A stretch of 49,193 nucleotides of DNA from Draconibacterium sp. GTDB lineage: Bacteria; Bacteroidota; Bacteroidia; Bacteroidales; Prolixibacteraceae. Where the stretch lies: NCBI GenBank assembly GCA_011620585.1, contig WOYV01000055.1:1-49193 (forward strand), in the 5' to 3' direction. Positions within the stretch are counted from its first letter, which is position 1, and each line of letters opens with the position of its first letter. The position numbers and the translations under genes are program-made. The notes beneath the pieces were generated by a model, which saw nothing but the letters and a program-made list of their open reading frames with translations, was not told the DNA's origin and made no database searches. Below are positions 1 through 49,193 of this stretch, piece after piece.

Positions 1-209
1 AACCTTCGGGGAGTAACCCCAACTTTTATTTTTTTAGTCGTTCAGTAGTGATAAACATTATAATTATGTCGCAAATAAAAGATTCAAGTTTTATCTGAAT
101 CTTAATTGCCCATTAATCTTTAATTACATTTTAAATAAGATTTAAACAGGCAAATTCTTTAGCAACGAGCTGGTACAATTGATTCTCTTTGGATAACTCC
201 GGTTCGTCT

Positions 210-404
210 TTATTTTGAGTTTATTTCAACTTTAAGATTTTTACTACCACTGGTAAGAAGGTTCAGCACGTTAAAAAATTTTCCTGTATTTGAAGAAATT
301 GTGATGAGATTTTCTCCCAAAACAGGAATTACAAATTCATGCCCGTTTTGTGCAACCAACACCTTGCCATTTTGAATTATCAATGCACAACTTACATCAA
401 TCAT
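210..404 (-). pseudogene. Possible remnant of a Nudix (MutT-like) hydrolase
   Basis: A 64-codon reading frame begins MIDVSCALIIQNGKVLVAQ, which matches the first beta strand of small MutT/Nudix hydrolases (typically MIDV-A-I---GK-L-AQR). The rest has no Nudix box (GX5EX7REUXEEXGU) in this frame. A sequence resembling the expected EFPGGK stretch is faintly visible in a shifted frame around 325-345, so decay by frameshift is my inference. No continuation of the enzyme is recognisable down to position 1. It could instead be an unrelated small protein. Confidence 0.3.
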
Positions 405-426
405 GTTCTAAAATAAAAAAGATTAT

Positions 427-455
427 TTGCCTATTTTGCTTTCTGGCTATCTTTG
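427..455 (+). promoter_or_regulatory. Bacteroidota-type promoter (-33 TTG, -7 TATCTTTG)
   Basis: TATCTTTG at 448-455 fits the TAnnTTTG -7 box, with TTG at 427-429 placed 18 bp upstream. The box covers a possible TTG start at 453, so translation should begin at the ATG pair 468/471. Confidence 0.6.
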
Positions 456-467
456 TTCGAAACAGGA

Positions 468-1007
468 ATGATGACAAATAATGACTTCAGTAAATTGATT
501 GAATCGTGGGATTATTTTGAGTTACTGCTCTATCAACTTAACTCTGAGCCTTCGCTTGAACCTGAATTTATGAAATTTGCTTTATACAACGAACATCCCA
601 ATGGCTGGAGAGCACTTTACATTGTCGATAAAATTTATGAGAAACACCCCGATTGGATCCAACCTTATATCCCTGAAATAATCGATCGGCTTAAATCGGA
701 AACACACCACGGGAAAAAAAGACACCTTTTACGGCTGATTGGCTTTCACGAAATTCAACCAGAACATTCGGGCTTCCTGGTCGATTACTGTCTGGGCATT
801 TTTACTTCGCAAAAAGAACCGGTAGCTAATCGCGTTCATGCCATGCAGGTATTGTATAATATTTCGGAGAAAGAACCCGATCTGAAACCTGAATTATTTG
901 AAATTATCCAACAGCAAACCGAGTTTGGTCCAACACCGGGCATTCGCTCGCGTGGGTCGAAACTCTCGAAAAAGTTATTTCAGCAAATCAACCAAACAAA
1001 AAACTAG
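468..1007 (+). CDS. Helical-repeat (HEAT/ARM-like) protein of unknown function
   Basis: A soluble protein of about 179 residues with no signal peptide or membrane segment. It is built of short amphipathic helices separated by Pro/Asp turns, such as HPNGWRALYIVDKIYEKHPD and the later repeats around KEPVANRVHAMQVLYNISEK, which suggests an alpha-solenoid related to HEAT repeats. I know no specific function. The start is placed at ATG 468 (or 471) because the TTG at 453 lies in the -7 box of its own promoter. Its last four bases overlap the end of the convergent DUF2723 gene. Confidence 0.7.
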   Translation: MMTNNDFSKLIESWDYFELLLYQLNSEPSLEPEFMKFALYNEHPNGWRALYIVDKIYEKHPDWIQPYIPEIIDRLKSETHHGKKRHLLRLIGFHEIQPEHSGFLVDYCLGIFTSQKEPVANRVHAMQVLYNISEKEPDLKPELFEIIQQQTEFGPTPGIRSRGSKLSKKLFQQINQTKN

Positions 1008-4000
1008 GCCGATAATTTATCGATCAATTCCTGCAATTGAGCATCGATCTCCTGTGTCAGTTCATCTTGCTTAAAATTTTTTGTAATGATTACCAGGTTT
1101 CTCAAACTGTTCATCTGGCGATTTTGATCCTCCTCCACCGCAGGCATAAATTCGTCGGGTAACGAAATATAATATTTGATCATGTCGAGGCTGTTTTTTG
1201 CCATTATCCGAACCACTTCGTTGGCTTTTTCTGTTGCTCCTGCACGGTAATATTGTTCAACCGCCGGGAAAGAGTCGAATGTATAAGGGATGATATCGTT
1301 CGGGAAAAGTTCGAACATGCGGTCGATCACTTTAATCGCCTCATCTTTTTTACCTTCCTGAATTAATGCTTCGGACAAACGGGCAAACATATAGCGCGTT
1401 TGCATAATGTTGATCTGTTTGCGGTTGTATTCGTCCATATGAATATTCGGATCGTTTACATTTCCCCAAACAAATTTGTTCATCACCTTATCATGGAGAA
1501 TGTCGGCATCAATCCGTCCATAATTCATTCCCTGACGAGGTGTGCGGATCGGCACCAAACGATAGGCCAGTCCTTCGAACTGAAGGTAATCAAGAAAGTA
1601 GATGCTTCCGGTGTAAAGCAAACTATGATCGATATAAATCGGGCGTTCCCAGTTATTGGCTGCAATCATATTCAATACGGCCATTTCGCTTTTCCCAATC
1701 ACACTTTTCCCAATGTGCATATTTACACGGTCCACTATTTTATCGGCATCCTCCGGTTTAACAGTTCCGGTTTCGAGCACCTTATTTTTATCCACAGTGA
1801 TGTGAAAATCGCGTGAGGGAAGAAAATCCAGCATATCGCCAGTGCTTACCTTCACTTTAGTGCGAACATCGTCGCTTCCCAGGAAATCCATCGCTTCACT
1901 CAGCTCAACAGGGCCTTCTATCCTGTCCTGGAAAAGAATCGCATCCATGCGCCCCATATAGTATTTATCGCGTGTAAACGAAAATGGGACAGGTGCGGCA
2001 TTGTTGCTTGCAATGGTTTGCTGATAAATGTACCAGTCCATACCCAGGTAGCCGATATTAATGATCCTGATATCCGGTCGAACACCTTCCACTTCCTGAA
2101 CATACCAAAGCGGGAAAGTATCGTTATCGCCGTAAGTAAATAAAATGGCATTTGGCGCACACGATTCGAGGTAATTTTTTGCATAATCGCGGGTCATATA
2201 TCTTCCCGAACGGTCGTGGTCGTGCCAGTTTTGCGAGGCAAGAATGCCAGGCACCAAAACCAGTGAAATTAAGGTTACCGCTATTGCCCCGGGCGCCCCT
2301 TTCAACACTTTGTTCACCGTTGAATAAAGCGCAACAACTCCCAGTCCCATCCAAATGGCAAAAGCATAATACGAACCGGCATAAGCATAATCACGTTCGC
2401 GGGGTTGAAACGGAGTTTGGTTCAGATAAACTACAATGGCAATTCCGGTTAGCACAAATAACAGCAGGGTTACCGAAAAAGTTTCCTTACCTACTTTGCC
2501 CCGATTATACTGAAAAAACATTCCGGTTAACCCAAATAATAGCGGCAGAAAATAATACACATTCCGGCTTGGATCGTTCTTCAGGTAATCAGGCAGTTCA
2601 TCTTTTGGGCCGATTTTAGCCCTGTCGAGAAAATCGATTCCACTGATCCAGTTACCATTGTTAAATTCGCCATTCCCTTGCATATCGTTTTGTCTTCCAA
2701 CAAAATTCCACATAAAATAGCGCATGTACATATAACCCACCTGGTAAGAAAAGAAGAAGCGCAGGTTCTCGCCAAATGTGGGTTTTTGCAGGGTTTTTAC
2801 TTCGCCCCGTTCACGTACCCTCACCGGAGTCCCTTTTACTTTTCCCCACTGTTTATAGGCCCTAATGTGATTCTCGTTATCACTGTACATACGTGGAAAA
2901 ACGGTTTCCATACTAGGGTCGAAAGTAGCTTTTCCGGCGATGGTCCCCGTAACTTTATATTTGCCATCTACTTTATTGTATTGGTCGGTCAGGTCGGTTG
3001 AGCCGGTTCGCGGAGCATTGTAATATTGTCCGTAAACCAGTGGCCGGTCACCGTATTGTGATCGGTTAAGATAACGAACCAGCGCAAACGCATTGTCGGG
3101 ATGGTTCTGGTTCATTGGTGGGTTGGCTGATGCACGTATCAGAATGAGTGCAAAAGATGTATATCCGATTAGGATTACCATTACCATGGTAATCGCAGTA
3201 TTCCAAACTACAAGGTTTCGCCTGCGCGTGTAACGGATGGCCCACACCGAACCGGCAATTGCTGCCACCACCAGGAACAAAATACCCGAGTTAAAAGGCA
3301 GGCCAAATCCATTTACAAATATCCGGTCGAAAAGAAATGCGATCTTAGGCACGCCGGGGATAATTCCATACTGGATGCCTAGCAAAATACCCATTGAAGC
3401 AGCGAGCGCTGTAATTACTCCTTTCCACGAGAATTCGTATTTTTTGAAATAGTACACCAACGCAATGGCAGGAATAGCCAGCAGGTTTAACAGGTGCACG
3501 CCTATCGACAGTCCCATTAAATAGGAAATAAGGATGAGCCAGCGGTTTGAATTCTTTTCGTCAGCCACATTCTCCCATTTCAGAATAGCCCAAAAAACGA
3601 GCGCTGTAAAAAACGAAGAGAGCGCGTAAACCTCACCTTCGACAGCTGAAAACCAGAACGAGTCGGTAAACGCAAAACCCAGGGCCCCCACCAAACCACT
3701 TCCCCAAATTGCGAGTTGTTCGCCGGTGCTGAGTTCTGCAGAATCAAAGAGTTTTCGTGCCAAATGGACAATTGTCCAGTACAAGATCATAATAGTTCCG
3801 GCGCTGGCTAATGCCGACACCGAATTCACCATTACGGCCGCTTTACCGGCATCGGGTGCAAACAAAGTAAAAACGCGGGCCAGGATCATAAATGTTGGCG
3901 CTCCCGGCGGATGGCCCACTTCGAGTTTAAACGAACTGGTGATAAATTCTCCACAGTCCCACCAACTTACTGTTGGTTCAAGGGTCATGAAATAAGTTAT

Positions 4001-4060
4001 TGCGGCAATTATAAATACGATCCACCCTAAAATGGCATTAATCTGCTTTGTGTATTGCAT
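1004..4060 (-). CDS. DUF2723 (TMEM260-like) multi-spanning membrane protein
   Basis: About 1018 residues. The N-terminal half has roughly ten or more hydrophobic segments and carries the family hallmark SWWDCGEFITSSFKLEVGHPPG in the first loop; this arrangement resembles GT-C glycosyltransferases, and the eukaryotic relative TMEM260 is an O-mannosyltransferase. After the membrane part comes a large soluble region (YGDNDTFPLWYVQEVEGVRPD) and a C-terminal helical, TPR-like stretch (EALIQEGKKDEAIKVIDRM). The family is very common in Bacteroidota; a role in glycosylating exported proteins is inference. The start is set at ATG 4060 rather than the upstream TTG 4081, because TATCTTTG occupies 4083-4090 and would put the TTG at or before the transcript start. 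Confidence 0.85.
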   Translation of the reverse strand: MQYTKQINAILGWIVFIIAAITYFMTLEPTVSWWDCGEFITSSFKLEVGHPPGAPTFMILARVFTLFAPDAGKAAVMVNSVSALASAGTIMILYWTIVHLARKLFDSAELSTGEQLAIWGSGLVGALGFAFTDSFWFSAVEGEVYALSSFFTALVFWAILKWENVADEKNSNRWLILISYLMGLSIGVHLLNLLAIPAIALVYYFKKYEFSWKGVITALAASMGILLGIQYGIIPGVPKIAFLFDRIFVNGFGLPFNSGILFLVVAAIAGSVWAIRYTRRRNLVVWNTAITMVMVILIGYTSFALILIRASANPPMNQNHPDNAFALVRYLNRSQYGDRPLVYGQYYNAPRTGSTDLTDQYNKVDGKYKVTGTIAGKATFDPSMETVFPRMYSDNENHIRAYKQWGKVKGTPVRVRERGEVKTLQKPTFGENLRFFFSYQVGYMYMRYFMWNFVGRQNDMQGNGEFNNGNWISGIDFLDRAKIGPKDELPDYLKNDPSRNVYYFLPLLFGLTGMFFQYNRGKVGKETFSVTLLLFVLTGIAIVVYLNQTPFQPRERDYAYAGSYYAFAIWMGLGVVALYSTVNKVLKGAPGAIAVTLISLVLVPGILASQNWHDHDRSGRYMTRDYAKNYLESCAPNAILFTYGDNDTFPLWYVQEVEGVRPDIRIINIGYLGMDWYIYQQTIASNNAAPVPFSFTRDKYYMGRMDAILFQDRIEGPVELSEAMDFLGSDDVRTKVKVSTGDMLDFLPSRDFHITVDKNKVLETGTVKPEDADKIVDRVNMHIGKSVIGKSEMAVLNMIAANNWERPIYIDHSLLYTGSIYFLDYLQFEGLAYRLVPIRTPRQGMNYGRIDADILHDKVMNKFVWGNVNDPNIHMDEYNRKQINIMQTRYMFARLSEALIQEGKKDEAIKVIDRMFELFPNDIIPYTFDSFPAVEQYYRAGATEKANEVVRIMAKNSLDMIKYYISLPDEFMPAVEEDQNRQMNSLRNLVIITKNFKQDELTQEIDAQLQELIDKLSA

Positions 4061-4082
4061 AATCCGATTTTTAGAACTCAAA

Positions 4083-4090
4083 CAAAGATA
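4083..4090 (-). promoter_or_regulatory. -7 box TATCTTTG of the DUF2723 gene
   Basis: TATCTTTG on the minus strand, 22 bases before ATG 4060. No convincing -33 TTG was seen. Confidence 0.5.
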
Positions 4091-4246
4091 AGCTTTTCGA
4101 TTAATTTACGCCGCGAATTTTCAGGAAGTGGGCAATTTGAAGGAGATCGCCTGAACGATTGGAGACTAAGATTTTTTAACGCTAAATGAAGGAATTAAAA
4201 GAGAGTGAAGAAGATGAAGGTTGCATCAAAAAAATTTGCATCGATG

Positions 4247-4275
4247 TTGCGAAATAAATATTTTTTTTACTTTTG
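4247..4275 (+). promoter_or_regulatory. Promoter of tRNA-Gln
   Basis: TTG at 4247-4249 and TACTTTTG at 4268-4275, 18 bp apart, fit the Bacteroidota consensus and lie 31 bases before the mature tRNA. Confidence 0.6.
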
Positions 4276-4306
4276 CACCGTCCTTAGCAAAAGGACATTA
4301 AAGGAC

Positions 4307-4379
4307 TGACCCGTGGTGTAATTGGCAACACGTCTGATTTTGGTTCAGAAGAGTCCAAGTTCGAGCCTTGGCGGGTCAA
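4307..4379 (+). tRNA. tRNA-Gln (anticodon TTG)
   Basis: Acceptor TGACCCG pairs with CGGGTCA. The anticodon stem TCTGA/TCAGA encloses the loop TTTTGGT, giving anticodon TTG. The T arm contains GTTCGAGCC. Discriminator A is followed by an encoded CCA (4380-4382), unlike the other two intact tRNAs in this window. Confidence 0.95.
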
Positions 4380-4387
4380 CCAAAGAT

Positions 4388-4419
4388 AAAAGGAATTCAC
4401 GAAAGTGGGTTCCTTTTTT
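4388..4419 (+). terminator. Rho-independent terminator after tRNA-Gln
   Basis: A 13-bp stem with two G-T pairs (left arm 4388-4400, right arm from 4405) closes a GAAA tetraloop and runs into six Ts. Confidence 0.75.
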
Positions 4420-4639
4420 AATTAACTTATTTAAAGCAAGAAGTTTATCCGCTAATTTGTCAAACCTTAAATATACAAAAGGAGGATTGAATAAAATAAA
4501 TGTATTCGGGGACTACAAACGGTTTTCAAAAATATTGCAATAGATTATCAGGTAGTCACAAAATAAAATAGCCGAAATTTGTGCATTTTTTTGTTTTTGG
4601 TGGGCATTTTTAACAAGTTGGGTTAAGAGAATATTCATT

Positions 4640-5443
4640 TTATTTATACACCGGGCTCACCCATTTTTCTTTGGGCTGGTACTTACTTTCCGCTGCCCAG
4701 CGAATTCCACGTTTAATTATTTCAAAAGCTTCAGGTACTTCAAAGTCTGTCATTACGTGGCCAAGTGAGGAATAAAAAACCCGGCCATTGCCATAGTATT
4801 TTTTCCAGGCTACCGGCATTACACTTCCCCCGATCCACGAAGAATTTTCATCGGTAAAAGACGTGGTTGCCAGCACCTTCACATTGGGATCGACGTGCAT
4901 GTAATACTGTTCCGAATGCATCACAAAGTCTTTTAAACCTGCTGTAACCGGATCGTTTTTATCCGTAACCTGAACCGTGTAGTCGATAACACCGCCCGGG
5001 TGAGCCACCCACTGTCCACCTACCATAAACTGGAATTCGGTGTTATTACGGAACGAATCGCCAGTTCCACCGTGCCAACCAGCAAGTCCAACTCCACTGT
5101 TTACTGCTTTCAATAAAGCTTTTTCCTGCTCATTGCTGATCTGTCCCATGGTCCAGGTCTGAATAAGCAGATCCAGTGATTGCATCAGTTTTTCATCGAG
5201 ATAAGCATCCAGAGAATCCGAAACTATCACTTCTGCGCCTTCCGATTTTAACCAGGGAACAAACAAGTCCACTGATTCTTTTGGTTCGTGTGCCGGCCAT
5301 CCTCCATAAACATAAAGTATTTTCTTTCCTTTCAAACTATCCCCTGCTACTCTCATTGCATTTGAAAGATTAGGAACCAGTAATGTTGCAGCTCCTGCCA
5401 GGGAGGCAGTTTTAACAAACTCGCGGCGTTGAATGGATTTCAT
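4640..5443 (-). CDS. Tat-exported ThuA-domain protein
   Basis: A protein of 267 residues. Residues 1-29 form a Tat-type signal (RREFVKTASLAGAATLLVP). The mature part is one ThuA fold, a glutamine-amidotransferase-like flavodoxin topology: KKILYVYGGWPAHEPKES at the start, GVGLAGWHGGTGDSF in the middle and HSEQYYMH near the C-terminus. ThuA proteins are tied to trehalose and other carbohydrate use but the reaction is not known. The gene stands alone; the Gfo/Idh/MocA genes that often accompany this family are more than 30 kb away at 37340-40898. It is shielded from the upstream tRNA unit by the terminator at 5506-5542. Confidence 0.85.
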   Translation of the reverse strand: MKSIQRREFVKTASLAGAATLLVPNLSNAMRVAGDSLKGKKILYVYGGWPAHEPKESVDLFVPWLKSEGAEVIVSDSLDAYLDEKLMQSLDLLIQTWTMGQISNEQEKALLKAVNSGVGLAGWHGGTGDSFRNNTEFQFMVGGQWVAHPGGVIDYTVQVTDKNDPVTAGLKDFVMHSEQYYMHVDPNVKVLATTSFTDENSSWIGGSVMPVAWKKYYGNGRVFYSSLGHVMTDFEVPEAFEIIKRGIRWAAESKYQPKEKWVSPVYK

Positions 5444-5505
5444 GATTTAGATTTAGTTAATTGATAATACGGACTAAATTTAACAGAAAATGTGGCACAT
5501 TAAAA

Positions 5506-5542
5506 CGAAAAAGGATAAGTTCCTTTCGAAGAACTAATCCTT
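5506..5542 (-). terminator. Terminator of the minus-strand tRNA unit
   Basis: On the minus strand AAGGATTAGTTC and GAACTTATCCTT form a 12-bp stem with one mismatch around a TTTCGAAAG-type loop, followed by TTTTTCG. Confidence 0.7.
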
Positions 5543-5549
5543 ATCTAAT

Positions 5550-5573
5550 GTGAGGCATACTGGATTCGAACCA
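5550..5573 (-). pseudogene. 3' half of an interrupted tRNA gene
   Basis: On the minus strand this segment reads as the 3' half of a T arm (GGTTCGAATCCAG), then acceptor strand TGCCTCA and discriminator C. It pairs perfectly with TGAGGCA of the 5' half at 5838-5844. The anticodon arm is absent: the T arm breaks directly into a palindrome. No CCA follows. Confidence 0.6.
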
Positions 5574-5589
5574 TCCGTCAGCTGACGGA
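5574..5589. repeat. 16-bp palindrome TCCGTCAGCTGACGGA, copy 1
   Basis: A perfect palindrome at the breakpoint of the tRNA 3' half. The same 16 bases recur at 5804-5819. A short GGA(C/T)AGGGTAGG sequence also sits beside both copies, so the repeated element is longer than the palindrome. A REP-like element is a possible identity. Confidence 0.7.
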
Positions 5590-5716
5590 CCTACCCTGTC
5601 CTGTTTTTAGAATTTAACTTCTTATATTTTAACAGATCCCAGAGTATCCCACATATATTTTGTTGAATTTCTCGGAAAATAAAAAATAGGGATAATACAT
5701 ATGTTTGGAATTTTTG

Positions 5717-5791
5717 TGGGTCGTGGCAGATTCGAACTGCCGACCTCATGCCTGTCAAGCATGCGTTCTAAACCAACTGAACTAACGACCC
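5717..5791 (-). tRNA. tRNA-Val (anticodon GAC)
   Basis: The minus strand has acceptor GGGTCGT with ACGACCC, a D arm GTTC/GAAC with a loop one base longer than usual, anticodon stem CATGC/GCATG with loop TTGACAG (anticodon GAC), and T arm GGCAG TTCGAAT CTGCC. CCA is not encoded (ACAA follows). It lies between the two halves of the broken tRNA. Confidence 0.9.
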
Positions 5792-5802
5792 CTACCCTAT
5801 CC

Positions 5803-5820
5803 GTCCGTCAGCTGACGGAC
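5803..5820. repeat. 18-bp palindrome GTCCGTCAGCTGACGGAC, copy 2
   Basis: Contains the same 16-bp core as copy 1 and sits exactly at the end of the tRNA 5' half. Confidence 0.7.
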
Positions 5821-5844
5821 CCAACCAACTGAGCGAATGCCTCA
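5821..5844 (-). pseudogene. 5' half of the interrupted tRNA gene
   Basis: The minus strand reads TGAGGCATTCGCTCAGTTGG: acceptor strand, positions 8-9, D stem CGCTC and D loop AGTTGG. Immediately afterwards the palindrome replaces the D-stem 3' strand and everything beyond. Its acceptor matches the 3' half about 250 bp away. Confidence 0.6.
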
Positions 5845-5861
5845 TTGCCGCCAAAATTAAT

Positions 5862-5895
5862 AAAAAAGAGGTACAATACTGTACCTCCTTTTATT
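5862..5895 (-). terminator. Terminator of the purine permease operon
   Basis: Stem GAGGTACA/TGTACCTC (8 bp) with a 4-base loop and a run of T on the minus strand. The plus strand also has a T-rich tail, so it may act in both directions. Confidence 0.75.
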
Positions 5896-5916
5896 TCGCA
5901 AAATATTTTCTTCAAG

Positions 5917-7209
5917 CTACACTCCCAAAATCAGGTTCAAAACCGATAATGCAGCAATAATCCACATCAGCCACGAGATTTCACTGAATTTGCCGGCAAC
6001 GGTTTTCAAAATCACATACGATATAAAACCGAATGACAAACCGATGGAAATACTGTAAGTCAAAGGCATTAAAATAATAGTCAGAAAGGCCGGGATGGAT
6101 TCAGAAAAATCGCTAAAATTAATCTGCCTGATATTTTTGAACATGTAAACCCCGACAATGACAAGCGCAGGAGCAGTTGCATAACCAGGAACAATCCCGA
6201 TCAGTGGGGCAAAAAACAGTGCCAGCAAAAATAGCGCTGCCGTAATTACAGACGCAAACCCAGTTTTGGCTCCATTCGCAATCCCCGATGCCGATTCGAT
6301 ATATGTGGTTGTAGTACTTGTTCCTAACAACGCACCAGCAACTGTTGCCACAGCGTCGGCCTCCAGAATGCGGTCCACGTGTTCCACTTTCCCGTCTTTG
6401 TCAACGAAACCAGCTTCATACGAGCAGGCAACAATTGTTCCCACCGAATCGAACAGATCGACGAACATAAATGAGAAAATCGCCCCTATCAACCCAAAAC
6501 TTAGAGCCGAAACAATATTGAGTTTTAACGCAAGCGGACTGATTGACGGAGGCATCGATACAAGTGTATCGGGCGCTTTTACTTCTCCAACAATCAAAGC
6601 AATTATAGTTGTTAAAATAATTCCATAGAAAATTCCGCCTCTCACTTTCTTCACTTCAAGAATAGCCGTAATAATAAGACCTGCCAAGCCAATAATTAAG
6701 GGAGGTGTAAATGTGCCTAATCCAACAAAGGTCGCCGGGTTGGCAACTACTAATCCCATATTTTTAAAGCCAATGAATGAGATAAACAAACCAATACCTG
6801 CACCGGTTGCCAGACGCAAGCCAAGAGGAATTGTGTGAATGATCTTTGTTCTAATTCCGGTGACCGTTAGAGCCAGAAATATTACACCGGAAATAAATAC
6901 CACGCCCAATGCGGTTTGCCATTCAACCCCTGCGCCCAAAACAAGTGTGTACGTAAAAAAGGCATTCAGTCCCATACCGGGAGCCATGGCGTAAGGTACT
7001 TTTGCCCAAACACCTGCCAGAATGGTACCAATTACTGAAGCCAGAATGGTAACCGTAATCAGTGCATTTTTATCCATTCCCGCATCGCCCAGAACATTGG
7101 GGTTTACAAAAATGATGTAGGCCATCGTAAGGAAAGTAGTGGCGCCGCCAATAATTTCCTTTTTGAACGACGAGCCCCGTTCGCTTATACTAAAATATTT
7201 GTCGATCAT
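5917..7209 (-). CDS. NCS2-family purine permease (AzgA/PbuG type)
   Basis: An inner-membrane protein of 430 residues with about 12-14 hydrophobic segments, the normal length for the AzgA branch. It has the family motifs GGATTFLTMAYIIFVNP near the N-terminus, MAPGMGLNAFFTY and the central DLFDSVGT. Relatives import adenine, guanine and hypoxanthine with protons; the exact base cannot be read from sequence. It lies 18 bp after a Tsx-like outer-membrane protein in the same direction, so the pair probably handles passage of nucleobases across both membranes. Confidence 0.9.
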   Translation of the reverse strand: MIDKYFSISERGSSFKKEIIGGATTFLTMAYIIFVNPNVLGDAGMDKNALITVTILASVIGTILAGVWAKVPYAMAPGMGLNAFFTYTLVLGAGVEWQTALGVVFISGVIFLALTVTGIRTKIIHTIPLGLRLATGAGIGLFISFIGFKNMGLVVANPATFVGLGTFTPPLIIGLAGLIITAILEVKKVRGGIFYGIILTTIIALIVGEVKAPDTLVSMPPSISPLALKLNIVSALSFGLIGAIFSFMFVDLFDSVGTIVACSYEAGFVDKDGKVEHVDRILEADAVATVAGALLGTSTTTTYIESASGIANGAKTGFASVITAALFLLALFFAPLIGIVPGYATAPALVIVGVYMFKNIRQINFSDFSESIPAFLTIILMPLTYSISIGLSFGFISYVILKTVAGKFSEISWLMWIIAALSVLNLILGV

Positions 7210-7227
7210 AAATTTGTTTTTATAGAT

Positions 7228-7914
7228 TTAGAAAGTGGCTTTAACAGCAATAGTTGGACAAATGTTGAACTCTTTCCCAATGAAATTATTCCCAAGTTCA
7301 ATTTCGCTACCTACAGAAAAATGCGGGTTGAAATTATACCAGACCTGAGGTTCGGCCAAAAATCGATAGTTGGTTCCCCAAAACATTTCCTCTTTCCAGA
7401 AATCGGCAAAACCCAGGAACGACATTTTGTTTTTTAGGAAATTAACTGTCCACACTGCCGTTAACTGGAACGACGCATCTTCCTTGCCCTTAATGTATTT
7501 GTAATTAGCCTGAAGTGTCAGGATTTTAGAAAAATCAGCCGATGCCCAGGTGCGTTCCACCCCGGCCAGCCAGCAATTTTCGATTGCAATCCAGGGAGCA
7601 TCTTCGCCATCGAGTTTAAAAACCCCACCGTTGTATTCAACACGTGGCATAATCTTCTGATTCTCGTTCCACTTAAATGCCCGGGCAATTTCCCAGTAAG
7701 CCAGCGAAATGCCGTTGTCAACATTACGGGCATCCGAGCTGTAATCCATATCAATAAAGAAAAAGGTTGAACCGTATTTGTCGGGTTTGAACATTTCAAC
7801 AGTGGTAGTAAAAAACTTGCGATCTTTTCCGAGATCGTAATGCAATTGAATGTTCTGGGCATTTGCCGAAACTACCATTGCAAAAATTGAAAATAACAGT
7901 AGAATTTTCTTCAT
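7228..7914 (-). CDS. DUF5020 / Tsx-like outer-membrane channel
   Basis: A protein of 228 residues with a signal peptide (residues 1-19, ending VSANA). The mature part is a series of alternating aromatic beta strands ending in TIAVKATF, with a terminal Phe as in outer-membrane barrels. The sequence resembles DUF5020, which is related to the Tsx nucleoside channel. Its place directly before the purine permease supports a role as the outer-membrane pore for the same substrate; that link is inference. A TATTTTTA box at 7945-7952 may be its promoter. Confidence 0.75.
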   Translation of the reverse strand: MKKILLLFSIFAMVVSANAQNIQLHYDLGKDRKFFTTTVEMFKPDKYGSTFFFIDMDYSSDARNVDNGISLAYWEIARAFKWNENQKIMPRVEYNGGVFKLDGEDAPWIAIENCWLAGVERTWASADFSKILTLQANYKYIKGKEDASFQLTAVWTVNFLKNKMSFLGFADFWKEEMFWGTNYRFLAEPQVWYNFNPHFSVGSEIELGNNFIGKEFNICPTIAVKATF

Positions 7915-8114
7915 AACAGAATTTTTTTTTGGTTATACAGGAGGTAAAAATAATCTTTTCCTTTCGGACTTCTTCTGCTAAGAATTAAAAGTGTTCAACA
8001 ACTCAAAAGCCTGATATGCTGTACTTAATAAACAGTATTGTTGATAGCATTCGAAAACCAGGATTTAAACAAACCATTTATTTGATAAATAAATGGTCCG
8101 GCTAAAACAAAAAA
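7915..8114 (-). promoter_or_regulatory. Upstream region of the purine-transport operon with a perfect 25-bp inverted repeat
   Basis: A -7-like TATTTTTA lies at 7945-7952 on the minus strand. Farther upstream, 8083-8107 is a perfect inverted repeat: 11-base arms ACCATTTATTT/AAATAAATGGT around GAT, which could be an operator. I looked for a purine riboswitch core and did not find one. No coding sequence is apparent here. Confidence 0.4.
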
Positions 8115-8147
8115 AACCCCGGAAAGAACATCCGGGGCATTTCATTG
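8115..8147 (-). terminator. Terminator of the DUF2461 gene
   Basis: A GC-rich stem CCCCGGA/TCCGGGG with a 7-base loop is followed on the minus strand by TTTTTTTTG. Confidence 0.8.
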
Positions 8148-8247
8148 AAATCGGGAAGATAAAAAATAAGGGTTTATACATTTATATTCCTTGAAAACAT
8201 GAAAAGTAACCCTATTCGTCTCAAAATCTGCCTTATTTGAAATAAAT

Positions 8248-8898
8248 CTAACCGAGCGCCTGGTATAGAAACTGGGTTACCGGCGAGACCAAACGAAAAG
8301 CATTCACCATATTTTCCACATAATTTTTGCTCTTCACTTGTTTGTCGTTATAGTTTTGCGAAAATATAAACGATTTATATTTCAGCAGGTCGATGTGTTC
8401 GTGATCCTTCGGAAAACCTTTGGGGGCTGTTTTTAACCGGTCGTCATACATTTCGGGAAACGACGCTTTAAAATCAGGGCCAGTGGTAATTTCCATAAAC
8501 TCTTCAGCATGACCGGCCAGATACGAACGAACTGCACGCAGCGGCTCAGCCGGTGGCATAAAAATTCCTCCCGCCACAAAACAACCACTTGGTTCGAGAT
8601 GAAAATAATAACCCGGATTCATGCTTTTACGACCACCTTTACAAATAAAACTGCCAAAGTTGGTTTTATACGGGCGTTTATCGTTCGAGAACCTGACATC
8701 GCGAAAAATACGGAACATGCAATCCTGCGGGCGAAGCCCCCGGACCGAGGCGTCGAATTTGCCAATTTCGCTGATCAGGACATCGGTAAGAAAAAGTACC
8801 TTTTCGCGGCTTTCGTCGTACCATGTTTTATTTTGCTGAAACCATTCACGGTTGTTGTTTTCTGAGAGTTCGCTTAAAAATTGCATAACCTTTTCCAT
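8248..8898 (-). CDS. DUF2461 (TIGR02453 family) protein
   Basis: A soluble protein of about 216 residues. It shows the family signatures NNREWFQQNKTWYDESREKV at the N-terminus, RIFRDVRFSNDKRPYKTNFG in the middle and PGYYFHLEPSGCFVAGG. No biochemical function is established that I know of. An upstream in-frame start at 9015 would overlap ispD on the other strand and adds a low-complexity, non-homologous segment, so the ATG at 8898 is preferred. It is transcribed divergently from ispD with 55 bp between them. Confidence 0.85.
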   Translation of the reverse strand: MEKVMQFLSELSENNNREWFQQNKTWYDESREKVLFLTDVLISEIGKFDASVRGLRPQDCMFRIFRDVRFSNDKRPYKTNFGSFICKGGRKSMNPGYYFHLEPSGCFVAGGIFMPPAEPLRAVRSYLAGHAEEFMEITTGPDFKASFPEMYDDRLKTAPKGFPKDHEHIDLLKYKSFIFSQNYNDKQVKSKNYVENMVNAFRLVSPVTQFLYQALG

Positions 8899-8953
8899 CT
8901 CGAATTTATTTGAGCTATTTTTATTGCCGGAAATTACTAAATAAACAGGCTGA

Positions 8954-9628
8954 ATGACCAAAATGTTTGCTCTTATTGTGGCTGGCGGAAGCGGAACCCG
9001 AATGAACCGCAGCACGCCAAAACAATTTCTGGAATTGGCCGGAAGACCTGTTTTAATGTATACTTTTGAAGCCTTTCATCGTTTCGATTCAAGTATTGAA
9101 TTTATTTTGGTTCTTCCGGCGGACGAACATGAACGCTGGAAAGATCTTTGCGCAAAATTCGATTTTTTAATAACACATCGCCTGGCAAATGGTGGAATAA
9201 CGCGTTTCGAGTCGGTTAAAAATGGCCTCGCACTGCTTCCCGACGAAGGCATTGTTTTTATTCATGACGGAGTGCGTCCGCTGGTTTCAGGACAAACACT
9301 GCAAAACTGCCTCGACACCACCATCCGCAAAGGAAACGCTTTACCCGTAGTCCCGGTTTCCGAATCACTCCGCTTCGTAGATGAAACCCGTAACCAGGCG
9401 GTTGACCGCTCTAATTACTATCTCGTTCAAACACCTCAAACCTTTAATACAAAAGAAATCAAAGCGGCCTACCGCCAAACTTATTCCCAACTATTTACTG
9501 ATGATGCTTCGGTGCTTGAAAACCTGGGCAATACAATTCATATTGTTGCCGGAAACCGCGAAAATATCAAGATCACTTACCCCGAAGATCTTCATCTGGC
9601 CAGCATTCTGATTGAAAATAAACTGTAA
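8954..9628 (+). CDS. ispD: 2-C-methyl-D-erythritol 4-phosphate cytidylyltransferase
   Basis: Third enzyme of the MEP isoprenoid pathway: MEP plus CTP gives CDP-ME. At 224 residues it has the usual length. Residues 5-14 carry the nucleotide-binding LIVAGGSGTR, followed by PKQFLELAGRPVL; HDGVRPLV, the basic RSNYYLVQTPQTF and DDASVLE near the end are all family blocks. An internal ATG (codon 4, MFALIV) is an equally plausible start. The gene stands alone between the divergent DUF2461 gene and a decayed regulator. Confidence 0.95.
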   Translation: MTKMFALIVAGGSGTRMNRSTPKQFLELAGRPVLMYTFEAFHRFDSSIEFILVLPADEHERWKDLCAKFDFLITHRLANGGITRFESVKNGLALLPDEGIVFIHDGVRPLVSGQTLQNCLDTTIRKGNALPVVPVSESLRFVDETRNQAVDRSNYYLVQTPQTFNTKEIKAAYRQTYSQLFTDDASVLENLGNTIHIVAGNRENIKITYPEDLHLASILIENKL

Positions 9629-9866
9629 ATTATACAGTTAGCTATCGTTTTACGCCCGGCTTCCACAGAGCATTTTAACCCGGCAGTAGGTAAATTTTCG
9701 CCATTCGCCGATATTATTCTTGGAAACTGAATGAGTTCCCATAGTTTCATCGTGCATTTGTTACGTTATAAAGAAAACCTTTACACTGCCTGTTTGTTGA
9801 GTTAACCTTGGGTAAACGTTAAGCGCCGAAATAGCTTCCGGTGTTCAGAAAGATTACTTTTTCGCC

Positions 9867-10195
9867 ATGGAAGAAAAGAAACTGTCCATCATAAAAAACG
9901 TTGGCCAAATGTACCTCGGGCACGGCATCCAAAATATTACCATGGATGCGGGTGCTACCGAATTTAGCATTTCCAAGAAAACACTTTATCAATATTTTTA
10001 AGATAAAGGGGACCTTGTTTCGCAGGTAATCGATTTTTACGTAAACGACGGATTACAACTCGAATTAAGAAACCCTGACAATGGAATTGCCATCGATAAC
10101 ATGTTTTTTTACCGCGGGCGGATTGCCTATTTTTTAAAATTCTTCCACAAGCATCCCGAACAGGAACTAAAAAAAACGTACCCGGCTTTGTGAAA
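9867..10195 (+). pseudogene. Decayed TetR-family transcriptional regulator
   Basis: The frame from ATG 9867 gives a TetR N-terminus: MEEKKLSIIKNVGQMYLGHG, a degraded helix-turn-helix (ITMDAGATEFSISKKTLYQYF), then an in-frame TAA at 9999 exactly where K of the family motif YFKDK(D/G)DLV is expected. Reading through, the C-terminal domain continues (DLVSQVIDFYVNDG, FFHKHPEQELKKTYPAL) to a TGA at 10191 where W is expected. Two stops at conserved positions and no good frame afterwards indicate a pseudogene. The TACTTTTTC-like box just before the ATG (9855-9863) may be its old promoter. Confidence 0.75.
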
Positions 10196-10234
10196 AGAAA
10201 CGTCAGCGTATTTTCAACGACACTACCGAAAACA

Positions 10235-10438
10235 TTAACGCTGATTCCTTTTACGTTCTTCTTTTTCCTGATGACGGACATACCTTCGAACCATATCTTC
10301 ATCAAGTCCTACGGTACTAATAAAATACAATTGTTTTAATAGTAAAAGAGCGACCGGATTAATGAGTCGTTCTTTTTTACAAGCCTGTTTAATATTGTCG
10401 ATCAGAAATTGCTTCAACCAATTGAAGCCATGTTCCAA
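10235..10438 (-). pseudogene. Coding-like fragment in the decayed TetR region
   Basis: A 67-codon minus-strand frame reads WLKQFLIDNIKQACKKERLINP and VALLLLKQLYFISTVGLDE, which looks like the helical ligand-binding end of a TetR-type protein, yet it runs opposite to the TetR remnant just upstream. It may be an inverted piece of the same gene or of another regulator; it has no DNA-binding part. Low certainty. Confidence 0.25.
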
Positions 10439-10481
10439 AGGAAAGTTTCTGAAACATACAGGATGGTGCGTTTAAAAGTTT

Positions 10482-11570
10482 TTACACCAGCGAATCGCCT
10501 TTTTTAATCCGCACATCGGTTACAAATTTCTTGATTTGGTCTTCGTCTTCTCGGCGACATACCATTAACACATCGTTTGATTCGGCAATAATGTATCCGT
10601 CCAGCCCCTGGATAACGGCTACCTTTTCATCCGAAATATCCACAATGCAATTTTTCGCGTCGTACACGAGTGCATTGTCTCCACTCACTGCATTTCCATT
10701 TTTATCCTTCCCGCTTTTATCGTACAACGAGCTCCAGCTACCGAGGTCAGCCCAACCAAATTCGGCTGTAAGCACATATACGTTGGTGGCTTTTTCCATT
10801 ATTCCGTAATCGATCGAAATGGCCTGGCACTCCGAATAGGTTTTCTTGATAAAGGCTACTTCGCTACTGGTATTTAGTAAATGTTCGCCATTTCTGAAAG
10901 CTTGTGCCATTTCAGGCAGGTACTTATCGAAAGCTTCCATAAAATGAGCGACAGTGGAAATGAAAATACCAGAGTTCCAGTAAAATTCGCCTGTTTCGAT
11001 AAAAATCTTTGCCATTTCCATATCGGGTTTCTCGGTAAAAGTCTTCACCTTAAACAGGTTGTCAAGGTTGTGAAATTCCTTTCGGTTTTTAATCTGGATG
11101 TAACCATACATCGTTTCAGGCCGGTCGGGTTTTATTCCGAGGGTAATAAGCGCTTCAATCGAATCGAGAAAATTGAGCCCGTTTTCTAGTTGATTTATAA
11201 ATTCTTCGCGGTCAAGGATCAGGTGATCTGAAGGAGTGACAATCAGTTTAGCCTCCGGATCTTTCAGTTTTATTTTTTGCAAAGCATAAGCTAAACAAGG
11301 CGCTGTATTTCGGCGAAGCGGTTCGAGTAAAACCTGTTCTTCTTTTAGCTCAGGCAACTGCTCCAATACCAGTTCCTTGTATTTTATGTTAGTGACAACA
11401 ATGAAATTTTCGGTAGGGGTAACTTTTAAAAAGCGCTCGTAGGTTTGTTGCAGAAAAGTCTTTCCGGTGCCCAGTATATCCAGAAATTGTTTGGGCCTGG
11501 CTGCGCGGCTAAGTGGCCAAAACCGGCTACCGACACCACCTGCCATTATCACACAATAGGTTTTGTTCAT
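10482..11570 (-). CDS. manC: Mannose-1-phosphate guanylyltransferase
   Basis: A cytosolic enzyme of 362 residues making GDP-mannose from mannose-1-phosphate and GTP for exopolysaccharide or O-antigen. N-terminal pyrophosphorylase signature MAGGVGSRFWPLSR..PKQF; further blocks EPLRRNTAPC, VTPSDHLI, FTEKPD and WNSGIF are all present. It lacks the C-terminal isomerase domain found in bifunctional ManC/AlgA, so it is the short form usual in Bacteroidota. The start is set at ATG 11570 (MNKTYCVIMAGG); ATG 11600 would add ten residues unlike the family. Confidence 0.95.
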   Translation of the reverse strand: MNKTYCVIMAGGVGSRFWPLSRAARPKQFLDILGTGKTFLQQTYERFLKVTPTENFIVVTNIKYKELVLEQLPELKEEQVLLEPLRRNTAPCLAYALQKIKLKDPEAKLIVTPSDHLILDREEFINQLENGLNFLDSIEALITLGIKPDRPETMYGYIQIKNRKEFHNLDNLFKVKTFTEKPDMEMAKIFIETGEFYWNSGIFISTVAHFMEAFDKYLPEMAQAFRNGEHLLNTSSEVAFIKKTYSECQAISIDYGIMEKATNVYVLTAEFGWADLGSWSSLYDKSGKDKNGNAVSGDNALVYDAKNCIVDISDEKVAVIQGLDGYIIAESNDVLMVCRREDEDQIKKFVTDVRIKKGDSLV

Positions 11571-11662
11571 CTGTAAGCTGTTAGTTTCCGGAGATTGCAT
11601 TGGCTCATTTGCCGAATAGTTCTAACAAAAGCATCTCGCAGAAATCGGTATGTATCTTCTAT

Positions 11663-11670
11663 CAAATATA
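11663..11670 (-). promoter_or_regulatory. -7 box TATATTTG before manC
   Basis: An exact TAnnTTTG match on the minus strand about 90 bp before ATG 11570. No clear TTG at the right distance. Confidence 0.4.
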
Positions 11671-11802
11671 TCCTTTTTAAAAAAGAATCCGAGCTGCAAG
11701 TCATTAAATTTGTCTTCTTTGTATCCGAATCGGAGAGTTAAATATTTTGTATCCATTTTTTAAGTTGTAATTTTATCCGAACTGACAATGTAAAACAGGA
11801 AA

Positions 11803-12543
11803 ATGGGATTCTTTTTTCATATAGGAAGATATTTTCTAATGCTCAAGCGGGTGTTTGCACGTCCCGAGAAACATAAGATTTACATTCGTCAGTTGTTTCT
11901 CGAGATCGATAACCTGGGAGTAAACTCGGTTTGGATTGTTTTGATTATTTCCATTTTTATCGGTGGAATTATGACCATCCAGTTTGCAAATGCCATGGAA
12001 AATCCTTTGTATCCGAACGGATTGGTGGGACTAGGAACCCGCGACACATTACTTCTCGAATTTTCATCTACCATACTGGCACTTATTATGGCAGGAAAAG
12101 TAGGTTCGAACATTACTTCCGAAATTGGGACCATGCGTGTAACCGAGCAGATCGATTCACTTGAAATTATGGGGGTGAATTCGGCAAGCTACCTCATACT
12201 GCCTAAAATTGTTGCGGTTGTTCTGATCTTTCCGTTTTTGTATATCCTGAGCGTATTTTTTGGATTACTTGGAGGGCTGATTACCGGGCCGCTTGTAAAT
12301 GTGATTAGCGCACCCGATTATATCGAAGGCATCCAGTGGCTGTTTCATCCCTACTATGTTTTCTTTTCGATCATCAAATGCCTGTTTTTTGGATTTTTGG
12401 TGTCGTCGGTGCCGGCCTATTTTGGGTACTATGTACAGGGTGGCGCCCTTGAAGTTGGCAAAGCCAGTACCAAAGCTGTGGTAAATACCAACATTCTGAT
12501 CCTTTTCTTCGACTTAATATTAACCCGATTGCTGCTAACATGA
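11803..12543 (+). CDS. mlaE: MlaE-type lipid ABC transporter permease
   Basis: 246 residues with about five membrane segments. The family blocks FSSTILALIMAGKVGSNITSE and EQIDSLEIMGVNS are present, as is the conserved C-terminal permease helix. MlaE is the membrane subunit of the MCE-linked importer that maintains outer-membrane lipid asymmetry. The stop overlaps the start of the ATPase gene by four bases (ATGA at 12540), so the two are translationally coupled. No MCE (MlaD) substrate-binding protein follows; it must lie elsewhere. Confidence 0.9.
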   Translation: MGFFFHIGRYFLMLKRVFARPEKHKIYIRQLFLEIDNLGVNSVWIVLIISIFIGGIMTIQFANAMENPLYPNGLVGLGTRDTLLLEFSSTILALIMAGKVGSNITSEIGTMRVTEQIDSLEIMGVNSASYLILPKIVAVVLIFPFLYILSVFFGLLGGLITGPLVNVISAPDYIEGIQWLFHPYYVFFSIIKCLFFGFLVSSVPAYFGYYVQGGALEVGKASTKAVVNTNILILFFDLILTRLLLT

Positions 12544-13295
12544 TCACCGTAAAAAATCTATATAAAGCGTTCGACGGCAATCCCGTATTGAAAAATATTT
12601 CGACCACCTTCGAGCCTGGAAAAACCAACCTGATCATCGGGCGAAGTGGCTCAGGTAAAACGGTTTTACTAAAATCGATCCTTGGCCTGTTTGAAATCGA
12701 CAAAGGAGAAATCTGGTTTGACAACCGTAATTTGGTTCTTATGGGAGAAAAGGAACGTAAGATACTGCGGCGCGAAATCGGGATGGTGTTCCAGGGAGGG
12801 GCGCTTTTCGACAGTGTTTCGGTGGAAGGCAATGTGCGTTTCCCACTCGACATGTTTACAACCATGAGCAACATCGAAAAACAAAAGCGTGTGGAGTTTT
12901 GTCTCGACCATGTAAACATTGAAAAAATAGCTTTCAAACTTTCGCCCAGCGAAATTAGTGGCGGGATGCAGAAACGTGTGGCCATTGCCCGCGCGATTGC
13001 ACTGAACCCGAAATACCTGTTTTGTGACGAACCCAACTCAGGCCTTGACCCCGAAACTGCCACTGTGATCGATCAGCTGATACAGGCACTTACCAAAGAA
13101 TTCCAAATGACCACCATCATCAACACCCACGACATGAATTCGGTGATCGAGATTGGCGAGTCGGTGTTGTTTATTTCAAAAGGCGAAAAAGAATGGGAAG
13201 GCACCAAACACGAAATCCTAAACTCAGGCTGCCAAAAACTCGACGATTTTATTTTCGCGAACAAGCTATATACACAAATGAAGAAGGGGCAGTAG
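12540..13295 (+). CDS. mlaF: MlaF-type ABC transporter ATPase
   Basis: 251 residues with Walker A GRSGSGKT, the Q loop in GMVFQGGALFDSVSV (the GALFDS form is typical of Mla ATPases), the signature SGGMQKR, Walker B YLFCDEPNSGLDP and the switch His in INTHD. Partner of the MlaE permease encoded just upstream. Its end lies 2 bp from the end of the convergent DUF4143 ATPase gene. Confidence 0.92.
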   Translation: MITVKNLYKAFDGNPVLKNISTTFEPGKTNLIIGRSGSGKTVLLKSILGLFEIDKGEIWFDNRNLVLMGEKERKILRREIGMVFQGGALFDSVSVEGNVRFPLDMFTTMSNIEKQKRVEFCLDHVNIEKIAFKLSPSEISGGMQKRVAIARAIALNPKYLFCDEPNSGLDPETATVIDQLIQALTKEFQMTTIINTHDMNSVIEIGESVLFISKGEKEWEGTKHEILNSGCQKLDDFIFANKLYTQMKKGQ

Positions 13296-13297
13296 TT

Positions 13298-14425
13298 TTA
13301 CTGAACAAAATCTTGAAAATTTTTTCCATTAACCGTTTTAAAGTCTGACCCCGGATAGTTCTGAACCCATGATTTTGGCGCTTTACTAATCTTATCTCCC
13401 CATTTGATTTCGAATCCCGAAAGTTTGCCTGCTCCCTGTTCCACATAATCGAGTTCTGCCCCTGTATAGGTTCTCCAGAAGAATGGATTCAGATGCGCAC
13501 GCAGGTAATTATTTCGTTTGATTCGTTCTGAAATGATGAAATTTTCCCAAAGATGACCAATATCCGGTCTTTTGGCAGGCAAGGTGAAATCTTCCAAAAT
13601 GGCGTTTCTAACGCCTGTGTCGTAAAAATATATCTTCTTGTTTTTGGTAATTTCCTTTCTCAGGTTCTTGCTGAAACCAGGCATCCGGTAAATCACAAAT
13701 ACCTTTTCAAGCAAATCGATATACGAAATAACGGTATCAGTACTTAAGCCAAGTTTCTGACCCAGTTCGTTGTACGATACCGGCGAACCAATTTGATGCG
13801 CCAACAACCTAAGCAGATCAAATATCTTTCCGGAGTTTTTGATCTGACTGAGTTCAAGCAAGTCTTTGTATAAAAACGATTGAACTAACTCGCGCAAATA
13901 ATCCTTCTTGTCGAGTTCATTTTCGTAGCTAAAAACCTCGGGGTACATTCCGAAAGTCAGAAATTCGTTAAGCCGTTCATCTATTTCAAACGGATTCAAG
14001 AGGTTACCCCATTCCAGCACCGAAATTGGGAAAAGGATATAAGTCCAAATCCGGCCGGTTAATGGTTCGCTGATTTTATTTGCGAGTTCAAAAGAAGATC
14101 CGGTAGCAATTATTTTGAGTTCAGGAAGGCTGTCATGGAGTATTTTCAGATTAAGTCCAATGTTTGAGACACGTTGTGCCTCATCTATAAACAACAAATT
14201 GTACCCTGAAACCAAGCGTTTCAACTGGTAAAGATCGGCGCTCGAGAGCACTTCGCGGTATTTAAGTTCATCGGCATTAATACTTAAAATTTTCTCTTTT
14301 CTGTTTTCGAGAATTGAATTTATCAAGGTTGTTTTACCGACCTGGCGGGCTCCGTACAATACAATTATTTTGTCTGAATTATCCAGCCTGTCAATGATTT
14401 GATTATTAATGGTACGAGGTATCAT
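13298..14425 (-). CDS. AAA ATPase with C-terminal DUF4143
   Basis: About 375 residues. Residues 20-130 form a AAA domain with Walker A GARQVGKT, Walker B NLLFIDEAQ and sensor IIATGSSFE. A winged-helix segment follows (SYNELGQKLGLSTDTVISYIDLLE), then DUF4143 with FWRTYTGAELDYVEQ and GFEIKWG, a nuclease-like core (E-D-E-K arrangement). Such proteins occur in many copies in Bacteroidota and archaea; their role is not settled. The ATG at 14425 is used because TTG 14434 is closer to the -7 box. Tandem repeats lie just upstream. Confidence 0.85.
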   Translation of the reverse strand: MIPRTINNQIIDRLDNSDKIIVLYGARQVGKTTLINSILENRKEKILSINADELKYREVLSSADLYQLKRLVSGYNLLFIDEAQRVSNIGLNLKILHDSLPELKIIATGSSFELANKISEPLTGRIWTYILFPISVLEWGNLLNPFEIDERLNEFLTFGMYPEVFSYENELDKKDYLRELVQSFLYKDLLELSQIKNSGKIFDLLRLLAHQIGSPVSYNELGQKLGLSTDTVISYIDLLEKVFVIYRMPGFSKNLRKEITKNKKIYFYDTGVRNAILEDFTLPAKRPDIGHLWENFIISERIKRNNYLRAHLNPFFWRTYTGAELDYVEQGAGKLSGFEIKWGDKISKAPKSWVQNYPGSDFKTVNGKNFQDFVQ

Positions 14426-14442
14426 TTTCAGCAAGTTTTCAA

Positions 14443-14450
14443 CAAATATA
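14443..14450 (-). promoter_or_regulatory. -7 box TATATTTG of the DUF4143 ATPase gene
   Basis: An exact consensus box 17 bases before ATG 14425. The -33 position falls in the adjacent tandem repeats. Confidence 0.5.
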
Positions 14451-14455
14451 CATAC

Positions 14456-14537
14456 TTGTTCGATGAATTCACGTCATTTTGTCGAATTTGTTCGATGAAT
14501 TAACGCTATTTTGTCGAATTTGTTCGACGAATTAACG
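14456..14537. repeat. 32-bp tandem repeats, 2.6 units
   Basis: Units begin at 14456, 14488 and 14520 with TTGTTCGATGAATT, a period of exactly 32 bp. The first two units are full and the third ends at 14537. Each unit contains TTCGA and TCGAA half-sites. The array abuts the -7 box of the DUF4143 ATPase gene, so it overlaps where a -33 element and operators would lie. Confidence 0.85.
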
Positions 14538-14668
14538 AAATACACCAAAAATTACCGGGTAAAAGAATGGAAAATCCTGGCACTTAAAAATCTTCGCTCA
14601 TTCCCAAAGTTTGTGTTAATGCCTTTTCATTTCTATACACTCCCAGCTTCCAAATTCCAACTTCTAAC

Positions 14669-14676
14669 TATCTTCG
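14669..14676 (+). promoter_or_regulatory. -7-like box TATCTTCG, near-leaderless start
   Basis: One mismatch from TAnnTTTG and only four bases before the ATG at 14681. Confidence 0.4.
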
Positions 14677-14680
14677 CACC

Positions 14681-15535
14681 ATGAACTACGAATGCTTGAT
14701 TTGCCAGGTTAAAGCCCTGCAAAAACGAATGGATAAATACGGGGTAGCCAACAAAAAGCGCAACCACCTGGTGAGCTCGATCATGAAGGATATTTCGGCA
14801 ATCGACCTCGAGAACAGTTACTCACCCGAAATCACCCGAAATATTATCGAACAACTAAAGCAGAACTCGAAAGTAGCCGATCCTTACCAGAAGGAAAAAG
14901 ACGAGAGCAACCACGAAATGCTCGAACGCTACCACGAGTTTCAACGCATGGTTGAGGTTTCAAAAAACCCTTTCGACACTGCACTACGGCTGGCCATTGC
15001 AGGTAACATTATCGATTTTGGCCCGGGTCACGATTTCGACATCTGGGAAACCATTGAATACGTTATGACCAGCAACTTTGCGATCGACGATTCGTTGCAG
15101 TTGCAGGAAGCCATTAAAAACGCAAAAAGCATTCTTTACCTTGGCGATAACTGTGGCGAAGTAGTGCTCGACAAACTTTTCCTCGAAACGATTCATCATC
15201 CAAATGTGACTTTCGCCGTACGAAATAGCGCCGTGCTGAACGACGTCACTATAAAAGAAGCCAACGGGGTGGGCATTCCACAGGTGGCCACGCTTATTTC
15301 CAACGGCGACGACGCACCATCGACTTTACTTCATCGTGTGAGTTCGGAATTCAAAGCCATTTACAATTCGTCCGACCTGATTATTTCGAAAGGTATGGGA
15401 AATTTTGAAGGATTGATGGATGAAAACGATCCACGATTGTTCTATCTTTTGATGATCAAATGTCACGTAATCGGTGAAAAAGTAGGTGCACAAAAAGGAG
15501 CGTTTGTGGTAAAACGCAGTTCCAGAACAATTTAG
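14681..15535 (+). CDS. DUF89 family protein (metal-dependent phosphatase-like)
   Basis: 284 residues, soluble. The N-terminal cysteine pair MNYECLICQ and the C-terminal metal site LGDNCGEVVLDK, VRNSAVLNDVT and ISKGMGNFEGL identify the bacterial/archaeal branch of DUF89 (related to ARMT1). Members tested elsewhere are metal-dependent phosphatases acting on damaged metabolites such as sugar phosphates; the substrate here is unknown. The full family length is present. It appears monocistronic. Confidence 0.85.
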   Translation: MNYECLICQVKALQKRMDKYGVANKKRNHLVSSIMKDISAIDLENSYSPEITRNIIEQLKQNSKVADPYQKEKDESNHEMLERYHEFQRMVEVSKNPFDTALRLAIAGNIIDFGPGHDFDIWETIEYVMTSNFAIDDSLQLQEAIKNAKSILYLGDNCGEVVLDKLFLETIHHPNVTFAVRNSAVLNDVTIKEANGVGIPQVATLISNGDDAPSTLLHRVSSEFKAIYNSSDLIISKGMGNFEGLMDENDPRLFYLLMIKCHVIGEKVGAQKGAFVVKRSSRTI

Positions 15536-15547
15536 AACCCTAATCCA

Positions 15548-15588
15548 AACTTGATCCAGGATTTGATGAAAAGATCCTGAAACAAGTT
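15548..15588. terminator. Stem-loop between convergent DUF89 and porX genes
   Basis: AACTTG/CAAGTT and CAGGAT/ATCCTG form a two-block hairpin with a small asymmetric bulge. There is no long T run, so it could be a weak terminator or an mRNA-stabilising structure. Confidence 0.4.
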
Positions 15589-15604
15589 CATGATGAGGAC
15601 ATTC

Positions 15605-17161
15605 CTATTTTTTGGGGATCAAAGTAATTAGTGGAATTATCATTTCTTCCATCGAAATACCACCGTGCTGGAAGGTATCTTTGTAATAATTTGCGTAGTA
15701 ATTATAATTATTCGGATAAGCAAAAAAATCAGTTCCCGTGGCAAAAATATAACTGGTACTTACATTTCGCGAAGGCAGGTAGATCTTTCGCGGGTCGCGA
15801 ACCTCAAATACATTTTTCGATTTGAAATTCAGGTTTCTACCCAATTTGTAACGCAGGTTGGTATTGGTTTCGCGGTCGCCAATTACTTTTACAGCATTGT
15901 TAACGCGGATGGCGCCGTGGTCGGTGGTTACTATCACGCGTACATCGTGTTCTGCCATCGATTTTAACATGTCGAGCAGCGCCGAGTTTTTAAACCAGCT
16001 AAGCGTAAGCGAACGATAGGCTTTCTCGTTGTTGGCCAGTTCGCGGATCATGTCCATTTCGGTACGGGCATGCGAGATCATATCTACAAAGTTCACCACC
16101 AATACCGAAAGGTCGTTAGCCAAAATGTTTTTCAGGCTATCGGCTACCCAGCGTTCTTTGCGAATACCTGCAGCTTTTTCGAAAAACATACTTTCCTTGC
16201 GTGCATAACGCGCCATTTGTTTTTGGAGCAAAACTTCCTCGTACTTGTTTTTATGCCCTTCGTTGTCGTCGTGCTCCCAAAGATCGGGGTACACTTTTTC
16301 GATTTCAGAAGGCATTAAACCTGCAAACATAGCGTTACGTGCATACATGGTAGCGGTAGGAAGTATGCTGCAATAAAGGTCTTCGGTTTGGGTGCGGAAA
16401 TATTCATTGATTACCGGGCTGAAAATCCGCCACTGGTCGTAACGCAGGTTGTCTATGATCAGAACCAGTGTCTTTTTTTTCTGATCTAAAAGTGGAAAAA
16501 CCACGTGTTTGAAAATATCGGTCGAAAACATTGGACGTTCGCCAAGTTCCTTGTTGAACCAATCCACGTAATTATCCTTTATGTATCGAAAAAAGGTTTT
16601 GTTGGCGTCGTCTTTTTGCATCGCCAAAACTTCGTCCATTGCCGAATCTTCTGATTCGCTTAGTTCTATTTCCCAGTAAACCAGTTTTTTATATATCTCC
16701 TTCCACTCGTCGAAACTCATCCGGTCGTTGATTTGCATCCCTATTTGTGCAAACTGCATTTGGTATTTCGAGGTAGTTTGCTGGGTCACCAATCTTTTCT
16801 GATCGATGTTCTTTTTCAGTGTAAGCAGAATTTGTTTTGGGTTCACCGGTTTAATCAGGTAGTCGGCAATTTTTGCGCCCACCGCCTCATCCATAATGTT
16901 CTCTTCTTCGCTTTTGGTAATGAGTACCACCGGCACATTGGGCGCAATCGCCTTAATACGTGTCAATGTTTCGAGCCCGGTGATTCCAGGCATGTTTTCG
17001 TCGAGAAAAATAATGTCGTAATACGAGTCGGAGACTTTCTCTACTGCATCGAGACCGTTGTTTGCGGTTTCCACCTCGTACCCTTTTTCCTGAAGGAACA
17101 GGATATGTGCGCGTAGTAAATCAATCTCGTCGTCGGTCCAAAGTATTCGTGGTTTATTCAT
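15605..17161 (-). CDS. porX: PorX-like response regulator with PglZ domain (type IX secretion)
   Basis: 518 residues. Residues 1-120 form a receiver domain with the acidic pair D10-D11, phospho-acceptor D54 (IIFLDENMPG) and K105 (IKPVNP). A helical linker follows, then a PglZ alkaline-phosphatase-like domain: metal ligand D237 in VLIIDNLRYDQW, T271 in LPTATMYARN as the likely nucleophile, FVDMISHAR and VIVTTDHGAI. There is no DNA-binding domain. In Porphyromonas gingivalis this architecture is PorX, partner of PorY, which controls type IX secretion genes and cleaves cyclic oligonucleotides. PorW/SprE is encoded next to it, which strengthens the call. Confidence 0.92.
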   Translation of the reverse strand: MNKPRILWTDDEIDLLRAHILFLQEKGYEVETANNGLDAVEKVSDSYYDIIFLDENMPGITGLETLTRIKAIAPNVPVVLITKSEEENIMDEAVGAKIADYLIKPVNPKQILLTLKKNIDQKRLVTQQTTSKYQMQFAQIGMQINDRMSFDEWKEIYKKLVYWEIELSESEDSAMDEVLAMQKDDANKTFFRYIKDNYVDWFNKELGERPMFSTDIFKHVVFPLLDQKKKTLVLIIDNLRYDQWRIFSPVINEYFRTQTEDLYCSILPTATMYARNAMFAGLMPSEIEKVYPDLWEHDDNEGHKNKYEEVLLQKQMARYARKESMFFEKAAGIRKERWVADSLKNILANDLSVLVVNFVDMISHARTEMDMIRELANNEKAYRSLTLSWFKNSALLDMLKSMAEHDVRVIVTTDHGAIRVNNAVKVIGDRETNTNLRYKLGRNLNFKSKNVFEVRDPRKIYLPSRNVSTSYIFATGTDFFAYPNNYNYYANYYKDTFQHGGISMEEMIIPLITLIPKK

Positions 17162-17477
17162 ACGTAAATAATCTGTTTTTTAATGCCGTATGGAATTCGC
17201 ATGAAAGGAAAATATACATTCCGATTGGTGTTAAATTTATCATGCTCATTTCATGTGTTTCTTTTACTTGTTTTCTGTGGTTATTCGTTCCGTTTAGTCG
17301 GAACCCGTTGTTATACTTGATGTTGTTTTCGTCAGCTAAGATAAAAACAAAAAAAGTGCCGATGTAGTATGCTGTTAACAAAGTTTAACCACAATATGTG
17401 TTGTGGGACACGAGCTGCAAGCTTGTTTTTGCATGAAAATTACATCAAACACATAGCTTGAAACTAAACCCTCTTAA
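17162..17477. other. Intergenic region between porX and porW
   Basis: AT-rich with no supported gene. A TATCTTAG sequence (17336-17343, minus) is a weak -7 candidate for porX with a leader of about 170 bases. A short reading frame at 17154-17381 overlaps the porX start and looks non-coding. Confidence 0.4.
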
Positions 17478-20400
17478 CTAGTTCCCCAGATACACTTTCT
17501 TGTAGAAATCCATGTAGCCGACAATGTTCTTTTGCTCAAGGAAAATGTCGAAGTTTTCGTTCGATACCAGGAAGTTGCGGTATTCGGCATTGCCAAGCGG
17601 AGTAAATAAATCGCGGCTGCGAACCACATTGCTAAAATACAACTGCGCCGTTGCCTTGTCCGTAATCCCGTTAACGATTACCATTAAACGAAACTCATCA
17701 AGCGGTTGTTCCGAGATGGTAAATCCCGAGCCGCCAAAATTAGTATCGTTGTAGCGTTGTAACCCGCTAATAAATGCAACTTTATTGATTCCGGTGGCAG
17801 GTATTACAAATACTACTTTATGTGCGCCTTCCACATTGGTATTGTACACACCCGAATATTCTGATGCCGAAATAGCGGTTCCGGCAGCGGTGGTTTCTGC
17901 TGCCTGAGTAGCAGGTTTGGTTATTCCGGTACTTCCAGTACTTTCCTGGTCGGTCCGGCGCTGGATGTAATTGCTACGGAAGAAGTTTAAATAATCTTCC
18001 ACTTTGTTTTCGTCGATCAGGGTTTGCAGGTTTTCGTTCGTGATCAGGAAATTTCGGTAAGTTGCCTGTCCAAGCGGTTCGAAGAGATTCCGGCTGGTTA
18101 CCACCCGTCGGAAGTACGACATCGATTCATTCAGTGTTGGAATTCCCTGTATAATCATCAACTGGTACTCGTTGGTTTGTTTTAACTGAAGTGCAAGATT
18201 CCAGGCTCTGAAATTCTGGCGGTTGAAATCACTAAAGAGATTAAGCAACTGCCGCAGCGGCATTCCCTTGTCTTTAACTGCCAGTACAAAATTCTGGGTG
18301 GTGTCCACTTTTGCATTAAACGGGCCTGCAGCTACAGTAGTGACCGACACAAACGAGCCGCGCTCTTTTAGTGCATTGTCTTCAGCTGCGGCACGCGCCA
18401 TCAATTCTTCGGGCGAAATATCAGGGCCTTCGTCGGTAAAGTTCGAACGGATAAAGCGGCTGTAATTCTTAACAAAAAACTTCAGGTAGTCGGCTGTTGA
18501 TTTCTCCGATTTCACGGTTCGGTAGTTGGTCGACGAAATCACAAAATTCATGTAATCAATTCCTTTTAAGGCCTGGAACACGGCCGCTTTACGGATGATC
18601 GCTCCATGATAGATCAGTGCATTTTCCTTGTTTGTCATCGAGCGGACCACAACAAAAGCAACATTTTCATCAAGGTTATCGGTTTCAATATCGTAATCTA
18701 CCTTGGTGTAATGATCGATGTTGTAGTTGGCGATATCAAACTTCAGCCGGTTAAGGTCGATTTTATTTTCGTCTTCGCGCGGGTAGGCAATTACAAAATA
18801 ATGGAGCAAGTCTTCGTCGTAAGTAAACTTCCCGCCAAATTCGTCGTTGGCAGTGTTGTCGTCTAACAATTCTTCATTCTGTATCTCTTCGCTGATGTAC
18901 CCCATTTCTACCAGTTTCTGGTAATCGGCCAGGGTACTGTCCTGGATAAGTGTCAGAATTTCCTTGGCCAGTGGCGAAGGTTCTTTTTGGGGATATTTTT
19001 CGAGATAGCCTTTCAGCAAATTTTCAAAATGATGGACATCGGTTTGGGTTCCTTCGGCTACCATTTGCATAAAATCGATCTTCGGAATAATCACCGAATC
19101 CGGTTTCATGCTTTTCATGTCGGAAGTAAGCGTAAGCACATTCCTGTAATTCCCCTGTTTGTAGTTTCTGAAGGTTTCCTGGTACATCCGGTTGAGGCTG
19201 TCGGTGCGTGCTTCCATTTCAACGAAGAAATTCGGATTAAGAAGGTATTGGGCGTACTTACTTTCGGGGAAATTACTGACGATCAGGTTACGGTAGAAAT
19301 TCGATTTTTCCTTGTCGCCCATTAGTTCATACAAATCGTAAAGATCGAAATATGCCGAAAGCAGATATATGTTGGTTGGATATCTGCGGTTGAGTTCTTC
19401 GAACGACTGCGCCGAACGCGGATAATCTTCAAACTCTGATTTGAATATTTTACCGGCATTGTACAAAGCGTCGCGGATGCGCTCGTGCGAGATCGCCATC
19501 AACGAATCGGTGAGCGGCAGGTCCTGGGTATAAAATTCTCTTTTCAGTGGGTCTTCTACCCTTTGTTCTTCGGGTTCCACATCTTCTGCCATTTCTTCGT
19601 CCTCGCCAGTCATTACAGTATTTTTATTCGAGCGCCGCCAGTCGTCTTCGAGTGGTCGTCGGCCCCACTGCTGCTGGAAAGTTACCCGGCCATACGAAAC
19701 AGTTTGCGGGTTATAAAAGTACCACCCTCCGCCACCTGAACTTCCCATTCCCATGCGGTAGCGGTTCGAACGATAGTAACCCTGGTCGCTGGCACCTTGT
19801 GTTGCCAGGTTTTCCATGTTTCGCTGACGCTCCTGTTCCGCTTCCATCATTTGTGTAATCAGGGCTTCGCGCTGGGCTTCGGGCATTAAAGCAATTTTCT
19901 GCAAACTGTCTTGTCTTTCTACCATCAGAAGGTTATCTACCAAGTTGGTAAGGTTACGGTAACGTGCTTCCACGTTCTTAAAATCAGGATAATTTTCGTC
20001 GATAATAATCATGGCACTGTCGTAGTACGACTGCGATCCCCGGTAATTCAGATCTTCGTAAAACAGGTTGGCCAGTGTAATTGCAGAAAGTGCACGTTGG
20101 TACTGGTTGTTAAAACTGGTAGCCACCGACATCTTGTAGTCTTCTTCCGCCAAATCGCGGCTACCTTCGCGGAAATGAACGTTCCCCAATGCATAGTAAA
20201 TCTGGTCTCTGAAATCTGCGTTCTTTTTATCCCGGAGCATTTTATTCAGTTCCTTCTTCAGGTCTTCGGTGTTACCTTCACCCGAAAAAACACCGGCCGA
20301 ATTTATACGGGCGTTGAAAGCCATCGTATAATTGGGGTTCATTTTAATAACCGCACGAAAAGCTTCCGAAGCCTGTGCATTCTGTCCGAGTTCCTGGTAC

Positions 20401-21158
20401 AATTGTGCAATGATATATTGGTAACGCGCCTTGTCCCTTTTCCGGAAAGTTTTTTTAATGGCAATATCGAGCATGCGAATCGCATCGGTATATTCTTTCT
20501 GTTTTGTGTAATAGTTGGCTGTTGCCAGCGCGAGGTCGCGTTCAAATTTCTTTGGGAACTTTTCGTAAGACTGAATTGCCTGGATTACTTCATTGGCTTC
20601 AATAAAACGTTCGAGTTCGGTGTACGCCCTGATCAGGAAAATCTGTGCTTCATCGGCTGTTTCTTCTTTGGGGTATTTGCGTACCACGTACGATAGATGA
20701 TCGATAGCGGCAAAGTAATTTTGTTGATATAGATATGCCTTCCCCATTAACAGGTAACTGTCGTCGATGTATTTGTTGAATTCCTCTTGACTGGCAAATT
20801 CCTGGTATTTTCGCGAACCCCCACCTTTTTTCCTTTTGGGTTTTTTGGTGATAGAGTGTATCTCGACCAACTTCGAACACTTAACCACAGCATAATCCAT
20901 GTCGGATTTAACCAGACGAACAACTGCGGGATCGCTTTCCTTGTAAATTGGAAGAACCCTTGTAAAATCATCTTCGATGCGCTCATCAACAGCCAGTAAA
21001 CCAGCTTTTACACTTTCATTCGCATTGAAATAGATGTTGTATTTCGATGTAACATTGTGAAAAGTCCGGGTAACTCTGGTGTTTTTCTCGGTAGAACAAC
21101 CCGAGAAAACCGCGACCAAAAAAAGTATGAATATGGTATGTAAAAAAAGTCTCTTCAA
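17478..21158 (-). CDS. porW: PorW/SprE-like TPR lipoprotein of type IX secretion
   Basis: 1226 residues. Signal peptide with lipobox VFSGC, lipidated Cys at 21. Residues ~120-420 are TPR repeats (DDSYLLMGKAYLYQQNYFAAI, KYPKEETADEAQIFL), then a Gly-rich, disordered stretch (~470-560), more TPRs, and three copies of a ~110-residue module at 786-899, 956-1064 and 1114-1226. The N-terminus NVTSKYNIYFNANESVKAG is typical of SprE/PorW, needed for gliding and secretion in Flavobacterium johnsoniae and P. gingivalis, where PorW links the PorLM motor to the outer-membrane export complex. A -7 box TATTTTTG lies at 21245-21252. Confidence 0.92.
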   Translation of the reverse strand: MKRLFLHTIFILFLVAVFSGCSTEKNTRVTRTFHNVTSKYNIYFNANESVKAGLLAVDERIEDDFTRVLPIYKESDPAVVRLVKSDMDYAVVKCSKLVEIHSITKKPKRKKGGGSRKYQEFASQEEFNKYIDDSYLLMGKAYLYQQNYFAAIDHLSYVVRKYPKEETADEAQIFLIRAYTELERFIEANEVIQAIQSYEKFPKKFERDLALATANYYTKQKEYTDAIRMLDIAIKKTFRKRDKARYQYIIAQLYQELGQNAQASEAFRAVIKMNPNYTMAFNARINSAGVFSGEGNTEDLKKELNKMLRDKKNADFRDQIYYALGNVHFREGSRDLAEEDYKMSVATSFNNQYQRALSAITLANLFYEDLNYRGSQSYYDSAMIIIDENYPDFKNVEARYRNLTNLVDNLLMVERQDSLQKIALMPEAQREALITQMMEAEQERQRNMENLATQGASDQGYYRSNRYRMGMGSSGGGGWYFYNPQTVSYGRVTFQQQWGRRPLEDDWRRSNKNTVMTGEDEEMAEDVEPEEQRVEDPLKREFYTQDLPLTDSLMAISHERIRDALYNAGKIFKSEFEDYPRSAQSFEELNRRYPTNIYLLSAYFDLYDLYELMGDKEKSNFYRNLIVSNFPESKYAQYLLNPNFFVEMEARTDSLNRMYQETFRNYKQGNYRNVLTLTSDMKSMKPDSVIIPKIDFMQMVAEGTQTDVHHFENLLKGYLEKYPQKEPSPLAKEILTLIQDSTLADYQKLVEMGYISEEIQNEELLDDNTANDEFGGKFTYDEDLLHYFVIAYPREDENKIDLNRLKFDIANYNIDHYTKVDYDIETDNLDENVAFVVVRSMTNKENALIYHGAIIRKAAVFQALKGIDYMNFVISSTNYRTVKSEKSTADYLKFFVKNYSRFIRSNFTDEGPDISPEELMARAAAEDNALKERGSFVSVTTVAAGPFNAKVDTTQNFVLAVKDKGMPLRQLLNLFSDFNRQNFRAWNLALQLKQTNEYQLMIIQGIPTLNESMSYFRRVVTSRNLFEPLGQATYRNFLITNENLQTLIDENKVEDYLNFFRSNYIQRRTDQESTGSTGITKPATQAAETTAAGTAISASEYSGVYNTNVEGAHKVVFVIPATGINKVAFISGLQRYNDTNFGGSGFTISEQPLDEFRLMVIVNGITDKATAQLYFSNVVRSRDLFTPLGNAEYRNFLVSNENFDIFLEQKNIVGYMDFYKKVYLGN
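17481..18803 (-). repeat. Three protein-level repeats at the C-terminus of PorW
   Basis: Each copy runs from an FV(I/L)A-type strand to a conserved tail: LKGIDYMNFVISSTNY..DYLKFF, LGQATYRNFLITNENL..DYLNFF and LGNAEYRNFLVSNENF..GYMDFY. They are joined by Ser/Thr/Ala-rich linkers. Confidence 0.8.
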
Positions 21159-21244
21159 ACAGGTATTTTCATTACTCTATGAATAAACTCACGAAACACC
21201 GGAATATTGCAATTTACACCGAATTATTCGCGTTTCGGAAGCTG

Positions 21245-21252
21245 CAAAAATA
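21245..21252 (-). promoter_or_regulatory. -7 box TATTTTTG before porW
   Basis: An exact TAnnTTTG match about 87 bp before the start codon, in an otherwise empty 255-bp gap. Confidence 0.4.
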
Positions 21253-21413
21253 AGAATTTTTGATTGCGGGCAGGATTTAATGTATCAAGAGTTTTGTTTA
21301 GTGTTGTGTTAAAAAGTTTTGCACCACCATTTTGGTGTAAAAAGAGGAAACCTGCGCTTTTTACAAATTTCCCCTTAATTCGTTTTCCTATCCGATATTT
21401 TTAAAAGAAAGGC

Positions 21414-22529
21414 CTATTTTCTTTCGATTTTTACTTTTTTGGTCGGCGCCAGTTGTATGTTGCGTAAATGTGTACGATGCTGAACAGCCCCAGCAATTCC
21501 GGCAAAGGCAGCGCCTGTTACCGAATCCGAATCGATAGCCACCGGGGTACCATTGTCGCCGCCTTCGCGAATACTTTGCACAATCGGGATTTCGCCAAGG
21601 AAATTCAGGCCTAGTTTTTCTGCGAGTTTTTTACCGCCGTCTTTTCCAAAAATGTAGTATTTGTTTTCGGGCAGCTCGGCAGGGGTAAACCAGGCCATAT
21701 TTTCGATCAACCCGAGCACCGGAACATTGATTGATTTACTTTGAAACATGCTTGTTCCGCGAACTACATCGGCCAGAGCTACGTCCTGCGGAGTGGTTAC
21801 AATTACTGCTCCGGTTACCGGAACTGATTGTACCAGTGTAAGATGAATATCGCTGGTCCCGGGAGGAAGATCAATCAAAAGATAGTCGAGCTCTCCCCAG
21901 TTTCCTTCAGTAATTAATTGTTTTAGCGCATTCGAAGCTACCGGGCCTCGCCAGATCATGGCACTTTCGGCATCTACAAAAAATCCAACCGAAAGAAATT
22001 TCACCCCGTATTTTTCAAGCGGATTAATCATCTCGCGTTTGTCAATTTTTACGCCGCTCGGACGCTCGCCTTCCACCCCAAACATTTTTGGAATCGAAGG
22101 GCCAAAAATATCGGCATCGAGCAAACCTACTTTCGCGCCCGATTTAGCCAGCGCAACCGCCAGGTTCACCGCAACAGTTGATTTACCCACGCCACCTTTG
22201 CCCGAAGCCACTGCAATAATGTTTTTTACATTCGGAAGCACCGGGCGCTCCATATCGTGAATGTATTTCACCGAAATGTTGTCTTCAATCTCCACTTCTT
22301 CGCCCACCCAGGCTTTGATCGCTTTTTCGCAGTCCAACACCAGGCTTTCGATATTTGGATCGTTGCTTTTCTGAAAAACCAACGAAAAAGTAACCCGTTT
22401 ACCCGCAATGCGGATCTCCTGTGGCATGTCCAAAGAAACGATGTCTTCTTCACTTCCCGGGTACTTCACGGTTCTCAGGGCATCAGTTATGTTCTTCGGA
22501 ACAATTAATTTTCTTGGTAACTCTGCCAT
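21414..22529 (-). CDS. mrp: Mrp/NBP35-type iron-sulfur carrier ATPase
   Basis: 371 residues. Residues ~5-95 are a MIP18/DUF59 domain (LRTVKYPGSEEDIVSLDM); the rest is a P-loop ATPase with deviant Walker A ASGKGGVGKST, DADIFGPSIPKMFG, LIDLPPGTSDIHL and IENMAWF. Relatives (ApbC/Mrp) carry and deliver Fe-S clusters. Like many bacterial members it lacks an obvious C-terminal CxxC. The ATG at 22529 (MAELPRKL) is chosen over ATG 22628 because a TACCTTTG -7 box at 22571-22578 lies between them. Confidence 0.92.
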   Translation of the reverse strand: MAELPRKLIVPKNITDALRTVKYPGSEEDIVSLDMPQEIRIAGKRVTFSLVFQKSNDPNIESLVLDCEKAIKAWVGEEVEIEDNISVKYIHDMERPVLPNVKNIIAVASGKGGVGKSTVAVNLAVALAKSGAKVGLLDADIFGPSIPKMFGVEGERPSGVKIDKREMINPLEKYGVKFLSVGFFVDAESAMIWRGPVASNALKQLITEGNWGELDYLLIDLPPGTSDIHLTLVQSVPVTGAVIVTTPQDVALADVVRGTSMFQSKSINVPVLGLIENMAWFTPAELPENKYYIFGKDGGKKLAEKLGLNFLGEIPIVQSIREGGDNGTPVAIDSDSVTGAAFAGIAGAVQHRTHLRNIQLAPTKKVKIERK

Positions 22530-22570
22530 TTTAGAACTTTTATAAAATTTAATTCTGAATAAAAACGATG

Positions 22571-22578
22571 CAAAGGTA
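22571..22578 (-). promoter_or_regulatory. -7 box TACCTTTG of mrp
   Basis: An exact consensus match 41 bases before the chosen ATG; it rules out the longer start. Confidence 0.5.
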
Positions 22579-22676
22579 ATATTTGCCCTATAAAAACACC
22601 GTTCAGGCTGAATTGTTTTCAGAAACATTATTTGATCATTTGTTCATTAACGGGGTGCAACAAATCTGAAGATCGA

Positions 22677-24881
22677 TTAGGAAATGTGAATGATACCTTT
22701 TCCTTTGCCTGTGAACTCCCCAATCATGCAGGCCGCCCGGATTCCGGCTGAACCCAGGTCAGATAAGAATTGACCGGCTTCTTCAGCAGGCAATGCAATC
22801 AGCAAGCCACCCGAGGTTTGGGCATCGCAAAGAAGAAGCTGATCGGTTCGCGGTAATTTTCCAAACTCCACAAAATCGGCCACAAATTCGTGGTTGTTAT
22901 ACGATCCACCCGGGATAACCCCGGCAACTGCCAGGTTTTTAACTTCGGGAAGAAAAGGAACTTTTTCATAAAAAACCGTTGCATTGCAGGCCGAACCTGC
23001 GGTCATTTCCTTCAGGTGTCCCATTAATCCAAAACCCGTTACATCGGTGCAGGCATGAACAGAGTATTTCTGCATTAAAATAGCTGCGGTTTTATTCAGT
23101 TGAGCCATCTGAGCCGTCACACTATCGCGCAAATCGTCTTCCACCATTCCACGTTTAATCGCAGTAGAAAGGATTCCGGTTCCGAGAGGTTTTGTAAGGA
23201 TGAGTTTATCTCCGGGTAAAGCGCCCGAATTTCTAATAATCTTGTCGGGGTGGATGGTTCCGGTAATAACCATCCCGAATTTGGGTTCGGGATCTTCAAC
23301 TGTGTGCCCGCCCAGCACCGGAATTCCGGCTTCGGCAGCTTTGTCCTGTGCGCCTTTCAGAATCAGTTCCAACACTTCCATCGGCAAAGAGTCTTCGGGA
23401 AAACCCACAATATTCAAAGCAAAAATAGGATGTGCCCCCATGGCATAAATATCGCTCAGTGCATTGGCAGCAGCTACCGCACCAAACTGGTACGGATCGT
23501 CAACAATGGGAGTAAAAAAATCGAGCGTCTGCACCACCGCCAGGTCGTCGCGAAGCAGGTAAACCGCAGCATCATCGGCGGTTTCGGTACCTACCAGCAC
23601 ATTTTTATCGACTACGGGCGCCAGGTTTTTCAACACTTTCTCGAGGTTTTGAGGTTGTATTTTACAGGCACAACCCAACCCGTGTGTATAATGTGTAAGT
23701 TTTATTTCTGAACTGAACGATTTTTCAGCCTGAATGTTGGAGTCATCTTTTGGCAGTAATTGTTTTACGGTTGCAATAATTTCACCGGCCGCTTTTTTTA
23801 CGTCCTGCAAAGTTGTTCCACGTCCGGTGGAAAAGCGAATGGTTCCCATCGCAAAATCAATCGGGACGTGCATGGCTTCGAGTACTGCCGATACGTCCAC
23901 GCTTTCGGCATGACAAGCCGCTCCTGCCGAAGCCGCGACCCCCTCCAAACGATCGATCAAGGTATTTGCCTCCACTTTTGGAAAAGAAACACTCGAAGTA
24001 TTTGGCAATCGCTGTTCGCGGTGCCCGTTTATTTTAATTTCGGGGAAAGCTCCTGAGAGCAGGGTTTCCAAATAATCGCGGGTTTTGCGATAGTGTTCGA
24101 AGTTTTCGGCGAGTTGGTTCGCAGCCAGTTGAGCCGCTGCACCCAGTCCAACAATTTCGAGCACATTCTCGGTCCCGGCACGCAGGTTTTGTTCATGGTC
24201 GGCGCCATGAATGAGTTTTTCCAGTTGGATTCCACTTCGGATATAAAGAGCGCCAATTCCTTTGGGAGCATATAATTTATGCCCGGCAATGCTCAACAGA
24301 TCGACACCCAGTTCGTTCACATTAACCGGTATTTTTCCGAGCGACTGTGCAGCATCTGAATGAAAAATGATAGAATGCCGACGGGCCAGTTCTGAAATTT
24401 CTTTGAGTGGCTGGATCGTCCCTACTTCGTTGTTGGCGTGCATCACACTGATCAGTATGGTCTCGGGACGAATCGCAGTTTTGAGTTCTTCCAGAGAAAT
24501 AATTCCGTCTTCATCCACCGGGATGGATGAAATTTCGAAGCCATTTTTTTCGAGATATCGACAAACCTCAAAAACCGCAGGGTGTTCGATCGCTGAAGTT
24601 ATAATGTGGTTTCCACGATGTTTGTTGGCAAAGGCAATTCCCTTTATCGCATAATTATTTGATTCGGTGCCGCCGCTGGTAAAAACGATTTCCGCAGGTT
24701 CGCAGCCGATCAGTGCAGCTAACTGGCGACGGGCTTTTTCCACCGCTAACTTGGTTTTTACACCATAACTGTGCACACTCGACGGATTTCCAAAAAACTC
24801 GTCGAGGTAGGGCCTCATCGCATCAGCCACCTCCTTGGCGATTGGCGTTGTCGCGTTATAATCAAGGTAAATCGGTTCCAA
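22677..24881 (-). CDS. selD: Fusion of cysteine desulfurase (NifS/IscS type) and selenide, water dikinase
   Basis: 734 residues. Residues 1-375 are a class V aminotransferase-fold desulfurase: YLDYNATTP start, SGGTESNN, PLP lysine K202 in IAGHKLYAPKG, active Cys 323 in SAGAACHAE. After a ~15-residue linker, residues ~393-734 are SelD: LTHYTHGLGCACK with catalytic Cys 404 (plain TGT, not selenocysteine) and Lys 407, TADDAAVY, DIYAMGAHPIFAL, LGGHTVEDPEPK and TDVTGFGLMGHL. The first half can release selenium from selenocysteine and the second uses it with ATP to make selenophosphate. mnmH ends 5 bp upstream in the same direction, so the product likely serves tRNA 2-selenouridine synthesis. Confidence 0.93.
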   Translation of the reverse strand: MEPIYLDYNATTPIAKEVADAMRPYLDEFFGNPSSVHSYGVKTKLAVEKARRQLAALIGCEPAEIVFTSGGTESNNYAIKGIAFANKHRGNHIITSAIEHPAVFEVCRYLEKNGFEISSIPVDEDGIISLEELKTAIRPETILISVMHANNEVGTIQPLKEISELARRHSIIFHSDAAQSLGKIPVNVNELGVDLLSIAGHKLYAPKGIGALYIRSGIQLEKLIHGADHEQNLRAGTENVLEIVGLGAAAQLAANQLAENFEHYRKTRDYLETLLSGAFPEIKINGHREQRLPNTSSVSFPKVEANTLIDRLEGVAASAGAACHAESVDVSAVLEAMHVPIDFAMGTIRFSTGRGTTLQDVKKAAGEIIATVKQLLPKDDSNIQAEKSFSSEIKLTHYTHGLGCACKIQPQNLEKVLKNLAPVVDKNVLVGTETADDAAVYLLRDDLAVVQTLDFFTPIVDDPYQFGAVAAANALSDIYAMGAHPIFALNIVGFPEDSLPMEVLELILKGAQDKAAEAGIPVLGGHTVEDPEPKFGMVITGTIHPDKIIRNSGALPGDKLILTKPLGTGILSTAIKRGMVEDDLRDSVTAQMAQLNKTAAILMQKYSVHACTDVTGFGLMGHLKEMTAGSACNATVFYEKVPFLPEVKNLAVAGVIPGGSYNNHEFVADFVEFGKLPRTDQLLLCDAQTSGGLLIALPAEEAGQFLSDLGSAGIRAACMIGEFTGKGKGIIHIS

Positions 24882-24886
24882 ATTTT

Positions 24887-25912
24887 TTACTTTTTGTTCA
24901 ACAAATCTATAATCATTTCTGCACTTCCAACAGGATCATCATTCTCCAGTTCCAGAGCGATGGTTTTCTCCTGATCTCGTTTTGAGGTACCAAAATCGTA
25001 GGCTTTGTCGTAGTAGCTCAGCGTTATCGACGCCACTTTTAAAAGCTCGCCTGCCTCAAGTGCTTCCGTTGCTTCGTTGGTCAGTTGTCCGCCCAGCCGT
25101 TTTTTGATCTTATCGATCATCTCGCTCAACAAGATTTTATCAAACGAACCGTATTCCTTCACCAGCCTCAGTTCGCGAAGCTGCTTAGGCACATTTATTT
25201 TTATGAGCGGCGCCTCCCGGATTTTCTGAAATAAAGGATCCGGAATTCCACACTTCCCAAGTTGGCGGCTTTCGTCTTCCACCCAAATTATTTTATTAAA
25301 ATCGAACTTTCGCCAGACGTCGGCGAGCAAATTCTCGAAATATTCGTTGCTGGGCTGCGGCTCCTGGCCGAGCGGCCCAAACACCGATCCCCGATGATTG
25401 GCGATTCCTTCGATATCCAGAAATTGTTCTCCCTTGTTTTTCATAATCTGAAGTATCTCGGTTTTCCCGCTTCCGGTATAACCACCCAATACCACTAATT
25501 TCGCCGGCTGCGAAAACTGATCCCTGATGTATTTTCGGTAGGCTTTGTATCCTCCTTCGAGAACAGAAACATCGAGCCCGGCAGTTTCAAACAGCCACGC
25601 CATACTACCCGAACGCATTCCTCCACGCCAGCAGTGTACCAGTATTTTTTTGTTTCGCGCCAGTTTTTTTGCCTCGCGCACAAAGCCCGACATTTTGGGC
25701 CCAACGTAATCGAGCCCGAGTAATACGGCGTTTTCCTTACCTCCCGCTTTATAATTGATTCCGACTTCGCGGCGTTCGTCGTTGTCAAAAATAGGAATGT
25801 TTACGGCACCGGGAATGTGCGCCTGTTCGTACTCGGCGGGCGACCTAACATCGATCAGCGGAATACTGTCGGTAAGCGGAAGCAGCTCTTCGATGGATAG
25901 TTTTTTTGGCAT
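24887..25912 (-). CDS. mnmH: tRNA 2-selenouridine synthase
   Basis: 341 residues. The N-terminal rhodanese domain carries active Cys 94 in LVHCWRGGMRS; the C-terminal P-loop domain has GGYTGSGKT (143-151). MnmH (SelU/YbbB) replaces sulfur by selenium in 2-thiouridine at the wobble base of Lys, Glu and Gln tRNAs, using selenophosphate. The next gene encodes the SelD fusion that makes that donor. A TACCTTTG -7 box at 25929-25936 precedes the start. Confidence 0.95.
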   Translation of the reverse strand: MPKKLSIEELLPLTDSIPLIDVRSPAEYEQAHIPGAVNIPIFDNDERREVGINYKAGGKENAVLLGLDYVGPKMSGFVREAKKLARNKKILVHCWRGGMRSGSMAWLFETAGLDVSVLEGGYKAYRKYIRDQFSQPAKLVVLGGYTGSGKTEILQIMKNKGEQFLDIEGIANHRGSVFGPLGQEPQPSNEYFENLLADVWRKFDFNKIIWVEDESRQLGKCGIPDPLFQKIREAPLIKINVPKQLRELRLVKEYGSFDKILLSEMIDKIKKRLGGQLTNEATEALEAGELLKVASITLSYYDKAYDFGTSKRDQEKTIALELENDDPVGSAEMIIDLLNKK

Positions 25913-25928
25913 CTTTATAAATTGCTTT

Positions 25929-25936
25929 CAAAGGTA
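25929..25936 (-). promoter_or_regulatory. -7 box TACCTTTG of the mnmH-selD operon
   Basis: An exact consensus match 16 bases before the mnmH ATG; it suggests the selenium pair can be transcribed apart from upstream genes. Confidence 0.5.
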
Positions 25937-25960
25937 GAAAATTCGCAAAACTATTGGAGC

Positions 25961-26293
25961 TCATCCGATTGTAAGTTCTTTTGAGGGATCCCAGAAACGT
26001 TCCGTAAAATTCAGAATCTGATCATCTTCAATAATTAACCCCTCGGCTTCGAGCAGTTCCTGCATGGCGTTTGGGTTGTCGAAGTGGTGTTTCCCGGAGA
26101 GCAGTCCGTTGCGATTCACTACCCGGTGTGCCGGAACAAACCCGGGATGCGTGTGGCTGGCATTCATCGCCCAACCTACCATGCGCGCCGATCCACCGGT
26201 CCCGAGGTAATTGGCAATAGCGCCATAAGAAGTTACGCGCCCGCGTGGAATTAACCGGACCACTTCGTAAACCTGTGTGAAAAAGTCAGACAT
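25961..26293 (-). CDS. Alkyltransferase-like (ATL) DNA-repair protein
   Basis: 110 residues, matching the DNA-binding domain of O6-methylguanine-DNA methyltransferase: VYEVVRLIPRGRVTSYGAIA, SARMVGWAMNA and the active-site segment. The usual PCHRV is PAHRV here (Ala 55), so it cannot accept the alkyl group. Proteins with this change are ATLs, which bind O6-alkylguanine and recruit nucleotide-excision repair. The second helix wing GLLSGKHHF is intact. It lies between trmB and mnmH on the same strand. Confidence 0.9.
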   Translation of the reverse strand: MSDFFTQVYEVVRLIPRGRVTSYGAIANYLGTGGSARMVGWAMNASHTHPGFVPAHRVVNRNGLLSGKHHFDNPNAMQELLEAEGLIIEDDQILNFTERFWDPSKELTIG

Positions 26294-26380
26294 ATAAAAT
26301 CATAAATTAGTTATTCGTCTTAATATCCAATGTAGAATTCCCAATATTCGCATGACTTCTTCATTCAAAACTTTCCCGGT

Positions 26381-27118
26381 TTATTCCCGGGCCGATCGGC
26401 CAAAACTTCGGTACTCATCTTTTTCAATCTCAATCATTGGCTCTTTCAGTTCATTATTGTGTAAACGAAAAGCAATGTATTTGATGGTGATGCCACGTTC
26501 GAGCCACTGTTTTTCGTAAAAAGTACGAATCCGCAGTGTGTCGTTCAAATGTTCCCATTCGTACAAATTGTCGGTAATGGCAACTACTTCGAACTGATTG
26601 AGCATGACCAAGGCGTACGTATAATCGTATTGAAATTTACTATCGGTTTTTAAGTGGATCAGTCCGTTTGGTTTCAGAAACTTTCGGTACCTGCCGATGA
26701 AACCGGTGGAAGTGAGACGTTTCCGGGTCTTTCGCATTTGCGGATCGGGAAAGGTCAACCAGATCTCGTCTACCTCATCGGGCGCAAAAAACTGGGTAAT
26801 CAATTCAATGTTTGTGCGAATGAATGCCACGTTTTTCAGACCTTTTTCCAGCGCCAGTTTAGCGCCCTTCCACAAGCGGGCGCCTTTAATATCGACTCCA
26901 ATATAATTGATGTGCGGGTTCCGGGCGGCCAACTGTACGGTGTATTCTCCTTTCCCGCAACCCAATTCCAGGATTAACGGATTTTCATTCTTAAAAAACT
27001 CTCTCGCCCATTTCCCTTTTAAATGAAAATCGTCGTGTTGTATGGTGTGAAATGGAACCTGAACCACCTGTTCAAAGTCTTTCATTTCATCAAATTTCTT
27101 TAATTTCCCCTTGCCCAC
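26381..27118 (-). CDS. trmB: tRNA (guanine-N7-)-methyltransferase
   Basis: 245 residues. SAM-binding motif LILELGCGKGEYTVQLA, then YIGVDIKGARLWKG, the catalytic/tRNA-binding block WLTFPDPQMRKTRKRLTS and LKTDSKFQYDYT, all characteristic of TrmB, which makes m7G46 in the variable loop. A short Lys-rich N-terminus (MGKGKLKKFDEMKDF) precedes the domain. Its start lies 37 bp after gldH. Confidence 0.95.
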   Translation of the reverse strand: MGKGKLKKFDEMKDFEQVVQVPFHTIQHDDFHLKGKWAREFFKNENPLILELGCGKGEYTVQLAARNPHINYIGVDIKGARLWKGAKLALEKGLKNVAFIRTNIELITQFFAPDEVDEIWLTFPDPQMRKTRKRLTSTGFIGRYRKFLKPNGLIHLKTDSKFQYDYTYALVMLNQFEVVAITDNLYEWEHLNDTLRIRTFYEKQWLERGITIKYIAFRLHNNELKEPMIEIEKDEYRSFGRSARE

Positions 27119-27155
27119 TTTTTACAGAAATTATTGCTGATTGGCTGATTTTGGC

Positions 27156-27626
27156 TTATTCCGCTTTTTCGATCCGCACGCCTACATCGCTGATGCCGGG
27201 AAGAACATCCTCGCGCATACCTTGCTGAATCGTAATTTTGTAGTTGCCCGACATGGGAAAAAACACATTCTTCCTAAAAATTACTTCACGGGTTTTTAAT
27301 CCACCAAAGCCTTCGCCGAGCCATTTCCCGGCCGGGTCGGCCAGTGCGATTTCGAATTTATCCTCCAGGCCCGCACCATTGGGTTGTTTGATATTGATAA
27401 AAAGCCAAATATTGCTGTAAGCATAATCGATGTCGTTTCGGACATTGATGTAAAGATTGTGATTACCGCTTGTATCGCTCACCGGAACAGAGAATACCAA
27501 CATCGAATCCTTGCCCCAGTTTCGGTTTTTCACCGGTTGATATTGTTCAAAGACAAGATTCGGATTACAGGCTGAATAAGCAGCCATTGTTCCAAGCAAT
27601 ATAATAAATTGAAAAATCTTTCTCAT
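27156..27626 (-). CDS. gldH: Gliding-motility lipoprotein GldH
   Basis: 156 residues. Signal peptide with lipidated Cys 20 (AAYSAC). The mature part has the GldH pattern: NPNLVFEQYQPVKN near the start, VRNDIDYAYSNIWLFINI and KWLGEGFGG in the centre, ending in an immunoglobulin-like strand FPMSGNYKITIQQGM. GldH is needed for gliding in Flavobacterium and is kept in non-gliding Bacteroidota. The ATG at 27626 gives the signal peptide; the upstream 27797 start lies within ricT and adds a non-homologous segment. Located after holB and ricT, a common arrangement in this phylum as I know it. Confidence 0.88.
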   Translation of the reverse strand: MRKIFQFIILLGTMAAYSACNPNLVFEQYQPVKNRNWGKDSMLVFSVPVSDTSGNHNLYINVRNDIDYAYSNIWLFINIKQPNGAGLEDKFEIALADPAGKWLGEGFGGLKTREVIFRKNVFFPMSGNYKITIQQGMREDVLPGISDVGVRIEKAE

Positions 27627-27681
27627 TTTCTGTTTAATTGCACTTGTTTTTGCAGAAACCAAAGTGGAAACAAGGGTTCTA

Positions 27682-28848
27682 CTATCTTGGTCTTCGCCTA
27701 AAATTACGGTTGGATTGATCCTGATTATCCGTGTTTCGTTGCTGGCCGCGTTGTTTGTTGCGGCCCTGTCGATAGTTTTGTTTTTTAGGCCGATCAAATC
27801 GGGTCAGGTCGTCCTGCCCTACCTGGTTGTGGAAAGTGTCATCCTTGCGGCTTTCTTTCGCGTACTGATCTATCACCAGTTTTTCAGGTTTTCTCCCTTT
27901 TCGGTTCATATCCTGGACCTCTTTTACACGGTCGACATGAACTGCGACCAAACTCGAAGGTGCATTGCCACGTTGTGCGTACCAATACGTGCCTGTAAAA
28001 ATATCTGCCTTCAGGTAAACATAGCTGGCATTTTCGGTTTCGAGCTGGATATTGGTTGGCGGGAAATCTCTTTGTGCATCGAGGTAAGCATCGAGTTCAT
28101 AATTTAAACAGCATTTGAGTTTACCACACTGACCGGCCAATTTCTGCGGATTAAGTGATATTTCCTGGTAACGGGCTGCGTTGGTGGTTACTGAAATAAA
28201 ACTGGTAAGCCATGTCGAACAGCAAAGTTCGCGGCCACAAGGCCCTATTCCACCAATCCGGCCAGCTTCCTGCCGTGCACCGATCTGTTTCATTTCCACG
28301 CGGATATGGAAGGTTTCGGCAAGCACTTTAATCAATTGACGGAAATCGACCCTGCCATCGGCGATATAGTAAAATATCGCCTTGGTTTTGTCGCCCTGGT
28401 ATTCAACATCCCCAATTTTCATGTCCAGGTCAAGTTCTTTAACAATCTGTCTCGATTTGATCATAGTTTGGTGCTCCAGCGCAATGGCTTCCTTCCACTT
28501 TTCGATGTCGACCTGTTTTGCCTGCCGGTAAATTTTCCTGAATTCGCCGTTGTTGAGTGTTACCCGGTGCCGCTTCATCTGCTCGTGCACCAGCTCTCCC
28601 ATTAAAGAAATGATTCCAATATCGTGCCCCGGATTGCCTTCAACTGCAACCAGATCGCCTACTTTAAGCATCAAATTGTTAACGTTGCGATAATAATCTT
28701 TGCGTGTATTTTTGAACCGAACCTCAATAATTTCGTCCTCGGGGATCGCCATTTTGATATCTTTCAACCAATCGGTGACCTCCAGTTTGGCACAACTCAC
28801 ATGTTTCGATGTGCAGACTCCTCTTTCGATGGTATTAACTTCCTGCAT
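27682..28848 (-). CDS. ricT: RicT/PSP1-domain protein
   Basis: 388 residues. The central PSP1 domain (about 40-255) carries two cysteine groups: C204, C209, C210 in GPCGRELCC and C241, C246, C247 in GQCGKLKCC, which bind Fe-S clusters in the Bacillus RicT (YaaT) complex that promotes RNase Y processing of mRNA. The C-terminal ~55 residues are Arg/Lys/Gln/Asn-rich (NYRQGRNKQRGQQRN), a likely disordered RNA-binding tail. The partners RicA and RicF are not in the window. A TATTTTTG box at 28899-28906 precedes it. Confidence 0.88.
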   Translation of the reverse strand: MQEVNTIERGVCTSKHVSCAKLEVTDWLKDIKMAIPEDEIIEVRFKNTRKDYYRNVNNLMLKVGDLVAVEGNPGHDIGIISLMGELVHEQMKRHRVTLNNGEFRKIYRQAKQVDIEKWKEAIALEHQTMIKSRQIVKELDLDMKIGDVEYQGDKTKAIFYYIADGRVDFRQLIKVLAETFHIRVEMKQIGARQEAGRIGGIGPCGRELCCSTWLTSFISVTTNAARYQEISLNPQKLAGQCGKLKCCLNYELDAYLDAQRDFPPTNIQLETENASYVYLKADIFTGTYWYAQRGNAPSSLVAVHVDRVKEVQDMNRKGRKPEKLVIDQYAKESRKDDTFHNQVGQDDLTRFDRPKKQNYRQGRNKQRGQQRNTDNQDQSNRNFRRRPR

Positions 28849-28898
28849 GTTTTATTCTGAAGTCATCAGTTTTATAAGTTCAGGAACGCCCTGAATCA

Positions 28899-28906
28899 CA
28901 AAAATA
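28899..28906 (-). promoter_or_regulatory. -7 box TATTTTTG of ricT
   Basis: An exact consensus match 50 bases before the ATG, in the 121-bp gap after holB. Confidence 0.45.
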
Positions 28907-28969
28907 ATGATTAATACCAATATGATAGTGAATCGCTTGCTTTTTTACCGAAGGCCCGTTGTTTGGAAA

Positions 28970-30094
28970 CTATCTTTTGATTAGCCTCGCCATGCGAAGC
29001 GCAGTGTCGAGAAAAATGATGCGCGGATTTCCGTTCATGCCAATATGTTTAATCCCGAGTTCGAATTCTTTGGTAAACGGAACAATATTTCGTTCGTTGA
29101 TAAAAGGTGCAAATCTCTTTCCCCATTCCTTTTCTTCGGGCGTCATGTAAACCAGTTCTTTTCGTTTCATATTCGACACAAAATATTCGCGCACCAGCCG
29201 CAAGGCAGCCGCAAAAAAAGCTTTTTGTTTATCTCGTCCTATTTTTGCCATTTCATCGGCCCAGCCGACCAGCTCTTTTACCTCGGGTTTGTAGGCAAAA
29301 CGCATCATTTCCTGGAATTTCAGAAAATAGAATTTTTCGTCGTCGCCCGGCGAAAGCGACGAGAGCGCCCGGATGTAACTTCCTGAAGCAAGATGCACGG
29401 CATCAGGAATCGTTGCCGGATCAATATCGCCTTGATTTATGAGAGCGTCAGTTAGCGATGCCTCGTCGATAAACGGAAACTTAACCAATTGTGCCCGCGA
29501 GCGAATGGTACCGATCACTTCCTCCTCGTTTTCGGTGATCAGCAAAAACAAGGTTTTATTTGGCGGCTCCTCGATCATTTTTAACAATTTATTCGAACAG
29601 GCCGAGTGCATTTTCTCAGGCAGCCAAATAATCATCACTTTGTATTCCGCTTCGAAAGATTTGAGGTTGAGTTTTCGCAAAATCGAATCGCTCTCGCGTT
29701 CGTAGATCAGTCCCTGGGCGTTCCCGGCATCAATGTATTCAAGCCAGTCGCTGAGTTCGAAATAAGGAGAAGCCAGTACTTTTGAACGCCATTGTGGCAA
29801 AAAATCGTCGCTAACCGGTTTATTGAGTTTTGGACTGTTGAAAACCGGAAATACAAAATGCAAATCGGGATGTGCCAACTTTTGATATTTGTGGCACGAA
29901 GGACAAACGCCACACGAATCGTTTTCTCCCCGGTTTCGGCACGAAATAAACTGTGCGTAGGCCAGCGCCATGGCCAGTTTCCCTGTACCCGCTTGTCCGG
30001 AGAACAATTGTGCATGACTAATCCGCTGTTCCTGAACAGAACGGATGAGCCGCTTTTTTATCTCGTGTTGTCCAACTACATCTTTAAAAAACAT
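28970..30094 (-). CDS. holB: DNA polymerase III delta' subunit
   Basis: 374 residues; clamp-loader ATPase-fold subunit. N-terminal VVGQHEIKKRLIRSV and SHAQLFSGQAGTGKLAMA; a zinc-type Cys cluster CRNRGENDSCGVCPSC; the sensor region MIIWLPEKMHSACSNKLLKMIEEPP and TIRSRAQ are all DnaX/HolB family blocks. Walker A is degenerate for ATP use (GTGKL). The first base lies 4 bases after TATTTTTA (30099-30106), so the mRNA may have essentially no leader. Confidence 0.93.
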   Translation of the reverse strand: MFFKDVVGQHEIKKRLIRSVQEQRISHAQLFSGQAGTGKLAMALAYAQFISCRNRGENDSCGVCPSCHKYQKLAHPDLHFVFPVFNSPKLNKPVSDDFLPQWRSKVLASPYFELSDWLEYIDAGNAQGLIYERESDSILRKLNLKSFEAEYKVMIIWLPEKMHSACSNKLLKMIEEPPNKTLFLLITENEEEVIGTIRSRAQLVKFPFIDEASLTDALINQGDIDPATIPDAVHLASGSYIRALSSLSPGDDEKFYFLKFQEMMRFAYKPEVKELVGWADEMAKIGRDKQKAFFAAALRLVREYFVSNMKRKELVYMTPEEKEWGKRFAPFINERNIVPFTKEFELGIKHIGMNGNPRIIFLDTALRMARLIKR

Positions 30095-30446
30095 GGCTTA
30101 AAAATACTACTTTCTGTCATTTCGAAGGAGTTGTGCCGGAGAAATAAATTTTGTTGAAGGCGAATTGTCATGACTCACCGGGCATTCGTCAATCGGTGCA
30201 TAGCCTGAAGCAGGAGAGAACCCGAACCTTACAGCTCGCAGCTAATTTTATCTGGTGATTGGTTGTGATGAATAGTGATTGATGGATGAAAAGGAGCCAT
30301 TCATTTAAGCATTTCCGCATTCAAGCATTCAAGCATTTGCACTTCAATCCTTCAATCACTCGATCCCTCAATCCTCGTCTATTTTACCCAAACATTAAAT
30401 TAAATTAACCCTGAAATAGGCCCTGTTAAGTCATTGCATTAATTCT
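30095..30446. other. Intergenic region between divergent holB and pgk
   Basis: Holds the holB -7-like box TATTTTTA (30099-30106, minus). At about 30298-30375 there is a stretch of imperfect short repeats of the type TTCAAGCATT/TTCAATCCTTC. I see no gene or RNA structure. Confidence 0.4.
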
Positions 30447-30454
30447 TATCTTTG
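30447..30454 (+). promoter_or_regulatory. -7 box TATCTTTG of pgk
   Basis: An exact consensus match 33 bases before ATG 30488; it also excludes the TTG at 30452 as a start. Confidence 0.55.
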
Positions 30455-30487
30455 GGTGATTTTCAGAATTTCTTAAAAAAATATACA

Positions 30488-31681
30488 ATGCAAACAATTA
30501 ACAGCTACGATTTTAAAGGCAAAAAAGCGCTTATCCGTGTTGACTTTAACGTGCCTTTGAACGAAAATTTTGTAATTACCGATGATACCCGTATCCAGGC
30601 AGCATTGCCAACCATCAGAAAAATAATGAAAGATGGTGGTTCGCCAGTAATTATGTCGCACTTTGGCCGCCCCAAAAACGGCCCTGAAGATAAATTTTCG
30701 ATGCGTCATTTGGTTGGTCATCTGAGTGATTTACTGGGCGTAGAAGTAAAACTTGCCCCCGACTGTGTGGGTGAAGAAGTAAAAGCAATGGCAGCTGCCC
30801 TTAAGCCGGGCGAAGTTCTATTGTTGGAAAACCTGCGTTTTCACAAAGGTGAAGAAAAAGGTGATGAAGAGTTTGCAAAACAACTGGCCGACAATGGCGA
30901 TTGCTGGGTAAACGACGCTTTTGGAACGGCACACCGCGCCCATGCTTCCACAGCAGTAATTGCCAGGTTTTTTCCGAACGATAAAATGTTTGGGTACCTG
31001 ATTGAAAGCGAAGTGGAAAGTCTCGACAAAGTGGTAAAAAATCCGCAACGCCCGTTAACGGCTATCATGGGTGGCGCCAAAGTTTCGTCAAAAATTACCA
31101 TTATTGAAAACCTGCTAAGCAAAGTTGACAACCTGATTTTAGGTGGCGGGATGACCTACACTTTTGTAAAGGCCAATGGTGGTTCGGTTGGTAATTCAAT
31201 CTGCGAAGATGATTTCCTGGAAACCGCTAAAAACATTGAAAAACTGGCCAAAGAAAAAGGGGTAAACCTGATTATTGCTTCTGATGTGCTTGCAGCCGAT
31301 GCATTCAGCAACGATGCCAACACACAGATTTGTGCCTCCAATGCTATTCCTGATGGATGGCAAGGTTTGGATGCAGGCCCGGAAAGTATTGCCCAGATGA
31401 AAGAAGTGATCGAAAACTCAGGGACTATCCTTTGGAACGGTCCGGTGGGCGTTTTCGAAATGGAAACATTTGCAAAAGGAACGAAAGAGGTCGGTGCAGC
31501 CATTGTTGAGGCGACCAAGAAAGGCGCTTTCTCGCTGGTTGGTGGTGGCGACTCGGTTTCTGCGGCAAACCAGTTTGGTATCGCTCCTGGTGTTTCATAC
31601 ATTTCTACTGCTGGCGGTGCATTGCTCGAATACCTCGAAGGAAAAGTTCTTCCTGGAGTGGCTGCTGTTCGTGGCGAATAA
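30488..31681 (+). CDS. pgk: Phosphoglycerate kinase
   Basis: 397 residues, usual length. Converts 1,3-bisphosphoglycerate plus ADP to 3-phosphoglycerate plus ATP in glycolysis. Substrate-binding RVDFNVPL and [40 protein letters not shown] and the ATP-site [13 protein letters not shown] are all intact. A terminator follows at 31743. Confidence 0.97.
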
Positions 31682-31742
31682 GAAGCCCCTCTTAATCTTC
31701 CCTAGGGGAGAAAAAAGAAAAAATATCAAAATACAAGTATAG

Positions 31743-31776
31743 AACCCGGGTTGTCCAATGACAGATCGGGTTTTTT
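31743..31776 (+). terminator. Terminator of pgk
   Basis: AACCCG/CGGGTT stem followed by a T run. Confidence 0.6.
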
Positions 31777-31808
31777 AATGCAATTTATTTTCTAACTTTA
31801 AAAGAAAA

Positions 31809-32135
31809 ATGGCCTCAAAAAATGTTTTGGTTGATCAACGCTTTCCCATAGAATTTAACTGTGCACAAACGGTTTTTAGTCTTCATGCCGAAGAAATTGG
31901 GATGGATGAAAAGAAAGCGCTGAAAATTGCAAGCGGTTTTGGCGGAGGAATGAGCTGCGCAGAAACCTGCGGGGCGGTTACCGGGGCTTATATGGTGATC
32001 GGGATGAAACATGGGCACGATATCGCAGACCCCGATGCCAAAGCCCTAACAAAACAATTGATCATCGATTTTAACCAAAAACTCAAAGAAGTTCATGGAA
32101 CATTAATCTGTAAAGAGTTGATTGCACATTTTTAA
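31809..32135 (+). CDS. C-GCAxxG-C-C family protein
   Basis: 108 residues. Cysteines are spaced as in the TIGR01909 family: FNCAQTVF near residue 18, then GGMSCAETCGAVTGA (CAETCGA matches C-x-x-x-C-G) and a last Cys in TLICKELI. The family is thought to be redox- or metal-active, but no reaction is assigned. TAACTTTA (31793-31800) sits eight bases before the ATG and may be its -7 box. Confidence 0.8.
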   Translation: MASKNVLVDQRFPIEFNCAQTVFSLHAEEIGMDEKKALKIASGFGGGMSCAETCGAVTGAYMVIGMKHGHDIADPDAKALTKQLIIDFNQKLKEVHGTLICKELIAHF

Positions 32136-32188
32136 ACTGAATCGGATTCAGATTGTTTCACTATAAATTAACTTTTAAAAATACCAAT

Positions 32189-32377
32189 ATGAAATGTAAC
32201 GTTGGTCCTGTCGACCGTCTGGTTAGAATTGTCCTTGGTTTGATTATCGCCATTGCAGGAGTAGTATTTGACAACTGGTTAGGTTTGATCGGAATTATTC
32301 CCATCGCCACCGGTTTGTTTAAATTTTGTCCGCTGTATTTTCCTTTCAAAATTTCAACGGCGAAAAACGAAAAGTAG
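32189..32377 (+). CDS. DUF2892 small membrane protein
   Basis: 62 residues. The N-terminus MKCNVGPVDRLVRIVLGL and two hydrophobic helices separated by NWLGLIG match DUF2892 (YgaP-type membrane domain). The family often accompanies rhodaneses. The ATG at 32189 matches relatives; the upstream 32153 start adds a polar, non-conserved stretch. It follows the C-GCAxxG-C-C gene by 53 bp and may share its mRNA. Confidence 0.8.
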   Translation: MKCNVGPVDRLVRIVLGLIIAIAGVVFDNWLGLIGIIPIATGLFKFCPLYFPFKISTAKNEK

Positions 32378-32398
32378 CCCGAATATCAAACACAGAAA

Positions 32399-32430
32399 GT
32401 GCCACTTGCCTTCGGGTAGCTGGCATTTTT
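32399..32430 (+). terminator. Terminator after the DUF2892 gene
   Basis: GTGCCA/TGGCA stem with an inner TGCC..GGTA element, followed by TTTTTC. Confidence 0.6.
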
Positions 32431-32516
32431 CGTTTCTATCAGCGAATTTTACAAATGAATTTTAGGTAATTCTTTTCGAAATTCTCACCTTTAACCGCGC
32501 TTAAAACAAAATCAAA

Positions 32517-35111
32517 ATGTATTCAAAATTAAGAACGATTTTACTGGCTGCACTCGGTTTCTTATTGGTTACCGCGTGTCAGCAATCCCCAAAAGACCCA
32601 AACCTGATGATTGAAAAAGAACTAAACCAGAACTGGTCGTTTAACCAGGTTGGTGAAAACGAATGGCTCCCGGCAACCGTACCCGGCACTGTTCACACCG
32701 ATCTGATAGCCAATCAGAAAATTGAAGATCCATTTTATCGCCTCAACGAACACGATGTACAATGGGTCGATAAAAAAGACTGGGAATACAAAACCGTTTT
32801 TGCCGTTGACGACAATATGTTAGACCGTGACCGGATTGTGCTCGATTTTAAAGGATTGGATACCTACGCCGATGTTTTTGTAAACGACGAGAAAGTACTT
32901 TCTGCCGATAATATGTTTCGAGAATGGCAGGTCGATGTTAAGGATCAGCTCAAAAAAGGCAACAACGAATTACACATTGTGCTGCGCTCTCCTATTGTTG
33001 AAGGATTAACAAAATACGATGCGCAAGGTTATGTAATCCCTGTTTCGGATAACGACCTGGCAGAAATTGGGGAAGTGGAAGGTGGAAAGAAAGTGAGTGT
33101 TTATACGCGCAAAGCAGGCTATCATTTTGGCTGGGACTGGGGCCCACGGCTGGTTACCAGCGGAATATGGCGACCGGTTTATTTGCGTGCCTGGGACAAG
33201 GCAACCATCAACAATCTTCAAATTGTGCAGCATGAGGTGAACGATGAGAAGGCTACTTTTACGGCTGTTTTTGAAATCGATGCCCAGAAAAAAGGAAAGG
33301 CAAACGTATCAATCGTAAACGATGGAACGACCCTGGTATCGGCGCCTGTAAATCTGGTTGCCGGGGTAAAAACTTATTCAGTCAATTTCGAAATTGCCAA
33401 TCCGCAACTTTGGTGGACCAATGGTTTGGGCGAAGCTCATCTTTACAATATTAGCGGGGTACTTGAAACCGGCGGGAGAAATGTCGGCAAAGATACCCGC
33501 ATTGGGATCCGTACCCTTGAACTGGTGCGCGAAAAAGACGAAGCCGGGACTTCATTCTATTTCAAACTGAACGGACATCCGGTATTTATGAAAGGCGCCA
33601 ACTACATCCCGAACGATTCATTTCTGCCACGTGTAAAAGAGGAGAATTATCGCAAAGTGGTAGAAACAGCGCGTGTTTCAAACAATAACATGCTGCGTGT
33701 TTGGGGCGGGGGGACTTACGAAGACGATAAGTTTTACCAACTGTGCGACGAGGCTGGTATCCTGGTGTGGCAGGATTTTATGTTTGCCTGTGCCATGTTC
33801 CCCGGCGACGAGGCTTTTCTGAATAACGTTCGCCATGAAGCGATTGACAATGTGAAACGTTTACGCAATCACCCGAGTATAGGTTTGTGGTGTGGCAATA
33901 ACGAAATTCTGGCAGCCTGGAAAGGTTGGGGATGGGAACAAGCCGAACGCGCCAAAAGCAAAGAAAATGCCGATAAAATCTGGAAAGCATACGAAGACAT
34001 TTTCCACAAAATTTTACCCGATGTGGTTAATGAACTCGATCCGCAGAGAAGTTACTGGAGTTCGAGCCCTTCGTCGGGCGAAGGCATTCCAGCCGACCTG
34101 GTAAACGGCGATGAACATTACTGGGGTGTTTGGTGGGGAAAAGAACCGTTCGTGAATTACGCTACCCATCTTCCCCGTTTTATGAGCGAATACGGATTCC
34201 AGTCGTTCCCGGAAATTGCTGTGGTAAGAAAATATGCTCTGCCAGAAGATTACGATATTTTCTCGGATGTTATGAAATCGCACCAGCGCTCGTCGATCGG
34301 AAACGGAACCATCGAATACTACATGCTCCGGGAATACAAGCATCCAAAAGATTTTGAATCGTTTCTTTATGTTGGGCAGGTTTTACAGGCCGAAGGCATT
34401 AAATTCGGACTCGAAGGACACCGCCGTGCCATGCCTTTTAATATGGGAAGCCTGTATTGGCAAATCAACGACTGCTGGCCGGTGGCTTCGTGGAGTTCAA
34501 CCGACTACTACCAAAACTGGAAAGCATTGCAATATTATGTGAAAAAAGGTTTTGAACAGGTGCTGGTCAGTCCTTACGAAGAAGGAATTAAATTTAAGAT
34601 TGGTATTGTTAACGACCGACTCGAAGCAGTCAGTGCCGAATTGCGTTTGAAACTGGTTGATCTCGATGGAAAAGTAATTTGGGAAGATGCCTACCTGGTA
34701 GATATTCCCGCTAATTCGAGCGACGATTATTTTGATGTAAACCGGAACGAGTTCCGATACAAATACCGTAAGGAACTCAACAGCACAGTATTTGTGGCTG
34801 AAGTGGTGGAAAACGGTCAGGTACTTTCGAAAAACATGTTCTACTTCGAGCCTTTCAAATCGCTAAAAGTAAAGGCGCCTAAACTGGATTACAGCATCCT
34901 GAAAACCGATTCAGGATTCGACATTACCATGAGTACCGACAAACTGGCAAAAAGCGTTTACCTGCAAATTGGGGACGAACAAGGTTTCTTCTCGGATAAT
35001 TATTTTGATTTGCTGCCAAACGACAAAGTAACCATCCATCTGAAAACCGGGATCAGCCAGGAAAAACTGAACAAAGTACTGACTATTCGTACATTGGATG
35101 ATGCATTTTAG
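32517..35111 (+). CDS. Exported beta-mannosidase, GH2 family lipoprotein
   Basis: 864 residues. Signal peptide with lipidated Cys 21 (LLVTAC). GH2 layout: N-terminal jelly-roll (WLPATVPGTVHTDLIAN is a beta-mannosidase hallmark), Ig-like domain, TIM barrel with acid/base E463 (WCGNNE) and nucleophile E558 (SEYGFQS), and C-terminal beta domains. HFGWDWGPRLVTSGIW is also typical of beta-mannosidases (EC 3.2.1.25), which remove terminal beta-mannose from mannans and N-glycans. No SusC/SusD or other glycosidase lies beside it, so it is not in a classic polysaccharide locus. Confidence 0.93.
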   Translation: MYSKLRTILLAALGFLLVTACQQSPKDPNLMIEKELNQNWSFNQVGENEWLPATVPGTVHTDLIANQKIEDPFYRLNEHDVQWVDKKDWEYKTVFAVDDNMLDRDRIVLDFKGLDTYADVFVNDEKVLSADNMFREWQVDVKDQLKKGNNELHIVLRSPIVEGLTKYDAQGYVIPVSDNDLAEIGEVEGGKKVSVYTRKAGYHFGWDWGPRLVTSGIWRPVYLRAWDKATINNLQIVQHEVNDEKATFTAVFEIDAQKKGKANVSIVNDGTTLVSAPVNLVAGVKTYSVNFEIANPQLWWTNGLGEAHLYNISGVLETGGRNVGKDTRIGIRTLELVREKDEAGTSFYFKLNGHPVFMKGANYIPNDSFLPRVKEENYRKVVETARVSNNNMLRVWGGGTYEDDKFYQLCDEAGILVWQDFMFACAMFPGDEAFLNNVRHEAIDNVKRLRNHPSIGLWCGNNEILAAWKGWGWEQAERAKSKENADKIWKAYEDIFHKILPDVVNELDPQRSYWSSSPSSGEGIPADLVNGDEHYWGVWWGKEPFVNYATHLPRFMSEYGFQSFPEIAVVRKYALPEDYDIFSDVMKSHQRSSIGNGTIEYYMLREYKHPKDFESFLYVGQVLQAEGIKFGLEGHRRAMPFNMGSLYWQINDCWPVASWSSTDYYQNWKALQYYVKKGFEQVLVSPYEEGIKFKIGIVNDRLEAVSAELRLKLVDLDGKVIWEDAYLVDIPANSSDDYFDVNRNEFRYKYRKELNSTVFVAEVVENGQVLSKNMFYFEPFKSLKVKAPKLDYSILKTDSGFDITMSTDKLAKSVYLQIGDEQGFFSDNYFDLLPNDKVTIHLKTGISQEKLNKVLTIRTLDDAF

Positions 35112-35132
35112 TAAAATAATACTCGTTTAAAG

Positions 35133-35172
35133 GAAGGGATGACATCTTTTCGAAAAGATATCATCCCTTTTT
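35133..35172 (+). terminator. Strong terminator of the beta-mannosidase gene
   Basis: A nearly perfect 16-bp stem AAGGGATGACATCTTTT with its complement (one mismatch region) around CG, then TTTTTC. Confidence 0.85.
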
Positions 35173-35248
35173 CATTTTCGGTTTCGACATCAAACTGTTT
35201 AAAACAATTGCATTCTTTTTCTGGCATTCGCGCTAAAAATGATAAACT

Positions 35249-35794
35249 TTGCTTAAAATAATTCAGGTGCGTTTACTCCTTATTCTGTTTGTAGCCCTGT
35301 TGTCGATTTTTGGGGGCCGACCCGCCGAAAAGGCAGAAATCTATCTCGAGAATGGGACCGGGCTTATTGCTTATCAACAAACCGGAGAAAAAGGCAAGGT
35401 GAGTTTCGGCCATCTCGATGCCGGCAGTTACCGTTTATTGGTGATCTTTCCGCAGCAGGAAGGCAAATACATTAAAGAGAAACCAAAACACAGAAGTCTG
35501 ACCAAAGCCACTTATAATCCGCGCAACAAAACTTACTATTATCAAGGAAAAGAAGGCTTTTTTGCCATCCATTTTTCAGGAATATCAAACGTCAAAAGCG
35601 AAAATTTCCAGGCCGTTTACAAAGAAGAACGCGACGAAGAAGAGACCTATAATCTAATTGTCCAATTTGGCGCACACCGCAATAATGCATCAATAAAAAT
35701 TAGTGTAGCAGCAATTACTGCTGCCCAGTTTAAGAAAGCCAGCGAAAAAGCCGGGACAGACATATCTACTTTATCAATCCCAAACATCCGATAA
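35249..35794 (+). CDS. Secreted protein of unknown function
   Basis: Up to 181 residues. The N-terminus is a signal peptide (RLLLILFVALLSIFG); next comes a ~40-residue transthyretin/prealbumin-like strand pattern (GKVSFGHLDAGSYRLLVIFPQ), and a KKASEKA helix near the end. No enzyme motif is visible. The start is unusual: an in-frame TAA at 35243 limits it to TTG 35249 or GTG 35267 (VRLLLILFVA). An out-of-frame ATG at 35240 ends after five codons, so the original start could have been lost by frameshift. Confidence 0.6.
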   Translation: MLKIIQVRLLLILFVALLSIFGGRPAEKAEIYLENGTGLIAYQQTGEKGKVSFGHLDAGSYRLLVIFPQQEGKYIKEKPKHRSLTKATYNPRNKTYYYQGKEGFFAIHFSGISNVKSENFQAVYKEERDEEETYNLIVQFGAHRNNASIKISVAAITAAQFKKASEKAGTDISTLSIPNIR

Positions 35795-35868
35795 CTGTGC
35801 TGAACTTTTATGAAGCACCCATAAGATTGTAATTTTTTCTACTTTTATCCTTGCTAACAAATTAAATT

Positions 35869-37044
35869 ATGGTAAAATCAATTGCACTCCTTTTACCTGT
35901 TTATGTTACATTTATGTGGGCGCTCGTGTTTTTTTTTCAGAAAAAAACATCGGGAATGGCCAACAAGGTGTTAGCGCTCTTTATGTTAACCGCTACTCTT
36001 TTATACTGTTCGCATGCCATTTTTTTTCAACAGTTTTACAACCTGTACTCCTTTATCGATAGTATCTATATTTTAGTACAACTTTCGCTTTATCCGTTTT
36101 TCTATGCTTATATTCTTCTTCTTTCGGGTCAAAAGATCAATGTTTACCGATATAGTTTGAATTTTATCCCCGCTGTTTTTCTGGCCACTGTTTCGTTGGC
36201 GCTTAATGTGGTACTTACACCCAACGAAAGAGTTATTTATGTGAAAGAGATACTGGTTTCCAGTAATCTTCAGGGATTAAATGTGACCACCCTAACCGGA
36301 ATAAAAGGAATAATCTCAATTTTATCGCGGTTGATCTTTATTCTGCATGCCATTATTTACCTGTTACTAGGGATTAATACTGCGAACAAACATAACCGAT
36401 TGATCAGCGATTTTTATTCAAATACCGAAGGCCGAAAAATGAACTGGGTCCGTAATATTAGTTTGATTACCCTCTTCGTTTCGCTTTTTGGCATTGCACT
36501 GGCTATTATTGGGAGGGGCTATTTTTCACGCCACGAACTAAGTCTGCTAATTCCTTCTGTAATTTTTAGTACCATTTATTTTCTGATCGGGTTTAATGCC
36601 AATGAGCAGTTAATGATTTCTGAGGAGTTTACGAATCCCGAATCCGAAACTTTTTCTTCAAATGGAGAAAGCCAGTTCCACGAATCGAAACTCAAAACCA
36701 GATTATTGACATTGTTTGAAAAAGATAAAATTTATATCAATGCCGACCTCCGTATCACAACGGTTTCGGAAGCCTTGCAAACCAACCGAACATATATCTC
36801 GCGATTAATCAACGAAGAATTTGGAATGAACTTCAATGAATTTGTAAATAAATACCGGATCCGGGAATCGGAGAAACTTTTAAGCTGCGAAGACCATAAC
36901 GTTTATACGCTGGAGTACATTGCCGAAAAATCGGGCTTCGGAAACGCTAATTCTTTTACACGTGCATTTAAAGAACTCAAAGGGTTAACTCCAGGGCAAT
37001 ACCGTTTGAACTGCCAGAAACAACTACAAGTAAGGTCGAATTGA
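35869..37044 (+). CDS. Membrane-anchored AraC-family transcriptional regulator
   Basis: 391 residues. The N-terminal ~245 residues contain about seven hydrophobic segments; the C-terminal ~105 residues are an AraC helix-turn-helix pair: ITTVSEALQTNRTYISRLINE and LEYIAEKSGFGNANSFTRAFKELKGLTPGQYR. This 7TM-AraC layout is common in Bacteroidota and presumably senses a ligand in the membrane or periplasm. The target is unknown; neighbours are the unrelated secreted protein upstream and, convergent, the Gfo/Idh cluster. Confidence 0.9.
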   Translation: MVKSIALLLPVYVTFMWALVFFFQKKTSGMANKVLALFMLTATLLYCSHAIFFQQFYNLYSFIDSIYILVQLSLYPFFYAYILLLSGQKINVYRYSLNFIPAVFLATVSLALNVVLTPNERVIYVKEILVSSNLQGLNVTTLTGIKGIISILSRLIFILHAIIYLLLGINTANKHNRLISDFYSNTEGRKMNWVRNISLITLFVSLFGIALAIIGRGYFSRHELSLLIPSVIFSTIYFLIGFNANEQLMISEEFTNPESETFSSNGESQFHESKLKTRLLTLFEKDKIYINADLRITTVSEALQTNRTYISRLINEEFGMNFNEFVNKYRIRESEKLLSCEDHNVYTLEYIAEKSGFGNANSFTRAFKELKGLTPGQYRLNCQKQLQVRSN

Positions 37045-37283
37045 GTTCCTTCAATTTTATTCAAATTATTTTCATACAATACTACATAATTAGTAGTTTG
37101 TATATTATTGCCTATAAGTGTTTTAATGTTTTTTTACATAGTAGCAACCCCGTTTTATCGCTTCTGAAAATTCATTACATTGACTCAATTTCCCAGTTAT
37201 CTCTTTGTCAAATCCTGACTTATTCGTCTTATCTATTACAAATAATCTACTATCATTTTAGTAGCTAAAGTACTGTGGATAAA

Positions 37284-37321
37284 AAACAAAAAAAGACAGA
37301 TCGAAAAATCAATCTGTCTCT
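37284..37321 (-). terminator. Terminator of the Gfo/Idh/MocA operon
   Basis: AGACAGAT/ATCTGTCT stem (8 bp), ten-base loop, then TTTTTTTG on the minus strand. Confidence 0.75.
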
Positions 37322-37339
37322 TGTATTTAACCTGTTATT

Positions 37340-38653
37340 TTAGATTTTGGGCAATTCCCATGGAGCGCGGTATTGAGGAACCAGCAACTCATTCGCTTTA
37401 TCGTTATCAATAAATTTGCTGTTCTTTTCGTCCCAGTATAAACGTTCGCCGGTTTTTAATGCCATGTTGCCAAGGTGAGCAACTCTGGCGGTATTGGCAG
37501 CAATGTTAATGTTACAGTTTGTATTACGGTCGTCGTTACGGATACAATTTAGGAAATTTTCCATGTGGTTATTTAATCCCTGTCCATCGCCTTTGATAAG
37601 ATCAATACGGTCCATCAATGGATTTTTACCGCCTTCAGGAATTACTTCCCATCCGTTACGGTCGACCACCAGCGTACCATTGTTTCCTACAAATCCAACA
37701 CCATGACTTCTTCCAAAATATCCACCATCGATTGCCAGTGCATGATCCCAAAGCATTGTATAACCATCAAATTCGAACAGCGCCTGCATGGTATCAGGGG
37801 TTTCTGATGCATCGTCAGGATAACCATATTTTCCTCCCATGGCCATTACTGATTTGGGCGCCTGTGCATTCATCCCGAATAATCCATAATCAATCAGGTG
37901 AACACCCCAGTCGGTCATCAACCCACCGGCATAATCCCAGAACCAACGGAAATTAAAATGGAAGCGGTTCGGATTAAAAGGACGTGCCTTGGCCGGTCCC
38001 AGCCACATATCATAATCTACTCCTTCAGGAACCGGACCATCGGGTTTTACCGGAACAGATTTCATCCAACCCTGGTACGACCAAACGCGTACGGCGCGTA
38101 TCTGGCCAAGTTTCCCTGATTGAACAAAATTTACAGTGTCAAGCCAGTGTTTATCGCTTCGTTGCCACTGTCCCACCTGAACAATATTATTGTAACGGGC
38201 CTGTGCACGCTCCATTACATTGATCTCTTCGATATAGTTAGCCAGCGGCTTTTCACAATAAATATTTTTCCCTTCCTGTGCAGCATAAATAAACGGTAAA
38301 GCATGCCAGTGGTCAGGGGTTCCGATTATGATCACATCCAAACCGGGTTCCTCGAGCATTTTTCTGAAATCAGAAAAGCCTTTGGGCCGTTTTCCCTGAA
38401 TCTTCTCAACATCGGCAATTCTTTTCTCGAGTACGTGTGAATCAACATCACAAAGTGCAGCACATTCGGTGTTCTTCTGACCAAGGAATGCCTGTAAATC
38501 CGAAAATCCCATCCCGTTTACACCAATTACGCCACATACTATTTTATCGTTGGCGCCTACGCACGAATTCATTGCCATCGGCATGCCGGCGGCAAGAGTT
38601 ACCCCTGCTGTTACAAGGGCTGAAGTTTTTATAAAATCCCTTCTATCTGTCAT
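37340..38653 (-). CDS. Tat-exported Gfo/Idh/MocA oxidoreductase
   Basis: 437 residues. Tat signal with MTDRRDFIKTSALVTAGVTLAAG. The mature protein has the Rossmann core (CGVIGVNGMGFSDLQ), the CEKPLA motif whose Lys is catalytic, and the (beta/alpha) C-terminal domain with GGLMTDWGVHLIDY. These enzymes oxidise or reduce sugars using NAD(P). Export to the periplasm with bound cofactor is typical of this subgroup. It is the last gene of a three-gene minus-strand operon with a sugar epimerase and another Gfo/Idh enzyme. Confidence 0.9.
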   Translation of the reverse strand: MTDRRDFIKTSALVTAGVTLAAGMPMAMNSCVGANDKIVCGVIGVNGMGFSDLQAFLGQKNTECAALCDVDSHVLEKRIADVEKIQGKRPKGFSDFRKMLEEPGLDVIIIGTPDHWHALPFIYAAQEGKNIYCEKPLANYIEEINVMERAQARYNNIVQVGQWQRSDKHWLDTVNFVQSGKLGQIRAVRVWSYQGWMKSVPVKPDGPVPEGVDYDMWLGPAKARPFNPNRFHFNFRWFWDYAGGLMTDWGVHLIDYGLFGMNAQAPKSVMAMGGKYGYPDDASETPDTMQALFEFDGYTMLWDHALAIDGGYFGRSHGVGFVGNNGTLVVDRNGWEVIPEGGKNPLMDRIDLIKGDGQGLNNHMENFLNCIRNDDRNTNCNINIAANTARVAHLGNMALKTGERLYWDEKNSKFIDNDKANELLVPQYRAPWELPKI

Positions 38654-38717
38654 TTTAGTTTTTTAAGAAACGAAATCCAGTCGCAATCAGATTTTGCAAC
38701 AGACCCCTGCAAATTAT

Positions 38718-39713
38718 TTAATCATTGTTCATAACATCATCAAAAGCAAAATCCGAAGGGGCAAAATCAACTTTCCTGACAAAAGCACAGGCTTCTGTAG
38801 CCCCCTGTTCGCGATCCATCCCACTATCTTCCCATTCAACCGAGAGCGGACCACCGTAACCAATGTCATTCAACGCACGAATGATATTTTCGAAGTTAAC
38901 CTTACCTCTTCCCGGGCTACGGAAATTCCAGTAACGACGATTATCCCCAAATTCCATATGGCCGCCAAAAACCCCAACACCTGTTGGAACATCGCTCCAA
39001 TAAACATCTTTCATATGAACATGAAAAATGCGATCGGCAAATTCGTAGATAAACCGAACATAATCGACATGTTGATAGCCAAAATGGCTGGGATCGTAAT
39101 TAAAACCAAAGGCCGGATGATTATCTAAGGCCTTGAGCGCCAGATGTGCGGTATGAATATCAAAAGCAATTTCGGTCGGATGCGCTTCCAATGCGTATTT
39201 TACCCCCAGGCTTTGATACTCATCGAGGATCGGTTTCCAGCGACGCGCGAAATCGGCGTAGCCTTCTTCAATCATTTCGGGTGTTACTGTAGGAAACGAA
39301 TACAACATGTGCCAAATCGGGCTTCCGGTAAAACCTACCACTGTATTAATGCCAAGTCGTTTGGCCACTTCGGCTGTTTTTACCATTTCCTCGGCAGCAC
39401 GCTGACGGACCCCTTCCGGATCGCCATCGCCCCAAATGTGTGCACTGGCAACGTTCTTATGTCGCTGATCGATAGGATCGCAAACACACTGACTGTCGAG
39501 ATGCGTAGAAATTGTAAATAATTTCAGATCGTATTTGTCGAGCAATGCCCTGCGGTCGTCGCAATAGGCCTGATCGGCCTTCGACACGTTGATGTGGTCG
39601 CCCCAGGTACACAACTCCAGTCCGTCGTAACCAAATGCTTTGGCTTTCCGGCACATGGTTTCAATGGGCAAATCGGCCCACTGTCCACTAAAAAGAGTTA
39701 CTGGTCTTGCCAT
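38718..39713 (-). CDS. Sugar phosphate isomerase/epimerase-like TIM barrel
   Basis: 331 residues, AP-endonuclease-2 superfamily barrel without a signal peptide. Metal ligands of the family are visible in ALEAHPTE (Glu), [11 protein letters not shown] (Asp, His), HVHMKD (His) and [10 protein letters not shown] (Glu). Members convert keto-sugars or inositol derivatives. Its place between two Gfo/Idh/MocA genes (18 bp after the first, 64 bp before the second) suggests a shared sugar route; the substrate is unknown. Confidence 0.88.
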
Positions 39714-39731
39714 ATTTTGAGTTTTATTGGT

Positions 39732-40898
39732 TTAGATTGTTTCTCCAAATTTTACCCACTTTACTTCGTCGTTATACCCGGCGCTCACCACAGTATCGAT
39801 AAACTGCATGCCACGGATTCCGTCTTCCACTCCGGGGAAATCCAACATTTCCGGTGTAGGTTCTTCTCCGTTTGCCTTTGCTCTTACTGTTAGGGCAAAA
39901 TTCCTGTAAATATTGGCAAAAGCTTCGAGATAGCCTTCAGGGTGTCCTCCCGGAGTTCTTGTATTGTGGGCAGCCACTTCGCTTCCCAGGCTTGTGCCTG
40001 TGCGTAAAACCTGCATGGGTTTATCGATCCATTTCAGGATCAACGAATTTGGTTCCATTTGTTGCCATTCAAGACCACCTTTTTCACCATAAACCCGAAT
40101 CTTAATCGCATTTTCCTCACCTGCAGCAATTTGTGTAGCAACTAAAACGCCGTGAGCTCCATTATCGAAACGCATAAAAGCAGAGCCATCGTCGTCCAGT
40201 AAACGGTTTGGGACAAATACATTCAGATCGGCACAAATTTCGGTAACACGAAGTCCTGATATATATTCGGCTAAATGATGGGCGTGTGTCCCGATATCTC
40301 CCATACAGCCTGCTTTCCCCGAACGTTTTGGATCAGTTCTCCACGAAGCCTGCTTATTACCGGTATCTTCCAGTTTTGAAGAGAGCCAGCCTTGCGGGTA
40401 TTCAACAAAAATCTTCCTGATTTTTCCAAATTCGCCATCGGCTACCATTTTTCGCGCGTGTTTAACAGCCGGATACCCGGAATAAGTATGCGTAAGTGCA
40501 AACGTTAACCCGGTTTCTGCAATCTTATCCCTCAATTTAAGCGCTTCGTCAAGCGTAAAGGTTATGGGTTTATCGAGTACTACATGAAAGCCTTTTTCAA
40601 GGGCCATCATTGCCGGGGCAAAATGAACAAAATTTGGGGTTACTATCGACACAAAATCCATTCTTTCTCCTTCAGGAAGCCTGGCTTCTTTATCAAACAT
40701 TTCCTGGTAGGTGTTATAAACCCGGTCTTCGGGCAGAAAATACTTTCTTCCCGACTCCTGTGAGATGTTAGGGTCAACGCTAAAACAACCACAAACAAGT
40801 TCAATTTGATTGTCCATTAAAGCAGCGACACGGTGAATTGCCCCGATGAACGCATTGGTTCCTCCACCGACCATTCCCATACGAAGTTTCCTGTTCAT
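39732..40898 (-). CDS. Cytosolic Gfo/Idh/MocA oxidoreductase
   Basis: 388 residues, no signal peptide. N-terminal Rossmann motif MGMVGGGTNAFIGAIHR, the catalytic LDKPITF (DKP in place of EKP) and GDIGTHAHHLAEY in the C-terminal domain. First gene of the three-gene operon. A TAATTTTA sequence at 40934-40941 (minus) is a candidate -7 box 35 bases upstream. Pairing of a cytosolic and an exported enzyme with an epimerase fits oxidation of a glycoside outside and reduction or epimerisation of the product inside, but that is inference. Confidence 0.88.
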   Translation of the reverse strand: MNRKLRMGMVGGGTNAFIGAIHRVAALMDNQIELVCGCFSVDPNISQESGRKYFLPEDRVYNTYQEMFDKEARLPEGERMDFVSIVTPNFVHFAPAMMALEKGFHVVLDKPITFTLDEALKLRDKIAETGLTFALTHTYSGYPAVKHARKMVADGEFGKIRKIFVEYPQGWLSSKLEDTGNKQASWRTDPKRSGKAGCMGDIGTHAHHLAEYISGLRVTEICADLNVFVPNRLLDDDGSAFMRFDNGAHGVLVATQIAAGEENAIKIRVYGEKGGLEWQQMEPNSLILKWIDKPMQVLRTGTSLGSEVAAHNTRTPGGHPEGYLEAFANIYRNFALTVRAKANGEEPTPEMLDFPGVEDGIRGMQFIDTVVSAGYNDEVKWVKFGETI

Positions 40899-41051
40899 TA
40901 TCCGACGTTTTAGTTGATTTAGAAATTAGTCGCTAAAATTAACAACTCTTTTTAAAGGAAGCAATTTTAAAACAACGAGTTTTTGTTAAAATACAATAAC
41001 TTTAGAAACACTGTAGCAGTGCGAAAGGAATGGAGAGGAAAAGGGACTGGA

Positions 41052-42563
41052 TCAAAGTTGTTTGAAGGCTTTTCGAAGGTCTTCGTCGGGTTTGATGATG
41101 TTATAGTTTTCCCAGAACTTTTCGTCGAAACTACCCAGAAGTTCTACGAAAACATCGTTTCTTCCAAATCGCTCGTCATTCGGGAAACGCTTTAATTCAG
41201 TGGGCTGCATGTTGGTCACCAGTAAATCGGAAATACTGTGAAATTCGGAATTTATTTTGTCGCGCTTGCTCCTGATCTTGAATTTTACCGAAGCACGAAC
41301 TGTTGAAAGATGCCATTTCCCCTGGTATTGCTGGTAGTTTACCTGGTATTGCACATACGATGGCCGGGCTTTTACACCCTGTGGTTTTTTTCGAATCATC
41401 AAACTTGTGGCTTCGTTCATACTGCTTTTATTAAAACGAAACTCGGCATGAACGACCGCAAACGACTCGCGGTGTACATACATTTCGCCAATAAACCCCG
41501 GGAAAACATCTTCCGACACAGGAGCAAAACCAACTACGTAAACCGGCTCTTCGTTGTACCAGATTACTTTAGTTATTTCGTATTTGTATTGATCCTGATA
41601 ACTTTTACTGATAAAGCTTTCCATGGTTTTCATTACATCGAGCTGAATGATGGTAAAAGGCCCTCCCTGTAATTTAAAATTCAACCAGCGAAAAGGCTGG
41701 ACATCGGGGCTCTTTCGTCCTTTAACCAGACGAACCAAATCGGACCGGACTGTGTTGGTGTACGGCGATTTCAGAATTTCGATCACCGCCTCCGAAACAT
41801 TGATGTATTGATTGTCCTGTTCAACCGTTTCGCGGTAAAATGCGGTCATCAGCCGGTTATGTGTGCTGTAGTTTTTTTCAATATTATCGCGAATATGCTG
41901 TAATAAATCCTGTGTAGTGGTTGCTGTTACCTTTATTTCCCTGATCCTGATCGAAACAGGCTCGAGAATGAACAAATCTTCGTCGAGTAGTTTTTCAGCC
42001 GGAATTCTTTTCTGCGCAAATCCCATCGACGAAATTATCACCGTATCGTGAATGCAATCAGGATGGAGTTTCAGTAAAAAATCGCCGTCGATGTTGGTGA
42101 TGGTGCCGATAGGTTTATCGAGCACCGAAACCGATGCGTAAGGCAGCGCTTTTTCGCGACGCTCTTCAACCACCTTCCCCCGAAGAAAAAAATACGGCGC
42201 CGGGAGAGTGTCATTAACCAGTGTATCGCCCGGCGCAGCAGTTTTTCGGGTAATGATAATCTGGTTCAAACGTTCCTGAAGATTGAACTTTCCGGGGTCG
42301 AAAAGTTGGTTCAATACGGTGTATAACGACTTATTTCGGGCGTCGATATTGATTTTCCGCTCGGGATCGACAATACTGGCATCGTACGAAAAATAGACAC
42401 CTGCCTGCCAACTGATTTGCTCGAGAATATGTTCAAGAAGCTGATTCTCGTAGCTAACATTTACCCGGCGTTCGAAAACAGAGCCATCCTGTTGCTGGCC
42501 CTTCGCCAAAAAGGGGAGAAACAGGATGGCTGTTAAAATAACTATCTTAGCCGGGTGTATCAT
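41052..42563 (-). CDS. STN and carboxypeptidase-regulatory-like domain protein
   Basis: 503 residues with a signal peptide (1-22). Residues ~32-107 form an STN domain (LLEHILEQISWQAGVYFSYD..TVLNQLFD), ~126-205 a CarboxypepD_reg-like beta domain (GKVVEERREKALPYASVSVLDKP), and the rest a large beta-rich region seen in Bacteroidota proteins of unknown function (NRLMTAFYRETVEQDNQYINVSEA). In TonB-dependent receptors these two domains precede a plug and barrel; here there is neither. Its ATG directly follows the stop codon of the protease gene (TAGATG), so the two are co-translated. Last gene of the ECF sigma operon. Confidence 0.85.
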   Translation of the reverse strand: MIHPAKIVILTAILFLPFLAKGQQQDGSVFERRVNVSYENQLLEHILEQISWQAGVYFSYDASIVDPERKINIDARNKSLYTVLNQLFDPGKFNLQERLNQIIITRKTAAPGDTLVNDTLPAPYFFLRGKVVEERREKALPYASVSVLDKPIGTITNIDGDFLLKLHPDCIHDTVIISSMGFAQKRIPAEKLLDEDLFILEPVSIRIREIKVTATTTQDLLQHIRDNIEKNYSTHNRLMTAFYRETVEQDNQYINVSEAVIEILKSPYTNTVRSDLVRLVKGRKSPDVQPFRWLNFKLQGGPFTIIQLDVMKTMESFISKSYQDQYKYEITKVIWYNEEPVYVVGFAPVSEDVFPGFIGEMYVHRESFAVVHAEFRFNKSSMNEATSLMIRKKPQGVKARPSYVQYQVNYQQYQGKWHLSTVRASVKFKIRSKRDKINSEFHSISDLLVTNMQPTELKRFPNDERFGRNDVFVELLGSFDEKFWENYNIIKPDEDLRKAFKQL

Positions 42564-44129
42564 CTAAAACATCTTTTTCAACTCGAACGAAGTTTTAATT
42601 TCTTCCCCATTCCGCAATACGGTCACCCGAATTTTTTTGTTTTCCTTGCTTTGAAGCAGTAAGTTAATATCGTTCAGTTCGATCGAACGATGACTGTTGC
42701 TATTGATTGTTAAAATCTGATCGTCTTTCTGAAGACCGGCAAAATACGCCGGCGAATCCTTGGTAATATCGGCAATGGTATACACGGGTAATCCGGGAAC
42801 CGGGTTTATCACCTCCATGCCGCTCATGTTGTAATTAAAATCGTCTTTTATACGGCTGTTTGGCCGGAGAGTGAGCCGGCTGTTGCGGTAATCGACCGTA
42901 ACATAAAAGCGACGCAAAATTTCGGCGCCAATGGTCCCGTTTCGGTCGTTTGTGGCAATTAACCGCTCCATTAAATCCGAATCGGGGAAAGCTACAATAG
43001 GTTGGGTCAGCAAAAGCGGACCTACCCAAATGGCATCGATCCTTCCTTTAGTCCCGTACAAATCACCACTCAACCCACGTCCGAGAAAAGTTTCCACATG
43101 TTTCTCAGGAATGTGAATCCGCTCGTCAGACTTTTCGGAGAGCCACAGTGCATCGCTGGCGCCAGTGTCGACCAACAATTTAACCGGAACGGTTTTCATG
43201 CTGTCGGTTACAATGGTCGTCCTCACAAACGGTTTGTATCCGTCGAAGTGCAAAGGCATGATAATGTCGTTTTTATGGTCGCGGTATTTGTAATATTCGG
43301 GACGATAAAGGGTAAGTTCTTCATCGCTGTAATTAATCTCCACCACAAAATCCTTGAACAGGTTAAATCCGATCAGGCCGTGAACCGGAATCCCCAGCAT
43401 GTGCGAAATCTGAAAATCTTCGTCGATAATCATTTGCACTTCCTGGTTCTGTGCCGACAAACCGTGGATACGGAGCACGTTGTTCCCCGAACGATAAGCC
43501 GTAAGTCCTTCTCCGTCATCCAGCCCTTTTACCGTAACCGGCATCATGTAGTTTAGGTTCAGCTTGTTTACAAAAGGCAGCTCGGTAATAATCGGAAAAC
43601 GAACCCCGGTGTCGAGAATAAAATTCAGCGTGTCCGAGTCGTTGATATTTACCGGGATAATGATCAGGTTACTTGATGATTTAAATTTGATCGTGATTTT
43701 TTTTGCCCGGGGATTGTCGAACATAAAACCCCGGTTGCTGGCAAAATATTGTTGCGCATTTCGGTCGAGCCCGATACTTTCGTCGAGCGGAACGTAATCG
43801 CGAACAACGAGCAGGTTGTCTTCAATTTCGAATAAAAGATAGAAATCCTTCATCAGTTTGTCGAGAACATATTTAATTGGTTTGTTTGAAATGTTCAGGC
43901 TGATCTTTTTTTCTTTAAGATCGTTTGAATTGTATTTGTAATCGATATCGAGGTACTTGCAGATTTTTTCGATCACACTCGACAGTGGTTCTTCTTCAGC
44001 ATAAATACTGATATTTTGATCGAGCGCCTGGTTTTTTACATCCTGTGCGTTTAATTGGCCCGGTAGAAATACCAGGACAAGGCCTGCCATCAGAATGAAA
44101 TACTTTATAGAATTAGGTATTGTTTTCAT
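42564..44129 (-). CDS. STN-domain aspartic (retropepsin-like) protease with PDZ domain
   Basis: 521 residues with a signal peptide (1-29). Residues ~35-110 form an STN domain (LSSVIEKICKYLDIDYKY..YVLDKLMKDF). Two retropepsin-like halves follow: FILDTG (D173) with the paired hydrophobic-Gly motif GLIGFNLF (~251-258), and LLVDTG (D321) with GTIGAEILRRF (~398-408). Residues ~440-515 are a PDZ domain (PVYTIADITKDSPAYFAGLQKDDQIL). Two DTG motifs in one chain would allow an intramolecular dimer like pepsin. Aspartyl protease-PDZ proteins are common in Bacteroidota; the added STN domain and position behind FecR are what stand out. Starts 12 bp after the anti-sigma gene. Confidence 0.88.
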   Translation of the reverse strand: MKTIPNSIKYFILMAGLVLVFLPGQLNAQDVKNQALDQNISIYAEEEPLSSVIEKICKYLDIDYKYNSNDLKEKKISLNISNKPIKYVLDKLMKDFYLLFEIEDNLLVVRDYVPLDESIGLDRNAQQYFASNRGFMFDNPRAKKITIKFKSSSNLIIIPVNINDSDTLNFILDTGVRFPIITELPFVNKLNLNYMMPVTVKGLDDGEGLTAYRSGNNVLRIHGLSAQNQEVQMIIDEDFQISHMLGIPVHGLIGFNLFKDFVVEINYSDEELTLYRPEYYKYRDHKNDIIMPLHFDGYKPFVRTTIVTDSMKTVPVKLLVDTGASDALWLSEKSDERIHIPEKHVETFLGRGLSGDLYGTKGRIDAIWVGPLLLTQPIVAFPDSDLMERLIATNDRNGTIGAEILRRFYVTVDYRNSRLTLRPNSRIKDDFNYNMSGMEVINPVPGLPVYTIADITKDSPAYFAGLQKDDQILTINSNSHRSIELNDINLLLQSKENKKIRVTVLRNGEEIKTSFELKKMF

Positions 44130-44141
44130 GACTTTGTTGTT

Positions 44142-45194
44142 TTACTGGTTGTTTTTACGGCTCGAAAGTGTGTAATGTTCTGCGTCGCCCGTTAATTCGA
44201 GATCAAATGTGAGCCGAATAACATCTAATACGAAATCTGCGGGTTTCTGATCGAAATGACCTTCATAACTGAGGCCATTTAGCCCTGGTCCTGACAAGTC
44301 GACCCGGATATGATACGTTTTTTCAAGCGTTCGTGCCACATCTTCCAACGCAACTTTGTCGAATACGAGGTCGTGCGTCTTCCACGACAGAAAGTTTGGA
44401 TCAGTATTCACCGACTTCCCGAGCAGGCTGTTTTGTTTAAACATGGTGCCCTTTTCGCCGGGGGTGAGATACACTTCCTTTACTTCTGCCGGTTCAATTT
44501 CCTGATTGTTTGTTACCTGCACTTTGCCGGTTTTTACAATCACTTCCACGGTTTCGTCTTCAGGATAAGCGCACACATTAAAAGAGGTACCCAATACTTT
44601 TACCAGCGCATTTCCGGCATGAATTACAAAAGGCTTTCCGGGATTGGGTTTTACTTCGAAAAATGCCTCGCCCTCGATAGTTACTTCGCGAACGCCGCCT
44701 CTGAACTTACGCGGAAAAGTAAGCTTCGAGTTGCTGTTTAGTGCAACCACCGAACCATCGGGTAAAACATACCCGGTTAAAACCTGTTTGTCTGCCGAAA
44801 TAATCTCGCTGAAATAAGCCGGTTCCTGGTTTCGGAAACCAATATAATAACCTACTGCCCCAAGTAAGAGCGCAACGACCAACACCGCAGCATATTTGTA
44901 CAACGCTGTCCAAACCTCCTTTCTTTCTTTTTTAAGCTGAACGGTTTTGCCTTGCGACGGGGTAGTTTGTGCATTTACCATTTTCCAGGCCTTGTTGGCG
45001 TCGAAACGTTTTAACTGAAAGTAAGTGTCGACTTTCCCAAGCATTTTTCGGGCCTGCTCCAGTTCTTCGCGGTTTTCATCCGACCTCTCCAGCCAGGCCT
45101 CCATTTCCAATTGTTCCCGTTTGGTGGCTTCTCCCGCCAGGTAGCGGGCCATCTTTCCCGGGTCCAAATTTTCTATGTTTTCCATTTTTCCCAT
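44142..45194 (-). CDS. FecR-family anti-sigma factor
   Basis: About 350 residues. The cytosolic N-terminus (ARYLAGEATKREQLEMEAWL) binds the sigma factor, one membrane helix follows (YAAVLVVALLLGAVGYYIGF), and the periplasmic part contains the FecR domain (GSVVALNSNSKLTFPRKF, VTIEGEAFFEV, KVLGTSFNV) and a C-terminal DUF4974 segment (LVFDKVALEDVARTLEKTY). In FecR systems the last part is contacted by an STN domain. The start is ATG 45194 (or 45185); a GTG at 45215 is less likely. It follows the sigma gene in the same operon. Confidence 0.92.
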   Translation of the reverse strand: MGKMENIENLDPGKMARYLAGEATKREQLEMEAWLERSDENREELEQARKMLGKVDTYFQLKRFDANKAWKMVNAQTTPSQGKTVQLKKERKEVWTALYKYAAVLVVALLLGAVGYYIGFRNQEPAYFSEIISADKQVLTGYVLPDGSVVALNSNSKLTFPRKFRGGVREVTIEGEAFFEVKPNPGKPFVIHAGNALVKVLGTSFNVCAYPEDETVEVIVKTGKVQVTNNQEIEPAEVKEVYLTPGEKGTMFKQNSLLGKSVNTDPNFLSWKTHDLVFDKVALEDVARTLEKTYHIRVDLSGPGLNGLSYEGHFDQKPADFVLDVIRLTFDLELTGDAEHYTLSSRKNNQ

Positions 45195-45228
45195 CTTATT
45201 GGTAAGACAATGCACTACTTTTTTACCC

Positions 45229-45810
45229 CTAATCGATATTCTTCCGAAAAGTCAATAAAAAGAATAAAAAGAAGTTATATTTTTTTAATTTCTCGCGTAA
45301 TGTTTTGATTGCCAACCCCATTTGAACTTCGACTGTTTTTACCGAAATATTTAAACGATCGGCAATTTCGCGGTATTTAAGGCCTTCTTCGCGACTAAGG
45401 CGAAATATCTCCTGTCGTTTTTCAGGCAATTCGGCAATGCTTTTTTCGATATCCTTTTGCAGGCCCGGTTCCATAAAATTATCCCTGTATTCATATTCTT
45501 CAGCTTCAGAGATTACAAGGTTGGCATGTTGCGTTTTTATTTTTTCGTGCTTGATTTTATTTAAACAAAGATTTTTCACCGATCGAAAAAGATAGCTTTT
45601 TAAAGAAGTTTCGATATGGAATTGGGCGCGCTTTTCCCAAAATTTTACAAAAAAACCCTGAACCAGTTCTTCTGCTTCGTCGTCGTTCTGCAACACTCGC
45701 GAAGCAAACACACAAAGCGCCTGGTAGTACAAACGGAAAAGTTGTTCGAATGCTGCGCTGTCGCTCTTTTTCAGGTCTTCGGGTAAGGATTGCTCATTTA
45801 TTGGGCCCAT
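45229..45810 (-). CDS. ECF-type RNA polymerase sigma factor
   Basis: 193 residues with sigma region 2 (FEQLFRLYYQALCVFASRVLQNDDEAEELVQGFFVKFWE) and region 4 (LPEKRQEIFRLSREEGLKYREIADRLNISVKTVEVQM). This is the Bacteroidota FecI-like form usually paired with FecR and a SusC-type receptor. It is the first gene of a four-gene operon. A TAACTTTA -7 candidate lies at 45836-45843. The extreme C-terminus is unusually Phe-rich (KKYNFFLFFLLTFRKNID). Confidence 0.93.
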   Translation of the reverse strand: MGPINEQSLPEDLKKSDSAAFEQLFRLYYQALCVFASRVLQNDDEAEELVQGFFVKFWEKRAQFHIETSLKSYLFRSVKNLCLNKIKHEKIKTQHANLVISEAEEYEYRDNFMEPGLQKDIEKSIAELPEKRQEIFRLSREEGLKYREIADRLNISVKTVEVQMGLAIKTLREKLKKYNFFLFFLLTFRKNID

Positions 45811-45835
45811 ACAGTCTTTGTCAATCGGTGCAGGC

Positions 45836-45843
45836 TAAAGTTA
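45836..45843 (-). promoter_or_regulatory. -7-like TAACTTTA before the ECF sigma operon
   Basis: Fits TAnnTTTR 26 bases before the ATG. Autoregulation by the sigma factor cannot be judged from this. Confidence 0.35.
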
Positions 45844-45900
45844 TGAAAAAGAAATTCAGCGAGAAAGAGAGTGAATTATGTTTATAAATACCCTGGAAAT

Positions 45901-45930
45901 TTTGCCAATTCGTTTAAGGTCTTATTTTTG
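45901..45930 (+). promoter_or_regulatory. Promoter of the POT-like transporter (leaderless)
   Basis: TTTG at 45901-45904 and TATTTTTG at 45923-45930, 18 bp apart. The ATG at 45936 is only five bases downstream. Confidence 0.6.
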
Positions 45931-45935
45931 TGCAC

Positions 45936-47333
45936 ATGAAGGGTAAAAATCATAACACAGGAAAAAAAGAAACCAGGAATTTTCCACGGGCATTTTGGGT
46001 AGCCAATACCGTTGAACTCTTTGAAAGAGCGGCTTATTACGGCGTATTTATTGTAATTACGTTGTACCTGTCGCGGATAATTGGTTTTGGCGATATCGAA
46101 GCGGCGACCATTGCAGGTACCTTTTCCGCCATTTTATACCTGTTGCCCACTTTTGCCGGAGCCTATGCCGATAAAATCGGTTTCCGTAAATCGTTGATGC
46201 TGGCCTTTGGTTTGCTAACGCTTGGCTATGCCGGAATGGGTTTTTTACCTACCCTTTTCGAATCGGCAGGCCTGGCCGAATACGGCGACAAAACTGTTTT
46301 TCACGGGCTTGAAACTTCGGGCTATCGCTATGCAATATTGCCCGCAATGGCGCTCATTATTCTTGGGGGTTCTTTTATTAAATCGGTAATTACGGGCACT
46401 GTTGCCAAGGAAACCACTGTTGAAAACAGGGCACGAGGCTACAGTATTTTCTATGCCATGGTAAACATCGGCGCCTTTTCGGGGAAAACGATTGTGAAAC
46501 CGCTGCGCGAAGCAATGGGAAACGAAGGATTGGTTTGGATCAGCTATTTCTCAGCCGTTATGACCTTACTCGGATTAGTGCTTGTTTTTTTTATGTACAG
46601 CAGTAAAAAACACGAAGGCGAAGGGAAATCGATTAAACAGTTGTGGATTAGTTTTACAAAAGTACTTACCAATGCCCGATTGATTATCCTGATCTTAATT
46701 ATAACCGGATTTTGGATGGTGCAACACCAAATGTACGCCACTATGCCCAAATATGTCCTTCGTTTGGCAGGCGAAGGTGCATCGCCATCGTGGTATGCCA
46801 ACGTAAATCCTTTGGTGGTATTTACGATGGTGGGAATTGTTACGCATTTTATGCGCAAACGATCGGCGCTTTTCAGTATGACCGTTGGAATGTTGATCAT
46901 GCCAATGTCGGCCTTGTTTATGGCGTCGGGGAACCTGATGAGCGGAGAAATTCTGGGGATGCACCCCGTAGCTTTTATGATGGTGGTGGGTATTGCCTTT
47001 CAGGGGTTTGCCGAAACTTTTATTTCACCGCGTTTCCTTGAATACTTTTCGTTACAGGCGCCCAAAGGTGAGGAAGGACTGTATTTGGGATTTAGCCACC
47101 TTCACTCCTTTTTATCTTCCATTTTTGGTTTTGTCATGTCTGGCGTTTTACTCGATAAATATTGCCCCAATCCGCGTTTGTTCGCTACGCACGACGAGTG
47201 GGCAAAGGCTGCTGCCAATGCACATTATATCTGGTATTATTTTGTTGGTATTGCTATGATTTCAGCCACCGCCCTGGTCATTTACGGGCGGGTAGTGAAA
47301 AGGATTGACAGCAAAAAGCAAATTTCGATCTAA
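45936..47333 (+). CDS. POT-like MFS transporter
   Basis: 465 residues with about 12 membrane segments. The first helix has VELFERAAYYGVF, which fits the ExxER..YYG proton-coupling motif of proton-dependent peptide transporters (POT/PTR2), but the rest is less typical and the substrate may not be a peptide. Loops GFRKSLMLAFGLL and VENRARGYSIFYAMVNIGAFSG are MFS-like. ATG 45936 is chosen because GTG 45930 lies in the -7 box. Confidence 0.8.
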   Translation: MKGKNHNTGKKETRNFPRAFWVANTVELFERAAYYGVFIVITLYLSRIIGFGDIEAATIAGTFSAILYLLPTFAGAYADKIGFRKSLMLAFGLLTLGYAGMGFLPTLFESAGLAEYGDKTVFHGLETSGYRYAILPAMALIILGGSFIKSVITGTVAKETTVENRARGYSIFYAMVNIGAFSGKTIVKPLREAMGNEGLVWISYFSAVMTLLGLVLVFFMYSSKKHEGEGKSIKQLWISFTKVLTNARLIILILIITGFWMVQHQMYATMPKYVLRLAGEGASPSWYANVNPLVVFTMVGIVTHFMRKRSALFSMTVGMLIMPMSALFMASGNLMSGEILGMHPVAFMMVVGIAFQGFAETFISPRFLEYFSLQAPKGEEGLYLGFSHLHSFLSSIFGFVMSGVLLDKYCPNPRLFATHDEWAKAAANAHYIWYYFVGIAMISATALVIYGRVVKRIDSKKQISI

Positions 47334-47336
47334 TAT

Positions 47337-47367
47337 TTTGTTGATTCGGTCGAAATACTTAGTTTTG
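47337..47367 (+). promoter_or_regulatory. Promoter of tRNA-Leu
   Basis: TTTG at 47337-47340 and TAGTTTTG at 47360-47367, 19 bp apart, 26 bases before the mature tRNA. Confidence 0.55.
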
Positions 47368-47393
47368 CACACCATTTTTCCGTTTAGGGAAAA

Positions 47394-47477
47394 GCCCGGG
47401 TGGCGGAATTGGTAGACGCGCTGGATTCAAAATCCAGTTCCGGCAACGGAGTGCGGGTTCGATTCCCGCCCCGGGTA
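47394..47477 (+). tRNA. tRNA-Leu (anticodon CAA)
   Basis: 84 bases with a long variable arm, as expected for class II. Acceptor GCCCGGG/CCCGGGT (first pair G-T), anticodon stem CTGGA/TCCAG around TTCAAAA (CAA), T arm GCGGG TTCGATT CCCGC. After discriminator A the sequence is CCT, so CCA is not encoded. Confidence 0.94.
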
Positions 47478-47481
47478 CCTG

Positions 47482-47535
47482 GAAGCTTCGAGAACAAACT
47501 TTATAATAGTGCGTTATCGAAGCTTTTTCTTTTTA
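47482..47535 (+). terminator. Terminator of tRNA-Leu
   Basis: AAGCTTCGA and TCGAAGCTT form a perfect 9-bp stem with a 25-base loop, followed by TTTCTTTTT. Confidence 0.7.
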
Positions 47536-47584
47536 CAGCTTTGAAACTGCTGAACCCATTTCAATTTACTGTCAATGCAATGGG

Positions 47585-47612
47585 TTGGTTGCGCTTATAT
47601 TGTGTAAATTTG
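47585..47612 (+). promoter_or_regulatory. Promoter of the small charged protein
   Basis: TTG at 47585-47587 and TAAATTTG at 47605-47612, 17 bp apart; ATG 47654 lies about 35 bases past the likely transcript start. Confidence 0.5.
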
Positions 47613-47653
47613 AAGAAAATCGGAAGAACCAAAAACGATCATATTCAAAACCA

Positions 47654-47863
47654 ATGGGACAAGATAAAGACAAGAAACAGGAAAAGACAAGCGGGCCTTT
47701 AAACAAGAACGCCGGAAACTGGATGGATAAAGCCGAAGACTTTATCGACGAAACAGCCGAAAAAATACACCAAAGCGAAACCTACCGCAAAGTCGATAAA
47801 TCATTGGAGAAAGCCACTAAAAGCCTGTTCCGCAAAGCTGGGCGCTGGTGGGGAAAACGGTAA
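47654..47863 (+). CDS. Small highly charged helical protein of unknown function
   Basis: 69 residues, about 40 percent charged: MGQDKDKKQEKTSG, then a continuous amphipathic helix (NWMDKAEDFIDETAEKIHQ, VDKSLEKATKSLFRKAG) and a basic-aromatic end RWWGKR. No signal peptide and no known domain. It has its own promoter, which supports a real gene. Resembles small stress-type or CsbD-like proteins only in composition. Confidence 0.65.
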   Translation: MGQDKDKKQEKTSGPLNKNAGNWMDKAEDFIDETAEKIHQSETYRKVDKSLEKATKSLFRKAGRWWGKR

Positions 47864-48197
47864 AAGCGCCACCCCCGTCAGCAAATGTGAACAATAGTAA
47901 TTGCCCCTTTTGCAACGTGGGGGAGTTGGGGGATTATCATTTAATTCAAATTGTTTCTAAACATTGTTTTCCATAATTTGCAGCGTAGTTAAAACCTGAT
48001 CACGGATAAACCCGCATTTACGCTGTTTATTTCGTACCACATTTTAACGTCGACCCGCTCACATACACAGAGCTGTGTGTATGTACTTCAAGCCACAGCG
48101 CTTGTTGAATACAAAAAAAGGTCGCCCCGGGCCTGAGAAACTTCGGACGACCCTGTCAATAACAACCAGTATTATTAACTTTTTAAATGTAAACAAA
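47864..48197. other. Intergenic region with several inverted repeats
   Basis: No gene seen. Contains CACCCCC/GTGGGGG (far apart, about 47872-47934), a 9-bp inverted repeat ACATACACA/TGTGTATGT at 48061-48084, and a hairpin GGTCG/CGACC at 48120-48152 directly before the downstream gene. Rise in GC starts here. Confidence 0.45.
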
Positions 48198-48941
48198 ATG
48201 TCAAACCTCGACGATTACAACGCCAAATTAGCCGAAATTCAGGCGATTCCTTTGGCAGATGTTAGCGAACCGGGCATGCCGGTAAACGTGGCTTTACAGG
48301 AAGCCGAAAACCTGTGCAAATGGAGTCTTGACGACGCGGAAGCCCTAAAAACAGTGGGGATTACCAAGGCCATGATTAACGACCTCCCGGTATGTGCGGG
48401 AGCTTGCCGCGAGGCACAGTCGATTTGGAACAAAGACTACCGCTCGCAACAGGAGGCGCAAAAACAATGGACAGAACAGGCGCCGCAGGCTTTCGAACTG
48501 CGCGACGACCTGCTCGCCTCGCTGCGTTTTGCCTACCGCAACGACGAGGCCCTTTTAAGCCGCGTAAAGGCCATTAGCGAAGGCAACACCAACGCCGATA
48601 TGATCCAGGACATGAATGACATCGCCGTGTTGGGACGCGAAAACCCAGCCCCGCTTACGGCCATTGGGTTCGACCTGGCACAACTCGACCTGGCAGCTAC
48701 CCGCGCCGACGAACTTGCCGACCTGCTGGCCGAAGCCAACGGCGACAAGGCCGACCCCAACGAATCGAAGCTCATCCGCGACAAAGCCTACATGCTCTTG
48801 AAAGCGCTGGTGGATGAAATCCGCCTGGCCGGGAAGTATGTCTTCCGCAAAGACCCCAACCGTTTAAAGGGTTATAGCAGCGAATACTGGCGGAAACAAC
48901 ACCAGAAACAAAACAGCAATAGCAGTGAAGTAACAGAATAA
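48198..48941 (+). CDS. GC-rich gene for an Ala/Asp/Leu-rich helical protein of unknown function
   Basis: 247 residues from ATG 48198 (MSNLDDYNAKLAEIQ). Entirely alpha-helical in character, rich in Ala, Asp, Leu and Glu (AATRADELADLLAEANGDKAD), ending in a polar tail YWRKQHQKQNSNSSEVTE. No signal peptide or catalytic motif; one CAGAC pair near residue 65. GC content is visibly higher than its neighbours (one 60-base line at 48481 is about two thirds GC) with G/C in many third positions. An array with a ~20-bp period follows. I do not recognise the family. Confidence 0.75.
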   Translation: MSNLDDYNAKLAEIQAIPLADVSEPGMPVNVALQEAENLCKWSLDDAEALKTVGITKAMINDLPVCAGACREAQSIWNKDYRSQQEAQKQWTEQAPQAFELRDDLLASLRFAYRNDEALLSRVKAISEGNTNADMIQDMNDIAVLGRENPAPLTAIGFDLAQLDLAATRADELADLLAEANGDKADPNESKLIRDKAYMLLKALVDEIRLAGKYVFRKDPNRLKGYSSEYWRKQHQKQNSNSSEVTE

Positions 48942-49036
48942 TAGCATCCTGCTTTATTAAAGGGCGTCCTGCAGGCTTGCGGGGCGCCCTGCGTGTGGTT
49001 ACCCCTCTCTGCAGCGATTTTTGGTCTTCCTGCGCC

Positions 49037-49193
49037 GCAGGAACGTAAAAACTTGCCGCAGGACGTGAAAAACAGCCGCAGAATCGCAAAAAAATCGTGC
49101 AGGGCCACTCAAAAACCCGCAGGAACCCCAAATTTTTACGCAGGACAGCAAAAAAATGCGCAGGACACCGAAACATTCCGCAGGGCGGGGTGG
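49037..49193. repeat. Array with 20-21 bp period, GCAGGA plus A-tract, at least 8 units
   Basis: GCAG begins at 49037, 49058, 49078, 49099, 49119, 49140, 49160 and 49180: spacings of 21, 20, 21, 20, 21, 20 and 20. Units 1-7 carry a run of 3-7 A (or AAATTTTT) about 10-16 bases in; the last is cut by the window end. Consensus is roughly GCAGGAC then three or four mixed bases, AAAAA and two or three mixed bases. The array may continue beyond 49193. Confidence 0.9.

Follow-up and report, generated by a model that had tools for sequence, protein, structure and literature searches.

FecI/FecR switches are normally signalled by the STN domain of a TonB-dependent outer-membrane receptor, and in Pseudomonas the FecR-type anti-sigma factor is cut by Prc and a separate site-1 protease. 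How cleavage of the anti-sigma factor begins in cell-surface signalling is unsettled. STN docking protects FoxR and PupR from proteolysis (PMC11637429, PMC7186176), the identity of the FoxR site-1 protease is still missing (PMC11637429), and MucB is a LolA-like lipid sensor that shields MucA from the PDZ protease AlgW (PMC7400510).

The window analyzed here is a 49,193-nucleotide contig of Draconibacterium sp. (WOYV01000055.1, assembly GCA_011620585.1). It carries an operon that resembles the Fec, Fox and Pup systems (FecI/FecR/FecA, FoxI/FoxR/FoxA and PupI/PupR/PupB) in that an ECF sigma factor, an FecR anti-sigma factor with an STN-like tail and STN partners are encoded alongside one another. 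Unlike those systems, the operon lacks a TonB-dependent receptor, and STN resides on a putatively LolA-like CarboxypepD_reg protein (STN-CPD) and, in Prolixibacteraceae, also on a PDZ aspartic protease. The set of sigma factor, membrane anti-sigma factor, putative periplasmic LolA-fold protein and PDZ protease is reminiscent of AlgU-MucA-MucB/AlgW and RpoE-RseA-RseB/DegS. However, the anti-sigma factor here is FecR rather than RseA or MucA, STN domains are added, the PDZ protease is aspartic whereas DegS and AlgW are serine proteases, and the LolA-like fold of STN-CPD is, unlike that of MucB and RseB, a prediction. No published account of the STN-protease or STN-CPD arrangement was found among titles and the opening lines of abstracts, with subscription journals and preprints mostly uncovered.

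Organization of the operon

The four genes lie on the minus strand in the order ECF sigma factor, FecR, STN-protease-PDZ and STN-CPD, as assigned from open reading frames and Pfam/NCBIfam profiles (Table 1). The sigma factor is of the FecI-like Bacteroidota type and adjoins the FecR gene. The anti-sigma factor contains both an FecR domain and an STN-like C-terminal domain, and a hydrophobic segment at residues ~ 85–110 is read as its membrane anchor. The intergenic gaps are 13 bp (sigma/FecR), 12 bp (FecR/protease) and 0 bp (protease/STN-CPD); a later FecR start is possible, and with the ATG seven codons on the first gap becomes 34 bp. A prior reading of this DNA, made without database searches (the sequence-only reading), had described these four genes with gaps of about 34, 12 and 0 bp, both STN domains residing on non-receptor proteins. 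The genes, their domains and, given the later FecR ATG, the gaps are all as described, and no TonB-dependent receptor was found within the operon, either among the window ORFs scanned with Pfam/NCBIfam or in the named loci.

Table 1 Genes of the operon (window positions) and domains of two of the encoded proteins (residues).
Feature	Position	Strand	Basis
ECF sigma factor, 193 aa, Sig70_bacteroi1 (TIGR02985) type	45229..45810	-	TIGR02985 E 2.7e-50
FecR-family anti-sigma factor, 357 aa as called	44142..45215	-	FecR 8.3e-16 and FecR_C tail 3.3e-10
STN-aspartic protease-PDZ protein, 521 aa	42564..44129	-	Asp_protease_2 1.3e-13 (two stretches) and PDZ_6 7e-8
STN of the protease	~36-112		sequence profiles and model
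Two-lobed aspartic protease	~140-425		sequence profiles and model
PDZ of the protease	~438-518		sequence profiles and model
STN-CPD (STN-CarboxypepD_reg) protein, 503 aa	41052..42563	-	CarbopepD_reg_2 5e-10
STN of STN-CPD	~30-108		profiles and model
CarboxypepD_reg of STN-CPD	~125-205		profiles and model
LolA/MucB-like core of STN-CPD (predicted)	~215-495		profiles and model

Conservation of the locus in Prolixibacteraceae

Among 50 named Prolixibacteraceae loci, the four genes occur in this order in 44 as called, and in 45 when L080 is included, where the greedy ORF caller gave fecR and the protease gene up to an antisense ORF and BLAST finds both. Three of the remaining loci are interrupted inside fecR by contig ends and two lack the other operon genes. 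The operon is present in the cultured isolates Draconibacterium orientale (L072) and Maribellus luteus (L066). The protease and CPD genes share one overlapping base in 31 of the 44 loci. The loci are related to one another rather than independent, L115 and L163 being probably the same genome; the four-gene order is far from chance, and the linkage on which the sequence-only reading depended is kept. Autoregulation through a common ECF promoter was considered and not retained: reading the upstream sequences of 61 entries by eye revealed no clear ECF-type promoter motif.

The presence of STN is associated with an upstream FecR gene. FecR precedes 63 of 65 STN-proteases and 0 of 20 STN-less proteases, a count from which L087 (a 4.1-kb contig) was excluded because its upstream flank is missing. 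FecR likewise precedes STN-CPD in 116/119 cases, the three exceptions being a gene-caller artefact, a locus edge and one genuine case. CPD proteins devoid of STN (n = 32) are never downstream of FecR (0/32) and are upstream of it in 19/32. L107, in which the protease is split into two ORFs, was omitted from the full-length count. The STN-protease is retained without sigma factor, FecR and CPD in L085 and L295, and also in L087 within the reach of the contig, with STN identities to the window of 78% (L085), 79% (L087) and 71% (L295). Other FecR_C proteins are nevertheless encoded in genomes G584, G548 and G629; therefore, survival of the protease there is compatible with FecR docking.

Search for a receptor

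The neighbourhoods of the 50 named loci contain, apart from operon-type genes, 96 unlabelled ORFs of at least 430 aa. Removal of 17 POT transporters, set aside for reasons of size, left 79, four of which match a TonB-dependent receptor barrel. Individual scans placed the barrel ORFs of L100 and L119 over 3 kb away from the operon and on the other strand, and those of L105 and L106 are presumably like them. SusD is absent from the 25 most frequent of the 97 families among the 79 ORFs, a coverage under which a few at most might have escaped notice. Within that coverage, a SusC/SusD pair beside the operon in relatives, which the sequence-only reading had named as a refutation if under the same sigma factor, was not encountered. 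An ordinary SusC/SusD-type FecI/FecR locus, with the receptor elsewhere and the two STN proteins as bystanders, would be in keeping with the further FecR genes and STN-bearing, receptor-sized ORFs of the genome. It is nonetheless highly improbable, given the scarcity of the barrels, the orientation of the two scanned singly, the location of the STN proteins inside the operon in 45/50 loci, and the adjoining of STN-CPD and FecR in other families.

The STN-CPD protein

STN-CPD is predicted to be secreted by virtue of a putative signal peptide. The STN match of the window protein falls under the Pfam cut-off (E 0.0014), and STN is matched in 26 of the 34 members of the STN-CPD alignment (A2); the earlier assignment of STN to this protein is therefore upheld by the family, although not by the window copy at that cut-off. 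The AF2 model has a mean pLDDT of 82.4. A Foldseek search with it returned the LolA superfamily (3bk5, 2.4e-8), MucB (6jau, 8.1e-7) and, lower, RseB (2p4b, 4.0e-4), with target-normalised TM scores of ~ 0.23–0.45. This comparison, made with a predicted model, provides moderate evidence that the core resembles the LolA and MucB folds.

The receptor-less operon also occurs in other families of the order. All 20 regions chosen there, hand-picked from homologue matches with a preference for paired CPD matches, carry STN-CPD, and sigma/FecR lies beside it in 19. The layouts are CPD-sigma-FecR-STN-CPD (17), sigma-FecR-STN-CPD (2) and STN-CPD alone (1). STN-CPD is present without sigma/FecR in L260. 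The protease-less genera g290 and g296 have sigma-FecR-STN-CPD in 6/6 regions, FecR being two ORFs in one of them. Within Prolixibacteraceae, a CPD match was obtained in 103 of the 107 genomes with an STN-protease; its absence from G509 and G624 was not scored as loss because the protease is seen there only as fragments at contig edges. The constant STN partner of sigma/FecR is STN-CPD, not the protease, and the proposal of the sequence-only reading that the protease replaces the receptor is not supported, as the sister genera run sigma-FecR-STN-CPD without it.

Structure of the STN-protease

The protease too has a predicted N-terminal signal peptide and is probably secreted. Its two DTG motifs, recognized in the sequence-only reading, are located at D173 and D321. 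The AF2 model has a mean pLDDT of 79.7, the STN region being weaker, and Foldseek aligns it with pepsin-like two-lobed proteases (E ~ 2e-9, target TM ~ 0.5). Two D-T/S-G motifs, Asp_protease_2 and a C-terminal PDZ domain are present, as in the Bacteroidota PDZ aspartic proteases.

The Pfam label of the N-terminal domain is FecR_C, not STN (1.9e-5, 25.0 bits; cut-off 24.4), and in alignment A1 (32 members including the window, 28 with STN) FecR_C is matched by 27/32 members and STN by 13/32. By profile comparison, the domain matches the STN of STN-CPD at 3.1e-15 and 11 SusC-like N-termini at 9.7e-14, and the FecR tail of its own operon only at 1.6e-5. A duplicated FecR tail is not favored because the CPD and SusC-like STN profiles match better than FecR_C does. 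The earlier designation as STN thus stands by profile comparison, whereas Pfam names the domain FecR_C.

Origin of the fusion and the active site

The closest relatives are stand-alone Bacteroidota PDZ aspartic proteases (Asp_protease_2 plus PDZ), which have the same two lobes and PDZ domain, share ~ 22–45% core identity with the operon protease and, unlike it, lack STN. Of 295 other sampled genomes of the phylum, 79 encode relatives whose match to the protease begins no earlier than residue 86. In none of 24 regions does a sigma or FecR gene lie within two genes of the STN-less homologue on either side; the 25th, L160, was left out because the ORF caller gave no protease there. A tree that includes 30 of the 67 STN-proteases (L097 is absent) shows that the stand-alone family gained STN once, with a support of 100/100. 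Judged from this tree and from gene content, the protease is a later addition that joined the operon inside Prolixibacteraceae, since the fusion arose once and the sister genera run the operon without it.

Both catalytic aspartates, whose loss in orthologues the sequence-only reading had named as a refutation, are present in 64/67 STN-proteases and in 59/59 STN-less homologues. A catalytic Asp is gone in L082 and L096/L097, where the operon is intact. The clade with degenerate active sites (L082, L096, L097 and L109) retains full-length genes and a conserved STN, and the protease-region dN/dS values, 0.067 for L082–L109 and 0.139 for L096–L097 (the comparison omits the pair L086–L091), indicate purifying selection. 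The protease is probably active in most species and, in at least one clade, is probably a binder alone.

These observations bear on two functional proposals. The first is a dedicated site-1 protease, whose STN docks on FecR_C or STN-CPD and which cuts FecR on signal. Consistent with it, protease, PDZ and STN are joined in one chain inside the operon, STN presence tracks operon membership and the aspartates are widely retained. FecR proteolysis is moreover a known activating step, the FoxR site-1 protease awaits an identity, and Wettstadt et al. propose possible STN contacts with PDZ proteases (PMC11637429). However, the sister genera have the operon without a protease, the genes lacking a catalytic Asp remain under purifying selection in intact operons, the STN-protease persists without sigma factor, FecR and CPD, and covariation with FecR_C was not detected (see below), so that this role is unlikely. 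Cleavage of FecR by the protease is possible; the protease-less sister operons and the lost aspartates argue against it as an essential step. In the second proposal, STN-CPD and the protease STN are rivals for FecR, the latter acting as its shield, and catalysis is secondary and directed at another periplasmic substrate. The degenerate clade would fit such a protector, as would the findings that an overproduced transducer STN blocks FoxR proteolysis and that inactive Prc is dominant negative (PMC11637429). Yet most orthologues keep both aspartates, and binding alone therefore cannot account for the protease family; we consider this proposal unlikely as well.

Covariation and conservation of the STN domains

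Partial mirror-tree analysis with 1000 permutations detected no covariation of FecR_C with either STN. The correlation is 0.023 with the protease STN (378/1000 permutations as high) and -0.114 with the CPD STN (968/1000). Among the 21 pairs tested, FecR_mid gave 45/1000 with the CPD STN and 24/1000 with the CarboxypepD domain, values not taken as evidence given that number of pairs. The sole clear pair is the CPD STN with the CarboxypepD domain (0/1000), both within one protein. Mean identity is 75% for the protease STN, 49% for FecR_C and 40% for the CPD STN. So much stronger conservation of the protease STN than of the other two suggests that it contacts a partner other than FecR or acts intramolecularly.

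The same conservation is what would be expected of a co-regulated housekeeping enzyme, an ordinary periplasmic aspartic protease expressed with an envelope-stress module and having a conserved STN partner other than this FecR, for example itself or a receptor STN. The wide occurrence of STN-less relatives away from sigma/FecR and the persistence of the joined STN and protease in L085, L087 and L295 without cognate genes point the same way. Against this, 63 of the 65 STN-proteases counted lie behind FecR and none of the 20 STN-less ones does, and the additional FecR_C proteins of G584, G548 and G629 leave FecR as a possible docking partner there. We view this explanation as somewhat unlikely.

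Proposed mechanism

We favor, as the probable reading, a receptor-less cell-surface signalling operon in which STN-CPD takes the place of the transducer and the protease is an STN-anchored accessory. Membrane-anchored FecR would hold the sigma factor, and the STN of STN-CPD would dock on the periplasmic STN-like tail of FecR, as the STN of a TonB-dependent transducer does elsewhere. Docking may stabilise FecR against proteases, as in the FoxA/FoxR and PupB/PupR pairs. The LolA-like core of STN-CPD, by analogy with MucB/RseB, may act as a sensor for an envelope component, for instance a lipid, a lipoprotein or an LPS fragment. Sensing would release FecR, which would then be cut, freeing the sigma factor to act on its putative regulon. 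In Prolixibacteraceae, the STN-fused periplasmic PDZ aspartic protease, inserted between FecR and STN-CPD, would be tethered near the complex via its STN. A hybrid of the two classical envelope signalling routes, in which an FecR-type switch senses the envelope through the LolA/RseB-like STN protein in place of a nutrient receptor and, in Prolixibacteraceae, has captured the PDZ aspartic enzyme through STN fusion as its dedicated site-1 protease, with a dead STN binder in one clade, appears quite improbable.

Implications

The STN-PDZ protease fusion, the sister genera devoid of it, the clade with degenerate active sites and the genomes without the rest of the module form a natural variant set, and thus a concrete place for testing how FecR switches are cut and turned on. 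The locus indicates that, in Bacteroidales, the partner of an FecR-type sigma switch can be a secreted STN protein and need not be a receptor, and the range of signals that such switches may sense is therefore wider.

Organization and conservation of the operon

The operon encodes an ECF sigma factor, a FecR anti-sigma factor, a putatively secreted STN-two-lobed aspartic protease-PDZ protein of 521 residues (STN-protease) and a putatively secreted STN-CarboxypepD_reg protein (STN-CPD). The intergenic gaps are 13 bp between the sigma gene and fecR (34 bp if a later ATG is used), 12 bp between fecR and the protease gene and 0 bp between the latter and the STN-CPD gene. The catalytic motifs of the STN-protease are D173-T-G and D321-T-G. 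The nearest named relatives by window protein are Maribellus and Draconibacterium, names that suggest Prolixibacteraceae (order Bacteroidales) as the family of the window.

Coordinates of the operon genes and of other features of the window
Feature	Position	Strand
ECF sigma gene	45229-45810	minus
fecR	44142-45215	minus
STN-aspartic protease-PDZ gene	42564-44129	minus
STN-CPD gene (STN-CarboxypepD_reg)	41052-42563	minus
POT-type peptide transporter, divergent from the operon	45930-47333	
Class V aminotransferase-AIR-synthase-type domain fusion, adjoining a rhodanese protein	22677-25912	
Response regulator-PglZ domain fusion	15605-17161	
TMEM260-like protein O-mannosyltransferase, 1025 aa	1004-4081	

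One scan of named genomes yielded 55 loci, 50 with STN-proteases and five with STN-less homologues. As called, 44 of the 50 have all four genes in this order on a single strand, the protease and CPD genes sharing a one-base overlap in 31 of these, and BLAST recovers all four in locus L080 as well. The contigs of L088, L101 and L107 begin within fecR, so the sigma gene is not visible there, and L085 and L087 are without sigma, FecR and CPD genes in the DNA examined. An extra gene past CPD (cluster C9) is present in 14 of the 50 loci; its product, in the one member scanned, combines MG2 and CarboxypepD_reg in ~860 aa (as at L172, 10693-13317). The four-gene operon proposed by the sequence-only reading is real, conserved and unusual.

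Receptors and other neighbors

That reading had the STN-protease taking the place of a TonB-dependent receptor, and the lack of a receptor in the operon is upheld: none was found inside it in any locus read. Among the 25 most frequent neighbor families, which rare SusD neighbors would escape, a receptor barrel was assigned to 4 of the 79 large ORFs of the 50 named loci (at least 430 aa, leaving out operon-type genes and POT transporters). Two of these, in L100 and L119, were scanned singly; both are over 3 kb away from the operon and oppositely oriented to it. The remaining two matches presumably correspond to similar ORFs in L105 and L106.

Peptidases with S41 and PDZ domains account for 8 of the 79 ORFs among the families listed, and an S41-PDZ peptidase cluster (C12) occurs in eight loci, including L080, L086, L091, L095, L098 and L112. 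They are of the CtpA/Prc kind, which is known in FoxR signalling. The POT-type transporter belongs to a cluster (C7) with members in 17 of the 50 loci. In many relatives (L066-L114) a small gene, presumably rbfA, lies 3' of the operon (cluster C4, 27 loci), as does, in many relatives, an FtsX/MacB permease (C5, 23 loci), which we take to resemble LolC/LolE. Elsewhere in the window, the response regulator-PglZ fusion presumably has the PorX architecture of type IX secretion, and the aminotransferase fusion with its rhodanese neighbor looks to us like a selenium pathway.

Origin and catalytic residues of the STN-protease

In a tree of 30 STN-protease and 59 STN-less cores, the STN-bearing sequences form one branch (100/100). 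Profile comparison of the protease STN gave 3.1e-15 with the CPD STN, 9.7e-14 with 11 SusC-like N-termini and 1.6e-5 with the FecR tail. The STN of L280 (genome G600, genus g304) is 27% identical to that of the window, compared with 49% for the core, and is not named by Pfam, whereas the protease core is still clear.

Both DTG aspartates, loss of which in orthologues would have counted against the sequence-only reading, are retained in 64 of 67 unique full-length STN-proteases. D321 is gone in L082 and D173 in L096 and L097; L109, L280 and L295 carry other changes in a motif. The STN-less homologues possess both aspartates in 59 of 59 cases, and in five of these the middle residue of the second motif is L, N or M, so a substitution of this sort does not by itself imply an inactive enzyme. 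L082, L096 and L109 constitute one supported clade (99/98). Over the protease region dN/dS is 0.067 for L082-L109 and 0.139, the most relaxed, for L096-L097, against 0.074 and 0.042 for the comparison pairs window-L066 and L066-L071. By these ratios the protease gene of this clade remains under purifying selection.

Association of the STN domain with FecR

Neighborhoods were counted once per unique gene, with 350 aa as the minimum length and absence being scored only where 2.5 kb of upstream sequence was available. The counts are not independent trials because the loci are related and partly of our choosing: FecR lies upstream of 63 of 65 STN-proteases (the misses are L085 and L295) and of 0 of 20 STN-less proteases. 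It is also upstream of 116 of 119 STN-CPD genes, the three misses comprising a caller artefact (L080), a gene at the locus edge (L205) and one genuine case (L260). For STN-less CPD genes, FecR is downstream in 19 of 32 and not nearby in 13. Among the two nearest genes per side, no sigma or FecR gene was found in 24 STN-less protease regions; a sigma gene lies 3.7 to 5 kb off in three of them.

The STN-protease is kept without its cognate genes in L085, L087 and L295, where identities to the window are 78%, 79% and 71% for the STN and 78%, 73% and 69% for the core. L295 (G548; 2.2 Mb, the window's own genus) has no sigma, FecR or CPD gene of the operon, and its STN-protease has an altered first motif. 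All three genomes encode other proteins with FecR_C, the STN-like C-terminal tail domain of FecR, and a single CPD core, without an STN, is present in the bin that contains L087 (G629); these proteases may thus still have a FecR partner. Across 50 operons, with the shared signal removed, FecR_C showed no excess correlation with the STN of either the protease or the CPD. Mean identity is 75% for the protease STN, 49% for FecR_C and 40% for the CPD STN. This conservation gap argues against FecR_C as the main constraint on the protease STN.

Structural models and related systems

The model of the protease has a mean pLDDT of 79.7, with lower values in the STN, and matches two-lobed pepsin-like enzymes at ~2e-9 with a target TM of ~0.5. 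The CPD model (mean pLDDT 82.4) matches the LolA superfamily (3bk5, 2.4e-8; 3buu, 8.6e-7; P. gingivalis LolA3 9tp6, 1.2e-6), MucB (6jau, 8.1e-7; 6in9, 9.1e-7) and RseB (2p4b, 4.0e-4), with target TM values of 0.23 to 0.45. Sequence comparison with solved structures picks up the CarboxypepD region alone, which matches SusC-like receptors. Given these TM values and the restricted sequence match, the predicted LolA/MucB likeness of the STN-CPD core is moderate. MucB is described as a LolA-like lipid sensor that protects MucA from AlgW (PMC7400510).

In the Fox system the transducer STN binds FoxR and shields it from proteolysis; the C-terminal part of FoxR is degraded by Prc, inactive Prc is dominant negative, the site-1 protease is unidentified, and the authors suggest that PDZ proteases may also be contacted by STN domains (PMC11637429). 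Related accounts cover the PupR/PupB system (PMC7186176) and, in a review, the action of Prc and RseP on FecR (PMC9249621). A table row for BT4460-62 lists a CarboxypepD-like protein, a sigma-70 factor and an acyltransferase, the row giving no mechanism (PMC10434189). Judging by titles and the beginnings of abstracts, we found no description of the operon or of the fusion.

Distribution of the operon with and without the protease

In a phylum sample the protease was matched in 80 of 296 genomes (E 1e-10); residue 1 is covered only by the window's own match, and no other match starts before residue 86. At the order level, 62 of the 198 genomes sampled match (E 1e-5). Three of these matches, all from the window's family, span residues 1 or 2 to 521, and many weak ones cover only the STN of larger proteins. 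Within the family the protease is matched in 107 of 140 genomes (E 1e-20) and the CPD in 128 (E 1e-50), including 103 of the 107. CPD occurs without the protease in 25 genomes, eight of genus g290 and 17 of g296; the match covers the STN in 17, is cut at a contig edge in one (G515) and is to STN-less CPD only in seven g296 genomes. Conversely, four genomes have the protease without CPD. In G509 and G624 the protease is represented by contig-edge fragments only; in G548 and G584 the CPD loss is taken as real, and G584 appears to be the same genome as G628, the source of L085, with identical matches in identical places.

From the matches in other families of the order we picked 20 regions, favoring paired CPD matches. 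The arrangement is CPD-sigma-FecR-STN-CPD in 17, sigma-FecR-STN-CPD in two and STN-CPD alone in one (L260); a further region (L173, G238) also has CPD-sigma-FecR-STN-CPD. All six g290 and g296 regions have sigma-FecR-STN-CPD and no protease, one of them (L287) stopping at a contig end; in L290 FecR is present as two ORFs. STN-CPD is thus the constant STN partner in the regions examined, and the protease an insertion within Prolixibacteraceae. The STN-protease is a family-specific addition of single origin, and the larger finding is the receptor-less sigma-FecR-STN-CPD operon.
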